Positions 1 to 62,902 of a stretch of DNA of 62,902 nucleotides are shown in pieces. Source of the stretch: a virus; IMG/VR virus record IMGVR_UViG_3300034190_001790, positions 1-62,902 of that record; one strand, given 5' to 3'. The notes under the pieces were generated by a model. That model saw only the letters and a program-made list of their open reading frames with translations, searched no databases and was not told the DNA's origin. Every line of letters begins with the position of its first letter. The first letter of the stretch is position 1. The position numbers were made by a program, and so were the translations under genes.

Positions 1-12
1 GAAGACAGATAC

Positions 13-321
13 ATGAGTACATACGGATTCGTAAAAATAAACGGATTAGAGGAATTAGCTAATTGGGTGCTAGGAGACGGAACAGAAGATAGCTGGGAAG
101 CGGAGGATGACTCAAATCAAATACAGCAGCTTTGTGATGCAGTAAAAAAAGGTAAGTATATTGTTAGTGTACTTGAAGCTAATATAGAAAATGATATTGA
201 CGTTAGAATAGATGACGGATACTATACTATTAGAGACATTAGCAGAGCAATAGATGACTTTGAGTATGGTAGTTTATCTCCATATGAAATGGTAAAAAAA
301 ATAAAACAAATAATAAGTTAA
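13..321 (+). CDS. Hypothetical early protein, 102 aa
   Basis: I do not recognise this protein. It is acidic (many D and E, for example the DGTEDSWEAEDD stretch near residues 22-33) with no membrane segment or signal peptide. The ATG at 13 is the only good start. It opens the plus-strand block at the left edge. If the window is circular, it would lie 10 nt downstream of the gene cut at the right edge and belong to the same early operon. It is followed 16 nt later by the 293-aa gene. Small acidic early proteins in phages often act on host functions, but nothing here shows that. Confidence 0.65.
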   Translation: MSTYGFVKINGLEELANWVLGDGTEDSWEAEDDSNQIQQLCDAVKKGKYIVSVLEANIENDIDVRIDDGYYTIRDISRAIDDFEYGSLSPYEMVKKIKQIIS

Positions 322-337
322 CTTTGTAAAAAAACTT

Positions 338-1219
338 ATGAAACAATTTGTTATATCCTCTGAAGTAAGTAGCAAAAATTTTTCAAACAATATCAGCTTA
401 GAAAAAAACTGTGTTCAAGGAAAAAACAGTGATAAATCTTTTGCTGATTTTGTTAGTTATATTCAAGATGACTTAAATGACTATGTATTTCCTATAGTTA
501 ACATAAATACAAATTCTCTTGTACAAATAAAACCTATTGATTGGGTGGAATCAGAGGAATATATAAATCATGTGTTTTCTAGAGTTAGAACGGAGTATGT
601 TGGATACCTAATACATTATGATAATTGTTCTGTAGCATGGTACAAAGAGCATGGCGAAATATATAGACTATGCGTTAAGATTGTCGAATTAAAAAATGAT
701 GAATGCGTTTTAGTATCTCAATTAAACACAAACGATGTACACATGCTAAACAAAGAAGTGTCCATGAAGTTTCTAGACAATTTGTGGTTGGTTACTCAGT
801 TGTATGAAAAAGAAATTATAGACAAATACTATTACAATAATGAAAAAGAAAAAGAATTTCATTACACTAACTTGTGGAGGAATCATTACGAGAGAGAGTG
901 TGAGCATGTAGATAATTATTATGTTTATAATCAAACAACAAGAGGAGATATAAAGGCACTACAAAATGCTACAAGAATAAATAGAACAAAGTACACTAGA
1001 CTAGCAAAAAAACTACACAGCTTTAATGAAAAGCAATGTCCAGTAAATTATTTCTTTTCACAAGAAAAACTAGACTACAATGATTACGACATGAATACTG
1101 GAGAAGTGATTGAGTATACAAATAAAGATTATGCAGAGGGAAAGCATAAAGAAGACGCATTATTGGTTACAATTCTTAGAAGTGAGGATGATCTTTTTCC
1201 ATTGTTTGAAATTATTTAA
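338..1219 (+). CDS. Hypothetical protein, 293 aa
   Basis: No family is recognised. The protein is soluble, rich in N, K, Y and E, without a signal peptide or membrane helix. The middle (about residues 150-215) is very rich in tyrosine and charged residues, and a short basic stretch (residues 205-225, RINRTKYTRLAKKL) could bind nucleic acid. The ATG at 338 follows the preceding stop by 16 nt with an A-rich leader. Codon usage matches the neighbouring genes. The downstream 230 bp hold no gene but contain RNA-like structure. Confidence 0.7.
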   Translation: MKQFVISSEVSSKNFSNNISLEKNCVQGKNSDKSFADFVSYIQDDLNDYVFPIVNINTNSLVQIKPIDWVESEEYINHVFSRVRTEYVGYLIHYDNCSVAWYKEHGEIYRLCVKIVELKNDECVLVSQLNTNDVHMLNKEVSMKFLDNLWLVTQLYEKEIIDKYYYNNEKEKEFHYTNLWRNHYERECEHVDNYYVYNQTTRGDIKALQNATRINRTKYTRLAKKLHSFNEKQCPVNYFFSQEKLDYNDYDMNTGEVIEYTNKDYAEGKHKEDALLVTILRSEDDLFPLFEII

Positions 1220-1283
1220 AAAAAATTAGGTTATAATCAAAATTTATTGTAATATTACACACAAATTGAACTAAATATAATAT

Positions 1284-1389
1284 AGGTAAGTATTTATGGT
1301 TAAATCTGGAACATAAACTAAGTAATTCCAGAACGAAAGGATAAACAAAGCTTACCTTAATACAAGAGTTGATGTTAGGCGAAATCAAC
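1284..1389 (+). ncRNA. Structured intergenic RNA candidate L1
   Basis: Between two plus-strand genes there are nested perfect inverted repeats: AGGTAAG (1284-1290) with CTTACCT (1351-1357), extendable by one G-U pair; inside it TCTGGAA (1305-1311) with TTCCAGA (1326-1332); and downstream GTTGAT (1368-1373) with ATCAAC (1384-1389). Three stems within about 105 nt of AT-rich DNA are more than expected by chance. No known RNA family is recognised. It may be a 5' leader element, a processing signal or a small RNA. Strand is assumed from the flanking genes. Confidence 0.45.
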
Positions 1390-1398
1390 AACGTAATT

Positions 1399-1432
1399 AG
1401 AAACTGTATGGCGTGTTTCTTCCTCTTTTTTT
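1399..1432 (+). terminator. Possible weak intrinsic terminator
   Basis: AGAAAC (1399-1404) can pair with GTTTCT (1415-1420) around a 10-nt loop, followed by TCC and a T-rich tract to 1432. The stem is short and the T-run is offset by three bases, so it is only a weak candidate. It sits just before the 59-aa gene. Confidence 0.3.
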
Positions 1433-1452
1433 ATTAACTTAAATAAAGAATT

Positions 1453-1632
1453 ATGGATAAAGAATATGGTAAGTTTTTTAAAAGTAACTACAAGTACCCA
1501 GTATTAGATTACAACAGTTGGAGTGAGTATGTAAAGCATGAGTATAAAAAGATGAGGGAAAAAAACCTAAAAACTAGACAGAAGAAAGAGAGAGAACAGC
1601 TTAAAAATACTCCTTTAAATTTTAACTGGTAA
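1453..1632 (+). CDS. Small hypothetical protein, 59 aa
   Basis: The open frame MDKEYGKFFKSNYKYPVL... runs 59 codons to TAA and contains many K, E and Y with a strongly charged C-terminal half (KMREKNLKTRQKKEREQ). Its stop overlaps the next start as TAATG, an arrangement repeated at many junctions in this genome, which supports it as real. Function unknown; the charged helix suggests a coiled or nucleic-acid-contacting segment. Confidence 0.55.
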   Translation: MDKEYGKFFKSNYKYPVLDYNSWSEYVKHEYKKMREKNLKTRQKKEREQLKNTPLNFNW

Positions 1633-1763
1633 TGAAAGAAGTACATGAATTAATTCTTAAAGAAAAACTTAAAGAAAAGCCAAACATCAGGTACATACAA
1701 TGGTTGCAAAAATTAAACGAGGACATTCTCAAGCAAATCATTGTGAACAATTACAAGAAGTAA
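1632..1763 (+). CDS. Very small hypothetical protein, 43 aa
   Basis: This 43-codon frame (MKEVHELILKEKLKEKPNIR...) starts inside the TAATG that ends the 59-aa gene, so the two are probably translationally coupled. It is predicted to be mostly helical and basic. It ends 4 nt before the GAGG/CCTC hairpin of the next structured RNA. Function unknown. Confidence 0.45.
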   Translation: MKEVHELILKEKLKEKPNIRYIQWLQKLNEDILKQIIVNNYKK

Positions 1764-1767
1764 AGAC

Positions 1768-1893
1768 GAGGAATAATCCTCAATAATTTTATAGGTGTAA
1801 GATACCTTGATATTAAATGTTTTGTCTTTACACTAAGGGAGTGGTTATAAAGGCATAAGCCAACAATACGTTAATACTGTTAGCTGCTCCCTT
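1768..1893 (+). ncRNA. Structured intergenic RNA candidate L2
   Basis: This 150-nt gap has three ordered helices: GAGG-AATAAT-CCTC (1768-1781), GTGTAA (1795-1800) with TTACAC (1828-1833), and AAGGGAG (1835-1841) with CTCCCTT (1887-1893). The last encloses smaller hairpins such as GGTT/AGCC and could form a three-way junction. The first hairpin is a 14-base sequence repeated exactly at 60,379-60,392 beside another structured element. It ends just before the A/T-rich leader of the next gene, so a cis-acting leader role is likely. Confidence 0.5.
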
Positions 1894-1914
1894 TAAAAAT
1901 TAAATTAAATAAAA

Positions 1915-2160
1915 ATGAAAAGATTATCTGAATACTTAGTTAACAAACTAAAAGAAGAACAGCATTTAAGGAATTATAATAAAGCAAATAGATTAGACAC
2001 TATCGATCTAAATAAATACTTTAAAGAAACAGATAAAATAGAAATAAAAGGTAGATTTGTATCTGCGTGTAAATACGCATTACCTATACCTGAAAGGGTA
2101 ATAATCAAAAATGATATGAGTAAATATAAATTAATTAAAAGATATGAGTCAAGAAATTGA
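1915..2160 (+). CDS. Hypothetical protein, 81 aa
   Basis: The ATG at 1915 follows the AAATTAAATTAAATAAAA leader seen before many genes here. The protein is basic and K/N/Y-rich with no recognisable motif or membrane segment. It overlaps the following DUF3310-like gene by 17 nt. It is preceded by the structured element at 1768-1893, which would lie in its 5' leader. Confidence 0.6.
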   Translation: MKRLSEYLVNKLKEEQHLRNYNKANRLDTIDLNKYFKETDKIEIKGRFVSACKYALPIPERVIIKNDMSKYKLIKRYESRN

Positions 2161-2389
2161 AGTTCCAAAATATTATGTAGGAGACACCTACAGAGAAGGG
2201 TATTACCAAGCAAGGTACGTTGTAGAAGATTTTAATTGCACTTGGAACGTAGGCAATGTTGTTACTTATTGTTTACGAAGTTCTAAAAAACATGAGAGTC
2301 CAATAGAATGCTTGAAAAAATCCATTAACCATCTAAAATTTGAAATAGAAAGGTTAGAAAAATTAGAAAAGAAAAATAAAATTAAATGA
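2144..2389 (+). CDS. DUF3310-like phage protein, 81 aa
   Basis: The segment after residue 20 (YQARYVVEDF....NVGNVVTYCLRSSKKHESPIECLKKSINHLKFEIERLE) follows the pattern of DUF3310, a small phage family with a GN-hhKYhhR..KK core and a following helix. The family is often labelled as a nucleotide-kinase relative, but its biochemical role is not established. Length is normal for the family's compact versions. It overlaps the next gene as ATGA, so it is in the replication operon. Confidence 0.55.
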   Translation: MSQEIEVPKYYVGDTYREGYYQARYVVEDFNCTWNVGNVVTYCLRSSKKHESPIECLKKSINHLKFEIERLEKLEKKNKIK

Positions 2390-2679
2390 AAAGAGAGATA
2401 TTTGATAAGTACGCCACAGCAATAGCCGACAGGTTTCATCTAACTTTAGATGAGATGTTTGCTAAAACAAAAAAAAGAGAAGCAGTAGATGCTAGACAGA
2501 TGTTGTATTTTTTGTCTCGAGAACGTCCAATAAGAATCTCTTATATACAAAAATTTATGGAGGACAATGGGCATATTGTTTCTCATTCAACAATTATTCA
2601 TGGGTACAACATAGCAAAAGAGCATGTCGATAACGATAAAGATTATGCAGAGGTTGTAAGTCAGCTTAAAAATGTATAA
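2386..2679 (+). CDS. DnaA domain IV-like DNA-binding protein, 97 aa
   Basis: Residues 36-75 (ARQMLYFLSRE ... SHSTIIHGYNIAKE) match the C-terminal duplex-DNA-binding domain of the bacterial initiator DnaA. That domain has a conserved A-R-Q helix and a D/S-H-S-T-hhH signature that reads the DnaA box. The AAA+ ATPase part is absent, so this is a stand-alone origin-binding domain. It may mark the phage origin and recruit or compete with host DnaA; that role is inferred. ATGA overlap with the gene upstream and 8-nt overlap with the gene downstream place it in the replication operon. Confidence 0.65.
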   Translation: MKREIFDKYATAIADRFHLTLDEMFAKTKKREAVDARQMLYFLSRERPIRISYIQKFMEDNGHIVSHSTIIHGYNIAKEHVDNDKDYAEVVSQLKNV

Positions 2680-3100
2680 ATTAGAGGACATATATAATCA
2701 GGCATCAAAAGATAGTTCTATGAAAATAGAAAGAAATAATAATGTCAGTTATATAAATGTAGGAGTAAAAATAAGTAAGTATCCAAGTAAAACAGAAATT
2801 TTAAACTGTTCAAAAAACGGAGACTACTTTCAGGAAATAACATCAGACGAGTATAATATGTTTTATAATCGTGGGTGGTATGAAGGCTGCATAATTTTAG
2901 CTATCTCAAACTGCGTTAGAAAGTTAAAGATGATTAAGGTAAAAATGCAGGAAGAAGTAAATCAAAGAAAAAACGATAAGTTTATTAAAAATTTAAAAAC
3001 AAAACGGGAGTTTGTTATGAATAAATATTCTTATTATAGTCAAAAACTAATTAAACTAAATAAAAATGACAAAATTAAAAACAGTAAATATAAAGGGTAA
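2672..3100 (+). CDS. Hypothetical protein, 142 aa
   Basis: Unrecognised. The N-terminal half contains a compact region with W/Y/G (YNRGWYEGCIILAISNC, about residues 65-81), followed by a lysine-rich helical C-terminal half (residues 85-142). It overlaps the DnaA-like gene upstream by 8 nt and the annealing-protein gene downstream by 35 nt, indicating tight coupling within the replication and recombination operon. Confidence 0.6.
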   Translation: MYKLEDIYNQASKDSSMKIERNNNVSYINVGVKISKYPSKTEILNCSKNGDYFQEITSDEYNMFYNRGWYEGCIILAISNCVRKLKMIKVKMQEEVNQRKNDKFIKNLKTKREFVMNKYSYYSQKLIKLNKNDKIKNSKYKG

Positions 3101-3602
3101 AGAGTATGTTGAAGTACACACAAGATTAAAATACTTTAGATCTAAATACCCACAGTACACCATTGATACCGATACAATAGAAAAAACAGAAGACACTGTA
3201 ATGTTTAAGGCGGTAATTAAAAACGAAGAAGGTAGAATTATAGCTTCAGGACATGCAGAAGAGAGAAGAGGCTCATCATTTATTAATAAGACATCATATG
3301 TAGAAAACTGTGAGACATCAGCATGGGGTAGGGCTCTAGGAAACTTTGGAATAGGTTTAGAGACAGCAGTGTCATCGTATGACGAAGTGGCTAATGCTAT
3401 TAAGAATCAAGAGCCTAAAGTAAAGCCACCAACTAAAACAACTAAATTACAATTAGTTATAGATGATAATAACTGGGATAAGGTTTTGAAGTACATGGCT
3501 CAAAACAAAGCATTAGGGCTAGACAAGTTAGTTAAAAACTTAGAGCAAAAATATTCTATCAAGTCTTCAGTAAAGAAGGAACTTTCAAAACACATTAAAT
3601 AA
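3066..3602 (+). CDS. ERF/Rad52-like single-strand annealing protein, 178 aa
   Basis: Residues 1-120 resemble phage ERF/Rad52-superfamily annealing proteins: a beta-rich N-terminus, a GHAEERRGSSFINKTSYVE hairpin, and the helix ENCETSAWGRALGNFGIG (about residues 80-97), which matches the family's ExxxTSAhGRALxxhGhG signature. The C-terminal third is linker plus a lysine-rich helix. It lies directly before a PD-(D/E)XK exonuclease, the usual two-gene recombinase pair. The exonuclease would produce 3' single strands and this protein would anneal them during replication or recombination. The annealing activity is inferred from family and context. Confidence 0.65.
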   Translation: MTKLKTVNIKGKEYVEVHTRLKYFRSKYPQYTIDTDTIEKTEDTVMFKAVIKNEEGRIIASGHAEERRGSSFINKTSYVENCETSAWGRALGNFGIGLETAVSSYDEVANAIKNQEPKVKPPTKTTKLQLVIDDNNWDKVLKYMAQNKALGLDKLVKNLEQKYSIKSSVKKELSKHIK

Positions 3603-4366
3603 TGAAAATTCCTTTTAATTACACCGACAAAGTTGTCTCTGAAATTGCAGAAAAACTTAAAGACGACTCTTCATATTATGGGGAGTACGGTAAGCAGTGG
3701 CTATCTAATTCAGATATTAAATTATTATTAGACAACCCAAGAATGTTTGGTAAACCTCAGGAGGAAACAAAAGCCATGTTAGAGGGGAGGTATTTTCATA
3801 CGGCTATATTAGAAAAAGAAAAACTTAAAGACTTTGACATTGTGGAGGTTTCTAGTCGAAATACCAAAGCATATAAAGAACACATAGCACATAATGACAA
3901 TAAAATGTCTCTTCTTAGTCATGAGGCTGAAGCAATAAATGATGTAGTTGACGCAATGCTATGTAATTTAGAAATGTATGATGAAATTTACAAAGACGGA
4001 AACCAATATGAAGTTCCAATGGTTAAAATGATTATGGGATTAAACTGGAAAGGAAAGGCAGACATAGTTTGTAATGATAAGTTGATTGATTTAAAAACTA
4101 CATCAGACATTAACAAGTTTAGATCAAGTGCGTACAGATACAATTATGATAGTCAAGCCTTTATATATCAAGAGTTGTTTGGTTTGCCTTTAGAATTTTA
4201 TGTAGTGGACAAGTCTACTTATCAATTAGCTATATTCAAACCAACAGATGAGTTTGTTCAACATGGAAAAGAAAAAGTTGAAAACGCTATTTTTATTTAC
4301 AACACATATTTCAGTGAAGATTCAGAAGAAAACATAAATCAATTCGTATTGCATGAAACATTATAG
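3602..4366 (+). CDS. PD-(D/E)XK exonuclease, RecE/YqaJ-like, 254 aa
   Basis: The core motif is clear: GKADIV with D154 followed by LIDLKTT with D163-L-K165, the PD-(D/E)XK metal-binding set. Upstream is the helix LEGRYFHTAILE (H66) typical of RecE/DUF3799-type exonucleases, and downstream YRYNYDSQAFIYQELF gives the Q-x-x-x-Y helix of this clan. It likely degrades the 5' strand of duplex DNA to feed the annealing protein, whose stop codon overlaps this start as TAATG. Its length is normal for the phage version of the family. Confidence 0.8.
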   Translation: MKIPFNYTDKVVSEIAEKLKDDSSYYGEYGKQWLSNSDIKLLLDNPRMFGKPQEETKAMLEGRYFHTAILEKEKLKDFDIVEVSSRNTKAYKEHIAHNDNKMSLLSHEAEAINDVVDAMLCNLEMYDEIYKDGNQYEVPMVKMIMGLNWKGKADIVCNDKLIDLKTTSDINKFRSSAYRYNYDSQAFIYQELFGLPLEFYVVDKSTYQLAIFKPTDEFVQHGKEKVENAIFIYNTYFSEDSEENINQFVLHETL

Positions 4367-4565
4367 AAATATAATATGGCATAGAAAAATAATTTTTGTT
4401 TTAAAAGTAGTTTATAAGGTAATAAAATATTATCTTTCAAGGCTATCTTGGAAAAGAGAAATATTTATAGTAGAAGTTCCAACTACTATGGAAAACGAAC
4501 AGCAAAAGCAAAAGCTAATGACTGAAGTTTTAGAAATTTTGGAGCAACAAATTAAATTAAAATAA
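4353..4565 (+). CDS. Small hypothetical protein, 70 aa
   Basis: Starts 14 nt inside the exonuclease gene and ends 1 nt before the SSB-like gene, filling the gap exactly. The N-terminal half is basic and hydrophobic (IIFVLKVVYKVIKYYL, residues 13-28). The C-terminal part (ENEQQKQKLMTEVLEILEQQIKLK) is a predicted helix and could start independently at the internal ATG at 4489. Function unknown; some chance that only the shorter C-terminal form is made. Confidence 0.4.
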   Translation: MKHYRNIIWHRKIIFVLKVVYKVIKYYLSRLSWKREIFIVEVPTTMENEQQKQKLMTEVLEILEQQIKLK

Positions 4566-4566
4566 A

Positions 4567-4818
4567 ATGGAAGATAAAATTTATGTGGGCGGTGGTACCG
4601 AAAAGTTTGATGGTAACCTCATTTCTTGTAGTTTATGTTTAAGCGACCTTCCTTCTGAGCATATCTTTGAATATAGCGGAAAGAAATATATTAAACTTAA
4701 TGTGCAAAAGAAAAAGCAAGCTGATGAGTATGGCAAGACTCATTATGTTGCTGTTGACACTTGGAAACCTGAACCCAAGAAAGAAGAAGTTCAAGAAGAA
4801 AAAGACTTGCCTTTCTAA
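4567..4818 (+). CDS. Small SSB-like protein with acidic DLPF tail, 83 aa
   Basis: The protein has a short beta-rich body (residues 1-65) and a charged linker ending in EEKDLPF. Bacterial single-strand binding proteins end in an acidic tail finishing D-I/L-P-F, which docks partner enzymes. The tail, the small size and the position between the exonuclease and the primase-helicase argue for a single-stranded DNA-binding role. The OB-fold itself cannot be confirmed by eye. It is followed at once by an intrinsic terminator. Confidence 0.5.
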   Translation: MEDKIYVGGGTEKFDGNLISCSLCLSDLPSEHIFEYSGKKYIKLNVQKKKQADEYGKTHYVAVDTWKPEPKKEEVQEEKDLPF

Positions 4819-4830
4819 TAATTGTGAAGA

Positions 4831-4856
4831 GGAGGTCGAAAGACCTCCTTTTTTTT
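4831..4856 (+). terminator. Intrinsic terminator
   Basis: GGAGGTC (4831-4837), GAAA tetraloop, GACCTCC (4842-4848), then eight T residues. The stem is seven perfect GC-rich pairs with a GNRA loop, 13 nt after the SSB-like stop. It separates the recombination genes from the primase-helicase gene, either ending transcription or setting the ratio between them. Confidence 0.9.
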
Positions 4857-4867
4857 AATATAATATA

Positions 4868-7255
4868 ATGGAGATAACGATATTTAAAGACATAAAGAAT
4901 ACCTCACAACCTTTTTACAGAAAAGTAGAATTAGTTTTGCACAGAATAGAGCAAGGAAATTCAAAAGACATAGTAAAAAAAATAAGAGCAGAAAAAGATA
5001 AAGAAAAAAGAAATGAATTAAAAAAACTTTTACCAGCAATTTGTTTTAGCGGAAAGTTTACTAAACGTAACGACTCATCACTTATCAAACATAGCGGCTT
5101 AATTTGTTTAGATTTTGATGGCTACAAATCCAACAAAGAGTTATTAGAAGAAAAAGAAAAGTTAGCTAAGAATAAATTTATATTTGCAGTGTTTATCTCA
5201 CCAAGTGGAAAAGGATTAAAAGCTTTAGTTAAGATACCTGAAAACGTAGACAATCATAAAAACTATTTTAATTCTTTAAACAAATACTTTAACTCTCCAT
5301 ATTTTGACACAACATCTAAAAATGTTTCAAGAGTATGTTATGAGAGTTATGATCCATTAATTTTTATAAACCTAACATCAAGTGTATGGGACACTATTGA
5401 CGCACCTGAGTTTGTAGAGTTTAATAAATACAAAGACAAACCAACTATTCCAGTAACAGATGAAAATAAAATTGTAGAGATTTTGTTGAAGTGGTGGGAA
5501 AATAAATATGGATTAGTAGATGGAGAGAGGAATAATAATGTTTACATACTTGCGGCTGCGTTTAACGATTTTGGGGTACCAAAAAATTTAGCTGAATATG
5601 TAATGGGTAATTTTGATAGTAAAGACTTTAGTATCCACGAGATTAAAAGAACAATAGACTCTGCATATGCACAAGTACAAAACTTTGGAACTAAATACTA
5701 CGAAGACGAAGATAAAGTAAATAAAGTAAAGCAACAACTCAGAAGAGGGGTGTCAAAAAAAGAAATCCGATGTCAATTAGAAGACGAAAAAATTGATGTC
5801 GGAGATATTGAAAATGTAATAGTTCGTCTTGAAGAAGAGCAGTCTAATTATAAGTTTTGGACAAAGAATGATAAGGGTGTTATAAAAATAGTCCATATAC
5901 TATTTAAAAATTTTTTAGAGGACAACGGTTTCTATAAGTTTAATCCTGAGGGAAGTAAAAGCTATGTTTTTGTTAGAGTGATAAACAACCTTATCGATCA
6001 CACAACTGAAAAGGAAATTAAAGATTTTGTTTTAAACTATCTTTTATCTGTTGATGATTTGTCTGTGTATAATTACTTTGCTGAACACACTAGATATTTT
6101 AGAGAAGAATTTTTAACCTTATTATCCTCCATAAATGTGTTTTTTATAGCTGACACAAAAGATACAGCTTATTTGTATTACACAAATTGTGCTGTTAAAA
6201 TTACAAAGAATGATATTGTACTTATAGATTACTTAGATTTAGGTGGTTATGTATGGAGAGACCATGTTATTGATAGGTCTTTTACTCTTTGTAAGGTAGG
6301 AGAATGTGATTATAAAACCTTTATATCTAACATTTGTGGTGAAGATAAAAGCAGAATAAACTCCATGGAGTCTACTATTGGTTATTTATTACATGGTTGG
6401 AAAAATTTATCTTATTGTCCAGCAGTAATATTAAATGATGAAGTAATATCTGTAAATCCTGAAGGTGGAACTGGAAAGGGATTGTTTATGAATGGCTTGT
6501 CGCAAATGAAAAAGAATGTCACAATAGACGGAAAAAGTTTTACGTTTGAAAGGTCTTTTGCGTATCAATTAGTTTCTGCGGACACACAAATACTTTGTTT
6601 TGATGACGTAAAAAAATCATTTGATTTTGAAAGACTGTTTAGTGTTATTACTGAGGGATTAACTCTTGAAAAGAAAAATAAAGACGCAATAAAAATACCT
6701 TTTTCAAAGTCTCCTAAAGTAGCTTTGACTACAAACTATGCTATTAAAGGAGAGGGGTCTTCTTTTGAAAGAAGAAAGTGGGAGTTGGAGTTGGCTCAAT
6801 ATTACACTAAAGATTTTACACCACTTGTTGAGTTTGGAAGACTTATGTTTGGAGAGTGGGACGATAATGAGTGGTGTCAGTTTGATAACTACATGATTCA
6901 AAATTTACAAATGTATTTAGAGCATGGAATGTTAAAAAGTGAATTTGTTAATTTAAAGATGAAAAATTTAATAAGAAGCACCGACCATGTGTTTATAGAG
7001 TGGTGCGGAATATTAGGTGGTGGTAAAATTAATGACAAACTAAAGCCTAACAGTAGGATATATAAACCTGACTTATATAAAGACTTTGTTGATGACAACC
7101 CTGACTTTGCACCAAGATCTAAAGATAGTGTTTCAAGAATAAAATTTTATCAGTGGGTAAAAAAATTCTGTTCGTATCATTATAATGTTGAGGCTGAAGA
7201 AGGTAGAGACTTAGGCGGAAGATATTTTGTTTTTAATACAGAAGATGAAGTTTAG
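4868..7255 (+). CDS. Primase-helicase: BT4734/VirE-type N-domain plus SF3-like helicase, 795 aa
   Basis: The N-terminal domain matches the BT4734-like (VirE N-terminal) primase family: HSGLICLDFDG with D82 and D84, then SPSGKGLKAL (residues 111-119) and YFDTTSKNVSRVCYESYDP. The C-terminal third is a helicase: Walker A PEGGTGKG (G533-G538), Walker B ILCFDD, and KVALTTNYAI followed by an arginine pair (FERRKWELEL), as in SF3/D5-type phage helicases. It would unwind and prime DNA at the fork. It lies after an intrinsic terminator, so it may need its own promoter or read-through. The 795-aa length suits two-domain plasmid and phage replication proteins. Confidence 0.85.
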   Translation: MEITIFKDIKNTSQPFYRKVELVLHRIEQGNSKDIVKKIRAEKDKEKRNELKKLLPAICFSGKFTKRNDSSLIKHSGLICLDFDGYKSNKELLEEKEKLAKNKFIFAVFISPSGKGLKALVKIPENVDNHKNYFNSLNKYFNSPYFDTTSKNVSRVCYESYDPLIFINLTSSVWDTIDAPEFVEFNKYKDKPTIPVTDENKIVEILLKWWENKYGLVDGERNNNVYILAAAFNDFGVPKNLAEYVMGNFDSKDFSIHEIKRTIDSAYAQVQNFGTKYYEDEDKVNKVKQQLRRGVSKKEIRCQLEDEKIDVGDIENVIVRLEEEQSNYKFWTKNDKGVIKIVHILFKNFLEDNGFYKFNPEGSKSYVFVRVINNLIDHTTEKEIKDFVLNYLLSVDDLSVYNYFAEHTRYFREEFLTLLSSINVFFIADTKDTAYLYYTNCAVKITKNDIVLIDYLDLGGYVWRDHVIDRSFTLCKVGECDYKTFISNICGEDKSRINSMESTIGYLLHGWKNLSYCPAVILNDEVISVNPEGGTGKGLFMNGLSQMKKNVTIDGKSFTFERSFAYQLVSADTQILCFDDVKKSFDFERLFSVITEGLTLEKKNKDAIKIPFSKSPKVALTTNYAIKGEGSSFERRKWELELAQYYTKDFTPLVEFGRLMFGEWDDNEWCQFDNYMIQNLQMYLEHGMLKSEFVNLKMKNLIRSTDHVFIEWCGILGGGKINDKLKPNSRIYKPDLYKDFVDDNPDFAPRSKDSVSRIKFYQWVKKFCSYHYNVEAEEGRDLGGRYFVFNTEDEV

Positions 7256-8474
7256 AGACTATCAGGTAAGTATAATCAACAAAGGTGTTGACGTTTTGTC
7301 CAGAGATAAGTTTTTGTACTTAGCTATGGAGGTAAGAACTGGCAAAACTTTAACCAGTTTAGGTATTGCACAGAGAATGAGTTGCACAGACGTTTTGTTT
7401 TTAACTAAGAAGAAAGCTATATCAAGCATTGAACAGGATTATAAACTATTAAATCCTCATTATAATATTACAGTAATAAATTATGAATCTTTGCACAAGG
7501 TAAAACAAACTGGTTGGAGCCTAGTTGTTTGTGATGAAGCTCATACGTTGGGTGCCTTTCCTAAGCCAAATAAAAGAGCTAAACAAGTAAAAGAAATTTT
7601 AGTTAGATCTAAACCTTATGTTATATTATTAAGCGGAACACCAACTCCTGAATCATACAGTCAAATGTATCACCAGCTGTACGGTATTCCGACAAGTCCT
7701 TTCAGTAAATTTAAAAACTTTTATGCGTTTGCAAAAAAATATGTTTTAGTAAAACAAAGAAAAATAAATGGTATGTTTATTAATGATTACTCAAAAGGAT
7801 TGAAGTCTATATTAGATGATATATCTCCATTTAAAATAAACTACACGCAAAAATCCGCAGGATTCAAAACAGAAACCAACGAAAAAATACTTTATGTAGA
7901 ATTAAGTAGAATTACCAAAGGGTTAATAACTCGTATAAAAAAAGACAGAGTTATAGAGGGTGATGGTGAACTATTACTGGCAGACACTCCAGCAAAGTTA
8001 ATGACTAAAGTGCACCAGCTTTGCTCGGGAACAGTGAAATTTGAAAGCGGAAATGCAATGACAATAGATTTTACTAAAGCAAAATTTATAAAAAAATATT
8101 TTAAAAATAAAAAAATAGCAATATTTTATAAGTTCACTCAAGAGTACAAGGCACTTAAAGAAATATATAAAGATCAGATTACTAACGATTTAGAAGAATT
8201 TAAATATACAGATAAATGTATAGCCTTGCAAATTGTTTCTGGAAGAGAAGGTATAAGTTTGAAGGAGGCATCGTGTTTAGTTTATTACAATATAGATTTT
8301 AGTGCAACATCTTACTGGCAGAGTAGAGATAGAATGACAACAAAAAACAGAACACACAATAATATATTTTGGATTTTTAGTAAAGACGGTATTGAAAACG
8401 ATATATATAAAGCTGTTGTTAAAAAGAAAGATTATACCCTTTCACACTTTAAAAGAGATTTATTAGATTTGTAA
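7245..8474 (+). CDS. SF2 helicase (SNF2/DEAD-like), 409 aa
   Basis: Helicase motifs appear in order: EVRTGKT (K34), a DEAH box at residues 97-100 (VVCDEAH), SGTP at 130-133, and motif VI QSRDR at 359-363. The start at 7245 is ATG inside the end of the primase-helicase gene and overlaps its stop; an upstream TTG at 7227 is less likely. These enzymes translocate on duplex DNA and are common in phage replication modules, where they remodel forks or help recombination. A VRR-NUC nuclease follows after 1 nt, a pairing that recurs in phages. Confidence 0.85.
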   Translation: MKFRDYQVSIINKGVDVLSRDKFLYLAMEVRTGKTLTSLGIAQRMSCTDVLFLTKKKAISSIEQDYKLLNPHYNITVINYESLHKVKQTGWSLVVCDEAHTLGAFPKPNKRAKQVKEILVRSKPYVILLSGTPTPESYSQMYHQLYGIPTSPFSKFKNFYAFAKKYVLVKQRKINGMFINDYSKGLKSILDDISPFKINYTQKSAGFKTETNEKILYVELSRITKGLITRIKKDRVIEGDGELLLADTPAKLMTKVHQLCSGTVKFESGNAMTIDFTKAKFIKKYFKNKKIAIFYKFTQEYKALKEIYKDQITNDLEEFKYTDKCIALQIVSGREGISLKEASCLVYYNIDFSATSYWQSRDRMTTKNRTHNNIFWIFSKDGIENDIYKAVVKKKDYTLSHFKRDLLDL

Positions 8475-8475
8475 T

Positions 8476-8715
8476 ATGACTGAGCAACAGATACAAAAAA
8501 AACGTATAGCTCAATTAGAAAGCGAGGGCTACTATGTAATAAAGCTTACGGTCACAAACAAAAACGGCATACCTGATCTTATTGCTATTCCCAAAGGATC
8601 AGACGTTTTGTTTTCAGAAGTAAAAAAACCAAAAGGTAAGTTATCTGAGCTGCAAAAATTTAGAATAAAAGAACTTAAAGAACATGGAATTCAGACAGAG
8701 ATATATAGAGGCTAA
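8476..8715 (+). CDS. VRR-NUC domain nuclease, 79 aa
   Basis: The whole protein is one compact VRR-NUC domain: NKNGIPDLIAI gives the PD motif, followed by VLFSEVKKPKGKLSELQKFRIKEL with the E-x-K pair and the Q helix. Stand-alone VRR-NUC proteins of this size in phages are thought to act as structure-specific endonucleases, for example on branched replication or recombination intermediates. It starts 1 nt after the SF2 helicase stop and overlaps the next gene by 32 nt. Confidence 0.85.
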   Translation: MTEQQIQKKRIAQLESEGYYVIKLTVTNKNGIPDLIAIPKGSDVLFSEVKKPKGKLSELQKFRIKELKEHGIQTEIYRG

Positions 8716-9010
8716 GGGTTATGATGTAGAAGATTATTTCATGGATAATCTTTCTGAAATGAATTTATATGTAGCATTAAAAATAGCAACTTTTATAGAA
8801 AAAAATTTACAATCTATTGAGGAAACTAAATTATGCTCTAAAGTTTTAGGTGGTTGTGTTGTTAATACTATTGGTGAGCCAATAACTTTTGCTATAGAAA
8901 TGGTTCGTAAAAAAAATTGTTACACTACCTTAACAGACATAACTTTAATAGATATGGACGAGTATTTAGATCTTATGTTATTAGATTGTTATATAAAACC
9001 TGTCAAATAA
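8684..9010 (+). CDS. Hypothetical protein, 108 aa
   Basis: No family recognised. It is a mixed alpha/beta soluble protein with a helix at residues 25-50 and a short cysteine-containing stretch (KLCSKVLGGCVV). The start lies within the VRR-NUC gene; an alternative ATG at 8741 would give a shorter product. It is the last gene before a -7-like promoter box at 9034. Confidence 0.55.
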   Translation: MEFRQRYIEAKGYDVEDYFMDNLSEMNLYVALKIATFIEKNLQSIEETKLCSKVLGGCVVNTIGEPITFAIEMVRKKNCYTTLTDITLIDMDEYLDLMLLDCYIKPVK

Positions 9011-9033
9011 TTAGGAGAATTCAATTATTTTTT

Positions 9034-9041
9034 TATATTTG
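9034..9041 (+). promoter_or_regulatory. Bacteroidota-type -7 box TATATTTG
   Basis: TATATTTG matches the Bacteroidota -7 consensus TAnnTTTG and lies 17 nt before the ATG at 9058 in a short AT-rich gap. No clear -33 TTTG box is seen 19-21 nt upstream, so it may be weak or need a phage factor. Confidence 0.4.
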
Positions 9042-9057
9042 ATTAAATCAAGTATAA

Positions 9058-9249
9058 ATGCCACGAGTAGCCCCAGAAGATATTTCAACCATATCACATA
9101 TTAAGTATGTAAGCGAAAGTATTCATGACTTTGGAGACTGCTTGTATGAGGATTTAATGGAGAGAGATCATGAAGAGGCTAAAAAAAATGCTCAAAAGCT
9201 AATAAAAGTATTGGCTGATCTAATTCAATCCCTATCCGATGAAATCTAA
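9058..9249 (+). CDS. Small hypothetical protein, 63 aa
   Basis: Acidic helical protein (MPRVAPEDISTISHIKYVSES...) with no recognised family. It overlaps the metallophosphoesterase gene by 11 nt, so it probably shares its transcript, started at the box at 9034. Confidence 0.6.
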   Translation: MPRVAPEDISTISHIKYVSESIHDFGDCLYEDLMERDHEEAKKNAQKLIKVLADLIQSLSDEI

Positions 9250-10342
9250 TAAAGAGTACGGCAAAAGACTAAGGTTATCTCCTGAAGAAGTTGACTATAT
9301 ATTACAAAAAAGAGCAACTAATCTAGACAATATAAATAACAATACCGCTTTAGATATGCATTGCGAAGAGCGAGGTATAGATAAAAAAGATATAGTTAGT
9401 GTTAAGCATTGGCAAAGCGGGAGCGGAGAGTATAGGTTTTCTATTGTAACTAAGGAAAATTTAGGATTAGATGAAAAACAATTGTTTGGAAAAGTAAATG
9501 ACTTTATATCTAATTACTCTCCAGATTATGTTCCTCTTAAAAACTACAGAGAACGTAAGGATGGTCACTTACTGGTTATAAATCCAGCTGATATACATAT
9601 AGGAAAGTATGCTAATGAAAGGGAAACCAATCAAGAGTATAATAATGACATAGCCGTAGCAAGAGTTATGGAAGGTGTTAAGGGACTTATAGATAAGGCA
9701 AAGGGTTTTGATATAGACAGGGTGTTGTTTTGTATTGGAAATGATGTACTTCATATAGACAATGTATATTCAACTACTACTAAAGGCACTTATCAGGATA
9801 CAGATGGAAAGTGGTGGGAGCATTACGAAATAGCCTTAATGTTATACGTAAAGTGCGTAGAGATGTTAAGAAGAATTGCTCCAGTAGATGTTCTTCATAG
9901 TATGAGTAACCATGATTATCAGTCTGGCTATCATTTAGCACATACATTAAAAAGTTGGTTTAGAAAAGCATCTGACGTTACTTTTGATATCAGTGTATCA
10001 CATCGTAAATACTACCAGTATGGAAGTAATTTAATAGGACTAGAGCATGGTGATGGTGCAAAAATGGTTAATTTACCTTTGTTAATGGCACAGGAGAAAC
10101 CTTTACTCTGGTCGGCAACTACACACAGGTATTTTTATTTACATCACATACATCACAAAGTAAAACATAAGTGGTTAGACGCTAAAGATTACATTGGTGT
10201 TACCGTTGAATACATGAGAAGTCCATCATCATCTGATAGTTGGCACTCACGCAAAGGATTTACTGGAGCTCCATTAGCATGCGAAGGTTTTATCCATAGT
10301 AAATTATCAGGGCAAGTAGCCCGTTTAACACATTATTTTTAA
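9239..10342 (+). CDS. Calcineurin-like metallophosphoesterase, 367 aa
   Basis: The metal-binding motifs of this superfamily are present in order: ADIHIG (D118, H120), GND (residues 167-169), SNHD (N224, H225, D226), EHGDG (H270) and a histidine cluster LHHIHHK near residue 302. The residues before about 115 form a separate N-terminal region of unknown role. In phages such proteins are usually annotated as SbcD/Mre11-like nucleases or phosphodiesterases acting on DNA ends. No SbcC partner is nearby, so substrate is uncertain. It is near the end of the plus-strand replication block. Confidence 0.8.
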   Translation: MKSNKEYGKRLRLSPEEVDYILQKRATNLDNINNNTALDMHCEERGIDKKDIVSVKHWQSGSGEYRFSIVTKENLGLDEKQLFGKVNDFISNYSPDYVPLKNYRERKDGHLLVINPADIHIGKYANERETNQEYNNDIAVARVMEGVKGLIDKAKGFDIDRVLFCIGNDVLHIDNVYSTTTKGTYQDTDGKWWEHYEIALMLYVKCVEMLRRIAPVDVLHSMSNHDYQSGYHLAHTLKSWFRKASDVTFDISVSHRKYYQYGSNLIGLEHGDGAKMVNLPLLMAQEKPLLWSATTHRYFYLHHIHHKVKHKWLDAKDYIGVTVEYMRSPSSSDSWHSRKGFTGAPLACEGFIHSKLSGQVARLTHYF

Positions 10343-10365
10343 TGATAACTATTTGGCCAAGTTAA

Positions 10366-10515
10366 ATGAAAACGTATTTTATATTATATACATTAAGAGA
10401 TGGTAAAAAAGAGAGCGTTACTATAGATACTTATAGTCTATTTGACTCTTTGTTTCAGTATGAAAGAAACAGAGACATTGTAAGTTGGGATCTAATACGT
10501 TTAATTCAAGAATAA
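10366..10515 (+). CDS. Very small hypothetical protein, 49 aa
   Basis: The frame MKTYFILYTLRDGKKESVTIDT... has normal codon use, 23 nt after the phosphoesterase stop. It looks like a small alpha/beta protein. Its last 15 nt overlap, tail to tail, the end of the minus-strand gene at 10,501. This is the convergent junction of the two transcription blocks, and no bidirectional terminator is visible there. Confidence 0.5.
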   Translation: MKTYFILYTLRDGKKESVTIDTYSLFDSLFQYERNRDIVSWDLIRLIQE

Positions 10516-10749
10516 AACCTCAGTATTTTTCTGCATAGCTACAAGCTCTTGACATTTTTCATACTCCTCAGTATATATAAAATGATCTATTAAAATTTCA
10601 TATACAGGATGGTTATTGTTTAGTATAGGCTCATCAGGATTATGTACAAAGTAAACATCTTCATCTGTATTAAAAAAGTCTTCTAACTTTTTTTTCCCAG
10701 TTAACAAAAGGTATGAGTTGTTCATGCACTTGTCCTCGTCAAACGTCAT
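10501..10749 (-). CDS. Hypothetical protein, 82 aa
   Basis: Acidic protein with a helix-rich C-terminus (HPVYEILIDHFIYTEEYEKCQELVAM). No family named with confidence. Its ATG overlaps the stop of the 2509-aa gene (ATGA), so it is translated from the same late transcript as the last gene of the structural block. Confidence 0.6.
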   Translation of the reverse strand: MTFDEDKCMNNSYLLLTGKKKLEDFFNTDEDVYFVHNPDEPILNNNHPVYEILIDHFIYTEEYEKCQELVAMQKNTEVLFLN

Positions 10750-13700
10750 CTTTTCGGTTTTTTAGGCATAGTTGGTTTTCTTTTCCCAGGATTTGCATCT
10801 CTCCATCCTCTTTTATCACGAAGATACATCTTGTATTTTTCTAAAGCTTTTTCATATCTTAATAGCTTTTTATCATACATAACCTGTTTATACTCTCTGT
10901 AGTTTGTTTTTTTAAGTTCCTCTAACTCCTCTCTACTATATGTTTTTTCTTTTTTCTTTTTTAAGTCTTTATAAATATCAGCTAACAAAACTTTTCTAAC
11001 ATCTCTGTATAGTGGAATAAACCCAGTGTTTCCTAAAAACTCTACAGGTATTCTTTCTTCTCTCTCTCTTATTTGTCTTCTTCTGGCTTCTGAAGTTTTT
11101 CTATCAGGCTCAGTAAGTTTTCTTAAAGCAAAAGCTACTGACTTTACTGGTGGTGAGTAAGGCCCCAAAAAGTTTGGTGCAATTTTACCAGCATCCATTC
11201 CTTTACCAGACTTATAGTCTTGACCTGTTCTTACTAATGGTATAATATTATACTGGATTGCATCCCTATACTGATCATATTCTCCGTCACGAAGTGCGTC
11301 ACCATACTCTGCGTTTAACATTTCTATGTTATAATTTTGTATAGTTTTAAATGCATTACCAAAGTTTCTTCCTACTATCAATGAAGTAAAAGTTGTTGCT
11401 AAAGCTTGACTAACCTGCTGATCAAAATCTTTTTCTTCGTCTTCGCTTTCTACACCAAATGCCTCTAACATTAATTCTCCTGCCACTTTTATTCCTAAAG
11501 AGTATGCTGTCATTCTTAAAGTTACGGCAGCCATTAACTTAGCACCTTCAGCTCTAGATATACTACTGTCTCCATAGCCAAATGTGTTTTGCATAACTCC
11601 TGCTAGACCAATTACAGATGTGTCATACTCCTGCTTTAAGAATGTAGTCATAAAATTATTAAAGTTTACCCAAAGCTCTTCCATTCCTTTAGCGTCTTTA
11701 CCTTGTAGTCTTGACATAAAAGGATTGTCTGTGGCACCAATTAAAGTAACAAACTCATCCGCCTCTTTCATAGCAGCATCTAAGGCTTCTTTGTTTTCTG
11801 TTATGTATGCCTCATCATTAGCGGCAATTTTATTATAGTCTATATCCTTTCCAGTTATTTCTTTGAATGTATCAGACAATTTTCCTAATAAAAAAGGTTT
11901 CATCACCATCTTATCAGGACTACTTATTAGGGTATCAGCTATTAGAGCTGTAAAGTTTTGTATTTTTTTACCTGTAGCATCCCACACTCCCATTACTTTT
12001 TCTTTAGCTGCACTAACAAATCTTTCTCCTTTGTATGATTTTTTATTTAATAATTCTAGGTCTACCTTTGAAGACATTAAGTTAGTTCCCGTTACCCTTG
12101 TAATTGTTTTACTACCTAAATTAGTTAGCACATTAATTAATTCTTCTGTAGAAAGTTTGTTTCTTTTAGCAAGTCCAGACGCAAAAGTTTTTGGATGCAC
12201 TGCTGCAAACATCATGTTTGATAAATATTCTACACCAGCTCTGTATGAACTAACTAACATTGTTCTATAACCAAGTTTTTGTAATGAAGATTGAACCATT
12301 TGCATAAAACTGTTTTCTACAAAATTACTTCCCAATACATTTTGTACTGATTGTCCGATTGCTTTGTCGATAGACTCTAAAAACATTTGTACTTCTGCTG
12401 GTGGACTTCCTTTGTAGTCTTCTATAAGTTTATCTTTTAATGCTTTAAATGTTTGCTTTGCCTTTCTAACAGGTGTAGTCATATAGTAATCTAAATTTGT
12501 AAACTTAGATCCTCTTTCTGATGCGTTAATTGCACTGGTATAAATTGGACTTACCAACCCTGTTCTTTCAATACCAGACTTAGACTTGGTAGATGGCCTT
12601 CTGTTTGCATCTGTACTATTTATAAAGTCGTTAATGACATCTTTATTTATATCAACTCGTTCTCTACTTTTTGGTCTTACAGATATATGTGTGTAGTTTT
12701 GTCTTGCTATAAATGCAGCGTCTCTTTGTTGAGCTGCGTAAACTGCTTTTGCTGTGTTGTCAATATCTATTTGTTGTAATATTTTTAAAGCTTCTTTTTC
12801 TTGTTTATTAAATTTATTATAGATACTACTAACACTAACATCTTTTTTATCATAGTCCTTTCTAATCTTTTTTAATACCTCCACCTCTCTTTTACTTTGC
12901 GGATCGTACATTTGATTAGCCTCTAAATATTGAATTGTAGCATCTAACCATTCTATAGCTGGTTTTACTTTTTTATCTGTAAGTTTATTGGTGTCATACT
13001 CAAGTTGAATTCTATAAAACATAAGTCTAGCGTCTGCTTCAGCAACTTTATTCAATGAGACAACACCTAATTTTGTGTATGCTTTTTCTAATAACTTTCT
13101 AGCTTTATCTCTTAGCTTATCTTCTTTTTTATTATTAACTTCCATTTGCTGTTGATTTACAGCCATGTCATTAAAGAAGGCGTTAAACATTTTCTTTGTA
13201 TTAAAGTCTCCAAACAATCTATCTATATTATAAAGCTGACCTCTTTCCATAGCATTATAAAATTTTGATTGCTTATTAAAAGGATTGAAAGTTTTGAGTT
13301 TAGAATACATTCCTTCTATTGTAGGTAGCTTAATTTTTTTACTTTTTACATCACTTACAATAGGAGCTGCATCTCTTTGAGCTTTTATTTTAGATATTAT
13401 TCTTGACATTATACCAGGAGCATAACCATTATTAATAGTATTAGCAAGTCTAATAATATTACTTAAGTCTTCATTAGGTAAACCTTCCAAAGCTTTCTTA
13501 TCTTTAATTAATTTAGTAAACTCTCTTACATCTTCTCTTGTTTTTCTAAATGGGAAAGACAAAGGCGATACTTGATCTGTTCTTTCCTTGCTGATCTTAA
13601 TTTTACCTATTCCTTCTAATAGTTTTTTCTTTTCTTCCGCCTTTTGTTTTTCAGTCTTTACTTTTTTAATTCTTGGATTGATAGTATCTCTATACGCTCT

Positions 13701-16700
13701 CATGATTTTTACATCATTTTCTGTTATAAGATCATTATCTAATAAAAAATCTATTGTCTTTTTATAAGCTACTGTTCCATTAGGACTGATAAGAGCATTA
13801 TCAAGGAATAAAGCTATGAGCTGTGGTATTCTAGAATAAATATCGTTCATTGATTCTAAGACTTCACGAGCTTTTATAGCTACTAAACCTGCATCTTCAG
13901 CATTATCTAATATTACAAGTCTATCACCTAACCCATCAATAATATCTTTATACGCTTGATAAGTTTTTTCTGGCACTACAGACGGGTCTATTGTTACTAC
14001 TTCTCTAAGTAAACTTTCAAGAGTTATGTCTTTACCAGAAATAGCATCTCCAATAATTCTACCTATGCTTCTTTTTAAATTTGTAGCAGCTCTTTTTGCT
14101 TTAACTCTTAACTTACTGTATTCCGCATTTCTGTCTGCGTCAATAAATATTTTTTTAATTTTTTCTACAGTTTCATTTCTTGCTTCTTTATTTGCAAAAG
14201 CATCTTCCTCAACTACAAGTTCTAATATTTTACCTAATTCTTTATTACCAAGTCTACCATCGTTTTTTAAAGTTTTTAAATATTCTCTTATTGTTCCTAA
14301 ACCTTTTTTGAATCCTTGATTTAATCCTTTTAATATATTTGTTTCTACCTCTGCAACTAACTGAGGGTCTTGAGATATAAATAAGTAAGTTTGGTTTTCA
14401 TCTTTTGTTTGAGCTTCTTCTGTGGGTTTTTTCTTACCTATTATTTTTTTCTTATCTATTTTTTCTTGTGATATATCTATAGTTGCATCTTCAGACTGTA
14501 CATCTTTAGGAACATTAGATATATACTGACCACCCATAGCTGATCGAGCTGCGGTAGTCTTTTCTCTTTCTCCTAAAGGTGTTTGATTCATTTTAGGATT
14601 GGCAGGTTTTGCTTTAGGGTATATTTTTCTTACGTCTATACCATTGTTAAACACCATAATAGGTTTCCCTGGTAAAGAAAAAGGATAGGCTGGGTGATAT
14701 CCAGGGTCATTTTCATTTAACCTTACCACCGTACCATCTTTGTCAAATTGAATTGCTGATACTACGTCACCGTAGTCAATATTTTTTAATGCTGGATCAT
14801 TAACAATGCTTTCTATGTTACCATCAATAGTTTTAAGTGGAGCAAAAGGATATATTCCAAACTTTTCAAAAGACTCTTTACTTAAAAAAGTTTTTGCAAA
14901 CTCACCTCTTACTTCGAAGTTTGTTGTTTTAAATAAATCTTGCAGTTCTTGATAGTCTTTAATTTGTGTTGGCAAACCTTTCTTTTGTAATCCTTGTGCA
15001 ACCTTTGTAAGTTTTAGTTTCTGATTAATAAAGTCAACCATTTCTTTAGGTGAGGCTCCTTTTTCTATTGCGTTTGCTATCTCTGCATTTAAAAAGTCAT
15101 AAAACTGTAAGTTACCTGATACTCCTGCTGGAGCTTGAGACATAACTAAACCAACTCCATCGCTTGATGTTACTTTTTGTAAAACTTTTTTTGCAGCTGT
15201 CTCGTTTGAAAACACCCATGCAGAATTACTACCTTGTGATTGTGAACCGTATGGATACATAAACCCACCATTAAACATAAATCTAGTTCCTGATGGACTC
15301 TCAATCATACCGTAAGTAGCTTGATCAGCCGCAAAAACAAAAGCATTTGCTCCTTCTAACTCATTTATATCACCTCTCTTTATAGTGTTTACGTCTATAC
15401 CCCCTCTATCTATTTGCTCTGCATTGACTTCTATAGAAGGCCCATCATTATTTATATTACTCGGTATTGGCCCGTCAGCTCCTTCAACTGGTCTACCCAT
15501 ATCTGAAACATCAAAGGCACTAAAGTCTACGCTTTCAACTTCTGTTCCTTGAGTTATATCTTCAGCTAGAGCTGTTAAAAGTTCTTTTAAATTTTGATCA
15601 GTAGCTACAAAATCTCTTGTAACTTCTTTTATTTCAGGTGTAGAAGGAGCAAAAAAGTCTACTACTTTTTCTACCCATGTCTTAACTGTTTTTATTTCAG
15701 GTGCCTTTAAGGTGTCAAAACTTTGTGCCATTTTACCTATAAACTTCGTAAGAACTTCTTCATTACGCTGTCTTGGTTTATACTCCGATATAAAAAGATC
15801 AATTTCTTTAAGAAGCTTTGGATCTTTAATTTGTCTTTTTAAAGTCTCCGCCATATTTCTAGTAACATTAGTTAGTTTAGAAAACTGGTTTGCTAATATA
15901 GCATGAAAAACTTCGTGAGCAATAGTCTGTTCAGTTGCATATGGCATATTAATATGAATGTCATTTGAAGACGAACTGTAGTGACCTCTTGAAGAAGGTT
16001 TACTTCCAAACCCATAACCTCTTTGATAACTCTTTTGTGTTTTGTGCAGTACGATATTGGTTCCTGGCAAAAGTTTAGCCATTGCTATAGCAGCCTTTTC
16101 CGCTCTTGTAATTAATGCTTTTTCATTAGCCTCTCTGTCATTAAGATTACCATCTTTATCTTTTGTTCTTGCGTCAAATCCTTTTGCATATATTTCTGAA
16201 TAAGCTTCATCAGGCCTTCCTTTACTTTCCTGGTCTTCTACAATATATACTCTATCGCTGACTTTACTTTGAACTCCTTTTAAAGATTTTTTTCCTTTAC
16301 GTTCTGAATTTTGTTTTTCTTTAATTCTTTGTGGAAACTTTTTGTTTCTAGTAGTATTCGATCCTTCTCTATCAACTGTGTTTAAAATTATAGTACCGTC
16401 ATCATTTAAAACTACTGTACCGCTACCAGCTCTTCTTCCATCCCCTTCAAGACCTTCAACTAATGGGGCCGCAACCTCATCAGTAACTGTTTCATCATCC
16501 GTTATACCACTTATCTTTGATATCTCTTCTTTTATTTCTTTTAATCTTTTTTTACCAGCCTCTGTGTCGTTACCTATAAAATTGTTTTTTTCTATTTCTA
16601 ATTCAATTATCTTATCAATATTGTTTTGATTAGTAATGCCAGCTGCTTCTAGTTTTTGTCTTATATTCTCTCCTGTAATGATACGCATCTTTCTATCATC

Positions 16701-18275
16701 GTATCTTTTTTTCAATTCAGGATCATTAGAGATTTTATAATTTAATCCCATAAATGTTACATCGTCTGTATTGTCAATAGTTTCTATAACATCTTCTTTA
16801 GTTTGAGCAACACTCTCACCTTGTGCATCAATTAACTTATACGTTGGTGGAAATAAAAAGCTTTCTGCTTTATTTAACATTGCTTTTTTTACTGGAGTAG
16901 TTACTGGATCTGTTACTTTATTTATGGCATAACTTATTGGTGCCTTACCAGCACCCCCAATAGTTTCAAACCCTATCTCTCTTACATCTTGCTCTTGTCC
17001 TACTAATGCTCTGGCAGCTGACTCACCTACACCACCACCAATCATTTCGGAAGCTAAGGTTGTTCCTATAGCAGCCTTACCAGTTAATTTTTTTGCCTTT
17101 ATAATTCGTCCACCTACTCCTAATGACAACCTGTCTATTATACCTATTGCAGCTCCTCTACCTACAGACTTTCTCCATATTCTATTAAAAGCATCTTCAT
17201 TTCTTAAAATAGACTTTATACCATCTTCATTAAATTCTAAGTCATCTCTTTTATCTATTTCTTCTTTTATAAATTCAGCAAATGATAAACTAGATTCTAA
17301 TGCACCTGAAGCCATAGCAAATGCTGTTCTTAATGTTCCTGGATTAAATGCTCCTACCAATGCTCCAGGGACTGCTCCTACTCCTCCAGCTATCGCTCCT
17401 GTACCAGCACCAACTGCACCACCAGCAGCTATAGTGGCACCACCAGCAGCTAAGGACGCAGGGTTTAATAATTGAGTGATTGTTTGTGCTCCTATCTGTA
17501 GAATAGCTGATGGATTTTTAGCCAAACCTTCTAAAAACCCAGCAAACTTATTATCAGCTTGATCATAAATTCTATTAAAATTCATCATCTCATCTGTAGT
17601 TCCTTGATTTTGTAATGCTTCTTGGGATTGTAAAAAGGCTTCTACCTGCTCATCAGTAGCGTCACTACCACTAATCATTAAAGCGGCTGCCTCATCAGCT
17701 GTATTCCCCTGCATAAGTCCTTGTTTACCAGCACGATATATATCTCCAATAAGATCTGTTACAGAATTTTTACCTACTAACTGTTCTAAGTATGTATCTT
17801 TTTCTTGAGAACCTTCTATAAAAAATTCTCCTCTGTTGTATAGCTCTTTAGTTTGGTCTCTTTGTTCAGGATTTACACTGGTAATTCCAGTATCTTCCAC
17901 TTCAATATCATCAATGGTAAGATCCTCTTCTATTGCCTGATTGTCATCATCTTTAAATGGAAGCCCTGTTGTTGGGTCTATTGGAGCTGTTGGTTCGTTT
18001 GAAGACTCCGATGAAAAAGGATCCTGACTTGGTTGTGAAGGAGACTCCATAGGCTCCTGATCCCCAGTAGGTTCGGAAACGTCTTTTTTTTTTAAGCCAT
18101 AGGCTTGCTCAAAAAATTCATAACTTTCAACCTCAAAGTTTGGCTCAATTACTTGCTCGTAAAATAACTTACGTTTTCTATCATCTTGAAGATAGGCGGT
18201 AAATTCCTCTATACTGCCTAATTCATAATCAGCAGCTAAAGCTTCGTATAATAATTTTATTGCTTTGTTGTTCAT
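10746..18275 (-). CDS. Giant internal virion/polyvalent protein with HEVFH metalloprotease motif, 2509 aa
   Basis: This is the largest gene. The N-terminus (LYEALAADYELGSIEEF..YLQDDRKRKLFYEQV) is helical and followed by an acidic linker. Residues about 270-315 form a glycine/alanine hydrophobic stretch that could enter membranes. HEVFH at residues 787-791 (IAHEVFHAIL) is a zinc-metallopeptidase motif. Long helical regions with basic clusters fill the C-terminal half, ending in a lysine-rich tail (GKRKPTMPKKPKR). Such giant multi-domain proteins in podoviruses are packed in the head or tail and ejected with DNA (internal virion or large polyvalent proteins). It follows the 636-aa and 291-aa genes with almost no gap, consistent with a three-gene ejection module. 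A virion RNA polymerase is an alternative, but no polymerase motif was seen. Confidence 0.7.
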   Translation of the reverse strand: MNNKAIKLLYEALAADYELGSIEEFTAYLQDDRKRKLFYEQVIEPNFEVESYEFFEQAYGLKKKDVSEPTGDQEPMESPSQPSQDPFSSESSNEPTAPIDPTTGLPFKDDDNQAIEEDLTIDDIEVEDTGITSVNPEQRDQTKELYNRGEFFIEGSQEKDTYLEQLVGKNSVTDLIGDIYRAGKQGLMQGNTADEAAALMISGSDATDEQVEAFLQSQEALQNQGTTDEMMNFNRIYDQADNKFAGFLEGLAKNPSAILQIGAQTITQLLNPASLAAGGATIAAGGAVGAGTGAIAGGVGAVPGALVGAFNPGTLRTAFAMASGALESSLSFAEFIKEEIDKRDDLEFNEDGIKSILRNEDAFNRIWRKSVGRGAAIGIIDRLSLGVGGRIIKAKKLTGKAAIGTTLASEMIGGGVGESAARALVGQEQDVREIGFETIGGAGKAPISYAINKVTDPVTTPVKKAMLNKAESFLFPPTYKLIDAQGESVAQTKEDVIETIDNTDDVTFMGLNYKISNDPELKKRYDDRKMRIITGENIRQKLEAAGITNQNNIDKIIELEIEKNNFIGNDTEAGKKRLKEIKEEISKISGITDDETVTDEVAAPLVEGLEGDGRRAGSGTVVLNDDGTIILNTVDREGSNTTRNKKFPQRIKEKQNSERKGKKSLKGVQSKVSDRVYIVEDQESKGRPDEAYSEIYAKGFDARTKDKDGNLNDREANEKALITRAEKAAIAMAKLLPGTNIVLHKTQKSYQRGYGFGSKPSSRGHYSSSSNDIHINMPYATEQTIAHEVFHAILANQFSKLTNVTRNMAETLKRQIKDPKLLKEIDLFISEYKPRQRNEEVLTKFIGKMAQSFDTLKAPEIKTVKTWVEKVVDFFAPSTPEIKEVTRDFVATDQNLKELLTALAEDITQGTEVESVDFSAFDVSDMGRPVEGADGPIPSNINNDGPSIEVNAEQIDRGGIDVNTIKRGDINELEGANAFVFAADQATYGMIESPSGTRFMFNGGFMYPYGSQSQGSNSAWVFSNETAAKKVLQKVTSSDGVGLVMSQAPAGVSGNLQFYDFLNAEIANAIEKGASPKEMVDFINQKLKLTKVAQGLQKKGLPTQIKDYQELQDLFKTTNFEVRGEFAKTFLSKESFEKFGIYPFAPLKTIDGNIESIVNDPALKNIDYGDVVSAIQFDKDGTVVRLNENDPGYHPAYPFSLPGKPIMVFNNGIDVRKIYPKAKPANPKMNQTPLGEREKTTAARSAMGGQYISNVPKDVQSEDATIDISQEKIDKKKIIGKKKPTEEAQTKDENQTYLFISQDPQLVAEVETNILKGLNQGFKKGLGTIREYLKTLKNDGRLGNKELGKILELVVEEDAFANKEARNETVEKIKKIFIDADRNAEYSKLRVKAKRAATNLKRSIGRIIGDAISGKDITLESLLREVVTIDPSVVPEKTYQAYKDIIDGLGDRLVILDNAEDAGLVAIKAREVLESMNDIYSRIPQLIALFLDNALISPNGTVAYKKTIDFLLDNDLITENDVKIMRAYRDTINPRIKKVKTEKQKAEEKKKLLEGIGKIKISKERTDQVSPLSFPFRKTREDVREFTKLIKDKKALEGLPNEDLSNIIRLANTINNGYAPGIMSRIISKIKAQRDAAPIVSDVKSKKIKLPTIEGMYSKLKTFNPFNKQSKFYNAMERGQLYNIDRLFGDFNTKKMFNAFFNDMAVNQQQMEVNNKKEDKLRDKARKLLEKAYTKLGVVSLNKVAEADARLMFYRIQLEYDTNKLTDKKVKPAIEWLDATIQYLEANQMYDPQSKREVEVLKKIRKDYDKKDVSVSSIYNKFNKQEKEALKILQQIDIDNTAKAVYAAQQRDAAFIARQNYTHISVRPKSRERVDINKDVINDFINSTDANRRPSTKSKSGIERTGLVSPIYTSAINASERGSKFTNLDYYMTTPVRKAKQTFKALKDKLIEDYKGSPPAEVQMFLESIDKAIGQSVQNVLGSNFVENSFMQMVQSSLQKLGYRTMLVSSYRAGVEYLSNMMFAAVHPKTFASGLAKRNKLSTEELINVLTNLGSKTITRVTGTNLMSSKVDLELLNKKSYKGERFVSAAKEKVMGVWDATGKKIQNFTALIADTLISSPDKMVMKPFLLGKLSDTFKEITGKDIDYNKIAANDEAYITENKEALDAAMKEADEFVTLIGATDNPFMSRLQGKDAKGMEELWVNFNNFMTTFLKQEYDTSVIGLAGVMQNTFGYGDSSISRAEGAKLMAAVTLRMTAYSLGIKVAGELMLEAFGVESEDEEKDFDQQVSQALATTFTSLIVGRNFGNAFKTIQNYNIEMLNAEYGDALRDGEYDQYRDAIQYNIIPLVRTGQDYKSGKGMDAGKIAPNFLGPYSPPVKSVAFALRKLTEPDRKTSEARRRQIREREERIPVEFLGNTGFIPLYRDVRKVLLADIYKDLKKKKEKTYSREELEELKKTNYREYKQVMYDKKLLRYEKALEKYKMYLRDKRGWRDANPGKRKPTMPKKPKR

Positions 18276-18281
18276 ATATTA

Positions 18282-20192
18282 TTATTCTGGTGGAACAGGT
18301 AATTTTCTTTTTCTCCTTTTAGCCTTTGTATCATACTTTTCTTTCTGTAATTTTCTTAAGTCTTTATCTACAGGGTCAATTAAGTTTCTTCTTACATAAT
18401 CAAACATCTGTGATGTCTTATCATAAAAATCTTCATTAGCACCCATACCTTTTTTATCATAATTATTTAGACCCTTTTTTAAGGTATCTATAAATCCATC
18501 TCCATCAGTATCGACTCCAAAATATCCAGCTGGTATTGTACCGAACTGTAATGACTCTTTATCTTTTTGAGTAACTGGATCATTTTTATCATCGTTAGAT
18601 AATAATTTAATCTTGCTCAATTGTTGAAACCTTGTTGGTGCAGTAGGATCTATGTTAAATTGCTTTAAATCCGCTTCTCTTCTTGGTAAGCTACTTTTTA
18701 GTGGTGGGTAGGTTATATTTTTATCACCCATCTCTACAACTAATCTGTCAGAACCATCATCTAGATACTTAAGATCAAAAGGCTTTTGTCCTGGATACTC
18801 TCCCCTTTCTAAATCAGTAAACATATTTGGATCTAACACTCCCTGAATAACATTACGAAAGACATCTCTAACCTGTGTGTCTGGATCATAAAGCATAGTT
18901 TTAGTAATATTCTCATCTAGCTTACTATCAATATAATCAGATGCACTCTTACCGTTCATGACTTGATTCTTAGATTTATCTCTTCCATATACAGCTGGTG
19001 AGTATTTAATTAACTCAAACTCCTCATCTATTGCTTGATTTACATCCTCATCATTTTGATCAAGCTGTCTTCTCTTTAAATCTAAAAGTTGTTTTTGATA
19101 ATCCGTAAGAGTTTCACCTGGTTTAATTGATTCTACGTCATCTAGCATTACAAGCATTCTGTTTTTAACAGCTTCCTGAGCAACTATTTGTTGAGCCTCC
19201 CAATTTGGTGCGTCATCAACTGGCACTGGCATTCCTGTACTCTCATCATACCTTACAAGAACTTTAGAAGGATCTTTTTTTGCTTCAGCAAGACTGGTTG
19301 TTGGCTCATATTTATTACCATTTTCATCGGTTCCTACAATGTCTCCTAGTACACTAAATATTTTGTAGTCATTAGACAAAAATCCATTTACAGTTCCATT
19401 AATATAGTCTTTAATTTCTTTTGTTTCCATTGCCTGTTTTTGTCCTTCAACAGTCAACACTCCACCATCTGGTCTTCTATCATCTCCCTCACCCGTCATA
19501 GTTAAAGATGCAACAACTAATTTTCCTAACTGATCAACTGATCCTCTAAGGTCTGTATCTATACTATTATCTTTAGATACGTTTTGTATTTGTGTATTAA
19601 ACCTATTAGATAACTGATTTAAACTAACATGACGAGATGGGTCATTAGACACTGCCCCATTCTTATCTCTTCTAAGTAAAGAAAGCGTTCCTGTTTGTGG
19701 ATTTACAAAACCAGTGACTCCTTTTAAATTTCCAAACTCGGCATTTTGTTTATTAAACCAAACTTCAAAAGACGATGCGTCTCCATCATCAGCTCTTTTT
19801 ACCATTTCAGCATAGTCTGCCTCCCATCTTTTACTTATGTTTCCAAACTGCTGCCAGTCTCCTAAAACTCTTTGTTTGTTTTGTGCAAGTTCAGTTTGAG
19901 AAATAAGTCCCCTGTTAAATAAATCTTGCTGTACTCTTAAAAATTCTGCTGAATCACCTGACATTCCTAGTGCTAAATTTTGTAAAGTCTGGCTTGTATA
20001 CTCTTCCATTTCGCTTACCTTATCGGTAGCGTCAATAGTATCCTGAGCAATTTTTTCTCTTTCAGCCGCTCTCTCTTCTCTTATTCTTAATAGGTCTCCA
20101 GTTAATTTATTAGCTACAGTCCCCCAATCTACTGTAGTTTTTTGTAAATCTCTTTCAACGTATGTATTAAAATTTATATCTTTTCTAGCCAT
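18282..20192 (-). CDS. Probable internal virion protein with EF-hand-like loop, 636 aa
   Basis: Mostly helical and charged, with a long N-terminal helix (EERAAEREKIAQ...DKVSEMEEYTSQTL). Near residues 561-571 is DTDGDGFIDTL, which fits a calcium-binding EF-hand/dockerin loop (D-x-D-x-D-G-x-I-D). The tail is very basic (KAKRRKRKLPVPPE). Its start overlaps the stop of the 291-aa gene as TAATG and its stop lies 6 nt before the 2509-aa gene. Position and composition suggest a second ejection protein; function beyond that is not visible. Confidence 0.6.
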   Translation of the reverse strand: MARKDINFNTYVERDLQKTTVDWGTVANKLTGDLLRIREERAAEREKIAQDTIDATDKVSEMEEYTSQTLQNLALGMSGDSAEFLRVQQDLFNRGLISQTELAQNKQRVLGDWQQFGNISKRWEADYAEMVKRADDGDASSFEVWFNKQNAEFGNLKGVTGFVNPQTGTLSLLRRDKNGAVSNDPSRHVSLNQLSNRFNTQIQNVSKDNSIDTDLRGSVDQLGKLVVASLTMTGEGDDRRPDGGVLTVEGQKQAMETKEIKDYINGTVNGFLSNDYKIFSVLGDIVGTDENGNKYEPTTSLAEAKKDPSKVLVRYDESTGMPVPVDDAPNWEAQQIVAQEAVKNRMLVMLDDVESIKPGETLTDYQKQLLDLKRRQLDQNDEDVNQAIDEEFELIKYSPAVYGRDKSKNQVMNGKSASDYIDSKLDENITKTMLYDPDTQVRDVFRNVIQGVLDPNMFTDLERGEYPGQKPFDLKYLDDGSDRLVVEMGDKNITYPPLKSSLPRREADLKQFNIDPTAPTRFQQLSKIKLLSNDDKNDPVTQKDKESLQFGTIPAGYFGVDTDGDGFIDTLKKGLNNYDKKGMGANEDFYDKTSQMFDYVRRNLIDPVDKDLRKLQKEKYDTKAKRRKRKLPVPPE

Positions 20193-21067
20193 TATGATGG
20201 TCTTAATGAGTTCAACCTATCTTGAAAACCAAATGCATAATCTACCTTTGGTTCAAAATTGTATCTGTACGTATTACTCAAATCCATTTGAGTGTCAAAT
20301 GCTGTAGGATCGTCTTCGACATTTTTTACCAATATAGGCTTAGATTCAGCTACTGCTGGCTTAACTTTTACAGCAGGTTTTATAATAGTTAGTTTTCCAT
20401 TATCTATTTTATAATTACTTGGGTTTTGTAAAAATACATTTCTATCTATGCCTTGAGCTTTAAATAAAGCTTCATTATCTTTATAAGTTTTAGATAGTGC
20501 TTTGTCGGCTTCACTCATGGTGTTTAGTTCTTGAGCCGATGCAGCGGCAGTGATTCCTCCTATAACAGAATTTACAGCTCCTGCCTGCAACATACCTACC
20601 TGCTCATCAGCTTGTGCCGCTCTTTTAGCTTGATCTTGTGCCTGAGCTACATCCATTGCTGCTAATTGCTGTGTCATGTTTTCTTCACCTTCTGCCTTTA
20701 ATTTGTCTAATTCAAACATTTGTTGAGCTTGTTGTGCTCTAATTTGTTGTGTATTTTCATTAGACGCAGCAGCTACTCTTCCTACACCTGCGGCTAAAGT
20801 TCTTGAGTCCGCCTGCTGTAATGCTTCAATATTGTCTCTTTGTACTTGTGCGTTTGCTTCGTATGCTTGGTCATATGCTTCAGTAGGAATTTTTAATCCT
20901 TCATAATAGTTTTTTTGTATTTTAGCTTTTGCATCATTCATTAGTCTTGCCGCAGCTCTATCTGCCGTCTTTTGTGCATCTCTTGCTTTTCCAGCTTGAA
21001 CTAAATTCATACCTGCTCCTACAGCTGCCCCACCTAAAGCTATTATTGTTGCTGTTGTTAATGCCAT
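20192..21067 (-). CDS. Probable internal virion protein, alanine-rich, 291 aa
   Basis: The N-terminus (TTATIIALGGAAVGAGMNLVQAG) is a Gly/Ala-rich hydrophobic segment, followed by a long alanine/glutamine-rich helix (about residues 25-185), as in the small ejection protein of T7-like phages (gp14 type). The C-terminal 100 residues are less ordered. It is the first of three consecutive genes (291, 636, 2509 aa) that probably form the internal core ejected through the envelope. Homology to gp14 is by shape, not by sequence identity. Confidence 0.6.
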   Translation of the reverse strand: MALTTATIIALGGAAVGAGMNLVQAGKARDAQKTADRAAARLMNDAKAKIQKNYYEGLKIPTEAYDQAYEANAQVQRDNIEALQQADSRTLAAGVGRVAAASNENTQQIRAQQAQQMFELDKLKAEGEENMTQQLAAMDVAQAQDQAKRAAQADEQVGMLQAGAVNSVIGGITAAASAQELNTMSEADKALSKTYKDNEALFKAQGIDRNVFLQNPSNYKIDNGKLTIIKPAVKVKPAVAESKPILVKNVEDDPTAFDTQMDLSNTYRYNFEPKVDYAFGFQDRLNSLRPS

Positions 21068-21469
21068 TTATAATATTTTAATCATTTCTTGCGTATTACT
21101 ATCACCCTTCATGTAACCTAACTCTTGGTATATCTCAATTAAAGACTTGCTTTTTAAAAGTGAATATACATATTTTTTTTCTAATGTTGTTGCTAAACTT
21201 GTTATCGTCTGCACCAACATTAATAGTGCTTCTTTTCTAATCTTTCTGTCTTTAAATTTAAAACTAGATATAATCCACTCTAACAAAACTACATTAGAGT
21301 TAGTTATATACATATACCCAGCACAAATTGGTTCATCATTATAATAAACCATATACCCCATGTCTGGTAAAAAATCTTTTTTAGGGGCAGTCCATTTCCA
21401 GTCTTTCCACCAGCCGCATAATATATCATCATAATCGTTATCACTTAGTGGTTTGATATTTAAAGCCAT
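21068..21469 (-). CDS. GNAT-like acetyltransferase, 133 aa
   Basis: Pattern of the GNAT fold: N-terminal strand-helix (LSDNDYDDILCGWWKDW), central strand with acceptor-side residues (GYMVYYNDEPICAGYMYITNSNVVLLEWIIS), a helix after KFKDRKIRKEALLMLVQTI, and a C-terminal YQELGYMKGD typical of the last GNAT helix and strand. The pyrophosphate-binding Q/R-x-x-G-x-G/A loop is degenerate (FKDRKIRKEA). Such genes occur among structural genes of several podoviruses, where they may modify a virion or host protein. Substrate unknown. Confidence 0.6.
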   Translation of the reverse strand: MALNIKPLSDNDYDDILCGWWKDWKWTAPKKDFLPDMGYMVYYNDEPICAGYMYITNSNVVLLEWIISSFKFKDRKIRKEALLMLVQTITSLATTLEKKYVYSLLKSKSLIEIYQELGYMKGDSNTQEMIKIL

Positions 21470-21474
21470 CTATG

Positions 21475-21482
21475 CAAAGATA
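21475..21482 (-). promoter_or_regulatory. -7 box TATCTTTG for the GNAT gene
   Basis: On the minus strand TATCTTTG fits TAnnTTTG. It lies only 5 nt before the ATG at 21,469, so the transcript would be leaderless or nearly so. No -33 box is evident. Confidence 0.35.
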
Positions 21483-21489
21483 ATAAAAT

Positions 21490-22242
21490 CTATGGATAAC
21501 TTTTCATCACGCTACTACCTACAGAAAACAGTTCAACTGGAGTCGTGTCTGAGTTTTCTAGCTTAAATCTCATAAAATATCCACGGGCTCCATGCGACTC
21601 TGCAACAGGATCTTTGTAATAAAAAGCAAACTGATTTGGTGATGGATTATTTAATACTACTGCAATAGTAACAGTGTTAGTTGCTTGGTTAATAGCTGTA
21701 ATAACTCCTGTAGGACGAGAAGATGTTGGAGTTACTTGATGGTATAGTGTGTCACCAACACTAATTATATTTCCTAAACTTACATTAAAGACCACATCTA
21801 TTCCAACAAAAGCAATATTAACTGCCGCAATATCTCCTATACCGTTAGCAGATCTTAGCTTAAAGTTTACAGTTGTGCTTTTGTTTCTAATAAAAGAAAA
21901 CCACTCGCCTTCTTTTTGTTCAAAATATGTACTGAGCATATTTCCGTTACCTAAATCCGTTTCTAAAGTTTCTACACCCCATGCAGCGTCACTCTCTAAA
22001 GACATTGTTTTAAAAAGTTTTATTGTTTGTGGTTCAACATTAAACACTCCTGTAATATTCGACTTATACTGTACACCATAATAATTGTTTCTAGTTTCAT
22101 TTGTGTTGTGCCTATACAACTGGCCTTGATGAAATGAGTAGAAAAAACTATTCATTCCAATTAAATAATCAGGTATGAATGAATAAAAAGATGGCCATCC
22201 TTTTACTCCGTCACTATAAGATAATGTTTCTTTTATTGCCAT
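21490..22242 (-). CDS. Putative virion structural protein, 250 aa
   Basis: Beta-rich protein with aromatic N-terminus (KGWPSFYSFIPDYLIGMNSFFYSFHQGQLY) and a central small domain with Gly/Val/Thr turns (SVGDTLYHQVTPTSSRPTGVITAINQ). It ends in ELFSVGSSVMKSYP. It lies between the 1645-aa tail protein and the ejection proteins, in a run of virion genes. I take it as a tail component, perhaps part of the distal tail; no named family is recognised. Confidence 0.55.
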   Translation of the reverse strand: MAIKETLSYSDGVKGWPSFYSFIPDYLIGMNSFFYSFHQGQLYRHNTNETRNNYYGVQYKSNITGVFNVEPQTIKLFKTMSLESDAAWGVETLETDLGNGNMLSTYFEQKEGEWFSFIRNKSTTVNFKLRSANGIGDIAAVNIAFVGIDVVFNVSLGNIISVGDTLYHQVTPTSSRPTGVITAINQATNTVTIAVVLNNPSPNQFAFYYKDPVAESHGARGYFMRFKLENSDTTPVELFSVGSSVMKSYP

Positions 22243-22243
22243 A

Positions 22244-22411
22244 TTAACAGTTTGCGTAAGGTTCTAGTTTTCCATTTAATTGTTGTCTAACTACTCCACC
22301 AAATGAATACCACCCATCAGCTGCTGGTACAGTTAGTTTTTGATCGTCATATACTGCATATGCAAAAGCAAAGTTGCTTCCGTCATGCCATTTATTTACT
22401 GTTGTTGCCAT
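22244..22411 (-). CDS. Small hypothetical protein, 55 aa
   Basis: The frame MATTVNKWHDGSNFAFAY... reads 55 codons to TAA and exactly fills the space between the 1645-aa and 250-aa genes, 11 nt after the former and 1 nt before the latter. Codon use is like its neighbours. It looks like a small beta-rich virion-associated protein; function unknown. Confidence 0.55.
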   Translation of the reverse strand: MATTVNKWHDGSNFAFAYAVYDDQKLTVPAADGWYSFGGVVRQQLNGKLEPYANC

Positions 22412-22422
22412 ATTTTAATTTA

Positions 22423-25400
22423 TTAAGGACATGATAATATACTTGTAACATCAGATGTTAATGATTGTATATACATCACATCACCATTTGCTAAATAATA
22501 ATAACCAGGATCAGCTATAACTCCCTGATTACAAGGTATTGAAGGGTTTGGCCCTGAAGTTTTCCAAACCTTGTCTCCAACTACAGGAAAAGTTCCTGTT
22601 CCATTATGGAAATAATTAGTTGGTCTCATTGGAATACCTGCTCCTCCGTTACAAGCATCTACAAATAATCCTTGAACATCAGATGCAGAAAACTCAGTAC
22701 AGTTTGAAGTTGGATTACACCCTATACAAGCATCGGTTGCGTCTATTGTAGAGTAACACATATCTTCATTTCTTCTATCTCTAAAATCCCAAACTAAATA
22801 CAATGTTTGAGTGCTTGCCCCTATAGTAATTGCTGAAGAAGTAGCAGTATATATTTGATCTACATTGTTAGAATCAGGATTTGAACCTACAATCGGCCCT
22901 AAAGGAGTGTTAAGTAAAGCTAAATTAAATGTAGCTCCTGAGCTAGCTGGTAAATTATTATCAGGTATAACATAAAATCTATTCTCAGTATCACTAAAGA
23001 CAAATGAATCAGGTGGTATACTATTTGAACGCATTGTTACTGTTGATCCGTCTGCTGGATACATACCAATAGAAGACTGTCCTGTGTTTATTTGATATGC
23101 ACTAACATTTTCTGTAGGACTAAAAGATACTGGTTCTGACTCTAACGAGCTAGTTATTTGTCCGTTACTCCAACTATATTCATAATGAATAGTTTGAGGA
23201 GTATTACCACTTAACCCGCTTATAGGAGATCCTAAGACAACTTTGACAACATTAAGTGTTTGAGTTGCTACGCATTTTGCAAATAAATTATAAGAAGACT
23301 CTGCGTTAGGAGTTACTGTTATTGTGGCTGTTTTTGGAAAAGACTTATTCTTGTTTATTGTAATAACTGTATTGCTTGTTAAGTTATTATTAGTTGTGGT
23401 ATTACCATCCCATACAACAACAACATTTACATCCATAGACCCTCCACTAGGATTTATTACAACATCAAAGTTTCCTGTTGCACTTGTTACGTCTACTGTT
23501 ATTGAAAAAGGTACCGTTGTATTTCTTTTTTGTATTCTAGCACCGCACTCTATAGTTTCAGTAGTCATTGGTATAGGAGTGTTGTTAGTAGAAAAAACAT
23601 ACTCGTCCATATAAGGATCGTATCCTCCTAATTTTTGTGTAGTCAACTGATCTCCAAATTTATTTCTAAAATATGATCTCATACCATAAGTAGAAACAAC
23701 TTCTAGTGTGTCGTTTTTTAATTCTGCTCCTGTTAATTTTATTATAGCACCTCTTTTTGTATCACTAAAATACATATCTCTACCCCAGCTTGTAAAACTT
23801 TCAGGATTAAAACTAATTCCATACTCCTCTATTCTAGCTATTTGTTGTCCTAATATTTCTGGAACAGAAACAATAGCACCTCCACCCGTAGAATCACTTA
23901 TTAAGTTTTTGTTTGCCAATACATAAGTTATTCTATCTTCTTGTAATACTAATATATCTGTTTGCCTAGCGTGTAATTTCATAATAGGCCCAAATATTAA
24001 TTCACAGTCTTTGAAGTTAACTAACCCCAAGTTAAACTCATTTAAATTATTTACATTAGAAGAGCCGCTAAATACACCGCTATATGTTAGTCCAGCAAAC
24101 CTATCAGCTTCTTCAAATAATGTGTTGCTTACGGCAGAAACTCTTTCTCCTATTACAAAAAAGTTAGAAGTAGAAAGATCTTTATATCTAAAACTTTCAA
24201 TTCCATTACCAAAAGTATAACAGTCTGCAAAAGGTAAAGTAATTATAGCAGGAGTATTAGTAGAAATAACTTGATTTTGTGAACCTGTTTTATCATTTGA
24301 ATAGTGAGCCAAATCTCCATTAATATCTGGTTTTATAGAATAAGATTCAGAAGACTCATAAAATAAATCTGCATCTGCTACAGCAGGCTTGGTTTCAAAA
24401 GCCATAAAATTATTATTTCTATTTACAGTAATTTGTACCTCCGTATTTACAGGTCTTAAGTCAAGTCTAAGAGGCCCCGTTACTGGACTAACTACTGTTC
24501 TTACGTTTAAAAACAGCTCACTTGTAGCCGATGAATAGTTGTCAGATGTAAACCAAAACTGTACTTTAGGTTCAGGGCCAGCAGGAGGCCCTCCTCCTAT
24601 TGCATATGCAGTAGGATAATAAATAGCTTCAGCGTCTAAACATCCTGTGTTTTCCATAAAGTTTTCAGGGTTTAATCCCTCTTGATCAAAAAAGTCTTTG
24701 AAGTTTGTTGCATCGCTAGATGCTGTTACTTCAAATCTAAAAGGAACTGTTTCAAAATTTAAATCACACTTAGCAAAGTAGGCATACCCTCTCCAAGACC
24801 TAAAAGTCATTTGAACATCTGAACCTTCAGGTATATCAAAAACATTCACAACTCCACTATCGTCTGTAGTAAAACATGGGTATGATACAGTTCCATACCC
24901 ACTATCTACCTTTTTAGTTTCATATCCGTTATCTATAAGTGCATTGGCAGATGTTTGTGCACGAAATCCTTGAGGGCGTATCAGCATATATAAACCAGCA
25001 GGAGCTCCCGAAGGTAAATTATTATCTTGCCCTGTACCTGTCCCTCCTCTAGACTTTGCCTCTACTTCTAAAACTGTTGTAGTTATCAGTCTTGGAACAG
25101 TTTGACCATCTGATTGTATTTTTACTGTTAATATGTCGTTTTTGTTTACTATGGCTGTAGCATCTCCCTCTAATCTTACCCATGCTAAACCTTGATCAAA
25201 TTGATCGGTAAAGATTGCATCACTATAAATTATATTATAAGCACCTAATGAAGGTTTAACAAAAAACTTATAACGACTAGCCCAAAAAGGCGGTTTATTG
25301 TTTACAGTTGCTACTATGGTATTTATACTGGTTGATTCGGAAGCAGGAAAAAATACTGTGTTATTAGGTGAAACAAGAACAGTAGTTGACCTACCAAAAT

Positions 25401-27360
25401 CGTCCATATACATAATACCAGTTTCAAAATTTCTATTACTGTGTAAACTTTTTGAATTTGATACATTTGAAAAAGAGATAGTACAATCAGTAGATGTTCC
25501 AACAGGTGGAGGCCCTGCAAGTGTAATGGATGTAAAAGAAAAAGCAAAATACTCATAAACATTAACAATCGTACCCACTCCATCATCATACTGATACTGA
25601 ACCGATGGTTGTTGTATCCTTACTCCTGTTTGAAAAGACTCTACTTTATACCCCTCTTGAGCTGGTATAGGAGCTCCTGTACCTGGATCCCACAAACCTG
25701 CCGTTTTAAAAACGTAATCTGCTGGATATGCAGGAGTAGTAGGTGGTTGTATTAATGCGTAAAATTGATCTGACAAAGAAAAGCCATAAGATGCACCAGG
25801 TGCAATAGGTGTTATAGTTGAGCCTGATGACCCTGGCACTCCAACGCCAAATGCTTCTTGAAACTCTAATGAATTAGTAAAATCAAAAAATGATGCGTAA
25901 GTATTTCTAGCTACTATTCTTACAGTAATTTCTGGCTGATTAGATAAAGTGTTTGTTTGAAAACCAGTGGGAAATAAAGGGCTTGCTGTATCTCCACCTA
26001 AGGCCACATATCCTGAAGATCCAGGAGCATAAGCGGCTGTTGATGTTATTTTTACAGATACAAAAAACTCTGAATTATTTAATATAGGCAGAGGTATATT
26101 AGAGTTTTGCAAAACCCATCTTCCGTATGAAAAGGGAACAGAAACAGGATTAGTTGAGTCTATTTGATTTATTGTGCCAGACGCCAGTAAATCAAAAGAA
26201 ACTGTCTCGCTTTCAATAGCTACTGAAGACCCTTCTGTTGTAAAGTCTATAGGAATTTGTTGTCCGTCAGCCGTAACTATATCATACTGATCTATATAAT
26301 TACCATATATCAATCTATTACCCATTATGGTTTGTGCTTTAGCAAACCTTGGTACATTATCATATAATCTTAACAGCTCATCACTTCCTAATACAGTATA
26401 TATTTTTGAGTTTGTAAAACGAAATGTTTGCTGGTCGTTATCTGACCATCCTAAGTCAGACTTATCAAATCTTTCTATTACATTTATTGAGTTAGTTGCT
26501 GACTCTTTAAAAAGTAATTCTATTGCAATAACAAGAGGGCCACCTGTGTTAAATGTAATGTCAACACTATTGAAAAGGTTTTCCATTCCTTCATTATTTT
26601 GATTTGCCTTATCATATTTAAATTGACCTGGCTCAAAAGCTGGAGTAGTAAACAAAGAAGTAGCACTATATTCATTTTCTCTATATTGATATCTATATGC
26701 AAAACATATAAATTTATCTTTTATATAGTTTTCGTCACCTTCTACATTAGATAAACTTAATATAGGAGTAGGGAGCTCTTCTTCTACAACACCTAAACTA
26801 TTTGTAAATGAAGTAAATCCAGGTGGCTTAACTATTACATTTAATTCTTCGGCTGTTATTTGGTCTCCTGCAACATTAGGTTCAGGATAATTTCTAGTAA
26901 CATTTATTTTTCTAGGAGGATTAAAATCGTCAGTAAAAAATAACAAATCTTCAATTAAATCTATTCCCGTTATTAAATATTGTGGATTAAAATTTAAAAC
27001 AGATTCACTTATTACATGATATGTTGTTGCCTGACTATTGGTGTTGTATGATAATATCATATCAACTTTATTAGTTGCCGACACAGCATTTGTTGGGTCG
27101 TGAACAAACCAATAAATATTTTCTTTTACCCCATCTTCAAACGCACCTATACATTTGGTGTTAGCCGATAAAGTAACGCCTTCGTGTGATATATCAGTTA
27201 GTATTGTGTTTCCTTTAGAGTTTTCAACTGCACCTATTTCTGTGTTTTCAGTTGAACCAAGCCTTACGTTTAATGCATCTATGTATTGTCCTTTAGGTAT
27301 TAAGCGTTCATCAACGCTTTTATTCATTTTACCCGCTATAAAATTAGTGTTAATATCCAT
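22423..27360 (-). CDS. Large tail protein, muzzle/stabilisation-type, 1645 aa
   Basis: The N-terminus (MDINTNFIAGKMNKSVDERLIPKGQYIDALNVRLGSTENTEIGAVENSKGN) matches the start of large tail proteins in crAss-like and related Bacteroidota podoviruses: a 'D-R-L-h-P-x-G-x-Y-x-D-A-x-N' segment followed by 'G-x-x-x-N-x-x-G-N'. The rest is beta-rich with repeated Ig-like and propeller-like stretches, plus a cysteine-rich C-terminal region (DACIGCNPTSNCTEFS). In phicrAss001 the protein at this position forms the tail muzzle. It directly follows two ring/tubular candidates, spacing 1 nt. Confidence 0.65.
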   Translation of the reverse strand: MDINTNFIAGKMNKSVDERLIPKGQYIDALNVRLGSTENTEIGAVENSKGNTILTDISHEGVTLSANTKCIGAFEDGVKENIYWFVHDPTNAVSATNKVDMILSYNTNSQATTYHVISESVLNFNPQYLITGIDLIEDLLFFTDDFNPPRKINVTRNYPEPNVAGDQITAEELNVIVKPPGFTSFTNSLGVVEEELPTPILSLSNVEGDENYIKDKFICFAYRYQYRENEYSATSLFTTPAFEPGQFKYDKANQNNEGMENLFNSVDITFNTGGPLVIAIELLFKESATNSINVIERFDKSDLGWSDNDQQTFRFTNSKIYTVLGSDELLRLYDNVPRFAKAQTIMGNRLIYGNYIDQYDIVTADGQQIPIDFTTEGSSVAIESETVSFDLLASGTINQIDSTNPVSVPFSYGRWVLQNSNIPLPILNNSEFFVSVKITSTAAYAPGSSGYVALGGDTASPLFPTGFQTNTLSNQPEITVRIVARNTYASFFDFTNSLEFQEAFGVGVPGSSGSTITPIAPGASYGFSLSDQFYALIQPPTTPAYPADYVFKTAGLWDPGTGAPIPAQEGYKVESFQTGVRIQQPSVQYQYDDGVGTIVNVYEYFAFSFTSITLAGPPPVGTSTDCTISFSNVSNSKSLHSNRNFETGIMYMDDFGRSTTVLVSPNNTVFFPASESTSINTIVATVNNKPPFWASRYKFFVKPSLGAYNIIYSDAIFTDQFDQGLAWVRLEGDATAIVNKNDILTVKIQSDGQTVPRLITTTVLEVEAKSRGGTGTGQDNNLPSGAPAGLYMLIRPQGFRAQTSANALIDNGYETKKVDSGYGTVSYPCFTTDDSGVVNVFDIPEGSDVQMTFRSWRGYAYFAKCDLNFETVPFRFEVTASSDATNFKDFFDQEGLNPENFMENTGCLDAEAIYYPTAYAIGGGPPAGPEPKVQFWFTSDNYSSATSELFLNVRTVVSPVTGPLRLDLRPVNTEVQITVNRNNNFMAFETKPAVADADLFYESSESYSIKPDINGDLAHYSNDKTGSQNQVISTNTPAIITLPFADCYTFGNGIESFRYKDLSTSNFFVIGERVSAVSNTLFEEADRFAGLTYSGVFSGSSNVNNLNEFNLGLVNFKDCELIFGPIMKLHARQTDILVLQEDRITYVLANKNLISDSTGGGAIVSVPEILGQQIARIEEYGISFNPESFTSWGRDMYFSDTKRGAIIKLTGAELKNDTLEVVSTYGMRSYFRNKFGDQLTTQKLGGYDPYMDEYVFSTNNTPIPMTTETIECGARIQKRNTTVPFSITVDVTSATGNFDVVINPSGGSMDVNVVVVWDGNTTTNNNLTSNTVITINKNKSFPKTATITVTPNAESSYNLFAKCVATQTLNVVKVVLGSPISGLSGNTPQTIHYEYSWSNGQITSSLESEPVSFSPTENVSAYQINTGQSSIGMYPADGSTVTMRSNSIPPDSFVFSDTENRFYVIPDNNLPASSGATFNLALLNTPLGPIVGSNPDSNNVDQIYTATSSAITIGASTQTLYLVWDFRDRRNEDMCYSTIDATDACIGCNPTSNCTEFSASDVQGLFVDACNGGAGIPMRPTNYFHNGTGTFPVVGDKVWKTSGPNPSIPCNQGVIADPGYYYLANGDVMYIQSLTSDVTSILSCP

Positions 27361-27361
27361 G

Positions 27362-28282
27362 CTATTTTATCCATTTATCCTGACCTCTCATGTTCATCAG
27401 CAATCTGCCTGGATGCATATTACTTAACCTTATCTTTGCATTTCTTAACAATGCTGACTTTTCTTTTCTTGCCCTATTAACTATGTATTCTTGTACGCCA
27501 AACTTACTGTTTAACAAAGAATATCTTATGTATGCATATATAAACTCTTCAAATAATTTATTTACATTTATTTCAGAATCATTACCGTTATTCATTCCGT
27601 CAGAAACATACTCTAAAACAACTGATTTACCACTCATATCAGAGCTAAAATATATAGCTCCTTCTTGTTTATTTATTGTAAATACAGGATTTACATTTGC
27701 TGTTTCAGTATTTAATCCAAATCTATCTCCTATGCGTCTTTCAAAATACCAACAACCATCTATACAATACCCCATACAGTTGTTAAATGGCCCTTCACCT
27801 AAATATAGTTTTGCCATACCACCCCCTTGTCTTGATAAATCTACTTGAGAGTTTTCGGGTTTAAGCACATTACCATTTATATCAAACAATATTTTAGCAT
27901 TGTTATCTTGTAGATAAGCACTACTCCACATTGTCTGAATGTTTTCAGTCATCGGATATAAAACGCCATCTCTATAATAAGATATTCTTACATAGTTAAC
28001 ATAATCTTGTGGTAATACAAATCTTATTTGTGAATCTACGGTTAGCTGAAGAATTTTTATTTCTTTCATTGCATCGTAGTTTAATTCCTGTATTCCTCTT
28101 TTTGCATGGAACAATACCTGATATCTTTCTACGTTGTTCAGTATCTCATTATTACCATTATATATTAGCATAAAGTTTTGAACTATATCTTCTAAACTTA
28201 CATACTGATATGAACCCCAGTTTTTTTCTAAGGGAGATACACCGTTGTTTTCATAATATTGATAGTCAGTAATATATGCCAT
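27362..28282 (-). CDS. Tail ring/tubular protein candidate, 306 aa
   Basis: Residues 30-140 (YVSLEDIVQNFMLIYNGNNEILNNVERYQVLFHAKRGIQELNYDAMKEIKILQLTV...LPQDYVNYVRISYYRDG) give the helix-then-beta pattern of gp4/gp11-type tail tube and adaptor proteins, which pack under the portal. The order ring, ring, then large tail protein copies that of crAss-like podoviruses. Starts 3 nt after the stop of the companion gene. Confidence 0.6.
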   Translation of the reverse strand: MAYITDYQYYENNGVSPLEKNWGSYQYVSLEDIVQNFMLIYNGNNEILNNVERYQVLFHAKRGIQELNYDAMKEIKILQLTVDSQIRFVLPQDYVNYVRISYYRDGVLYPMTENIQTMWSSAYLQDNNAKILFDINGNVLKPENSQVDLSRQGGGMAKLYLGEGPFNNCMGYCIDGCWYFERRIGDRFGLNTETANVNPVFTINKQEGAIYFSSDMSGKSVVLEYVSDGMNNGNDSEINVNKLFEEFIYAYIRYSLLNSKFGVQEYIVNRARKEKSALLRNAKIRLSNMHPGRLLMNMRGQDKWIK

Positions 28283-28285
28283 ATG

Positions 28286-29269
28286 TTATACTTGTATTTG
28301 GTTTTCTTGAACCTCTTCTGTAGATCCAAAATTATAAACGTCTGCCTCTCTTATTTCAATTCCAACATACTGACAAATCTTTGCAATTAACCCTGGCTCA
28401 TCAGACAGTGGTAACTCAAAATCTTGAAAGTCAGCTGCGGTTGCATCAAACAAAGGTTCGCCTAAAGTAATGGTTGCGTAAGTCCATTTTGGAGCTTTAG
28501 GATATCTAACGTATTGTGATTTAATTGCACCAGCAGCCTGTATGCTACTTGGATAAACTGTTACAGTGTTTCCATCTAATACATACGCAGGAAATAATGT
28601 GGTAGGTGCTGTTAATGTAGAGCTTGTTAAATAAAACAATTTATTTTGACTTACTCTTTCTACTTCAACTATTGTGTTAGCGTCAAATATACTGTAATTT
28701 TCATTTGGCGGTATAACCGCTGATTGAAAAATATCTGTAGCTAAATTTAATGTAGTAGAACTTACAACATTATTTACAAAAGACTCTGTTAATGTGTCTG
28801 TATTAACCACCAAACTTCCTGTTGCTGGAAAAACTGTAAATCCTGTTACACCTGTGTCAAAACGAGGTGGTGATGTTTGTCCTATTAACGCTGCATTTAT
28901 AAGTTGATTAGGGCTTGTTGATGTAGTAGTTCCAGATGTTAATAGTCTAGGGTAGTGGAATATTTTATTTATTAAATAATAATCAGATGGTAGAGTCCAT
29001 GTATTTGCACCACTAGAAGTTAAAAATGTTTGTACAGAGAAAGAATCAATTACTTCTTCTAAGCCTTTTACTATATCTGCATAACCAGTTCCCGACTGCC
29101 TTAAGTTTTCTCTATTTATATATTGATTGTATTGGTAAAAATAATCTTCAAATAAATCCATCTGTGCCTGTTGAGCATACAGATTGAAGTCTTGAGGAGA
29201 TAAGTATCCGTAATTATTTTTATTTATAATCGCCAATACTGTATTCCTTACGTTATTAATCATAGCCAT
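28286..29269 (-). CDS. Tail ring/tubular protein candidate, 327 aa
   Basis: The N-terminal helical part (NNVRNTVLAIINKNNYGYLSPQDFNLYAQQAQMDLFEDYFYQYN) and following LPSDYYLINKIF resemble small head-tail connector proteins of Bacteroidota podoviruses. An inserted beta-rich, T/S-rich region spans residues 120-240. Transcription appears to restart here: a terminator ends the capsid transcript upstream and a -7 box lies 24 nt before the ATG. Confidence 0.6.
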   Translation of the reverse strand: MAMINNVRNTVLAIINKNNYGYLSPQDFNLYAQQAQMDLFEDYFYQYNQYINRENLRQSGTGYADIVKGLEEVIDSFSVQTFLTSSGANTWTLPSDYYLINKIFHYPRLLTSGTTTSTSPNQLINAALIGQTSPPRFDTGVTGFTVFPATGSLVVNTDTLTESFVNNVVSSTTLNLATDIFQSAVIPPNENYSIFDANTIVEVERVSQNKLFYLTSSTLTAPTTLFPAYVLDGNTVTVYPSSIQAAGAIKSQYVRYPKAPKWTYATITLGEPLFDATAADFQDFELPLSDEPGLIAKICQYVGIEIREADVYNFGSTEEVQENQIQV

Positions 29270-29292
29270 AGAAAATACATTTTAAATATTTA

Positions 29293-29300
29293 CAAATATA
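29293..29300 (-). promoter_or_regulatory. -7 box TATATTTG for tail genes
   Basis: TATATTTG on the minus strand, directly after the terminator at 29,303-29,334 and 23 nt before the tail ring gene. The placement suggests a new late transcript starts here. Confidence 0.4.
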
Positions 29301-29302
29301 AC

Positions 29303-29334
29303 AAAAAAAAAGAGGTCACTTTTTTTGTGACCTC
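29303..29334 (-). terminator. Intrinsic terminator after capsid module
   Basis: On the minus strand GAGGTCAC, seven A, GTGACCTC, then nine T. The stem is eight perfect pairs (plus strand 29,312-29,319 and 29,327-29,334). It follows the 107-aa gene and separates the capsid genes from the tail genes. Confidence 0.9.
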
Positions 29335-29357
29335 TCTTAAATACTTAAGATTTATTG

Positions 29358-29681
29358 TTAAGCTATTGCAATTCCTGTAATTGTTGGAACAGCACCTGCT
29401 GCATCCTCAAGACCTGCTAAACTTAGTCTAAACTTCGGAGAAGTCCATCCTGTTTGTAAAGCTGTTATCATTGCATCTTGAACTGCATCTCTAACACTAA
29501 CATCATTTGCAGCCATAGCCGCTCCTAATGTTAATGTAACTATGTCTTGTGCAGCTGCACCACCATAAGTTAAAGTAACTGTAGTTGTGCTTGCTTGCTC
29601 AACAATAATTACTCCATTAATTGCTACTAATTGAAAAGTCTCCCCTGTAGCTGTAATAGGGATTTCTAGATATTTAATCAT
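29358..29681 (-). CDS. Small beta-rich virion protein candidate, 107 aa
   Basis: Soluble, Thr/Ala/Val-rich beta protein (EIPITATGETFQLVAINGVIIVEQASTTTVTLTYGG) with an alpha segment near residues 60-80. It lies between capsid-module genes, with its own -7 box and a strong terminator right after it, which suggests high separate expression, as for a head decoration or cement protein. This role is inferred. Confidence 0.55.
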   Translation of the reverse strand: MIKYLEIPITATGETFQLVAINGVIIVEQASTTTVTLTYGGAAAQDIVTLTLGAAMAANDVSVRDAVQDAMITALQTGWTSPKFRLSLAGLEDAAGAVPTITGIAIA

Positions 29682-29722
29682 TTTGAAAAATTTTAAGTTA
29701 AAAAAAAATATTACTTGTAGTG

Positions 29723-29730
29723 CAAATATA
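29723..29730 (-). promoter_or_regulatory. -7 box TATATTTG for 107-aa gene
   Basis: TATATTTG on the minus strand, 42 nt before the ATG at 29,681, in the gap after the 249-aa gene. Confidence 0.4.
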
Positions 29731-29736
29731 CCTAAT

Positions 29737-30486
29737 CTATTTGTCTTTCTTCAAGGATCTTTTTAATAGCTTATATGTTTCAATACCTTCATCAGATTGC
29801 ATATAAGATGCTACAATATAATACGGCTCTTCTCCAAAAGGAATTGTTAACATTTTACTTTTGTTTTTAGGTAAATTAAAATACACATCTTTATTATTAT
29901 TCCTATAAGTTAACAATTGAGCTTCAAAAAACTGTGCTACATTATCAGTCATCTCTAGCATTGGATCGTCTAGTATTTCTAAAAACTCATAAGGATAGTG
30001 TTTAGCATACATCAACACATCTCTTTTAAGTTCAGGGATAGACATTTTATCTACCGATCCACCTAAAAACACTCTACATACAGTAATAAGTTTTTCAGTT
30101 TCTAGTCCTCTAGCTAAAATTTGTGCGTCTAACTCTGCTTCTACATTTTCTAATTCTTCTTTAGCTTCTTTCTTTTTATTTATTTCGTAAAAGATCGTTC
30201 CATTACCAGGGTGTAAATGTAAAAACTTTTGTAGAACTTGATTTTGTTTATTAACAACCAGCATTCCTTCTTCAAATACTATTGGTTCTAATATTGCATT
30301 ACCATCTTGCTCATCTTCAAACGGGCTTTTTTGATTTCTTGCATAACGAAGAGGTCTGTTAACTCCTGTTTCTTCATCAAAATATAATAATGGGGATCTT
30401 TTATTGTGGCGTGAGGCTAACATAAAAGCTAAGGGTCTTTTATTACTCACAAGTCTATAGACTTTATTTTCAAATATTGGTTTCAT
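29737..30486 (-). CDS. Capsid-associated protein candidate, 249 aa
   Basis: N-terminal segment FENKVYRLVSNKRPLAFMLASRHNKRSPLLYFDEETGVNRPLRYARNQ is strand-rich; the centre has a charged helix (INKKKEAKEELENVEAELDAQI), and the C-terminus is helical. It follows the major capsid gene and resembles in size and place the auxiliary capsid proteins of crAss-like phages. No specific family is certain. It starts after a terminator that probably lets only part of the capsid transcripts through. Confidence 0.5.
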   Translation of the reverse strand: MKPIFENKVYRLVSNKRPLAFMLASRHNKRSPLLYFDEETGVNRPLRYARNQKSPFEDEQDGNAILEPIVFEEGMLVVNKQNQVLQKFLHLHPGNGTIFYEINKKKEAKEELENVEAELDAQILARGLETEKLITVCRVFLGGSVDKMSIPELKRDVLMYAKHYPYEFLEILDDPMLEMTDNVAQFFEAQLLTYRNNNKDVYFNLPKNKSKMLTIPFGEEPYYIVASYMQSDEGIETYKLLKRSLKKDK

Positions 30487-30510
30487 TTTATTTAATTTTA
30501 ATTTAAGTTA

Positions 30511-30537
30511 AAAGAAAGGGGGGAGGTTGTCCCCCCT
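30511..30537 (-). terminator. Intrinsic terminator after major capsid gene
   Basis: Minus strand: AGGGGGG, ACAACCT, CCCCCCT, then TTCTTTT. A G6/C6 stem is striking in AT-rich DNA (plus strand G-run 30,518-30,523, C-run 30,531-30,536). It lies 25 nt after the capsid stop, so it would cap a highly transcribed capsid message. Confidence 0.8.
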
Positions 30538-30561
30538 ATTCTAAGTAATTATACTACCTGC

Positions 30562-32031
30562 TTATTGCTGGAATATAAAGAAGTTATTCGCTCCTAAAGT
30601 ACATACAGCTCTTTCAGATAAGAAGTTTACTGTCATAGCATCAGTCGTGTTTGTTCTTGCACCACCAGCAGAACCAGTAATCCAAGTTTTATAACGTCTG
30701 TCTTCTGTTTCTGAAGCTCTATATCTTACATGAAGGAATGGTCTCTTTGCATTCTTTCCTAAGATTTGGTCATATACAGTAGTTGAACCAGCTGGAACCA
30801 TAAGTCCATTAACTCGCCCACCTTCTATATCACCTCTCATTGTAGGATCATTTAGGTATTTCCAGTCAGACTTGTAGAAGTCATATCCTCTACGGAATCC
30901 TGTGAATCCTAAATTTAAAGCCATCTCTTTGTCATTATCAAAAAGACCATATGAAGTACCACCTGCTCCGTAAGAGTTTTGTGCTGCTAACATATCATCA
31001 ATATCAAATGAGAAATTTCTGTTTACAAAAAGAACATTTTCTTCGATAGAACCTTGTCTGTCTAATCTCTGAATTACAGAATCAAAACCTGCTAAAGTAA
31101 CTGGGTTACCACCACTCCATACGTTTCCTCTGTTTTCAACTGCCCAGAAAATACCATCAGATCCAGATTGGTTTGCTACTGAAAGACCAAGACCTACATT
31201 TTGAATGAAATCTCCTGCTCCAGAAGCTGCATCCGCTGGTACAGTTTCTACCATTGCAGTTTCTAGGTAATCTTCGAAACGTAATCTAGTTTCATGCTCT
31301 GATTTTAAATACCATAAGTATCCGTTTGCTCCATTTTCAGTTGTAACTTCAATCCAACCGATCTGAGCCATATCAGAACCATTAACTGTATACTGATCTT
31401 TAATAATAATAGGCTTGTTGTCAAATATTAAATCTTGAGATTCGTTAGAACCAACCATTCCAGGTGTTCCTTTTGCGAATTCAGATCCATAAATAAACAT
31501 AGAAGCTGTTGTTCCTGCTCCAGCCCACGCTTGTCCAGTAGCCTCATAGTATCCAACTGTGAATACGTTTGGTGCTGCTGCTGTAGGTGCTACAGTAACT
31601 ACTGCTTTATTATATAAAGTCGTTCCATTTGTTTCAAGTGAAATCATAACTGTCTGACCTTGTCTTATTGCTGCAAAACCATTTGCTGGTGCAGATGACG
31701 ATGGTGGAGACGGTGGATTTACTTGTGCTAAAGGAATAGTCCATGTTGCATTAACAGCTCCTGCTGCTGCTGGAGTTGTCATTGCTGTATACTTACTATG
31801 TAATCTTCCTTGTTCTGCCCACTTAATCAAATCTGAATTAGTTGGCATTTCAGCTCCTACCATTCTTAAGAATGATGCAACTGATCTATTTCCATAACGC
31901 TCAAATTCTTTCTCATAAGTATCTGGTAGATACTGACTTAGAAAGTCAAAGTTTGTTATGTAGTTTGTTCTCGTGGCTACTTGCTGTGCACTTGGCTGCA
32001 AGTCAAAGCCAGGGACTGCTTGTACTGACAT
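30562..32031 (-). CDS. Major capsid protein, 489 aa
   Basis: The 489-aa size, the N-terminus (TRTNYITNFDFLSQYLPDTYEKEFERYGNRSVASFLRMVGAEMPTNSDLIKWAEQGRLHSKY) and the order portal, scaffold-like, this gene, match the major capsid proteins of crAss-like phages (HK97 fold). The Thr/Ala/Pro-rich part near residues 85-175 probably is an inserted surface domain. The N-terminal 'Y-E-x-E-F-x-R-Y-G-N' and 'W-x-E-Q-G-R-L-H' segments are the strongest clues. It ends at a G/C-rich terminator, expected for the most abundant virion protein. Confidence 0.8.
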   Translation of the reverse strand: MSVQAVPGFDLQPSAQQVATRTNYITNFDFLSQYLPDTYEKEFERYGNRSVASFLRMVGAEMPTNSDLIKWAEQGRLHSKYTAMTTPAAAGAVNATWTIPLAQVNPPSPPSSSAPANGFAAIRQGQTVMISLETNGTTLYNKAVVTVAPTAAAPNVFTVGYYEATGQAWAGAGTTASMFIYGSEFAKGTPGMVGSNESQDLIFDNKPIIIKDQYTVNGSDMAQIGWIEVTTENGANGYLWYLKSEHETRLRFEDYLETAMVETVPADAASGAGDFIQNVGLGLSVANQSGSDGIFWAVENRGNVWSGGNPVTLAGFDSVIQRLDRQGSIEENVLFVNRNFSFDIDDMLAAQNSYGAGGTSYGLFDNDKEMALNLGFTGFRRGYDFYKSDWKYLNDPTMRGDIEGGRVNGLMVPAGSTTVYDQILGKNAKRPFLHVRYRASETEDRRYKTWITGSAGGARTNTTDAMTVNFLSERAVCTLGANNFFIFQQ

Positions 32032-32050
32032 AATTAATTTTTTTTAAAAT

Positions 32051-33184
32051 TTATACTCGTTTTATACTTCTAATTTTGAGTCCTCTTCCACTATCATTAG
32101 ATTTTACTGCTCGTATGGTTCTTCCGTCTTTTGTTACGCTTTGTTGTGCTTGTCTAATATCCATATTAATGTTTTTTGATTTTTTTGAAACATTATCTAC
32201 AGTGTCAGACACACCTTGGTCGTAAAAAAACTTTGCATACTTTTCTGGATTCATTGCCATAGATAAAGCTCTATGGTAACCTGCTGCGTCTTTCATCAAA
32301 CCATCGCTGTCCATATATTTATTTAAAAATGTATTAACATCTGATTGCTTGTTTTTTAATTCAGCCGCATCTCCAGGTTTAAAAGTAAAACTCTTTTCCC
32401 CTACATTGAACTCAAAACCTTTGAACTCATTGCTGAAAACCTCGTCAGTTTTCTTGAGAAAATAATCGTATCTTCTAGCATTAGCCTCTTTTGCAGTATT
32501 AGATTTCTCTATGTAACTTTTATAAGCATTTAAACTTTCTTTGTCTGTGTCAGATAATCCACTCCCACTTGACTCAAGAGGAATTTTATACTTATCTTTC
32601 TGTTCATTGAAATATTTTTTTGCTTTCGCAAGTTCTCTTTTTTTAGCTAAACTTAATTTTTTAATAGTTTTTGGTTCATCTATCTCATCATCATAACCAA
32701 AGTTATCATCAATTAAATCTTGAATATCAACAGCATCTAAACCTTCTTCAGTTGCACTATAATATTCTGCTAATAGTTGATCAGAGTCCATGGCATCAAA
32801 GTCTTTTTGTAATTTATAAAAGTCTTCTATACCACGCCCTGTTTCTTTTTTATACTCCATATATGCAGAAACATCTTCTGGTAATTCTAGGTTTGCATCT
32901 TTTTGTGCAAACAATTCATCAACAGATGATATCTCTTTATCATACCTGTTTTTAATATATTTAAGAACGTCTTCGTCACTTAACTCTGACGATGGAGTTA
33001 TTTTTTCTTCAACAACCTTATCTTCAGTTGCTTGTGGTTCCTCGTTTACAGGAACTTCTACTTTTTCCGTTTCATCAACTTTTTGAACCTCTTCAAACTT
33101 TTCTTCATGCTTTGCTAAAAGCTCTTGTTCAATCTGCTGTCTTGATTTTTCTTCTTTTGTAACTTCTTTTACTTTTATTTCCAT
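32051..33184 (-). CDS. Scaffold-like/capsid assembly protein, 377 aa
   Basis: Strongly charged, acidic N-terminal 70 residues (E/K/V-rich, low complexity), then helical regions and a basic C-terminus (GRTIRAVKSNDSGRGLKIRSIKRV). An acidic helical protein between portal and major capsid genes, with a basic capsid-binding tail, is the typical design of a scaffolding protein. No protease motif is seen. A -7 box 21 nt upstream suggests that its transcript also includes the capsid gene. Confidence 0.6.
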   Translation of the reverse strand: MEIKVKEVTKEEKSRQQIEQELLAKHEEKFEEVQKVDETEKVEVPVNEEPQATEDKVVEEKITPSSELSDEDVLKYIKNRYDKEISSVDELFAQKDANLELPEDVSAYMEYKKETGRGIEDFYKLQKDFDAMDSDQLLAEYYSATEEGLDAVDIQDLIDDNFGYDDEIDEPKTIKKLSLAKKRELAKAKKYFNEQKDKYKIPLESSGSGLSDTDKESLNAYKSYIEKSNTAKEANARRYDYFLKKTDEVFSNEFKGFEFNVGEKSFTFKPGDAAELKNKQSDVNTFLNKYMDSDGLMKDAAGYHRALSMAMNPEKYAKFFYDQGVSDTVDNVSKKSKNINMDIRQAQQSVTKDGRTIRAVKSNDSGRGLKIRSIKRV

Positions 33185-33204
33185 TTTATTTAATTTAATT
33201 TATA

Positions 33205-33212
33205 CAAAGTTA
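33205..33212 (-). promoter_or_regulatory. -7 box TAACTTTG for scaffold/capsid genes
   Basis: TAACTTTG on the minus strand, 21 nt before the scaffold-like ATG, between it and the TTTAATTTAATTTAT leader. Fits TAnnTTTG; no -33 box seen. Confidence 0.4.
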
Positions 33213-33238
33213 ATAATAATTATACACCTTTTTTAAGG

Positions 33239-35677
33239 CTATCTTGGGTCAAACTCAGCCATGTCAAAACCATCTAAACTATCCTCATTTGATTCAAAAG
33301 TTATAGGAGGTAAATTGTTTTTTCTCTGAGTAATCATTTGTGATTGTTGAGTAGACTGTTGAGTAATTCTTTTATCTTTAGCCTTTTCTCTATTTTGTTC
33401 TCTAGCGTTAATTGCCATCTCTTCTCTTCCTTTTATTTGCATTTGGAATTGGAATTCAGTCAACATTAATTGTTCTTTTAATGCAGCTTCATTTTTAAGT
33501 TTTTCTATTTCGAAACCAATCTCTGCTTGTTTAACTTGCATTTTAGATTGAGTTTCCATTTGTATTTTTTGCATTTGAATTTGTGCAGCTGCCTGTTGAG
33601 ATTGCATATTGTTTTGTTGTTGCATTTGCATCTCTGTTGCTTTTTGCTGTTGTTCTTGTTGCTGTCTTTGTTTACGTTTTACTTTTAAAAGTTGATTAGC
33701 CATTTTGATATTTTTTATTTCTCTAATATCAATAGCGTCTTCTAAATCAATTCCGCCTTTTGACAAAGCCATTTGTATGTTTTGCTCTAACATTGCCTTT
33801 TGTTCTGCATCTGGAGACATTTCGATAAATATACCAAAGTCGTATAGATATAAATTTTTAATATCATCTAAAAGACCTAAATTATATTTACCAATTTGCA
33901 TTGCAAACTCGTCTGCGAAATCAGAATATTCTAAAACATCAGCCGCCCTGATTGATAAAGCTTCAGCAAGCGTTTGAGTTAAAAACAAACTTCCTTCTAA
34001 AATATGTCGTGTTGCAGTATTAGAATTTAGAGCAGCTAACTTTTGTACACCAACTAATGAATATGCATCTGGAGTTGAGCCATCCCTAGCTTCATTTAGT
34101 CCTGTAACTTGTCTAATCATATCTAAATAATGATTATAATTTCCTATTAACATTTGCATTTTTTGTGAACCACTAGAAGACGTTAATTGTGTAATCGGAA
34201 CTCTTGCCTGATTAAAATCTCCGTCTTGTGTATAGCTTCTTCCAACAACACTACCAGTTTGAAAATATAGTCGCAAAGCGTCAGATGGATCATATGCATT
34301 ACCCGTTCCCAAATCTACCTCGTTCATTCCGTCAGCGTCTATAAATACTCCATCTGGAACAACTTTAGATATTACTTGTTGTAGTTTTAAATGAGTTAAC
34401 TGTATTAAATCAGCAAAAGGAATCATTCTTCTAACTAAAGACTCTATATTTCCTTTATACATTCTTGGTGCAGTAGCAACATAATTAGGCATTGCGTATT
34501 GACTTGCCGATTGTGGTCTTACCATATTCTTAGCAAGCTCCCATTTAAGTATAATGTTTGTTCCCATAACCATAACACCTTCATACCAAACGTCAATTCT
34601 TTTTTCTACTCTTTCAAATTTACCTTCCTCCATCATTTCTTTTGGTGGGTTGAACTGATCGTCTTTAGGAACCGTTGTGTAATTTCCTTCTGAAGTTTGT
34701 TTTTTCTTGTACACAAAACTTTCTGTTGATTTGTAGTTAAAATATAAAAGAGTACAAGTGTCTCTATAGAACATGCTGTTTTCATACATTTGAGCTACAT
34801 TGTAATAGTCATACCATGATTGACTATACTTAGAAATTTCCCTCATATCTTCCTGAGTTAAATCAGGATTTATTTTTAAAACCTCTGTAATAGGAATTGT
34901 TTTAATTTCTCCCCAGTAAAAACAATCTTTAAAATACGGATCTTCTGTGTAACTATAAACGACATTGGCTGGGTCTACATATTTTACTTTTATACCATCG
35001 CCTAACTGAAACTCATGCTTTACCATTGAAATACCTAAAGTCATTAAATCCATATCACATCTTTTACGAGTTTGATCGTAGTGATTTTCTTCAAGCAATG
35101 TGTTTATTGCAATTTCATTAGCCATTTCAACAGCTGGCTTGTAATTCATTTGCATGTAAAGCTCCATTTCCAAATCACTTTCAGGAAGCTCATCAGGGTT
35201 TACCTGAAAAACATCCATTCCAAAGTCTTGTTCTATTTGTTTAAATAATGGTTTTGCAATTACATTCGTTTCAACCATTTGCTGAAACTTACCTCTTTTT
35301 TCTGATGACATTGCATCTTGTGCATATGCCTTCACAGTAAACAGTCTGTCACTCATCCCATTTACAACTATGTCTACAAACTTTGGAATTATCGGAACAG
35401 GTGTCCAGTCTAAGTTTAAATAAGATAAATCGCCATCTACAGCTAATTCATTTTTATATTTTGCAATCGACTGCTCTCCCCTGGCATATAATCTTAATCT
35501 GTTAAACTCTAACCACTGACTGTAAAACCTGCATTGATTAACTCCCTCTTTTCTAAACCATTCATATTGAATAGCCTGCCCTACTTGTAGTCCAAACTCT
35601 TTAGTTTTTTTTTCTGAATCAGGTGCGAATTGATCGGGAAATGATGCTGATTTTATATCAATAGTTACGTTATCCAT
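33239..35677 (-). CDS. Portal protein, 812 aa
   Basis: Directly after the terminase large subunit, with portal size and pattern: mixed N-terminal wing, central segment PRMYKGNIESLVRRMIPFADLIQLTHLKLQQVISKVVPDGVFIDADG, then helices including QVTGLNEARDGSTPDAYSLVGVQKLA, and a long glutamine-rich coiled coil at the C-terminus (about residues 670-770) that would form the barrel or crown. This matches portals of crAss-like podoviruses. The dodecameric portal sits at one capsid vertex and binds the terminase. Confidence 0.8.
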   Translation of the reverse strand: MDNVTIDIKSASFPDQFAPDSEKKTKEFGLQVGQAIQYEWFRKEGVNQCRFYSQWLEFNRLRLYARGEQSIAKYKNELAVDGDLSYLNLDWTPVPIIPKFVDIVVNGMSDRLFTVKAYAQDAMSSEKRGKFQQMVETNVIAKPLFKQIEQDFGMDVFQVNPDELPESDLEMELYMQMNYKPAVEMANEIAINTLLEENHYDQTRKRCDMDLMTLGISMVKHEFQLGDGIKVKYVDPANVVYSYTEDPYFKDCFYWGEIKTIPITEVLKINPDLTQEDMREISKYSQSWYDYYNVAQMYENSMFYRDTCTLLYFNYKSTESFVYKKKQTSEGNYTTVPKDDQFNPPKEMMEEGKFERVEKRIDVWYEGVMVMGTNIILKWELAKNMVRPQSASQYAMPNYVATAPRMYKGNIESLVRRMIPFADLIQLTHLKLQQVISKVVPDGVFIDADGMNEVDLGTGNAYDPSDALRLYFQTGSVVGRSYTQDGDFNQARVPITQLTSSSGSQKMQMLIGNYNHYLDMIRQVTGLNEARDGSTPDAYSLVGVQKLAALNSNTATRHILEGSLFLTQTLAEALSIRAADVLEYSDFADEFAMQIGKYNLGLLDDIKNLYLYDFGIFIEMSPDAEQKAMLEQNIQMALSKGGIDLEDAIDIREIKNIKMANQLLKVKRKQRQQQEQQQKATEMQMQQQNNMQSQQAAAQIQMQKIQMETQSKMQVKQAEIGFEIEKLKNEAALKEQLMLTEFQFQMQIKGREEMAINAREQNREKAKDKRITQQSTQQSQMITQRKNNLPPITFESNEDSLDGFDMAEFDPR

Positions 35678-37923
35678 TATCTTATTATTTGACTCAAGGA
35701 ATTCTTGTTGTTATATCGTGCAAAGTTAATACTTATTTTTGATTTTTGTTTAGATGGTGTGTATAAGTGCTTCTGATTAGCCATGATAGCTAAACCTGAG
35801 CTAATAGCAGCATCAAACTTAGTTCTTTTGGTAATATCAAATTTTGCCCAGTCTATTAAAGTTTTCTGAAAAGGCATGTCACCAATAGTTTCTGGGTCTC
35901 TATAATGACCTTCAAAATCAAATCCTATATACTTTTCTATGTAAGATTCAATTGCAGCGGCATGAGATTGTTTTACATCTTCTGAAGTGTTAGGTATACC
36001 ACCTAACTCTCTTTCTGTTTTTGATAATTTGTTAAATCTTTTGTCTGGTCTATTCATACTATAACCTCTATACCCTCTATTTTTAAAATGATACAATAAT
36101 CTAGGTTTGTTATTTTCACACAATATAGGCATTCCATAAAAAACACAAGCCATTAAAACTTCTTCAAAAAATATTTCAGCCGTCTGTGGTCTGGCTATGT
36201 ATTCTAAAAAAAATGTATTAGAAGGAGCGTCGTCCATATTAAACTTTGTTAATCCATGTAAAGCCCCATTAGAACCTTTACCAACAACTACTCCAGAAAT
36301 ATCATAAGAGTCACAACCAAAAGACCCTAGATGTTCGTTAGCAGGATACTTAATTCCATTACGAACAATTACTCTATTTTGTAAACCGACTCCTGGAGTC
36401 CAAGATACTAAAAATCTACCACTTTTATTTGGGCTAAAAATTACCTTAGTATCCTTTACACCATCCTGCCAAGAAAAAGATCCTCGAGTTATATGCTGCC
36501 CTAACATCAACGAGTCATTATAATCAATTTGTTGGTAAATTTTTGTTAAATTAAACAATGACTGTTTAGACTCATCCCTAAAAGCATGAGACTCTGTTCG
36601 TGGAAATTGTCTGTAAAATTCATTTAATGCATCAGGGTCGTTAGCTAAAGAAGAAACTTCGTTTTCCCAATAATCAATAGCACCAGTTGTTATGTCTTCT
36701 CCGTCAATTCCAATAACAGGAGTTTCAGGAGTATGTAAAACAGGCATACCATATTTATCTATATACCCCTCAAAATTCCATTCCATTGGAATAAATAAAT
36801 TATATAATCCTGATTTTGTTTGTCCGTTTTGATTTCTTTTACCTCCATCAGAATCTTCAAAAAGTTTTTTAAAATTTTCTCCACCCTTATCTAATGCGTT
36901 AGACGTCGATCCCATCATACATTTACCAATAATTTTGCTACCAAGTCTTAAACAAGTTTTCGTTACCCTCCAGTTGTTTAATATATTTTCTGGCCTTTCC
37001 CACTTACCACTTTCATCATGTAACAAATATTGTAACTTCTCTCCATCATAAGAGTTATCTGAAGTATTTTTCCAATCTATAGTTGTATCTAATCCGTCAA
37101 GCTCCTCAACACCAACGTCATACATATTTTTTTTAGTAATCTTAGATGCAGGAACTCGATAAGCTAATTCTGTTTTTGGCTTATCCATACCATCTTGGAT
37201 GGGTTTGAAAAAAAATGGATAATTGTTTGAGATAGGAACTACTTTATCAGTAAACATTTTTTTAGCATCAGCTCCTGTTTTAGACAATATACCTATACGA
37301 GCATCTCTTGTTATTGTAGCTTGATTTACTCCCTCAGAAGAACTCATAAATGAAAACCCTGAACGTCTTATTTTTAAGTAACACATTCCAAAGCTTCTTT
37401 TATCAGCTTTACATGCCTCCCAGAATAAATAAAAAATTCTATTTGCTTCTCTAAAATCTGGATTACCTACATCTATCTTAGTCCACTGTAAATACATATA
37501 ATGCGTTCCTGTAATGTAAGTAGGAACTCCGTTGTTTTTAAACCAATGCCCTTGCTCTCTTTTATCAAATTCGCTTTCTATATAATCAACCCATTCTGAT
37601 TTGAAATGCGGTGGAGCTTCATGCCATTGAAAAATAGTCTGTATTCTTTTTAATATTTTAGGTATTGGAGTTACCTCCCAAGTTTGATCTTCTTTTTTTT
37701 CTTTATCATTAATAAATTTTACAGGAGCCTTAGGTAATCCTATTTTAATATTACTTACTTCATAAACCTCACCAAGAGTTCCATCTTTCGAAATAATAAT
37801 TACATCGTATTTTTCATTATATCCATACAACCATGTTTTTGCTCTATTTTTATTAGCAAGAACAGATTTAGGAATATAGTTTTTTAATACCCTATAAATA
37901 CTATTTTGATCTTGATTCTGCAA
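35677..37923 (-). CDS. terL: Terminase large subunit, 748 aa, TTG start
   Basis: Two-domain packaging motor. The ATPase part has LKIRRSGFSFMSSSEG as a degenerate Walker A-like loop and YLLHDESGKW (D303, E304) as Walker B, followed by KCMMGSTSNALDKGGENF as the coupling motif. The nuclease part has FGCDSYDISGVVVGKGSNG (D538) and KFDAAISSGLA near the C-terminus, as in RNase H-like terminase nucleases. The pattern is that of crAss-like terminases. No ATG exists in frame after the upstream TAA, so translation must begin at TTG 37,923 (or another non-ATG codon), inside the 91-aa gene by 23 nt. The stop overlaps the portal start. Confidence 0.85.
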   Translation of the reverse strand: MQNQDQNSIYRVLKNYIPKSVLANKNRAKTWLYGYNEKYDVIIISKDGTLGEVYEVSNIKIGLPKAPVKFINDKEKKEDQTWEVTPIPKILKRIQTIFQWHEAPPHFKSEWVDYIESEFDKREQGHWFKNNGVPTYITGTHYMYLQWTKIDVGNPDFREANRIFYLFWEACKADKRSFGMCYLKIRRSGFSFMSSSEGVNQATITRDARIGILSKTGADAKKMFTDKVVPISNNYPFFFKPIQDGMDKPKTELAYRVPASKITKKNMYDVGVEELDGLDTTIDWKNTSDNSYDGEKLQYLLHDESGKWERPENILNNWRVTKTCLRLGSKIIGKCMMGSTSNALDKGGENFKKLFEDSDGGKRNQNGQTKSGLYNLFIPMEWNFEGYIDKYGMPVLHTPETPVIGIDGEDITTGAIDYWENEVSSLANDPDALNEFYRQFPRTESHAFRDESKQSLFNLTKIYQQIDYNDSLMLGQHITRGSFSWQDGVKDTKVIFSPNKSGRFLVSWTPGVGLQNRVIVRNGIKYPANEHLGSFGCDSYDISGVVVGKGSNGALHGLTKFNMDDAPSNTFFLEYIARPQTAEIFFEEVLMACVFYGMPILCENNKPRLLYHFKNRGYRGYSMNRPDKRFNKLSKTERELGGIPNTSEDVKQSHAAAIESYIEKYIGFDFEGHYRDPETIGDMPFQKTLIDWAKFDITKRTKFDAAISSGLAIMANQKHLYTPSKQKSKISINFARYNNKNSLSQIIR
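35721..35728 (-). promoter_or_regulatory. -7 box TAACTTTG inside terL 3' end
   Basis: TAACTTTG on the minus strand, 44 nt before the portal ATG and within the end of the terminase gene. It has the same form as the box before the scaffold-like gene and could give extra portal transcript. Confidence 0.3.
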
Positions 37924-38176
37924 ATCCTTTAGGTGTTGTGTTTTTTGTTTCTGTTGTTATTCCTTCCAGTAAGTTTCTTTCTTCTTCAATTTTTTTAACT
38001 ATTTCAAATGCATCCATAATACAAAGTTTTTTAGTAGCAGCTGCATTTTTTAATCTATCAGCAGCTAATTCGTCCTCTGCATCAAACTTAATAATATCTT
38101 CTTTAGCCACCTTAACTAATTGTTTTACAGCTTTTTCTCCAGCTTCTATTATTTGCCACTTTAATTCTTTATTCAT
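37901..38176 (-). CDS. Small helical protein before terL, terminase small subunit candidate, 91 aa
   Basis: Helical and charged (IIEAGEKAVKQLVKVAKEDIIKFDAEDELAADRLKNAAATKKLCIMDAFEIVKKIEEE). It overlaps the terL start by 23 nt, the usual place of a small terminase subunit, and its size is at the small end for that family. No DNA-binding motif can be confirmed. It overlaps the upstream 189-aa gene by 8 nt. Confidence 0.5.
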   Translation of the reverse strand: MNKELKWQIIEAGEKAVKQLVKVAKEDIIKFDAEDELAADRLKNAAATKKLCIMDAFEIVKKIEEERNLLEGITTETKNTTPKGFAESRSK

Positions 38177-38738
38177 TTAATATAGTTGTTAAATTATTAG
38201 TAAACATTCGATAAAGTAATTCGCCGTCTACAGTAAATTCATATTCGCTTTCAGGCTGATATATAACAACATCTCCAACTGAAAAACCTAAAGATATTAA
38301 TTCTTCGTTAATATATTTTATCGTTCCTTGCAGCCTTTCATATTTAGCACCTTTTTCTAAAAATGCTTTTTTTGCTAATAAAGGTTTTACAAAACAATAC
38401 TTGCCATGAGCCTTCCAACCATCTTTATTTTTAAATAAAAAAAACTGATCATGCTCTACAAAAAACAAATTGTCTTTAAAAAAACTTCTTCCGCTTTTAC
38501 GTCTACCATACATATCATTATAAAACTTAAATACATTGTGATGAACCAAAAGTATATCTCCTATTTGTACCTCACCCTTATAATTTAATGGTAATTGTTT
38601 TACTATTCCAAATCGATTAGATGCTTTATGGTCTTCTTCAGACACGCTTGTTATAAACTGTGTGTCACCAATTTCTTTTATATTATCATATCTCCTGTTG
38701 TTAACAGGCTCTACAATAAACGAGCCGACAGACCTCAT
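38169..38738 (-). CDS. Hypothetical protein with GroES-like beta features, 189 aa
   Basis: Beta-rich protein: MRSVGSFIVEPVNNRRYDN..., VQIGDILLVHHNVFKFYNDMYGRRKSGRSFFKDNLFFVEHDQFFLFKN, SLGFSVGDVVIYQPESEYEFTVDGELLYRMFTNNL. The pattern 'h-x-P-h...G-D-h-h-h-h-H' and 'V-G-D-V-V-I-Y-x-P...E-Y...V-D-G-E-x-h-Y-R-M' is reminiscent of the chaperonin-10 fold, in two halves. Related proteins appear near terminase genes in Bacteroidota phages. A co-chaperonin or virion role is possible, unproven. The start follows the stop of the 74-aa gene with a 1-nt overlap. Confidence 0.5.
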   Translation of the reverse strand: MRSVGSFIVEPVNNRRYDNIKEIGDTQFITSVSEEDHKASNRFGIVKQLPLNYKGEVQIGDILLVHHNVFKFYNDMYGRRKSGRSFFKDNLFFVEHDQFFLFKNKDGWKAHGKYCFVKPLLAKKAFLEKGAKYERLQGTIKYINEELISLGFSVGDVVIYQPESEYEFTVDGELLYRMFTNNLTTILNE

Positions 38739-38962
38739 TAAAAGTTTATGTTATATTCTAAAGTTATAGGTAAGGTATACAAAAACTCTTTCCATATTAA
38801 AACCTCTTCATCTTTTATAACCCAAAGTTTATATGACTGTGTTTCTTCGCTAGCTTGTATTAAGTGTATTTTATAGTCACCACCTAATACTGGTTGGTTT
38901 ACTATATAGTGCATGGATCCTGATTTGTAATCAGAACCAACTGAAATTTTTCTGATATCCAT
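38738..38962 (-). CDS. Small beta-rich hypothetical protein, 74 aa
   Basis: Alternating hydrophobic pattern (MHYIVNQPVLGGDYKIHLIQASEETQSYKLWVIKDEEVLIWKEF) suggests a small beta sandwich. Starts after the A/T-rich leader common here and overlaps the next gene by 1 nt (TAATG). Function unknown. Confidence 0.6.
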   Translation of the reverse strand: MDIRKISVGSDYKSGSMHYIVNQPVLGGDYKIHLIQASEETQSYKLWVIKDEEVLIWKEFLYTLPITLEYNINF

Positions 38963-38968
38963 TTTATT

Positions 38969-39103
38969 TTATTTTTTATCTTCTACTAAACCTTTATTAA
39001 TCTCGGCTGTTATCTGTTCAACAATAGCTAGAGTGCTTATTGGAAGTGATTGTAATAGTCGGTTAATATTTTTAATAGATTCGTCATTTAATTCTACTCT
39101 CAT
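38969..39103 (-). CDS. Very small hypothetical protein, 44 aa
   Basis: Frame MRVELNDESIKNINRLLQSL... of 44 codons fills the gap between the 1328-aa and 74-aa genes, with start 10 nt after the former. Acidic, two predicted helices. Function unknown. Confidence 0.5.
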   Translation of the reverse strand: MRVELNDESIKNINRLLQSLPISTLAIVEQITAEINKGLVEDKK

Positions 39104-39112
39104 TTAATTTAA

Positions 39113-42100
39113 TTAGGTTGCTAATAATATATTATAGTCTACGCCATTAATTCTTACTGGCCATTTGTGAGTTGATGCAGTTGCAACTGATGATGCAACA
39201 ACTCCTAAGTTTTGTGTATTTGATCCAAAAGCTATTGTGTTTGCAGAAGTAGTTGCCGCACTTGTTCCTATTGCGACTGAGTTGGCAAATGTTGCTTGAG
39301 CCCCAAACCCTATTGCTATTGCGTTATCAACACCTGCTCCTGAAGATGCGTCTGAATTTTTACCAATAGCTATTGAGTTTTCTCCCTGTGCTATTGCTGA
39401 TGTTCCTATTGCTATTGTACCTCCTTCTATTACAGAACCATTTGTTCCTGCTGCTAAAACTCCAATAGCAATATTACCTTCTCCAGATCTAGTAATACTT
39501 GAATAATCCGCACCAGAACCCTCTGATTCATATCCTATTGCTATTCCTTTAGTTGATGTGTTGTATGTTTCTGTTTCAACAGTCTGGCTACCTACAGATG
39601 CAGCATATCCTATAGCTACTTGACCTTCTCTTGCACTAGCTCCCCCATTACCCATTGAATTATATCCTATACAAACATGATATGCACTATTACCACTTGA
39701 TCTGAAATTACCATAACCTTTAGCCGCTAATGGGCCTATGTAGACACCATTTCCTTCATTTGATCCAGTTGCAGTTGAAGCCTTAAGAGATTTAGCTCTA
39801 TCACCTATAATAACGTCACCTAAATTGTGCTCGTGCTTATGAGTAGCGTCTCCTACCATTGCAAAACTACCTATTACAACTCTAAGTTGGCTAGTGCTGT
39901 TAGTAGGAAGTCCTGTGTTATTACTTGCATACCTACCTGCGTTACTACCAATAAAAATATCTCCAACTGGTATTGCATCTTTTGCTGCTAAACCACCTAT
40001 AATTATATTACCAGTACCTCCAGCAGAAGTAGAAAGAGTGTCTTTACCAATAGCTATATTATTATTCCCTGTATCGTTTGATAAATTCGCATTTTCACCT
40101 ATCGCTATATTATGCTCTCCTGTAGTTAGTGACTGATTAGTAGCACCACCTATTCCTATGTTATTAAGACAAGCAGCGTTAGAATAATCCCAACCAGACC
40201 CATATGCACCTATTTTTATATTTGTATCATTTGCCCTTGTAATTAATCCTAAATCCTCTGCTGTATTATCTAAAAGTGTTATTCCATTAATAGGTGTTAT
40301 TGCTAAAGCACTTGTGCCTACTGAAAGAAAAGATCCAGTAAAAGTGCTTGAAGCTCCTGTTGAAACTACCTCGTTTATAGTGCTAGAATACATTGTTAGC
40401 TCATCCTCAAAACGTCCAATGCTTTTTATTTCATAATTAGTAGATGAGCTTACATCTGTTCCTGATAACCCTCTCCATGTAGTAGTTGTTACTGTTCCTG
40501 TAGCTCCGACTGAAGCAACAGTACATTGAGCTGTAGTAGCACCAAAGTTTACTCCAAAAATATCACCTATAGTCCAATCTTTTCCACCTCCATAAATTTG
40601 TACTCCAGTAATTCCTCCTGTACCATTTACTGATGTTACCCTTACAACCACACCAGTAGCGGTTCCAATAACAGAAGAGATTTTAGTTGTTGGATAATAA
40701 GTATTAGCAACATATCCTGTACCAGCCGCAGTTATACTTGCGGTTAATACTGCTTTAGTACCAACTGTTGAATTTGCATTACCATCTAATGTGATGTTAC
40801 CAGCAAATGAATTTACTTGAAGAACACCTGTATTACCAATAGTTATTGTTCTAGTTCCAGGAGTGCTTACTGTGCTAATTCCACTTCCTCCAGCTATTGT
40901 TACTGTTTCTCCGTCTGATACTGTACCTGCACCTCCAGTATCTCCATTAATATTCCAAGATGTCATGTTACCTCCTGCTGCTTGATTAACCCACTCCATA
41001 TATCCTCCGTTAGCACTATTAAAAGCAAGAACCTGTCCTGCTGTAGCAACTGAAGGAGATGCTGTTGTTCCAAGTACAAAAGAATTATTTGTTGTTCCGT
41101 TTGAGTTTTGTATAGTTAGAGCTTTATCTAATAATGTACCGCCTTTTGTAGCTACTACCTGAATAGTTGGCGTTTCTGTTGATAAAGTTATTGTTGTTCC
41201 GCTTACAGCCGATGTTGTTCTTAAATATGTACCATTGGCCGCTTGTTCAGCAAAAGTAAATGTACCAGAAGAAGTAATCGCTGTACCTGCCGAACCTGTT
41301 GAATCGGTTAAGCTAATACTTTGTACTGTACCCGTACCTGAACCAGTAAAACTTAATTCAATATTATTGCTACCTGCATTAGAAAACACAGCTCCTCCGC
41401 TTCCTTGTAAGGTAAATGAGCTAGAACGAGCACCATCTGAATTAGTTACAGTAATAAGATTTCCTACATTAGATACGGCTAAATCCCAGTCATTACCAGA
41501 AGGTGATGAAAACTTACCCGTCTGGTCATAATATGTTCCGCTAGCTATAGTATCAACTTCTATAATTAAATTATTATCTGATCCTGTTTGATTTACCCTA
41601 AACTTATCTCCTGACGCATATCCTGATCCTCCAGAAACAAATGATAAATCAGATAAAACAACATTACCTCCTGATGTTGAATTTATAGTTACTATAATAC
41701 CCGAACCACTTCCTACAGTTGCTGTTGTGGTTAGACCCTGCTGAACAGTATAATTTGTTCCCGTAATATCATCATCATAAAACGCTTGTGTTAATCCTCC
41801 TGGGCCTGTGGCTACAGAACCTGTGGTAATTAAAGCTGCATTTACTGATGGTGTAGATGGTGTAGAATTGTCAACTGACATATCTACATATGTAGTATCT
41901 GTAACATTAACTTGAGTTACTGTTCCTGTACCTGCGGCAGCCCATGTAGGCGGCCCTGATGGCCCTCCTGAAACTAATACTTGCCCTAAAGTTCCTTTAT
42001 CAGAGTTTAGTTCTATAAAAGATGTAGATGCTATTTGTAAACTTCCTTGTGCAATACTTACATTACCTGTTAATACAATATTTTGTGTTGCCGAGTTACC

Positions 42101-43099
42101 ATTATTTAATACTTGTTGTAAAGTAGCACTTGATCCAGTAACAGTTTGCCATGTTGGAGTTAAATAAGCTCCGTTAGATGTTAACACTTGTCCTGCTGTT
42201 CCAGGGTTTCCAGATAATAATATAGGAGTATTTGCTCCTGTTAAAGTAAGAGATCCTTGTGATAAAATAATTCTTCCTTGTGTAGCATAAGACGCTGCCG
42301 TACCATTTCCATTAAAATTAATTACACCCTGACCTGTTATTGTGTTAGTACCAGTTAAACTTATTCCACCAGTACCAGTTAATACAATACTACTATTTAA
42401 TAATGTATTCCCTGCGGTTACAACTTGTTGTAAGGTAGGATTTGTAAGTGTTGTAGCACTTGACCATTCTAAACCAGTTGCAGTTCTTCTTAAAAATTGT
42501 CCTGTAGTTCCGTAAAAATATACACCTGTACCATCATCTATACCTATTCTTGATGTTGGGCTTATGTCTAAATCTACCGCATCACTTAAAACTGCTTCTC
42601 CTAAAAATGTTGCAACTCCATAGGCCGTAAGATATGATGTTCCTTCAATTACTAATCCTCCACCAGTTGCTATTGTAAATACACCAGTTAAGTTTGGATT
42701 TGCTGTAGCAACTGGACTTACAGCTAATGTATCGTTCCATGATTGATTTGTTCCTGGTGCAGCAATCCAAGCTAATCCAGTTCCTGTAGAACTTAATACT
42801 TGTCCTGCGGTTCCATGAGAACCTAAGCCACCAGCAGATATTGTTTGAGGAAATATATCGTTTGCACTTATACTTGATCCTCCTGCGTCTGCATTACCAT
42901 TTAATTCTATATTAAGGTTAGATGTGTTACCTACCCCTAATACAGAATTAAGATCTTGGTTAACGGCTGCACCGCCCCCTATTGAGCTAACTGTAAATGT
43001 TACTGTCTTTTTGTTATCGCTAACATCTGTTCCAATAATTAAATCATTTGCAGCAGGTGTTACCGTTGGGTAAGCAGTAGTATTTTTTATTTTAGCCAT
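39113..43099 (-). CDS. Long tail fibre with YadA-like head repeats, 1328 aa
   Basis: N-terminal anchor (NTTAYPTVTPAANDLIIGTDVSDNKKTVTFTVSSI) resembles that of the 240-aa tail protein. The middle is made of Gly/Ser/Thr-rich repeats such as GTAGQVLSSTGTGLAW and GTVTQVNVTDTTYVD. About residues 980-1285 hold many 'I-A-I-G-x-x-A/S' units (NIAIGENANLSNDTGNNNIAIGKDTL...), the left-handed beta-roll of YadA and other trimeric adhesin heads. Such a trimeric fibre would carry receptor binding. The repeats may allow recombination. It is the first gene after the fibre cluster before the terminase group. Confidence 0.75.
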   Translation of the reverse strand: MAKIKNTTAYPTVTPAANDLIIGTDVSDNKKTVTFTVSSIGGGAAVNQDLNSVLGVGNTSNLNIELNGNADAGGSSISANDIFPQTISAGGLGSHGTAGQVLSSTGTGLAWIAAPGTNQSWNDTLAVSPVATANPNLTGVFTIATGGGLVIEGTSYLTAYGVATFLGEAVLSDAVDLDISPTSRIGIDDGTGVYFYGTTGQFLRRTATGLEWSSATTLTNPTLQQVVTAGNTLLNSSIVLTGTGGISLTGTNTITGQGVINFNGNGTAASYATQGRIILSQGSLTLTGANTPILLSGNPGTAGQVLTSNGAYLTPTWQTVTGSSATLQQVLNNGNSATQNIVLTGNVSIAQGSLQIASTSFIELNSDKGTLGQVLVSGGPSGPPTWAAAGTGTVTQVNVTDTTYVDMSVDNSTPSTPSVNAALITTGSVATGPGGLTQAFYDDDITGTNYTVQQGLTTTATVGSGSGIIVTINSTSGGNVVLSDLSFVSGGSGYASGDKFRVNQTGSDNNLIIEVDTIASGTYYDQTGKFSSPSGNDWDLAVSNVGNLITVTNSDGARSSSFTLQGSGGAVFSNAGSNNIELSFTGSGTGTVQSISLTDSTGSAGTAITSSGTFTFAEQAANGTYLRTTSAVSGTTITLSTETPTIQVVATKGGTLLDKALTIQNSNGTTNNSFVLGTTASPSVATAGQVLAFNSANGGYMEWVNQAAGGNMTSWNINGDTGGAGTVSDGETVTIAGGSGISTVSTPGTRTITIGNTGVLQVNSFAGNITLDGNANSTVGTKAVLTASITAAGTGYVANTYYPTTKISSVIGTATGVVVRVTSVNGTGGITGVQIYGGGKDWTIGDIFGVNFGATTAQCTVASVGATGTVTTTTWRGLSGTDVSSSTNYEIKSIGRFEDELTMYSSTINEVVSTGASSTFTGSFLSVGTSALAITPINGITLLDNTAEDLGLITRANDTNIKIGAYGSGWDYSNAACLNNIGIGGATNQSLTTGEHNIAIGENANLSNDTGNNNIAIGKDTLSTSAGGTGNIIIGGLAAKDAIPVGDIFIGSNAGRYASNNTGLPTNSTSQLRVVIGSFAMVGDATHKHEHNLGDVIIGDRAKSLKASTATGSNEGNGVYIGPLAAKGYGNFRSSGNSAYHVCIGYNSMGNGGASAREGQVAIGYAASVGSQTVETETYNTSTKGIAIGYESEGSGADYSSITRSGEGNIAIGVLAAGTNGSVIEGGTIAIGTSAIAQGENSIAIGKNSDASSGAGVDNAIAIGFGAQATFANSVAIGTSAATTSANTIAFGSNTQNLGVVASSVATASTHKWPVRINGVDYNILLAT

Positions 43100-43111
43100 A
43101 GGGTTGCATTT

Positions 43112-43384
43112 TTATTTTTCTACTTTCAAGTCAGCAGCCTCTTCTTTTGGAGCATCAGTAACTTCTCCTGTTTCTAAATTAATTGTAGCGTTCTTACCAT
43201 ATTTTTCCATTAAATTAATTTCTTCTTTTTGAAACCTTTCTTTAACTTCAGCAATCTTTTCCATTGTTTGATTTTGCTGTAATATAGTGTCGCCCAAAGT
43301 CATTTTTAAAGTATTAAACTCTGCTTGTAACTCTTGAAGTAATGTTAATTCTTCTTCCGTAAGTTTTTTCATATTTTCTTCCAT
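43112..43384 (-). CDS. Coiled-coil protein, 90 aa
   Basis: Long amphipathic helix (LTEEELTLLQELQAEFNTLKMTLGDTILQQNQTMEKIAEVKERFQKEEINLMEKYGKNATI) with heptad spacing, then an acidic tail. It lies between tail fibre genes, 12 nt before the 1328-aa fibre, and may be a fibre chaperone or virion linker. No name can be given. Confidence 0.55.
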   Translation of the reverse strand: MEENMKKLTEEELTLLQELQAEFNTLKMTLGDTILQQNQTMEKIAEVKERFQKEEINLMEKYGKNATINLETGEVTDAPKEEAADLKVEK

Positions 43385-43415
43385 TTGATTATATTTATTT
43401 TAGTTATTAATTTAA

Positions 43416-43423
43416 CAAAGATA
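43416..43423 (-). promoter_or_regulatory. -7 box TATCTTTG for coiled-coil and fibre genes
   Basis: TATCTTTG on the minus strand, 32 nt before the ATG at 43,384 in a 69-nt gap. Fits TAnnTTTG. Confidence 0.4.
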
Positions 43424-43453
43424 CAAATAATTATTTATGTAATTATTATATAA

Positions 43454-44350
43454 TTATGGTGGAGTATTGGTACTCCAGGTTGGTGAATTAACTCCTGAAC
43501 CAGTAAATGAATTAGTTGAACTATCAGCGTAAGAAGTTCCTGTTCCTTCATTAAATCTCCACCATGCTAATAAGTTTGCAGACTGATTATAATTACCCGA
43601 ATTTGAACTTAAATCAATAGGCGTGCCTGAATTATAAATAGCTGCTATATTTGTGGCGTTAAGTGCTGTAGAAAATACTGCTAAATTATTTAACTCGCCA
43701 TCAAAAAAGTTTACATTACTTGCTCTTCTCCAAACCCCTAAACTTGAATTACCATTGTATGCTAAAGTAACTGTTTGAAGTCCAGATCTTGTATAAGTTC
43801 CGCTATATGCAGAACCGTTAATATATATTATCCATTCGTCTCTATCTTGCGTAGAGCCCATACTTCCTGAAGGTAAAACAACTGCTAAGTGATACCATTG
43901 GCCAGTTGAAATAGTTGAATTAGCTGTTCTTATAGTATTTCTGTTATTACTACCAGCCCCAGCAAAACCTTGATTTAATCCCATAACATGAAAAACTAAA
44001 GCTCCATTTCCATTAACCACCATTTTTAATCCATAGTAATTATTAGTACAACAATTTCCTAAATCATAAATAAAATCTCCACCACCCGTACCAATAGTAT
44101 CTATGTATACCCAAGCTGTTAAAGTCAGTCCGCTAGTATTAATTGAAGATTGAGATGGATTTAAAGCAGAAGAGGTTTGATTTCCTAAATCAACATATTG
44201 CGAACTACCATTTAAGTCTACAGAATAATCTGTAGTAAATCCTGATGGAACAGCAATAGTATTAATTTCTTCTATAGTAGATAACGAAATGGTATCAACT
44301 TTGTTAATACCAGTCATCGATACAGTATTTAGTTTATCTATAGTAGCCAT
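43454..44350 (-). CDS. LamG/concanavalin-like lectin tail protein, 298 aa
   Basis: The central domain (SVDLNGSSQYVDLGNQTSSALNPSQ..SGLTLTAWVYIDTIGTGGGDFIYDLG ... GQWYHLAVVLPSG ... EWIIYINGSAYSG ... FFDGELNNLAVFSTALNATNIAAIYNSG) is a clear laminin-G/concanavalin A-like jelly roll of about 200 residues, likely binding surface glycans. The N-terminal 35 residues (DKLNTVSMTGINKVDTISLSTIEEINTI) form short regular repeats that could attach to the tail. Receptor binding is the likely role. Confidence 0.8.
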   Translation of the reverse strand: MATIDKLNTVSMTGINKVDTISLSTIEEINTIAVPSGFTTDYSVDLNGSSQYVDLGNQTSSALNPSQSSINTSGLTLTAWVYIDTIGTGGGDFIYDLGNCCTNNYYGLKMVVNGNGALVFHVMGLNQGFAGAGSNNRNTIRTANSTISTGQWYHLAVVLPSGSMGSTQDRDEWIIYINGSAYSGTYTRSGLQTVTLAYNGNSSLGVWRRASNVNFFDGELNNLAVFSTALNATNIAAIYNSGTPIDLSSNSGNYNQSANLLAWWRFNEGTGTSYADSSTNSFTGSGVNSPTWSTNTPP

Positions 44351-44351
44351 A

Positions 44352-46559
44352 TTATGATAGCTCTATAAATGTATTGTCTGGGTGAAAAAATATTTGACCA
44401 TTAGTTGAGTCTATTTGTGTGCCTATTATTCTAACAAAAGCACCAGTTCCTGAAGGCGGCTCGTGAGTTACTGTACCCGCACTTGAGCTACTTAAATATA
44501 ACGGACTACCTGTTGTTGATCCTGTTGAGGTGTAACTTAAAGTATACATACCTCTGGTTAACATTCCTGCTGAAACAGTAGTTCCTAATGCTATAGCTAA
44601 TAATCCAGCTGATTTACCAGCCGAAGTAGCTAGAGTAGCGTCCCATATACCATCAGTTGTGGTAAAAACATATAATTTACCTTGAGTTAAAGAACCTGTT
44701 GCTGTACCAAAGTATACTATCTCTCCTTGATAAGAGTGATCTATATTATCAGTTTTATCTATTTGAGTATTAGCGTTCCATGTTCCTGTTGTAACTCCTC
44801 CACCAACACCAGTTGAAGTTTCTGTAGTAATCAAGTTTGGTAAATCCTCAACAGCTAATCTGTTAAAATTTACAGTTGGATTAACGGTTGTAGACCCTGA
44901 AATAGTTAAAGGGTTATTTGCTGTTGCTCCAGTAGTTGGGTTTGCTGCTGAAACAGATGTTACTGTACCATTATTTAAAGCTGTCACAGTAATATTTCCA
45001 GAAGATGTTATAGGCGAATTAGAAACACTTATTCCTGTACCTGCCGTTATTCCTACTGAAGTAACTGTTCCTTGAGGAGCTAAAGAAGTTATTTCTTGTA
45101 TTTCATATGCTCTTGTTTCTCCTGAACTACTAGAATCTAGCCCAATCATTATAAGATCATTTTCATCTGGTGAGCCTGTACCTCCTGGACAGTCTGCAAT
45201 TAATCCTGTTGCAGTATAATCTACAGATATTGTGCCTGATGTATTTATAGTACCTCCTGTTAAACCATCTCCTGCGGTTACTCCTGTAACTGTTCCAGCT
45301 GCAAATGGTAACTGATTAATAGTAGCTTTTTTTATAGTAGTATCAGTTGCGTCAGAAAACCATATGGTATCTGTTCCAACTGGTGCTTCTGAAGTTGCTA
45401 CTAAAATTGCATTATCAGCACCTGCATAATCAATATTTACAGTTGGGGTAACTGAGGCACTTCCTGAAACTGATATTCCTGTTCCTCCTGAAACTGAAGT
45501 AACTGTACCTACTGTAAGGGTAGCTAAAGATAAATCTCCTAATATTACTTGAGAAGATGTTCCAGCTCCAGCAATATTTATAGTTCCTGAAGTGGTTATT
45601 GGCGAGTTAGTAATTGTTAAAGCACTACCAGTTTCTGTAATAGCAACTGAACTTACTGTTCCGTAATTTTGTCCTTGTACCCACGCAGTAGAAGCTGCAA
45701 AAGTTGTATTATCTGATAACCCTCGTGTACCTACATCAGGAACTGTACCAAATGTTTTTGTTCCGTTTATTGTTTGTGCTCCTGAAGTTACAACTACTGT
45801 ATTATCAACGTCAATAGTTAAATTATATCCACTATTAGATGTAGTAATTCCTGTTCCTCCTATTAAGTCTATTGTGTTTCCGTCTGATATTGTTTGAGAA
45901 GAACCTGCACCAGAATCAGTTTCTATAATCCATGAAGACATTGTCCCTGGACTAAATGTAGCTAAAGACCCATCTCCTCTAATATACTGACTTGTTGTTC
46001 CTGCTCCAGTTACAGCTATAGTACCGCTAGTAGTTACTGGAGAGCTTGATACTGTAAAGGCAGAAGGCATAGTTAAACCAACACTTGTTACAGTCCCATT
46101 TCCTGTTCCCGCTCCAATATCAGATCTTACCTCCGCACCTGTTCTAAATCCTACTAATCCTCCATTGCTAACTAAAAATTTATCTGTATCTGAATTTGGA
46201 TTATTTATTGTGCTTATAGTAGCACTACCTGTTACAGTAACACCTACCGATGTTGTTTCAAATTTAACCGAGCTATTTGCATATAATTTTACTACGCTAT
46301 TACCTGAACTTGTTTCTACAAAATCTGCAAGATTATCGTTTTGACCTATAAAGTTTATTTCATTAGCCAATATCTTTATCGGCTTTGGCGTAGGGCCAGC
46401 TCCTCCTGCGTTTCTTATAGCACTTATAATGTTTGAAGTAGAGACAGAACTTGGGGCGTTATGAAATATAGTAAAATCGGCTTCTCCGTTTGTGTGCTCA
46501 CCAAACTGCAACTTTACGTTGTCGTCAAAGTGTAGTGTGTTAAATACATTAGCAGCCAT
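44352..46559 (-). CDS. Tail fibre protein with GTVTSVG repeats, 735 aa
   Basis: N-terminal segment NTLHFDDNVKLQFGEHTNGEADFTIFHN is a common tail-spike-like start in marine phages ('h-x-F-G...G-D-x-x-I-x-H'). Repeats of the form GTVTSVGhT..G..V..SPhTTSGTI follow through the central 450 residues, as in the 883-aa fibre. The C-terminus (YSTGSTTGSPLYLSSSSAGTVTHEPPSGTGAFVRIIGTQIDSTNGQIFFHPDNTFIEL) is a small beta domain seen in several marine phage fibres. Probably a trimeric beta-helical fibre. Confidence 0.7.
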   Translation of the reverse strand: MAANVFNTLHFDDNVKLQFGEHTNGEADFTIFHNAPSSVSTSNIISAIRNAGGAGPTPKPIKILANEINFIGQNDNLADFVETSSGNSVVKLYANSSVKFETTSVGVTVTGSATISTINNPNSDTDKFLVSNGGLVGFRTGAEVRSDIGAGTGNGTVTSVGLTMPSAFTVSSSPVTTSGTIAVTGAGTTSQYIRGDGSLATFSPGTMSSWIIETDSGAGSSQTISDGNTIDLIGGTGITTSNSGYNLTIDVDNTVVVTSGAQTINGTKTFGTVPDVGTRGLSDNTTFAASTAWVQGQNYGTVSSVAITETGSALTITNSPITTSGTINIAGAGTSSQVILGDLSLATLTVGTVTSVSGGTGISVSGSASVTPTVNIDYAGADNAILVATSEAPVGTDTIWFSDATDTTIKKATINQLPFAAGTVTGVTAGDGLTGGTINTSGTISVDYTATGLIADCPGGTGSPDENDLIMIGLDSSSSGETRAYEIQEITSLAPQGTVTSVGITAGTGISVSNSPITSSGNITVTALNNGTVTSVSAANPTTGATANNPLTISGSTTVNPTVNFNRLAVEDLPNLITTETSTGVGGGVTTGTWNANTQIDKTDNIDHSYQGEIVYFGTATGSLTQGKLYVFTTTDGIWDATLATSAGKSAGLLAIALGTTVSAGMLTRGMYTLSYTSTGSTTGSPLYLSSSSAGTVTHEPPSGTGAFVRIIGTQIDSTNGQIFFHPDNTFIELS

Positions 46560-46574
46560 AAAAATAGATTTTTA

Positions 46575-46582
46575 CAAATATA
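46575..46582 (-). promoter_or_regulatory. -7 box TATATTTG for 735-aa fibre
   Basis: TATATTTG on the minus strand, 16 nt before the ATG at 46,559, within a 77-nt gap that otherwise holds no gene. Confidence 0.4.
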
Positions 46583-46636
46583 CGAATTTAATTAAAAGCG
46601 TTTCGCTAATAATCAAACTCGTATATGTGATTTGGA

Positions 46637-49288
46637 TTAAAGTATTTCGGTAATTAATACTCTTGCTTCATTAGTGTCTAAAGCTTCTACTGTACTAAGA
46701 GTTACTTGACTTGTAGAGTTTCTTTCAACACTCACCATAATTGTATCATAAGGAGCTTCATTTCTATATACTTGTACCATAACATCTCTTGTGCCTAAAT
46801 TGTGAGTTACTGTGTATGTTGTTGCTGAGTTATTTCCAATGTTGGCAACAGCATTATGATTGTTTCCAATACAAGTTGTAACTGCTTGACAAAAGTCTGT
46901 TATTTGTGAAGATGGTATTGCAATAGTATTTTCAGACATTGCGGTAACAAATCCTTTTGCATCAACTGTTGCACTTAAAGATTTAGTTACGCCACCATAA
47001 GATGCAGCTGTAACACCAGAGTTATCTATAGTAACAAATCCGTTTGCTGTAACACTAAAGTTTGCTGAATCAAATCCTGCAACCCCTTTTGCCGTAGCAC
47101 CATCAGTTGCTCCTGCTCCTGCAATGTTTTCGTCAGCTATAACTACTGTATAGTCAGATTTTGATGGAGATGAACTTGCTGTAATATCTGAGTTAGCAAA
47201 TAATAAATCTCCTGGCTCTAATTGCGTACTAAAGAACGCTGAACCTGCTACAGTAACTACAAAAAAGTCACCTTGATTTAATGCTACGTTGGCTGCACCA
47301 GATAATGCTGGTGAGTTTGTACTTGCATTATATCCTCCTTGGAATGCTCCTACTCCACCAACCTGTGCTAATACGTAAGCTTTAGATGCAGCATCTGTTG
47401 AAGCAGATGGTGTTGTTGGTACAGTTACTTGACCAGCAAACGCTGATTGACCTGTGCTTGTTACATTTAATGCTCCTGTTGATTCTATTCCTCCTGACCC
47501 TACTGTTAAGCTTGACGTAATAGTTACATCACTTGGTAAACCAATAGTAATGTCTCCTCCATTTCCTGTTGATGGAGTTGTAATTTCAATTTCGCCAGTT
47601 GTTCCTGAGAACTTAGCTGTTGTTGTAGAACCACCCGAAGAACCAACTAAAGATAATGTAGATTCGTTAGATGACACAGCACCTACACTTAATGCATAAT
47701 TTGCGTCAGTATTAGTTACTGTATTAGTAACTGTTACAGCTCCAGTTGCACCACTTACACTTATTCCAGTTCCAGCTACTATAGATGTTACACCTGTGTT
47801 AGATATTGTTACGTTTCCTGTTGCCCCACTTACTCCAATACCTGTTCCAGCAATGTTGCTTAAAACACCTGAGTTAGTAATCGTCATTCCAGTTGCTGTA
47901 GTTGCTGTAGATATACCTGATCCTCCAGCCAAATCAGCAACGGCAGTGCTTGTAACATTTAGGTTAGTACCCGAATCACCTTGTAAAGTCCAGTATTGAT
48001 AATTATCACTTGTTGGAACAGTAGGCATTGTAACAGTTTTTGTATTAACTGCTGTAACATGGCCTGTTGTATTTGTAGTGACAGAATCAATAGCAGTAAA
48101 TGTTCCTCCCGATCCAGGAGAGCCTGAGCTTGTAGTATCACTTCTTGATGTTGAATCGTGAGCAAGCGTTACTGTTCTTGTTCCTCCAATAGAACCACTT
48201 ATATAAGTACCCCCTACAACATCTACAACTTGCCCATTACTTACAGTTTGATTAGAACCAGTAGTTGAACCTATAGTCCAAGAAGACATTGAACCAGATG
48301 AACCACTGCTTGCTGCTGTAATACGTCCTTGCTGGTCAACTGTAATACTTGCTAAAGTATAAGAACCTGGAGTTACTGCTGTATCATCAAGAGTAATTGT
48401 TAAATCATCAGTTGCACTTGCTACTGTTGAAAGACCTGTTCCCCCTACAAATGTTGCAGTGTTTCCATTAGTTATACTTTGTGAACCACTGTCTCCAGCT
48501 AAAGTCCAAGAATCCATAGAACCAGTTCCTCCTGTGTACGCAATAGTAACCGCTCCAGTAGAACTTGATACACTTATGTTTGAACCTGCAACCGCTGAAG
48601 TAACACCAGTGTTTGTTATTGTTAAAAGGTTAGGTGTTCCTGAAGCAACAGATGTGCTAATTCCAGTTCCTCCTGTAAAGTCTACTCTTTCACCATCTGA
48701 AATGTCTTGTGCAGTTCCTGAATCAGCTTCTAAACTCCACGAAGTATATGCTCCAGCTGGTGTAGCCCAAACATTATCTCCTCTAAGGAATGTAGTTGCA
48801 CCAGGAGTTCCAGTTGCTGATAAATCAATAGTTCCCATTGTAACTGCTCCAGTAGCACTTGAGTTGGCTGTAGAGGCTGAAACGAAAGTTCCATTTGTAT
48901 TAGTAAAAGATGTTACTCCTAATGTAGCTGTTCCACTTGAAGCCGCTGTTACAATACCCTGTGCGTTAACAGTTACAGTTGCATGTGTATATGTATTTGC
49001 AGTTACACCAGAATTAGGCATATTAACCGATATTGTCCCACTACTTGTTATTGGAGAACTACCAATAGTTAAATAGTTACTTGATATTCCAACAGAGGTA
49101 ACTGTACCTGCATTTGAATCTAAAGTTACCCAACTTCCTCCGTTGTAAAATTTAAGAACATTTTGGTCTGATCTATATATTAACTGACCTTCACCAGTTA
49201 CGGAAGGATCAGCGGTTACGTTCTGTACTTTAAAGTTTTGTAGCTCGGTGTTATTGAGCGAGACATTTTGTAAAAAATTAATTGCCAT
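46637..49288 (-). CDS. Tail fibre protein, repeat-rich, 883 aa
   Basis: Starts with NFLQNVSLNNTELQNFKVQNV...GEGQLIYRSDQNVLKFYNGGSWVTL, a small domain found at the start of many phage fibres. Residues 60-570 are repeats (GTVTSVGISSNYLTIGSSPITSSGTI; SWTLAGDSGSQSITNGNTATFVGGTGLSTV). Then come APSTPSASTDAASKAYV-type coiled segment and the C-terminal fold ATTYTVTHNLGTRDVMVQVYRN, a receptor-tip domain in many fibres. It shares repeats with the 735-aa protein, so the two probably arose by duplication. Confidence 0.75.
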   Translation of the reverse strand: MAINFLQNVSLNNTELQNFKVQNVTADPSVTGEGQLIYRSDQNVLKFYNGGSWVTLDSNAGTVTSVGISSNYLTIGSSPITSSGTISVNMPNSGVTANTYTHATVTVNAQGIVTAASSGTATLGVTSFTNTNGTFVSASTANSSATGAVTMGTIDLSATGTPGATTFLRGDNVWATPAGAYTSWSLEADSGTAQDISDGERVDFTGGTGISTSVASGTPNLLTITNTGVTSAVAGSNISVSSSTGAVTIAYTGGTGSMDSWTLAGDSGSQSITNGNTATFVGGTGLSTVASATDDLTITLDDTAVTPGSYTLASITVDQQGRITAASSGSSGSMSSWTIGSTTGSNQTVSNGQVVDVVGGTYISGSIGGTRTVTLAHDSTSRSDTTSSGSPGSGGTFTAIDSVTTNTTGHVTAVNTKTVTMPTVPTSDNYQYWTLQGDSGTNLNVTSTAVADLAGGSGISTATTATGMTITNSGVLSNIAGTGIGVSGATGNVTISNTGVTSIVAGTGISVSGATGAVTVTNTVTNTDANYALSVGAVSSNESTLSLVGSSGGSTTTAKFSGTTGEIEITTPSTGNGGDITIGLPSDVTITSSLTVGSGGIESTGALNVTSTGQSAFAGQVTVPTTPSASTDAASKAYVLAQVGGVGAFQGGYNASTNSPALSGAANVALNQGDFFVVTVAGSAFFSTQLEPGDLLFANSDITASSSPSKSDYTVVIADENIAGAGATDGATAKGVAGFDSANFSVTANGFVTIDNSGVTAASYGGVTKSLSATVDAKGFVTAMSENTIAIPSSQITDFCQAVTTCIGNNHNAVANIGNNSATTYTVTHNLGTRDVMVQVYRNEAPYDTIMVSVERNSTSQVTLSTVEALDTNEARVLITEIL

Positions 49289-49308
49289 GTTATCTGTGTT
49301 TTATATTG

Positions 49309-49701
49309 TTAAAATTTATAGGTTAAACTTAATTTAAGTTCTCCTTCACTGTCTTCTGATTCCATATCTAATAAATAAGACGGCTCAATGTAAAGATTAT
49401 CCCATACATTTAATGCATACCCTACGCCTAAAGAAATCTCTTCTTCTTCAGTCATTAATCCATATGCATATATTTTTTCGCCAAAAGAGTATCTAGCTAC
49501 TAAATTATAATCATCTCCATTCATCATTATTCCTGCACTTATTTTATCCATAGAGTATAATACTCCAATGTTGTCAGTTAAGTTATCTAAACTTATTTCT
49601 TCTCCATCGGCTGGTGAACTAACCATGCTAGTTACCATAAATTGTGCAGAAGCAAAAATTGTCATTAAACTTAATACTGATGTTAAAAATATTTTTTTCA
49701 T
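49309..49701 (-). CDS. Secreted outer-membrane beta-barrel-like protein, 130 aa
   Basis: Starts with a signal peptide: KK, hydrophobic core FLTSVLSLMTIF, then ASA-Q (cleavage near residue 19). The mature part has alternating strands (ISAGIMMNGDDYNLVARYSFGEKIYAYGLMTEEEEISLGVGYALNVWDNLYIEPSYLL) and ends in LSLTYKF, with the terminal aromatic residue typical of outer membrane barrels. It lies between fibre genes. A small barrel could alter the cell surface late in infection, for example to block superinfection, like Lom-type proteins. That role is inferred. Confidence 0.6.
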   Translation of the reverse strand: MKKIFLTSVLSLMTIFASAQFMVTSMVSSPADGEEISLDNLTDNIGVLYSMDKISAGIMMNGDDYNLVARYSFGEKIYAYGLMTEEEEISLGVGYALNVWDNLYIEPSYLLDMESEDSEGELKLSLTYKF

Positions 49702-49715
49702 GTTTTGTTTTTTAG

Positions 49716-50438
49716 TTAGTTAAAAAAGGCCTTTCCTGTTTGTGGCCCGTTAAAAGTTATTGTCACTTGATTTAAACTATCATACTCTACATCTCCATAT
49801 ACTGTTTCTAACGCTGAGTTAGTAACAGAAACAGACGGATACTTATTTAATCCATGATTTACTACCCAAGGATTAGCTGATACGTTTTGAGAAAACACAT
49901 AATTTTTGTCTCCCGAAACCGCTCCGCCATACGTTAGCAAAGATATGAAATAATCTTTATCGTTTTGAAGGTTACCTGCTCCCGCCTTAAATGTCACACC
50001 TATGTCAAAAAAATCAGGTTCAGCCCCATCTTGTACTGCTGAATTCCAATCATATACACCAAAGTTTGAAGGGTTATCTGTTTGTGAAATTAGAACTACT
50101 GAAGATATCAGTGGTACTGAATAGTACGAAGAAACGTCTATGTTTGATTTTAACATAAACTTGCTTAACATAAATGTTGTTAAAGATGAAAAGGCAGGAG
50201 TTCCAGCTCCTGAGTTTGAGAAAGAAATTGTACCAGATCTTCTTACCTCACCAGTATTCCAGTTTTGATACTGATATCTTAATGCATTGCTTTCTATTTT
50301 ATTGTTTGTGTTAAGAAAGATAGCAATGTCATCAAAAGTAAAATTCTTTGTTGCCATAGCATTTATAGCGTCACTACCTATAACCTTATCAGTTCCTACT
50401 ATTACAGACTGTATTGGATACGATGCTATTTTTGCCAT
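49716..50438 (-). CDS. Tail fibre/receptor-binding protein, 240 aa
   Basis: The N-terminal anchor AKIASYPIQSVIVGTDKVIGSDAINAMATKNFTFDDIAIFLN resembles the start of the 1328-aa fibre (YP, GTD, TxxFT). The C-terminus (NPWVVNHGLNKYPSVSVTNSALETVYGDVEYDSLNQVTITFNGPQTGKAFFN) is a widespread phage fibre-tip beta sandwich with the 'V-x-H-x-L-x-K-Y-P-x-V' signature. A short fibre anchored at the same tail site is likely. Its stop is 14 nt before the beta-barrel gene. Confidence 0.7.
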   Translation of the reverse strand: MAKIASYPIQSVIVGTDKVIGSDAINAMATKNFTFDDIAIFLNTNNKIESNALRYQYQNWNTGEVRRSGTISFSNSGAGTPAFSSLTTFMLSKFMLKSNIDVSSYYSVPLISSVVLISQTDNPSNFGVYDWNSAVQDGAEPDFFDIGVTFKAGAGNLQNDKDYFISLLTYGGAVSGDKNYVFSQNVSANPWVVNHGLNKYPSVSVTNSALETVYGDVEYDSLNQVTITFNGPQTGKAFFN

Positions 50439-50842
50439 TACTTGTTTTTGATTTTAGTTCCTTTTTCATATGAGCGTCCTCCAAAGTATGCAGCAACAAC
50501 AGTAACTAGCAAAACTTTTAAAAGATCTTTCCACTCATTATCAACTACAAAGGTAATAAATCCTGAATCAATAAAAATAAGCAAGATTGTACTAAAAATC
50601 AAAAAAATTAAAACAGCTGGTCTAACTGATTTTGAGAGCTTGTTATCTGAAGTCATATCGCTTTTCCAGCGTTCTGTAACATTCTTTTGTTCTTCATTAG
50701 CAGCGTTATTAAGTATCTCTAACATTTCTTTTTTAAATGCTACTTTTTCATCAGGAGTTTGAACAAACTTGTCAACCACGCTACTAACCTTGTCTGCCAC
50801 TTCCATTCCTGCTGAACCAAATATTTTACTCCATATACTCAT
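50438..50842 (-). CDS. Holin, 3TM/GTA-type, 134 aa
   Basis: N-terminal amphipathic region (FGSAGMEVADKVSSVVDKFVQTPDEKVAFKKEMLEIL), a charged stretch (ERWKSDMTSDNKLSKSVRPAVL), then two hydrophobic segments: VLIFLIFSTILLIFIDSGFITFV (about residues 77-99) and LLKVLLVTVVAAYFGG (106-121), and a basic end. This is the architecture of the phage 'holin of 3 TMs' family. It overlaps the amidase gene by 4 nt, forming a lysis pair that opens the inner membrane for the endolysin. Confidence 0.75.
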   Translation of the reverse strand: MSIWSKIFGSAGMEVADKVSSVVDKFVQTPDEKVAFKKEMLEILNNAANEEQKNVTERWKSDMTSDNKLSKSVRPAVLIFLIFSTILLIFIDSGFITFVVDNEWKDLLKVLLVTVVAAYFGGRSYEKGTKIKNK

Positions 50843-51252
50843 AAGTCTTTGTATTCTTTTTTTGCATCAAAACTTGGACAATCTTTACTTGAAAAATCTC
50901 TATGCCCATAGACCACTGCCTCTGGGTGAAATTTTTTTAATGTTTTAAGAAGTAAAATTAAAGATTCTTTTTGTTGATCTGTTCGGGTATCTTCCCAAGT
51001 CTTCATTTCTTTATCCATACCACCGATATAGCATATTCCCAAACTATCATAGTTATGTCCCTTAACATGGGCACCATACTTGTCAACCATTCTGCCATAT
51101 TCTATTTTTCCGTCTAGTCTTACAACAAAGTGATAACCTATATCGTCCCAGCCGTTTCCTTTTACATGCCAGTCTCTAATATCTTCTGCTGAAAAATCTT
51201 TATTTCGAGGTGTAGCAGAACAATGAACAATAATTTTTTTTATTGCTCTCAT
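50839..51252 (-). CDS. N-acetylmuramoyl-L-alanine amidase (T7 lysozyme-like endolysin), 137 aa
   Basis: Amidase_2/PGRP fold with all zinc and catalytic residues of T7 lysozyme in place: H10 (IIVHCSAT), Y40-H41 (WDDIGYHFVV), H117 (YGHRDF), K123 and C125 (SSKDCPSFD), spaced nearly as T7 H17, Y46-H47, H122, K128 and C130. Length (137 aa) is close to T7's 151. It cuts the amide bond between N-acetylmuramic acid and L-alanine in peptidoglycan. No signal peptide, so it needs the holin encoded next. Confidence 0.92.
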   Translation of the reverse strand: MRAIKKIIVHCSATPRNKDFSAEDIRDWHVKGNGWDDIGYHFVVRLDGKIEYGRMVDKYGAHVKGHNYDSLGICYIGGMDKEMKTWEDTRTDQQKESLILLLKTLKKFHPEAVVYGHRDFSSKDCPSFDAKKEYKDL

Positions 51253-51255
51253 TCA

Positions 51256-51522
51256 TTATTTTCTTAATTGATAAATTCTCTCGTCTAACCTATTAAGAGT
51301 TTCTTTCATTTCTAACATTTCTGTTTTAATAAAGACCAACTCTTTTTGTATTTCTATCATTTGCTCTGTAGGAAGTTGACTTGGCTTTGGTAATTCTTTA
51401 GCTTCTTCTATCTGAGCCTGTAAGGAATAATACATTCCCACCATACTTCCTATTAACACAATTATAGTGAAAAAGTTTTTAGGGCTTAAACTAAACTTTG
51501 TGTTTTCAGAAATAACTGTCAT
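51256..51522 (-). CDS. Membrane-anchored coiled-coil protein, 88 aa
   Basis: One membrane helix (FFTIIVLIGSMVGMYYSL, about residues 17-34) and a periplasmic coiled coil (MIEIQKELVFIKTEMLEMKETLNRLDERIYQLRK) with heptads. It stands 3 nt before the amidase, so a lysis accessory role such as a spanin-like or holin-helper protein is likely. A second TM/coiled-coil candidate lies at 55,879. Confidence 0.65.
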   Translation of the reverse strand: MTVISENTKFSLSPKNFFTIIVLIGSMVGMYYSLQAQIEEAKELPKPSQLPTEQMIEIQKELVFIKTEMLEMKETLNRLDERIYQLRK

Positions 51523-51523
51523 A

Positions 51524-52303
51524 TTACCAAATAGCTAAACAAGAGGTTCTAGCAGAAACTGAAGTCCCTGTTTCGAAAAGCTGTTTTACTTGAACAGGTA
51601 GGTATTCTCCAACTTTAAAGTTTTTAAATATCACCTCATTATCTCCGCAAGTTAAAACTCTTATGTCTACATATTGAGTAGCAAGTGTCATATCGGCATT
51701 AGCTGTGTTTGTACCAACATATAATAAACAACAATCAGCAGATTTCATTACAGTTGCACCGCCTTTTCCTCCAGCAACGTAAATTATATATGAATCATTA
51801 TAAGATGTTGTTGTTCCAAAAATATCAGTATCTAAAGATAACAAGCTTCCATTTACAAATTGAACTATAGCTTGAGCATTTGTTACAGTATTATAAACTA
51901 TGTCCCCACTGCTAACACCTAAAGTTTGAAAGTTTTGACTTGTATCAACTAAAACGCTTGATCTTAAAATTAAATAGTTTTCACCACCAGCAACGGCATT
52001 AAATATATTACTATTCATTGTAACAGAAGTTGCTACTGCACTTACAGCTACTGAATTTCCAGGATTACTTAAATTATAGACTAAATCTCCTGCTACAACT
52101 GGAAAAGGAGCTGTAGTGCTTACAAAGTTTGCAGAAGTATCAATTAATGTGTTTGTGTTTGCAGAAGTTGTTGTTCCGCTTGCAACGGGATCACCCGTTC
52201 CTGTTACTATTGAAACATTTGGTAAATTAGGTATGTGGTTAGTGTCACTAGCAAGAACGCCTGCTGATAACCCTGTGTTTACTACTATTTTTTGATATGC
52301 CAT
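51524..52303 (-). CDS. Putative virion protein, beta-rich, 259 aa
   Basis: Contains two similar repeats of about 70 residues: 'NTNTLIDTSANFVSTTAPFPVVAGDLVYNLSNPGNSVAVSAV' and 'SSVLVDTSQNFQTLGVSSGDIVYNTVTNAQAIVQFV', each with a 'L-V/I-D-T-S-x-N-F...G-D-h-V-Y-N' pattern, followed by YLIL/YIIYVAGG. A third domain carries cysteines (ADCCLLYVGTN). Beta repeats of this type occur in tail or head fibre proteins. Located next to the lysis genes. Confidence 0.55.
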   Translation of the reverse strand: MAYQKIVVNTGLSAGVLASDTNHIPNLPNVSIVTGTGDPVASGTTTSANTNTLIDTSANFVSTTAPFPVVAGDLVYNLSNPGNSVAVSAVATSVTMNSNIFNAVAGGENYLILRSSVLVDTSQNFQTLGVSSGDIVYNTVTNAQAIVQFVNGSLLSLDTDIFGTTTSYNDSYIIYVAGGKGGATVMKSADCCLLYVGTNTANADMTLATQYVDIRVLTCGDNEVIFKNFKVGEYLPVQVKQLFETGTSVSARTSCLAIW

Positions 52304-52305
52304 TT

Positions 52306-52482
52306 TTATTTTCTTTTATAAGGAAACACTCTATTTAAAGTATCTCGTCTTTGTCCGCAACCACAATCTTCCATTCCAGCTGCTTTTGCCATTTTATCTG
52401 CAACCCTATCTAATCCAGTTGCCTTAGTTACTTTTGCTATTGTGTCGCCTAATCCTTTAGACGGTCTGTTTACATTTTGCAT
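52306..52482 (-). CDS. Small protein with CGCG motif, 58 aa
   Basis: MQNVNRPSKGLGDTIAKVTKATGLDRVADKMAKAAGMEDCGCGQRRDTLNRVFPYKRK: helical body, then a CGCGxRR...LN..FPY tail. Similar CGCG-x-R-R-x-x-h-N small proteins are common in Bacteroidota phages. The two cysteines and basic tail could bind metal or nucleic acid. ATG at 52,482 is preferred over an upstream TTG at 52,488. Confidence 0.6.
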   Translation of the reverse strand: MQNVNRPSKGLGDTIAKVTKATGLDRVADKMAKAAGMEDCGCGQRRDTLNRVFPYKRK

Positions 52483-52565
52483 GAACAAGTTTTGTTTGGA
52501 CAGTTGTCGACGTTAAAAGATAAAACTTTCATTAAGCCATTCCAACTGCATAGCAAATAGTAATA

Positions 52566-52573
52566 CAAAGATA
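52566..52573 (-). promoter_or_regulatory. -7 box TATCTTTG before the CGCG gene
   Basis: TATCTTTG on the minus strand, 84 nt before the ATG at 52,482, in a 115-nt gap between genes that holds no other recognisable element. Confidence 0.35.
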
Positions 52574-52597
52574 TTAATTTTTCTTTCATTTATTTAG

Positions 52598-52816
52598 TTA
52601 TCTATTTCGATCTCTTGAGTTAACTGGTGTCGCAGGACGAGCAGTTACATATTGCACATGAGAATCTGGTTTTACCTCTTTAGGAGGCTCTACTTTTTTT
52701 GTTTTTCCAGGAACACCTGAAGTTTTTAAGGCAACCTTTTCTTCATATGTCATGTTTTTAGGAGCCTTTGGTTCTTTCTTTAATAAATTCTTTTTTGTAG
52801 TTTTTTTCTTTGCCAT
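52598..52816 (-). CDS. Small lysine-rich protein, 72 aa
   Basis: MAKKKTTKKNLLKKEPKAPKNMTYEEKVALKTSGVPGKTKK... : strongly basic at the start with proline-rich linkers, no fold recognised. Part of a run of about ten small basic proteins (52.6-55.4 kb). Possible DNA-compacting or virion-packaged protein. Confidence 0.6.
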   Translation of the reverse strand: MAKKKTTKKNLLKKEPKAPKNMTYEEKVALKTSGVPGKTKKVEPPKEVKPDSHVQYVTARPATPVNSRDRNR

Positions 52817-52831
52817 TATAATAAATTTTAA

Positions 52832-53032
52832 TTAAGACTTCATACTGCATCCAAAATTTTTAGCATAGTTTGCCATTTTTACTACAGACTCTGGATGTTT
52901 TTTTGTGTTTTTCATTACCGCATTTGCAGCACTACACGCATCGCTATAGCCATTACGTTTAGCCCAAGCCGTAAATTTACCTTCATTCCCTTTTTTTATT
53001 TCAGGAAATTTTTTCTTTGTTCTTCCAGCCAT
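52832..53032 (-). CDS. Small basic protein, 66 aa
   Basis: GRTKKKFPEIKKGNEGKFTAWAKRNGYSDACSAANAVMKNTKKHPESVVKMANYAKNFGC has a helical centre with a basic N-terminus. Resembles small lysine-rich marine phage proteins with 'W-A-K-R-x-G' and 'K-M-A-N-Y-A-K-N-F'. Shares elements with the 54-aa protein at 54,846 (WAKR, ANMA). Function unknown. Confidence 0.6.
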   Translation of the reverse strand: MAGRTKKKFPEIKKGNEGKFTAWAKRNGYSDACSAANAVMKNTKKHPESVVKMANYAKNFGCSMKS

Positions 53033-53034
53033 TT

Positions 53035-53226
53035 TTATTTTAAATGATCGTGTCTTTTCCAGCTAGACGTATGTCTGTATGACATAGACTTGTCTGCTCC
53101 ATATGAATGACCATACATTTTTTTTGACATAGCTTTAGACTCATCTCTTCTGTCTTTATAAGACTGAGATTTTTTTCCATTACGAGCTCCTAATGACTCG
53201 TCTAATCGTGAATTATATCCTTGCAT
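53035..53226 (-). CDS. Small basic, tyrosine/serine-rich protein, 63 aa
   Basis: MQGYNSRLDESLGARNGKKSQSYKDRRDESKAMSKKMYGHSYGADKSMSY... : charged and low complexity (K, S, Y, H). The 'RDESKAMSKKMYGHSYGADKSM' segment is typical of small marine phage proteins next to basic ones. No fold assignable. Confidence 0.55.
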   Translation of the reverse strand: MQGYNSRLDESLGARNGKKSQSYKDRRDESKAMSKKMYGHSYGADKSMSYRHTSSWKRHDHLK

Positions 53227-53245
53227 TTTTTTTTGTTTTTTATAA

Positions 53246-53419
53246 TTAATACATTTTTCTACCCATCTTCACTTCACTGTGATATCCTGGGTTTCCTTTC
53301 TTGCTCCCTCCGCTTTCCTTTGCAAATTGTCCAGCTTGTGCTTTTCCAACTGCGTTGTAAGGAAATTGTTTTTTCATCGTTTTACCCGTATCTGGGCATT
53401 TATATTTTACTGTTGGCAT
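53246..53419 (-). CDS. Small basic protein, 57 aa
   Basis: MPTVKYKCPDTGKTMKKQFPYNAVGKAQAGQFAKESGGSKKGNPGYHSEVKMGRKMY, 57 codons, fills a 194-nt gap in the cluster. 'KYKCPDTGKTMKKQFPY' could hold a short beta hairpin. Basic, Gly/Ser-rich C-terminus. Function unknown; codon use and position support it. Confidence 0.55.
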   Translation of the reverse strand: MPTVKYKCPDTGKTMKKQFPYNAVGKAQAGQFAKESGGSKKGNPGYHSEVKMGRKMY

Positions 53420-53420
53420 A

Positions 53421-53738
53421 TTAATGATTCTTTTTTAAATTACCTTTACTATCATAATCTTTTGGTCTGTACTTTCTTCTTACCTTATCTACTTTTTTTC
53501 TATACTTTTCACGGTCTAATTTCTTCTTATACTTGTATTCGTCTATAAAAAACTTACCTACCGCTTTATTTCTTCTTATAACCTCTTTTACTACTGCTTT
53601 AGCTTTTTTAGGAACATCTTTAACTTTAGTGTTTCCTATTTTTTTTCCAATACCTTTTATTCTATCAATATCTTTATTGCTAAAACCTATAGCATTATAT
53701 ATGCTTTTTTTACTTTTTTTCTTTTTAGGATCTGGCAT
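53421..53738 (-). CDS. Lysine-rich protein, 105 aa
   Basis: About one third of residues are K or R (KKKKSKKSIYNAIGFSNKDIDRIKG...; KKKLDREKYRKKVDKVRRKYRPKDYD). Probably helical and nucleic-acid-binding. Start overlaps the previous stop as TAATG, so it is coupled to the 186-aa protein. Confidence 0.6.
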   Translation of the reverse strand: MPDPKKKKSKKSIYNAIGFSNKDIDRIKGIGKKIGNTKVKDVPKKAKAVVKEVIRRNKAVGKFFIDEYKYKKKLDREKYRKKVDKVRRKYRPKDYDSKGNLKKNH

Positions 53739-54298
53739 TATAATCTTTTTCTATTAGGATTCTTTTTCCTATTTCTCATTTTATTCTTCAGCGTTCTTAC
53801 TTTTGATTTTATACCTCTTACTACACTTCCACCTACAGCACCTGCCATTGCTCCTGCTGCTGCTAACGCTCCTGTTTTTGCAGCAGCACCTACAAGTAGT
53901 GGGTTTGCTGCTACTGCCATTCCAGCTCCTGCCAGTTTCGCTGCACCTTTAACTGCTTTACCTACAGCTTTTTTTCTTTTTCTATTTCTTTCTTTACGAG
54001 TGGTTGTCGTTGTTTCTTTTAGTTTCTTACCAAATAAAGTCTTTTTAAATTTTTCTTTAGTAATGGTAGCACCCTTTACTCCCTTTTTATATTCTTTGGT
54101 TTTTTTAAGGCCGCTTTTTTTGATCTTAGTAGTTTTGTATGCTTTTTTCTTTCCAGCCTTAAACTCTTTAACTTTTTTTACAGAACCGTCTCTTCTTTTT
54201 TTAACAATTGTTCTAGTTCCGTCAGAACTTGTAGTATATGTTTTTTTTACAGATCCGTCTTTTCTTTTTTTTGTAGCTCTGATTTTTACTTCTGGCAT
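53738..54298 (-). CDS. Lysine-rich protein with hydrophobic core, 186 aa
   Basis: Basic repeats K-K-R-x-D-G-S-V-K-K (residues 11-20 and 33-42), then threonine/lysine-rich sequence (TKIKKSGLKKTKEYKKGVKG). A Gly/Ala-rich hydrophobic segment AVKGAAKLAGAGMAVAANPLLVGAAAKTGALAAAGAMAGAVGG near residues 113-160 could insert in a membrane, and a basic tail KNKMRNRKKNPNRKRL follows. Resembles a core or membrane-active virion protein; unproven. Confidence 0.6.
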   Translation of the reverse strand: MPEVKIRATKKRKDGSVKKTYTTSSDGTRTIVKKRRDGSVKKVKEFKAGKKKAYKTTKIKKSGLKKTKEYKKGVKGATITKEKFKKTLFGKKLKETTTTTRKERNRKRKKAVGKAVKGAAKLAGAGMAVAANPLLVGAAAKTGALAAAGAMAGAVGGSVVRGIKSKVRTLKNKMRNRKKNPNRKRL

Positions 54299-54316
54299 AA
54301 TTTTTTTTTTATTTTA

Positions 54317-54324
54317 CAAATATA
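54317..54324 (-). promoter_or_regulatory. -7 box TATATTTG for basic-protein genes
   Basis: TATATTTG on the minus strand, 19 nt before the ATG at 54,298; the gap between this gene and 54,353 contains only this box and a T-rich stretch. Confidence 0.4.
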
Positions 54325-54352
54325 ATAATTAATTTATTAGCGTCTCCAGCTG

Positions 54353-54607
54353 TTATCGTCTTGATTTCTTACCTACACACTTCCATCTTTTACGAGATAA
54401 GTTGTTAGGTGAATTAGGATCATTTCTTTTTCCTATAGGTAATCCCATTTTTATTCCATAGCTTCTAGCACAATATGAATCACCTTTAGATGTGCCAGGT
54501 CTTACTCTTGGGCCTCCGCCTTTCGCCTTACCAGCTTGCCCATAACTAACCTTCTTACCACTTGCGGTGATTTTTACTTTTGCTTTTCCTTTTCTTGGTT
54601 TTGCCAT
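54353..54607 (-). CDS. Small basic protein, DUF6321-like, 84 aa
   Basis: Contains 'SKGDSYCARSYGIKMGLPIG...NDPNSPNNLSRKRWKCVGKKS', the D-x-x-S-P-N-x-L-S-R-K-R-W-K-C-x-G-K-K-S pattern I associate with DUF6321 in marine phages. Basic throughout. Located with other small basic proteins; start overlaps the stop of the 79-aa gene. Function unknown. Confidence 0.65.
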   Translation of the reverse strand: MAKPRKGKAKVKITASGKKVSYGQAGKAKGGGPRVRPGTSKGDSYCARSYGIKMGLPIGKRNDPNSPNNLSRKRWKCVGKKSRR

Positions 54608-54846
54608 TATGATCTTACTTTTGCTGCTTTTGTATTACTAACCACTGTCTTTCCTTTTGCTCCTTCTTTTTTCTTTTTACGAGCAGTAGATGCTAATTGC
54701 CTTTTAGACAATCTCTCTGCCTTTGCCCTAGGTAAACATCTGTCTGGATTCTTTTTATCTTTAGAAGTACCGCACTTGCCCTTGATCTTACCATCAGAAC
54801 CAATACGAACCCAGTCTTGTTTTACCCAATTTTTAAGTGCACCCAT
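54607..54846 (-). CDS. Small basic protein, DUF5872-like, 79 aa
   Basis: 'WVRIGSDGKIKGKCGTSKDKKNPDRCLPRAKAERLSKRQLASTARKKKKEG' follows the pattern I associate with DUF5872, a small phage family with conserved Cys pair (KCGTSK...DRCLP) and basic tail. Starts in the TAATG shared with the next gene upstream. Role unknown, possibly nucleic-acid-binding. Confidence 0.65.
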   Translation of the reverse strand: MGALKNWVKQDWVRIGSDGKIKGKCGTSKDKKNPDRCLPRAKAERLSKRQLASTARKKKKEGAKGKTVVSNTKAAKVRS

Positions 54847-55010
54847 TATTTCTTTTTTGAACCTTTGGCGTAGTTAGGGTCTTTGCAATATTTACTTGCA
54901 GCCATGTTTGCATAAGCACTTGGATAAGTATCAAATGTTCTTTTTGCCCAAGCTATACCTGCTGCACAAATTTTATTGCCCTTACTTTTTGTTCTACCTT
55001 TTTTGGCCAT
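54846..55010 (-). CDS. Small basic protein, 54 aa
   Basis: MAKKGRTKSKGNKICAAGIAWAKRTFDTYPSAYANMAASKYCKDPNYAKGSKKK, 54 codons. Two cysteines (C15, C42) around a helix may form a disulfide or bind metal. Its stop forms TAATG with the next gene. Resembles the 66-aa protein at 52,832 (WAKR, ANMA), so the two are probably paralogues. Confidence 0.55.
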   Translation of the reverse strand: MAKKGRTKSKGNKICAAGIAWAKRTFDTYPSAYANMAASKYCKDPNYAKGSKKK

Positions 55011-55014
55011 GGTC

Positions 55015-55431
55015 TTACCTTGTTCTTCTTATTGTTCTTTTTACCTGCTTTAATCTTGGTTTCGTTTTGTTTAATTTTCTTCGCTCTAGCATCCTTCTTT
55101 GATACTCAGTCATTTCACCCCTTGGTGTTTTTTTTCTTTTAGCTATAAAATCTTCTTCCATCTTACTCATTTTATCTTTCATTCTTCGTTTAGCCAAACG
55201 ATTTGCTGCTTCTGCTGCTTTAGATGGTTTAGCATTTTTACGATTTGCCTGTGCTGTAGGATTAGCGTTGATTTTCTTTTGAGTTTTTTTATACTTAGCT
55301 TCTTGAATCTTAGTTCTTATTTTTCTTAAAGGAACCGTTTTTTTTGTTTTAAGTTTTTTAATTTTTTGTTCAGTCTTGCTTCTTTTAGTAACAAGTTTTT
55401 TTAATTTTTCTGCGGAAGTTTTTTTTGCCAT
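55015..55431 (-). CDS. Lysine/arginine-rich protein, 138 aa
   Basis: Over 40% K/R: long helix with AKKTSAEKLKKLVTKRSKTEQKIKKLKTKK, then repeats and an arginine-rich tail (RRMLERRKLNKTKPRLKQVKRTIRRTR). Strong candidate for DNA-condensing, histone-like or virion core protein. A -7 box 21 nt upstream starts this series of basic genes. Confidence 0.6.
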   Translation of the reverse strand: MAKKTSAEKLKKLVTKRSKTEQKIKKLKTKKTVPLRKIRTKIQEAKYKKTQKKINANPTAQANRKNAKPSKAAEAANRLAKRRMKDKMSKMEEDFIAKRKKTPRGEMTEYQRRMLERRKLNKTKPRLKQVKRTIRRTR

Positions 55432-55451
55432 AATTAATTTTTTTATTTAAA

Positions 55452-55459
55452 CAAAGATA
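55452..55459 (-). promoter_or_regulatory. -7 box TATCTTTG starting the basic-protein operon
   Basis: TATCTTTG on the minus strand, 21 nt before the ATG at 55,431, immediately after the lipoprotein gene. Confidence 0.4.
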
Positions 55460-55460
55460 A

Positions 55461-55886
55461 TTATAATTTTATATTATTTTGCAGCCACTTAAACGCCTTA
55501 CTAACTAAAGTGTTTTCTTTTTTCTTTTGTATTGCCCTACAGTTTACACACAGAGAGTCGCTAATAGTAATCCTTACACTGTCTACTATTTCCTTTACAA
55601 CTATCTTGTAATCAAACACTAAGCTATCTTCGCTTATAAGTTTTAGGTTGTTTAACTCATAAATACTATCTGTATATTTTTTTTCTATTTCTTTTATGTC
55701 TCTTTTTTTACGCCAAAGATCTTGTTCGAGCAAAACTTTTTGTTTCTTCTGTTTGTTAACTTGTTGTATGGTAGCGTCAGCTAGACTATCTATATTAATA
55801 GTAGACTCTTCAACCTCTATAATTTGTTTATCTGGTTGCGTACAAGACATAAGTCCAACTAAAACTATAATTAAAAGCCTATTCAT
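55461..55886 (-). CDS. Lipoprotein, outer-membrane spanin candidate, 141 aa
   Basis: The start at 55,886 is chosen because it begins a signal peptide: MNRLLIIVLVGLMSC, with lipobox L-M-S-C15, then an acidic/charged coiled coil (NIDSLADATIQQVNKQKKQKVLLEQDLWRKKRDIKEIEKKYTDSIYEL). A lipoprotein whose start overlaps the end of a TM/coiled-coil gene (55,879) by 8 nt resembles the Rz/Rz1 spanin layout. Spanins fuse inner and outer membranes at lysis. Length is longer than most Rz1 proteins, and a C-terminal CVNC pair is unusual. Confidence 0.6.
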   Translation of the reverse strand: MNRLLIIVLVGLMSCTQPDKQIIEVEESTINIDSLADATIQQVNKQKKQKVLLEQDLWRKKRDIKEIEKKYTDSIYELNNLKLISEDSLVFDYKIVVKEIVDSVRITISDSLCVNCRAIQKKKENTLVSKAFKWLQNNIKL

Positions 55887-56094
55887 TGATTTCTTGTAGG
55901 GTTTGTATAAATTTATCGTTAAGTTTCTTGTAATCACTGCGTAAAATTATAACTTCCTCTTGTAATGCTTTGATTTGATTAGTAAGTGTAGTTTTATTGT
56001 CTATATATAGGTAGCCTATTGCTATTAAACAAAAAAATAGCACACCAACAATAGGATTCGCTGCAAAATCTTTAAAGTCTATGGGAGATTTCAT
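55879..56094 (-). CDS. Inner-membrane coiled-coil protein, i-spanin candidate, 71 aa
   Basis: One N-terminal membrane helix (AANPIVGVLFFCLIAIGYLYI, about residues 11-31), then a coiled coil (TLTNQIKALQEEVIILRSDYKKLNDKFIQTLQEI), the classic shape of an Rz-type spanin. Its end overlaps the lipoprotein start by 8 nt. Together with the lipoprotein it makes a plausible two-component spanin system placed apart from the amidase and holin. Confidence 0.6.
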   Translation of the reverse strand: MKSPIDFKDFAANPIVGVLFFCLIAIGYLYIDNKTTLTNQIKALQEEVIILRSDYKKLNDKFIQTLQEINE

Positions 56095-56294
56095 TCTATT
56101 ATTAAAGTATCTCCGTTTTCTTGCATACTTTCTCCTACTTGCTCGTCTGTAAACACATATGAAGTGTCACTATCTACCATGTCTACAAACAAGTCTTCTT
56201 CTAAAGTAAATATTTGATACTCATCCTCACCATTAGGTATCATATACCTTCTTACATAGTCATAATACTCTTTAGATCCTTTTACTATTTCCAT
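56091..56294 (-). CDS. Small acidic hypothetical protein, 67 aa
   Basis: Acidic (MEIVKGSKEYYDYVRRYMIPNGEDEYQIFTLEEDLFVDMVDSDTSYVFT). ATGA overlap with the i-spanin candidate. It stands divergently from the winged-helix gene with only 35 nt between starts. Unknown function. Confidence 0.55.
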   Translation of the reverse strand: MEIVKGSKEYYDYVRRYMIPNGEDEYQIFTLEEDLFVDMVDSDTSYVFTDEQVGESMQENGDTLIIE

Positions 56295-56308
56295 TTTTTG
56301 TATTTTTA

Positions 56309-56316
56309 CAAAGATA
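56309..56316 (-). promoter_or_regulatory. -7 box TATCTTTG in divergent promoter gap
   Basis: TATCTTTG on the minus strand, 15 nt before the ATG at 56,294 in the 35-nt gap shared with the plus-strand regulator gene. A regulator that binds here could control both. Confidence 0.4.
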
Positions 56317-56329
56317 TAAATTTAATTAA

Positions 56330-56770
56330 ATGCTAAATACAGATAATAACTACCTTAAATACTGGAGGGTAGTGAGATTTTGGGTAAAAGCCAAACACAA
56401 TCTAAGTACGCCTGAGCTAGAAATGCTGCTATTTTTATATAGTGAAGAGTATTTTAATAAAACAAAGTTTCGTGAGTTTGAAGAGTTGATGTCTTGGGAT
56501 GTTAACAGGTTTGATAGCCTATTAAAAAATGGGTGGATTAAGGTGTGGAGAAAAAAATCAGGCAAGTATGCTACTCTATACGAGCTTTCCTACAAAGGGA
56601 AGCGAGTCGTTGCAACAATTTACAAAAAGTTAAGTGGTGAAGAGATAGCTGAGTCAGCAAATGTCAATCCTTTATTTAGGTTTGATGCTACATATATGCA
56701 AAAAATTTATCGTAACTCTATAAAGAAAATGAACGACTTTATAAAACAACAACGACATCTCTCTCAGTAA
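56330..56770 (+). CDS. Winged-helix (MarR-like) DNA-binding protein, 146 aa
   Basis: Helix LSTPELEMLLFLYSEEYF (about residues 25-42), recognition region FREFEELMSWDVNRFDSLLKNGWIKVWRKKSGKYATLYELSYKGKRVVATIYKKL: helix-turn-helix followed by a K-rich wing and LSYKGKRVV strand, as in MarR-type winged helices. It is the only plus-strand gene inside the minus-strand block. It lies divergent to 56,294 and its 3' end overlaps the GroES gene by 32 nt. A phage transcription regulator is the likely role; target sites are unknown. Confidence 0.65.
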   Translation: MLNTDNNYLKYWRVVRFWVKAKHNLSTPELEMLLFLYSEEYFNKTKFREFEELMSWDVNRFDSLLKNGWIKVWRKKSGKYATLYELSYKGKRVVATIYKKLSGEEIAESANVNPLFRFDATYMQKIYRNSIKKMNDFIKQQRHLSQ

Positions 56771-56996
56771 TAACAGTATAAGTAACATCATTGAGAAGCA
56801 GGCTAAAGCCAGCAGACTTATCATAATAGATGATGTCTTGTTCTGAGATTTCATTTACATTTGTTCCAGGCTTTACAACCTTTCCTTTTTTATATCTAAA
56901 CTCATTAGCATCAGTTGCTGTTAGTAAAAGTCCAGACTTTGTTTTTAATTGTTCTTCAATTGCTTGTATAATAATATACTTTCCTATTGGTTTCAT
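56739..56996 (-). CDS. groES: GroES-like co-chaperonin (Cpn10), 85 aa
   Basis: Pattern of GroES: KPIGKYIIIQAIEEQLKTKSGLLLT begins with the first beta strand and includes a mobile loop with T-K-S-G-L-L-L (the GroEL-contact tripeptide is normally I-V/I-L). Then YKKGKVVKPGTNVNEISEQDIIYYDKSAGFSLLLNDVTYTVITERDVVVVL, matching G-K-V-V-x-x-G, D-x-h-h-Y and D-h-h-h-h. Shorter than E. coli GroES (97 aa). It would cap the phage GroEL encoded upstream on the same strand. Overlaps the 85-aa gene by 4 nt. Confidence 0.85.
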   Translation of the reverse strand: MKPIGKYIIIQAIEEQLKTKSGLLLTATDANEFRYKKGKVVKPGTNVNEISEQDIIYYDKSAGFSLLLNDVTYTVITERDVVVVL

Positions 56997-57250
56997 TTAA
57001 ATGTTTTTATAAATAAAGGTGTTTTATCTCCTATGTAACAACCTACAGTATTGTAATAAAAATACTCTACAGCGTCTTCCTGACTCATCTTATCGTTATC
57101 CATTAAAGATTTAATACAAAGCTCGGTGTCGTAAACAGCTACAGGATTAGGCCCATCAGATATACCTATCAATGCACTTTCATATCCATCAGCTAAAAGA
57201 CAATCATTGCTTGCTAGCTCTTCCATTAATATTTCTTTATCTAAATACAT
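56993..57250 (-). CDS. Conserved hypothetical phage protein, 85 aa
   Basis: 'GYESALIGISDGPNPVAVYDTELCIKSLMDNDKMSQEDAVEYFYYNTVGCYIGDKTPLFIK' is a pattern common in marine viruses and phages: Y-E-x-A-L-I-G-h-x-x-G, A-V-Y-D, M-x-x-E-x-A-x-E-Y-F-x-Y-N-h-x-G. Biochemical role not established. It sits between GroES and GroEL genes and may have been kept with the chaperonin operon. Confidence 0.65.
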   Translation of the reverse strand: MYLDKEILMEELASNDCLLADGYESALIGISDGPNPVAVYDTELCIKSLMDNDKMSQEDAVEYFYYNTVGCYIGDKTPLFIKTFK

Positions 57251-57420
57251 TAGCCTTTAAATATAGCAAAAATTTTTGCTTTTTTAGAATGAGAGTTTAT
57301 TTTTCCTTTAATAGTTCTAGTGGGCACCTCACAAATTAATTCTTTACGAACCGTCTCTTCTTTCACCTGAGCCGAAGGCTCAAATTTTGGATTTTTAGAT
57401 CCTAGCTTTCTTTTCTTCAT
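57250..57420 (-). CDS. Small basic hypothetical protein, 56 aa
   Basis: MKKRKLGSKNPKFEPSAQVKEETVRKELICEVPTRTIKGKINSHSKKAKIFAIFKG, 56 codons. Strongly basic ends, no family. Its stop overlaps the next start as TAATG. Confidence 0.5.
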   Translation of the reverse strand: MKKRKLGSKNPKFEPSAQVKEETVRKELICEVPTRTIKGKINSHSKKAKIFAIFKG

Positions 57421-57493
57421 ACTTTTTTAAATTATCTATTAAATTGTTATTTTCTTTTTTTATTCCTAAAAGAATTAAAATATACTTAATCAT
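57395..57493 (-). CDS. Very small hypothetical protein, 32 aa
   Basis: Starts at the ATG inside the GroEL stop region (GATGAT) and runs 32 codons: hydrophobic start (MIKYILILLG), then charged helix. Overlap on both sides is typical of this genome, but its length leaves doubt. Confidence 0.25.
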   Translation of the reverse strand: MIKYILILLGIKKENNNLIDNLKKYEEKKARI

Positions 57494-59102
57494 CACTTTG
57501 TCCTTGTCTTTTGTGGGTGATAATAGCATTGGTACTTAATATTGTTGTGGCTACACTTACAGCATTAAGCAAAGCGTTTTTGGTAACCTTTAATGGATCA
57601 ATAATTCCCAACTTAAACATATCGCCATACTTTTCGTTCTTTACATCAAACCCATAATTATATTTATTAGTATACACATGCTCCATAATCCATGCTACAT
57701 CAATGTCAGCATTTTTACATATTTGATTTATTGGAGCTTGTAAGGCTGAAGCTAATATGAGTCTAGCAATATTTGCATTCTCCTTGTTGTCCATAGTCGA
57801 TTTGTTTAACAAGGCTATTGACTCTCTAAGTAATGACAGTCCTCCACCAGCAATTATTCCTTCATCAAGTGCTGACCTTACTGCACACACAGAGTCATCT
57901 ACTCTATCATACAATTCTTTTTGTTCTACATCAGAATTACCTCCTACATATATACAACCTATTGCTCCTGCTAAACTAGCTATACGCTCATTAATAAAAT
58001 CACGCTCATGCTTTATTGTTGTATTCTCTTGTTGTATCTTTAACTCATCAATACGTTTTTGTGTTTCTTCTGGTTTTTCGTCAGTCTTAAATATTATTGT
58101 ACTTTCATTATTACTAACAATTTTGTCAGCATAGCCTAAGTCTTCCATTCTAATTAAACTAAGATCATCACCAGTTTTCTCACTAAAGAACTTTGCGTTA
58201 ACGGCAAATGCTATATCGCTCATAAGCTCAGTTGACTTGTATCCAAAATTAGGTGGTATTATATTACAGAACTTTAATCCATTACGAACAACATTAGCAG
58301 CTAAAGTATTTATAACATTGCCATGACATGGGCCTATAATTAAAAGCTTGTCATTATTTTGTATAATAGGTTTTAATACATTCTCTATTTGCAACACACT
58401 ACTTATCTCTGCATCACAAACTAATATCTTAACTCCTTCTAAAACACACTCGTCTTTCTTTTGGTTATTAATAAACATATTGGAAGTGTATCCCCTAGCT
58501 ACTTTAATACCGTTTGTAACCTCAGCGTATGTTTCTGATGTCATAGAGTTCTCCACTGTAACAATACCGTTAACGCCTACTTGAGTATAGGCGTCAGCTA
58601 TTATCTTTCCAATTTCCTTATCATTGTTTGCAGATATACAAGCAACATCTAATAGTCTAGACTCATTTACCTTTTTAGACTTAACTGTTAAGTTATGTAT
58701 TATTTTTTCTATACACTTATTTATACATCTTATTATTTCAGCTACATTACTTCCCTTCTCAATATACTCTTGTCCTGCCTTTACTATAGCTTCAGTTAAA
58801 ACAATAGCAGTTGTTGTACCATCACCAGCTGTGTTAGCTGTACGACCAGCTGCATCCTTCATCATTTGTATGGCTAAGTTTTCTATAGGGTCATCTAAGA
58901 ATACAGACTGTGCTACAGTAACTCCGTCTTTAGTTATAGTAATCCCTTGTAAATGATCGGCAGATTCTATAAGCACAGTTTTACCTAAAGGGCCTAATGT
59001 GCTCTTTACGGCTTTTGAAATTTTTGTTATTCCTTGAATTAATTTGTGGCGAGCTTCATCGTCAAACGACAAGTCCTTTGGTATGTATCCCTGAGATTTC
59101 AT
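57486..59102 (-). CDS. groEL: GroEL chaperonin (Cpn60), 538 aa
   Basis: Full-length group I chaperonin: STLGPLGKTV (residues 34-43), DGVTVA (59-64), GDGTTTA (93-99, ATP site), apical domain in the middle with VARGYTSNMF (201-210), and RVDDSVCAVRSALDEGIIAGGG (400-421), where D403 aligns with catalytic D398 of E. coli GroEL. The apical region is more divergent, and the GGM tail is absent (ends KRQGQSDD). Probably forms a phage-specific folding chamber with the GroES-like protein. First gene of the long minus-strand block, just downstream of TGTCAT repeats. Confidence 0.93.
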   Translation of the reverse strand: MKSQGYIPKDLSFDDEARHKLIQGITKISKAVKSTLGPLGKTVLIESADHLQGITITKDGVTVAQSVFLDDPIENLAIQMMKDAAGRTANTAGDGTTTAIVLTEAIVKAGQEYIEKGSNVAEIIRCINKCIEKIIHNLTVKSKKVNESRLLDVACISANNDKEIGKIIADAYTQVGVNGIVTVENSMTSETYAEVTNGIKVARGYTSNMFINNQKKDECVLEGVKILVCDAEISSVLQIENVLKPIIQNNDKLLIIGPCHGNVINTLAANVVRNGLKFCNIIPPNFGYKSTELMSDIAFAVNAKFFSEKTGDDLSLIRMEDLGYADKIVSNNESTIIFKTDEKPEETQKRIDELKIQQENTTIKHERDFINERIASLAGAIGCIYVGGNSDVEQKELYDRVDDSVCAVRSALDEGIIAGGGLSLLRESIALLNKSTMDNKENANIARLILASALQAPINQICKNADIDVAWIMEHVYTNKYNYGFDVKNEKYGDMFKLGIIDPLKVTKNALLNAVSVATTILSTNAIITHKRQGQSDD

Positions 59103-59124
59103 AAAAGTAAATTTAATTTAATTA

Positions 59125-59158
59125 ATGACAAATATAACAATAATTATTATATGACAAG
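59125..59158 (-). promoter_or_regulatory. groEL promoter with TGTCAT operators
   Basis: On the minus strand TTG (59,155-59,157), 18 nt, TATATTTG (59,129-59,136), a fair match to Bacteroidota promoters. TGTCAT follows or overlaps each box (59,151-59,156 and 59,125-59,130), giving CTTGTCAT at the -33 position and TTTGTCAT at -7. This suggests that a protein recognising TGTCAT controls groEL. Start site would be about 20 nt before the ATG at 59,102. Confidence 0.5.
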
Positions 59159-59238
59159 TGGCAGAGTTAAATTTAGTTTTTAGGCTTTTATAACAATTTT
59201 ATTTTTTCTTTTTTTTATTTTATTTTATTTTGACTACT

Positions 59239-59369
59239 AAAAGTCTGTCATAAAAATATAATATAAATATAAATAGCTGATAATAAATAAGTTATAGTAA
59301 ATTATATAAACAAAAAGGTCTGGCAAAAGTCTGTCATAAGTCTGTCATTAACTGTCATTTACTTGTCAT
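59239..59369 (+). repeat. Helically phased TGTCAT direct repeats
   Basis: AAAAGTCTGTCATAA occurs exactly at 59,239-59,253 and 59,325-59,339. TGTCAT recurs at 59,332, 59,343, 59,353 and 59,364, with a degenerate unit TGGCAA at 59,321: spacing 11, 11, 10, 11 bp, one helical turn each. With the surrounding AT-rich sequence this looks like iterons of a replication origin or a cluster of regulator sites on one face of the helix. Nothing else is seen in 59,159-59,380. Confidence 0.6.
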
Positions 59370-59381
59370 ATACAAAAAAAA

Positions 59382-59404
59382 AGAGAAAACTATATGTCTT
59401 CTCT
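59382..59404 (-). terminator. Possible intrinsic terminator after 71-aa gene
   Basis: Minus strand AGAGAA, 11-nt loop, TTCTCT, then nine T. Six-pair stem plus strong T-run, 34 nt after the stop of the 71-aa gene. It isolates that gene from groEL. Confidence 0.6.
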
Positions 59405-59437
59405 CTTTCACTACTAATCAAACTAAACGGGATCTCT

Positions 59438-59653
59438 TTAATACTCGTATATATCTCTGTCATTATTCATTCGCATCTTAGCTCTCTCAATACCATCAGC
59501 TATACAATCTATTTTGTATTGCTTTTTCATTTGCTTTCTATACATTGATGCTTGCTCAATTCCTGTAACGCCGTCAGGGCGTCCATTAATTAACCTTCCG
59601 TCCTTAACGTATAGGCCATTTACATAATCTGAAGTGTTACTGTTGTATTCCAT
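59438..59653 (-). CDS. Small hypothetical protein, 71 aa
   Basis: ATG at 59,653 chosen (M-E-Y-N-S-N...). The upstream extension to 59,692 uses an alternative start without a good leader. The sequence includes YVKDGRLINGRPDGVTGIEQASMYRKQMKKQYKIDCIADGIERAKMRMNND: a short beta part then helices. Expressed as its own transcript, ending at the terminator at 59,382. First minus-strand gene next to the control region. Function unknown. Confidence 0.6.
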   Translation of the reverse strand: MEYNSNTSDYVNGLYVKDGRLINGRPDGVTGIEQASMYRKQMKKQYKIDCIADGIERAKMRMNNDRDIYEY

Positions 59654-60082
59654 GACTTTTTTTTGTAAAGATAATAAAAATATATTACACATTTAGAGGT
59701 TGAGGATAATACTACACTACACGGCAAACTCGCAAAATTTTAAAACGCTTTTTTTTACTAGGGGGGGTACTAGATTTGGCTGACGCACTCGGATTTTTTT
59801 GGCTTTTTGTTTTCATCTGGCTGCGTCCAGTGTCGTACTGGCGGCGTCCAGCATCGCCCACGCTCCACGCTCCGAATCGCTGCGGATTCAGGTGGATTCT
59901 CCCCTCCATTACCCCACATTCCGCTAGATATGAGAGCATAAGAAACAATGATCATCGTTTTTAAGGACAAAGAACTGCGTCTTTATACCCCTCCGAACTG
60001 CACAAATAGTAAACAAAACGCAGTGAAACACGCCGCTGTAAGTGATTGATACTCAGCATATTAAAAAATAGTTGTGTATTTA
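59654..60082. other. Intergenic control region with GC-rich island
   Basis: No convincing gene. Contents: an 8-nt G/T-rich step with seven G at 59,761-59,767; a GC-rich island from about 59,815 to 59,935, much richer than flanking DNA; two 14-bp near-identical direct repeats CTGGCxGCGTCCAG (59,817-59,830 and 59,838-59,851); hairpins CCAGT/ACTGG and GAATC/GATTC; and a near-palindrome around ATGATCAT at 59,948. A 33-codon frame (59,948-60,049, MIIVFKDKELRLY...) and overlapping longer frames exist but lack support. As the divergent point of both transcription blocks it may hold an origin or a structured RNA. Confidence 0.5.
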
Positions 60083-60115
60083 TTTGTTTTATAATAATTT
60101 ATTTATATATATTTG
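60083..60115 (+). promoter_or_regulatory. Strong Bacteroidota-type early promoter
   Basis: TTTG at 60,083-60,086, then 21 nt, then TATATTTG at 60,108-60,115: a near-perfect match to the Bacteroidota consensus TTTG-N19-21-TAnnTTTG. Transcription would begin near 60,121, giving a leader of about 25 nt to the ATG at 60,146. It should drive the early plus-strand operon using host sigma factor. Confidence 0.8.
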
Positions 60116-60145
60116 CACATAAATCAAACAAAAATTAAACAAATT

Positions 60146-60325
60146 ATGACTAGAGAAATCACTACCGAATGGACGTTAAACGAGTTAACAACACTAAGAA
60201 TGATTATCGCAGATAGAATTAGAGAAATGAGAGACAATAATATTGACTACGATACTCCTGAAATGAGAGGACTACAAACCAAGATAACCTTGATGCACGA
60301 AGATATGGTTTTTGATAACATCTAA
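60146..60325 (+). CDS. Small early protein, 59 aa
   Basis: MTREITTEWTLNELTTLRMIIADRIREMRDNNIDYDTPEMRGLQTKITLMHEDMVFDNI. Start at 60,146 is the ATG after the AAACAAATT leader. A predicted helical hairpin, acidic. First gene after the early promoter, so probably made within minutes of infection. Function unknown. Confidence 0.65.
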   Translation: MTREITTEWTLNELTTLRMIIADRIREMRDNNIDYDTPEMRGLQTKITLMHEDMVFDNI

Positions 60326-60332
60326 CCTTATC

Positions 60333-60392
60333 CTACTCCTAGTGGCTCATAGTTAATCGCTATGGGCTTTTCTAGGTAGAGGAATAATCCTC
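60333..60392 (+). ncRNA. Structured intergenic RNA candidate R1
   Basis: Nested helices: CCTAG (60,338-60,342) with CTAGG (60,372-60,376), enclosing GCTCATAG (60,345-60,352) with CTATGGGC (60,360-60,367) around loop TTAATCG, then a hairpin GAGG-AATAAT-CCTC (60,379-60,392). The same fold with different stem bases is repeated at 60,711-60,771. The CTA before the CT bulge also pairs with TAG after CTAGG. Located between early genes, in the same orientation. Unknown class. Confidence 0.65.
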
Positions 60393-60415
60393 GACTAATT
60401 AAACAAACAAACATT

Positions 60416-60703
60416 ATGAATATAACAAAAGTTGATATCCTCACTAGAGTAGACCAAAAATTAGGTACAGAATTACTAGATAAGTTTTACTCAGTAAACA
60501 TGAGTTCAGGAATAGAATGCAGAATACAAGGAAAATTCTCTCCTGATTTAGTATTAGAATTGAATGAAAAACTAGGTATAGACCCATACAATGATAACCC
60601 ATGGGAAGTTGACGAGGGTGGCTTTGTTAATCTATCATTCGTTCTTATATCTGCTATATCAGGATGTAATGACAAGGTTAATCTAGAGATTACTCTTGCA
60701 TAA
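60416..60703 (+). CDS. Small early protein, 95 aa
   Basis: MNITKVDILTRVDQKLGTELLDKFYSVNMSSGIECRIQGKFSPDLVLELNEKLG... ATG after AAACAAACAAACATT leader. Acidic alpha/beta protein, unrecognised. Flanked on both sides by the paired structured RNAs. Confidence 0.6.
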   Translation: MNITKVDILTRVDQKLGTELLDKFYSVNMSSGIECRIQGKFSPDLVLELNEKLGIDPYNDNPWEVDEGGFVNLSFVLISAISGCNDKVNLEITLA

Positions 60704-60710
60704 ACCTAGC

Positions 60711-60771
60711 ATACTCCTAGTGCCTCAATGCTCATCGCATTGGGGTTTTCTAGGTAGAAGACAATAGTGTC
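60711..60771 (+). ncRNA. Structured intergenic RNA candidate R2
   Basis: CCTAG (60,716-60,720) with CTAGG (60,750-60,754) enclosing CCTCAATG (60,723-60,730) with CATTGGGG (60,738-60,745) around CTCATCG, then hairpin GACA-ATAG-TGTC (60,760-60,771). Compared with R1, at least four of eight inner pairs differ while pairing is kept, the loop keeps ATCG, and flanks TACTCCTAGTG and TTTTCTAGGTAGA are identical. That is compensatory change within a conserved frame, so a real RNA. Confidence 0.7.
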
Positions 60772-60791
60772 ATAATTAAACAAACAAACAA

Positions 60792-61082
60792 ATGAGTACA
60801 TATAAAGTTAGAGATACACAATTCGGTAAAGACTTTGATAAGCCGATGAACATCAACGGCAGAGATGCCAACAAAGGATGGTACAATCTTGTACTATCTA
60901 TTGCCGAATTAAAGATGTATATCAGAGGATTAAAACCACATAGAAACTACACTCTCAAAGGTGTGAAAGCATACTTTGGATTAGATATGTTTAAGTACAA
61001 CAAGCATGAGTTGTTAAACTGCCTAGAATCGTTCAAGAGACAGCTTGAGGATTATAATGGCATGGACACTCAAAGCGAATAG
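60792..61082 (+). CDS. Small early protein, 96 aa
   Basis: Alpha/beta protein with MSTYKVRDTQFGKDFDKPMNINGRDANKGWYNLVLSIAELKMYIRGLKPHRNYTLKGVKAYFGLDMFKYNKHELLNCLESFK. Not recognised. ATG after AAACAAACAAACAA leader. The hammerhead candidate starts at its stop codon, so ribozyme cleavage would leave a short 3' end on this message. Confidence 0.6.
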   Translation: MSTYKVRDTQFGKDFDKPMNINGRDANKGWYNLVLSIAELKMYIRGLKPHRNYTLKGVKAYFGLDMFKYNKHELLNCLESFKRQLEDYNGMDTQSE

Positions 61083-61135
61083 ATACTCTGATGAGGACTC
61101 AATGTCCGAAACGAGCAGCAATGCTCGTCAGTATC
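61082..61135 (+). ncRNA. Hammerhead ribozyme, type I
   Basis: All core parts are present in order: stem I GATACT (61,082-61,087) with AGTATC (61,130-61,135), six pairs; CTGATGA (61,088-61,094); stem II GGAC (61,095-61,098), loop TCAAT, GTCC (61,104-61,107); GAAA (61,108-61,111); stem III CGAGC (61,112-61,116), loop AGCAAT, GCTCG (61,123-61,127); and the GUC cleavage site (61,127-61,129). Self-cleavage would occur after C61,129. Stem I is the open one, so type I. It would cut the early mRNA between the 96-aa gene and the 77-aa gene, leaving a 32-nt leader on the latter. No obvious stem I internal loop for the tertiary contact is seen, so activity is not proven. Confidence 0.9.
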
Positions 61136-61161
61136 ATAAGATACCAATTAAAACAAACAAA

Positions 61162-61395
61162 ATGAAAAAATCAAATTATGCATCAGTATTATATACTTGC
61201 TACGAGTTAAGTAAGAACAATGTTCTTGGAGTAACTTATGAAGAATCTAAGTGTCCTGAATCATTAGACAGAAGTACACCTGAATCACACAGCATTGAGA
61301 TACTTAAGCTAACCTTAAACAATGATGATGTGACAGAAAAGTTAGAGGGAATATGGGAGGAGATTATAGAACACATTGCTAACGAAAACAATTAG
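61162..61395 (+). CDS. Small early protein, 77 aa
   Basis: MKKSNYASVLYTCYELSKNNVLGVTYEESKCPESLDRSTPESHSIEILKLTLNNDDVTEKLEGIWEEIIEHIANENN. The ATG at 61,162 follows the AAACAAACAAA leader; an in-frame extension upstream would read through the hammerhead and is rejected. Acidic, helical. Followed by 4 nt to the next gene. Unknown function. Confidence 0.6.
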   Translation: MKKSNYASVLYTCYELSKNNVLGVTYEESKCPESLDRSTPESHSIEILKLTLNNDDVTEKLEGIWEEIIEHIANENN

Positions 61396-61399
61396 AATC

Positions 61400-61876
61400 A
61401 TGAGAAAAAAATATATAGTTATCGATACATGGAACGGAGATGGATATTCTTCAGAAAATGGAGTAGATACAAAACAATTCGCATACAAAAAATCAGCATT
61501 CAAATGGGCTTATAAAAGAGCATTGAGCAATGCTGATGGAGATGCAAAATATGTAACAAGATACTCTGATGAGTATGCACAAATAGACAAGGGAGCAGAG
61601 GGAGACGGATATTTTTTTGATAGTTATGACGATAATTGTGGTAGCTATCAAGTATGGGAGTTAAAAGATGCATATGCGTTTGTGATTCTATGTAATGTAA
61701 ATGATTGTGCAATGCTCACAAAGGAACAATTTGAAGAGCAAACAAAATCGTTAGATGATGAATACGGAGAGGATTTAGAAGAGAATTCACATACAGAAGA
61801 GAATGGAGATAAATTTTATAATTCTCTTGTTGATGACTACGATTATCAATTTAGACTAATTAGTAACTTAAAATAA
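61400..61876 (+). CDS. Early acidic protein, 158 aa
   Basis: MRKKYIVIDTWNGDGYSSENGVDTKQFAYKKSAFKWAYKRALSNADGDAKYVTRYSDEYAQIDKGAEGDGYFFDSYDDNCGSYQVWEL... Start at 61,400. Very acidic with many Y, D, G. No family recognised. Possibly a DNA-mimic or host-targeting protein, judged only by charge. Confidence 0.6.
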   Translation: MRKKYIVIDTWNGDGYSSENGVDTKQFAYKKSAFKWAYKRALSNADGDAKYVTRYSDEYAQIDKGAEGDGYFFDSYDDNCGSYQVWELKDAYAFVILCNVNDCAMLTKEQFEEQTKSLDDEYGEDLEENSHTEENGDKFYNSLVDDYDYQFRLISNLK

Positions 61877-61881
61877 ATAAA

Positions 61882-62094
61882 ATGGCATACAATGAATTCG
61901 ATGAATTAGAAAAAAATATTCAGCATTGGTACTACACATATCAAACCATACACAAAAAGATCTCGAGTAGTGTTTTTAAATCTTGCTCTAAAGATGAGTA
62001 CAACCAGTATGAAAATGCGATTGCTAAATTAAAAGAAGTAAAGAAGAAGTACGGAACTATAGATATTACAGATATAAAAGATTTACATCGTTAA
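61882..62094 (+). CDS. Small helical early protein, 70 aa
   Basis: MAYNEFDELEKNIQHWYYTYQTIHKKISSSVFKSCSKDEYNQYENAIAKLKEVKKKYGTIDITDIKDLHR. Two predicted helices, no family recognised. Starts 5 nt after the previous gene and is followed by structured RNA R3. Confidence 0.6.
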   Translation: MAYNEFDELEKNIQHWYYTYQTIHKKISSSVFKSCSKDEYNQYENAIAKLKEVKKKYGTIDITDIKDLHR

Positions 62095-62112
62095 TTTGTG
62101 TTTGTTTGTTCT

Positions 62113-62149
62113 GCGAGATGCCTCACTATGAAAGTAGTGGGGATTTCGT
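62113..62149 (+). ncRNA. Structured intergenic RNA candidate R3
   Basis: GCGAGAT (62,113-62,119) with ATTTCGT (62,143-62,149), including two G-U pairs, encloses CCTCACTA (62,121-62,128) with TAGTGGGG (62,135-62,142) around TGAAAG. The inner helix has the same xCTC...GGGx edges with a U-G pair in third place as R1 and R2. The outer stem differs, and no third hairpin is evident. It lies between two early genes. Confidence 0.55.
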
Positions 62150-62183
62150 GGTACAAGACAAATATTAATTAAAATTAAATAAA

Positions 62184-62387
62184 ATGAAAGCAAATCAATT
62201 ATTAAAATTTCTGCAAGATGTAGAACAACAAGTAAATTCTTATGGAAGAACTTTGGAAGATGTTGAAGTAAACTTTAGGAGAAGTGATGATTCTGACATT
62301 GAACAAACAGATTTCGTAGGGGTGGATTTATTTGATGAAGAATCAAATAAAATAGTAGAGAGTATAGTAATAATGGGTAAATATTAA
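62184..62387 (+). CDS. Small early protein, 67 aa
   Basis: MKANQLLKFLQDVEQQVNSYGRTLEDVEVNFRRSDDSDIEQTDFVGVDLFDEESNKIVESIVIMGKY. Starts after AAATTAAATAAA. Acidic small alpha/beta fold, unrecognised. Ends 10 nt before the last gene. Confidence 0.6.
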   Translation: MKANQLLKFLQDVEQQVNSYGRTLEDVEVNFRRSDDSDIEQTDFVGVDLFDEESNKIVESIVIMGKY

Positions 62388-62397
62388 ATTAAATAAA

Positions 62398-62902
62398 ATG
62401 GGATACAATACAGATTGGAACGGACAATTAAAAACTAATAGAGCATTCACTACACAAGAATTAATAGAATGGGAAGTAATAGTTGAAGAGAGACATGATG
62501 ATGAATTTAAATACGGAGACGAAAGAAGAGAGTTTCCATCAATATGGTGTGGATTTGAGATTAAAAACATTACTGATGATTCAGGAACTTATGGAGTATT
62601 TAGATGGATGGGTCATGAGAAGACATATCAGGGCAAAGAATGGACAATATTCTTTTTGCAAAAATGTATGGAATGGAGCCATAATGAAGAAATATATGCA
62701 GAGGGTGTTTTGGAATGGAGAGGAGATGAAGAGGATGATATGGGGGCTCTTGTAATTGAAAAAGCAAGTGACTTAGATGACGAGGGAGCCATGATGATGA
62801 TGCATATAGAAAAGGTGGAATTTTCCTACAAAAGAGAGAAGACTGCATATATATATGATGCAAAAAAAAGAGGATATAAAGTTCTTAAATCAAATGTGCG
62901 TT
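62398..62902 (+). CDS. Early protein cut by window end, at least 168 aa
   Basis: Begins MGYNTDWNGQLKTNRAFTTQELIEWEVIVEE and is open to the last base. Acidic, with several W residues and a basic end (YIYDAKKRGYKVLKSNVR). If the window end joins its start, the next codon is TGA, ending the protein at 168 aa. The MGYNTDWNG opening resembles small phage-encoded proteins of unknown role. Starts after the A/T-rich leader AAATTAAATAAA. Confidence 0.7.
   Translation, partial: MGYNTDWNGQLKTNRAFTTQELIEWEVIVEERHDDEFKYGDERREFPSIWCGFEIKNITDDSGTYGVFRWMGHEKTYQGKEWTIFFLQKCMEWSHNEEIYAEGVLEWRGDEEDDMGALVIEKASDLDDEGAMMMMHIEKVEFSYKREKTAYIYDAKKRGYKVLKSNVR

What the first reader, a model, noticed from the sequence alone, without database searches (positions are those of the whole stretch)
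61082..61135. Hammerhead ribozyme between early phage genes
The whole catalytic core (CTGATGA, GAAA, GUC site) and three perfectly paired stems are seen, with stem I open. It starts at the stop codon of one early gene and ends 26 nt before the next. A self-cleaving RNA here would split the early polycistronic message and leave a 5'-OH leader on the downstream gene. Ribozymes near phage genes are known in bacteria, but their role in phage gene expression is largely unknown.
Basis: partly seen in the sequence, partly recalled or inferred. Interest (0 to 1): 0.92.

Follow-up and report, generated by a model that had tools for sequence, protein, structure and literature searches.

The report
Phage hammerhead ribozyme at gene junction
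This phage carries a real, evolutionarily conserved self-cutting RNA (a type I hammerhead ribozyme) between two small genes, and it belongs to a large, almost virus-only group of such ribozymes that probably cut phage messages into single-gene pieces.

Summary
The upstream stop codon is TAG 61080-61082 and the next ATG is at 61162. A pattern fixing only the core and loop letters finds at least 119 virus stretches (scan truncated). Of 98 distinct hits with flanks, 94 form all three stems, against 0 of 1941 shuffles. Fourteen of 16 base pairs show double changes. Among 85,000 bacterial and archaeal genomes the narrower pattern hits twice: once by chance, once in a phage contig. These ribozymes share a strict anatomy: 6-bp stem I, 4-bp stem II, stop codon at stem I, ATG about 27 nt after the cut. 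Loop II type is coupled to the bases flanking stem I. Cultured Flavobacterium (Elemovirus) and Pelagibacter phages carry them. At one orthologous junction a hammerhead replaces a long hairpin. Best reading: it cuts a polycistronic phage message into separate mRNAs. Perreault et al. (2011) already proposed this for prophage hammerheads, so this is a new member of a known kind, with a sharp, testable anatomy. Cleavage was not tested.

The parts
60792..61082 (+). Upstream ORF (96 aa, unknown function); its TAG stop (61080-61082) shares G61082 with stem I
   Evidence: ortholog 85% identical in L001/L123; no Pfam or PHROGs match
61082..61135 (+). Type I hammerhead ribozyme (whole element)
   Evidence: sequence, fold, covariance model R1 56.6 bits E 1e-15, homologs
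61082..61087 (+). Stem I 5' strand GATACT (pairs with 61130-61135)
   Evidence: stem I exactly 6 bp in 204 of 211 relatives
61088..61094 (+). Catalytic core CUGAUGA
   Evidence: invariant except N7 across 36 aligned relatives
61095..61107 (+). Stem II GGAC/GUCC with loop UCAAU (UNNNU class)
   Evidence: loop class coupled to A's flanking stem I
61108..61111 (+). Core GAAA (last A pairs with U61128)
61112..61127 (+). Stem III CGAGCA-GCAA-TGCTCG
   Evidence: CTACC-GAAA-GGTAG in L002/L003 and CCGGCA-TA-TGCCGG in L004
61128..61130 (+). Cleavage site: U16.1 61128, C17 61129, cut 61129|61130
   Evidence: position inferred from the established hammerhead mechanism; not tested
61131..61144 (+). Mini-hairpin GTATC-ATAA-GATAC that can form only once stem I is released; would sit at the 5' end of the downstream product
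   Evidence: fold -3.9 kcal/mol; same in L001 and L003, absent from most other members
61162..61395 (+). Downstream ORF (77 aa, unknown function) with leader AATTAAAACAAACAAA; start 32 nt after the cut
   Evidence: ortholog in L123
60336..60392 (+). Long hairpin (CCTAG/CTAGG outer stem, UUUU 3' bulge) plus mini-hairpin GAGGA-ATAA-TCCTC at another junction of the operon; candidate functional counterpart
   Evidence: z -4.87
60714..60771 (+). Second long hairpin plus mini-hairpin GACA-ATAG-TGTC
   Evidence: z -4.33
62112..62151 (+). Third long hairpin (GCGAGAT...ATTTCGTGG)
   Evidence: z -7.28; in L123 the same hairpin directly precedes the gene that a hammerhead precedes in L003

Best explanation
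A constitutive cis-acting type I hammerhead that cuts the phage polycistronic transcript once per molecule at the gene junction. The upstream mRNA keeps the whole ribozyme as its 3' end (stems II and III, 2',3'-cyclic phosphate). The downstream mRNA starts with a 5'-OH and a short leader of about 30 nt with its own ribosome-binding region. In this phage and its two near relatives the leader can refold into a small 5' hairpin using the freed stem I strand, which would oppose religation and cap the message. The net effect is to uncouple the fate of neighbouring small-gene messages without a host RNase, as RNase III does for T7 early mRNA. Shown: the structure, covariation, junction position and taxonomic distribution. 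Inferred: catalysis, in vivo cleavage and the effect on mRNA stability.
For: Complete core and stems and fold. 94 of 98 pattern hits have all stems against 0 of 1941 shuffled. All 16 pairs hold in 36 sequences, 14 with double changes, covariation score 0.865 against 0.175 shuffled. In Elemovirus, stem II is GACT/AGTC in elemoA/E and GGTT/AACC in elemoB/C, with near-identical flanks. Loop II UNNNU always has A on both sides of stem I (125/125) and loop GUAA never does (0/13), a coupling neither pattern nor finder selected for, as expected of the loop II-stem I contact that fast hammerheads need. Position: the upstream stop lies within -20..+9 of stem I in 87% (random 12%), and an ATG lies within 60 nt in 81% (random 24%), median 27 nt. 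Seven or more copies in each of two genomes with a T7-type RNA polymerase, retained at four orthologous junctions whose proteins are 45-75% identical. Virus-restricted. Precedent: Perreault 2011 (PMC3088659) saw polycistronic prophage RNAs cut in vitro, one arrangement cut in E. coli, and a mapped 5' end within 3 nt of a halovirus hammerhead site.
Against: No cleavage data here. Rfam does not recognise the window element. The mini-hairpin is found in few members, so 5' capping is not general. Stem II is broken in Elemovirus D and F, and several relatives of the window phage have no hammerhead, so it is dispensable. A ribosome ending at the overlapping stop codon should hinder folding of stem I. 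A 5'-OH leader might lower or raise expression; the direction is not known.
Confidence: 0.72

Rival explanations
1. A translation-gated switch: ribosomes reaching the stop codon embedded in stem I keep the ribozyme unfolded, so cleavage happens only when upstream translation stops. It then works as regulated decay or attenuation rather than constitutive processing.
For: Stops sit at fixed offsets in the element: +7 (UGA of the CUGAUGA core) 33 times, -2 30 times, +3 27 times, -3 17 times.
Against: Offsets follow from the sequence itself (conserved A before stem I, G first, UGA in the core), so overlap may only reflect compact genomes. No alternative fold that is conserved across members was found.
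Confidence: 0.13
2. A selfish or hitch-hiking cassette: the hammerhead travels with small accessory genes between phages and has no benefit for the phage.
For: Patchy distribution among related phages; the same element plus flank at a different junction in L003; a gene flanked by two hammerheads in L153; broken stem II in Elemovirus D and F.
Against: Retained with structure at four orthologous junctions between two phages with 45-75% identical proteins; fixed spacing to stop and start codons.
Confidence: 0.1
3. Cleavage mainly sets the 3' end of the upstream message (a terminator or 3'-protection substitute); the downstream effect is incidental.
For: Type I architecture leaves the whole folded ribozyme on the upstream RNA; the scan finds no intrinsic terminator on the + strand in 59900-62902.
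Against: The downstream ATG spacing is narrow (10th-75th percentile 19-31 nt), which suggests the downstream end is constrained too.
Confidence: 0.12
4. Chance or a dead relic: hammerhead-like sequence without activity.
For: Rfam misses it; no biochemical test.
Against: Covariation, loop-flank coupling and zero hits in controls. Nothing in the core or stems of the window copy departs from consensus.
Confidence: 0.03

Closest known systems
Hammerhead ribozyme type I (Rfam RF00163)
   Same: Invariant core, three stems, open stem I, NUH cleavage triplet (GUC here, GUA in some relatives); close relatives in L088/L059 exceed the Rfam cut-off at 36.2 bits
   Different: The window element gives no RF00163 match at E<=1. 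This group has exactly 6-bp stem I without internal loop, 4-bp stem II and UNNNU or GUAA loop II coupled to stem I flanks
Prophage and phage hammerheads of Perreault et al. 2011 (PMC3088659), including halovirus HF1/HF2 HHphage
   Same: Copies flank single genes in phage DNA, proposed to cut polycistronic phage RNA; HHphage lies 13 nt upstream of the start codon of a helicase gene in the early section of the genome
   Different: Those were described mostly in prophages near integrase genes or with a variant core in archaeal viruses. Here the copies are mainly in uncultured phage contigs, phages with T7-type RNA polymerase, Elemovirus and Pelagivirus, with a uniform stop-ribozyme-leader-ATG layout
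RNase III processing sites of phage T7 early mRNA
   Same: Junction elements that cut an early polycistron into separate mRNAs (own knowledge); the long hairpins next to this hammerhead have a comparable stem / asymmetric bulge / stem form
   Different: The hammerhead needs no protein and leaves 5'-OH and cyclic-phosphate ends; whether the hairpins are RNase III sites was not tested
Other bacterial and phage self-cleaving ribozymes (twister, pistol, hatchet, twister-sister)
   Same: Also enriched near phage genes and near each other (PMC10085705)
   Different: Different folds; none found in the window by Rfam

Membership tests
Hammerhead ribozyme, type I | Core C3 U4 G5 A6 N7 G8 A9, G12 A13 A14, A15.1-U16.1, H17 | tested here: met
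   All present at 61088-61094, 61108-61111, 61128-61129
Hammerhead ribozyme, type I | Three helices around the core, stems II and III closed, stem I open | tested here: met
   Fold; 6, 4 and 6 bp perfect pairs plus A-U closing stem III
Hammerhead ribozyme, type I | Stems supported by covariation in homologs | tested here: met
   14 of 16 pairs with double changes, 100% of cells paired; sequences were chosen by a finder that needs pairing, but the unbiased pattern test gives 94 of 98
Hammerhead ribozyme, type I | Loop II-stem I tertiary contact of fast natural hammerheads | tested here: inconclusive
   Strict coupling of loop II type with bases flanking stem I supports a contact; no structure or kinetics, and sequences are related
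Hammerhead ribozyme, type I | Score above Rfam RF00163 cut-off (a recognition threshold, not a property that defines the class) | tested here: not met
   No match at gathering score or E<=10, nor E<=1 with RF00163 alone. Elements of the same layout in L088 and L059 pass it
Hammerhead ribozyme, type I | Mg2+-dependent self-cleavage at the NUH site | not testable with these tools
   Needs in vitro transcription
Phage-gene-flanking hammerheads (Perreault 2011) | Lies between phage genes on the coding strand, often in several copies per phage | tested here: met
   Window: one copy between two + strand ORFs; relatives with up to 7-8 copies
T7-type RNase III site (for the neighbouring hairpins) | Cut by RNase III at the asymmetric internal loop | not testable with these tools
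   Only shape is known

The most novel reading that the evidence does not exclude
These are a virus-specific hammerhead subclass that serves as a modular, protein-free message-splitting device. It is interchangeable at the same gene junctions with long RNase III-like hairpins, is built into the upstream stop codon, and in this phage group releases a strand that refolds into a 5' protective hairpin on the next gene's message.
Probability: 0.33. Interest if true: 0.8.

Novelty: new member of a known kind. Interest (0 to 1): 0.62.

Why it matters
The role of prokaryotic hammerheads has been called an open question (PMC6155905). This group has so regular an anatomy, and so clear a virus bias, that the role becomes testable. 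Cultured Flavobacterium phages of one genus carry intact (elemoA, B, C, E) and naturally stem-broken (elemoD, F) copies on the same host, and several Pelagibacter phages carry it too. It also shows that Rfam's type I model misses nearly all members of a common phage ribozyme group, so phage annotation pipelines overlook them.

Tried and rejected
Chance match: rejected by reversed, scrambled-core and shuffled controls. Rfam as arbiter: rejected because RF00163 finds 2 of several dozen in 12 loci. Whole-family trait of the window's phage lineage: rejected, since MW202828 (portal 68% identical), Panino, Calle_3, phi46:3 and Gundel_1 have none. General dependence on a T7-type RNA polymerase: rejected, only 4 of 20 hammerhead phages tested have PF00940. 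5' mini-hairpin as a general feature: rejected, 12 of 212 products and few distinct cases. Streptomyces phage BLAST hits (e.g. Diane): no hammerhead core there. Ortholog search with the upstream protein gave only L001/L123. blastn with the window element found nothing meaningful in named phages. Other long hairpins as members of a widespread family: a strict pattern gave only 4 contigs, of which L003 and L149 carry the element in the same junction context.

Full report
WHAT WAS CHECKED. The window is a linear IMG/VR virus record of 62,902 bp. Its portal protein is 68% identical to an uncultured podovirus (MW202828) and 47-48% to Flavobacterium Elemovirus phages and Maribacter phage Panino. It also has a terminase, a primase-like protein and a GroEL. 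At 61082-61135 the sequence reads GATACT-CTGATGA-GGAC(TCAAT)GTCC-GAAA-CGAGCA(GCAA)TGCTCG-TC|AGTATC, a complete type I hammerhead. It folds as such.

IS IT MORE THAN CHANCE. Rfam gives nothing for a hammerhead here, so homologs were sought. The exact 25-nt core gave four other virus contigs; their stems I and III differ in several cases and still pair perfectly, including GTTAA/TTAAC with a GUA site in L004. Of 98 distinct hits with enough flank, 85 meet strict stem criteria and 9 more are complete with small departures; 0 of 1941 controls with shuffled downstream sequence do. A finder run on all loci held gave 211 hammerheads, with none in reversed sequence or with seven scrambled cores. On 36 ungapped relatives all 16 pairs hold in every sequence, 14 with changes on both sides. 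This alignment was drawn from finder output, which requires pairing, so the unbiased test is. Model R1, which does not contain the window copy but contains near relatives, scores it 56.6 bits.

ANATOMY OF THE GROUP. Stem I is exactly 6 bp in 204 of 211 although only 4 were required, and stem II is 4 bp in 197. Loop II is UNNNU (mostly UCAAU) or GUAA. Every UNNNU element has A immediately before and after stem I (125/125), and none of the 13 GUAA elements does. The sequences are related, so the Fisher P value overstates independence, but the coupling was not selected for and points to a contact between loop II and the end of stem I. The window copy follows the rule (A61081, A61136).

POSITION. 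In 166 distinct cases the stop codon of the upstream ORF lies near the start of stem I in 87% (random positions 12%), at discrete offsets: inside the core (UGA of CUGAUGA), in stem I (UAA), or made from the conserved A before stem I. An ATG with an open frame follows within 60 nt in 81% (random 24%), median 27 nt after the cleavage site. So the intergenic space is essentially ribozyme plus leader.

DISTRIBUTION. In about 85,000 bacterial and archaeal genomes the narrower pattern (4-bp stem II) hits twice: one chance hit inside a coding gene and one contig that encodes a T7-type RNA polymerase and carries three hammerheads (the polymerase was recognised from its translation, not by a profile search). 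Two phage genomes carry seven or eight each, and four orthologous junctions keep a hammerhead while the adjoining proteins are 45-75% identical, including those before the RNA polymerase gene (PF00940) and a gene that reads like DNA polymerase. Cultured carriers: Pelagibacter phages HTVC019P, HTVC131P and Jormungand, and all six Elemovirus types examined. In Elemovirus, stem II is GACT/AGTC in A and E, GGTT/AACC in B and C (a compensated double change with near-identical flanks) and GACT/AACC, mispaired at two positions, in D and F (elemoB from its score and place). Five more distant relatives have none.

NEIGHBOURHOOD. Other junctions of the same operon carry long hairpins with a 3' UUUU bulge (60336-60380, 60714-60758, 62112-62151). 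The ortholog of the gene starting at 62398 (52-69% identical) is preceded by such a hairpin in L123 and by a hammerhead in L003; in the window an extra gene sits between hairpin and ortholog. After both kinds of element there is often a mini-hairpin with an AUAA or AUAG loop and then a common A-rich leader. In the hammerhead case its 5' arm is the 3' strand of stem I, so it can form only when stem I opens. This suggests equivalence of the two kinds of element but rests on three related phages.

MECHANISM. Best reading: constitutive self-cleavage splits the message, leaving the folded ribozyme on the upstream mRNA and a short 5'-OH leader on the downstream one. Cleavage itself and its consequence are inferred. 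Rivals are translation-gated cleavage, 3'-end protection of the upstream gene, and a hitch-hiking cassette.

NOVELTY. Perreault et al. 2011 (PMC3088659) found hammerheads flanking single genes in prophages, proposed processing of polycistronic phage RNA, showed cleavage in vitro and in E. coli, and noted a halovirus hammerhead 13 nt upstream of a gene in the early section of the genome with a matching mRNA 5' end. A 2017 review (PMC6155905) still lists the role of prokaryotic hammerheads as open. The element is therefore a new member of a known kind. What appears unreported in the library searched is the defined subclass, its near absence from cellular genomes, its stop-to-ATG geometry, the loop-flank coupling, and the natural intact/broken pair in cultured phages. 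Supplementary alignments of the 2011 paper could not be read, so part of this may already be in them.

Noticed in passing
window 61559-61573: The 15-nt AGATACTCTGATGAG of the hammerhead 5' half is repeated inside the next ORF but one, without a GAAA half; also present in the relative L001/L123. Chance expectation for such a repeat nearby is very low.
   Followed up: partly
window 60336-60392, 60714-60771, 62112-62151: Three long intergenic hairpins with an outer stem that varies between phages and a UUUU 3' bulge, two followed by a mini-hairpin with AUAA/AUAG loop; possible processing sites.
   Followed up: partly
window 60083-60115: TTTG-N21-TATATTTG, a Bacteroidota-type promoter-like sequence just before the small-gene operon, also seen in L123; such matches are not above chance in the whole window.
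   Followed up: partly
L153 14249-14850 (record of L081): A 137-aa gene flanked on both sides by hammerheads, just upstream of a DNA-polymerase-like gene; in the relative L152 one hammerhead precedes that gene directly: looks like gene gain or loss between ribozymes.
   Followed up: no
L126 (Pelagibacter phage Jormungand) 17816-20100: Anti-restriction ardA genes annotated about 1.3-2 kb upstream of the hammerhead; Perreault 2011 noted ardA next to hammerheads in Agrobacterium and Legionella.
   Followed up: no
L124 2948-3020 and L125 2658-2730: In Pelagibacter phages an ATG follows stem I directly and opens only a short frame (16 codons in HTVC019P), in a long non-coding stretch ahead of the MarR-like regulator and integrase.
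   Followed up: no
L003 6694-6773: A variant hammerhead with a bulged stem II (GTCTGC-TGAAAT-GCAAC) before the ortholog of the window's last gene.
   Followed up: partly
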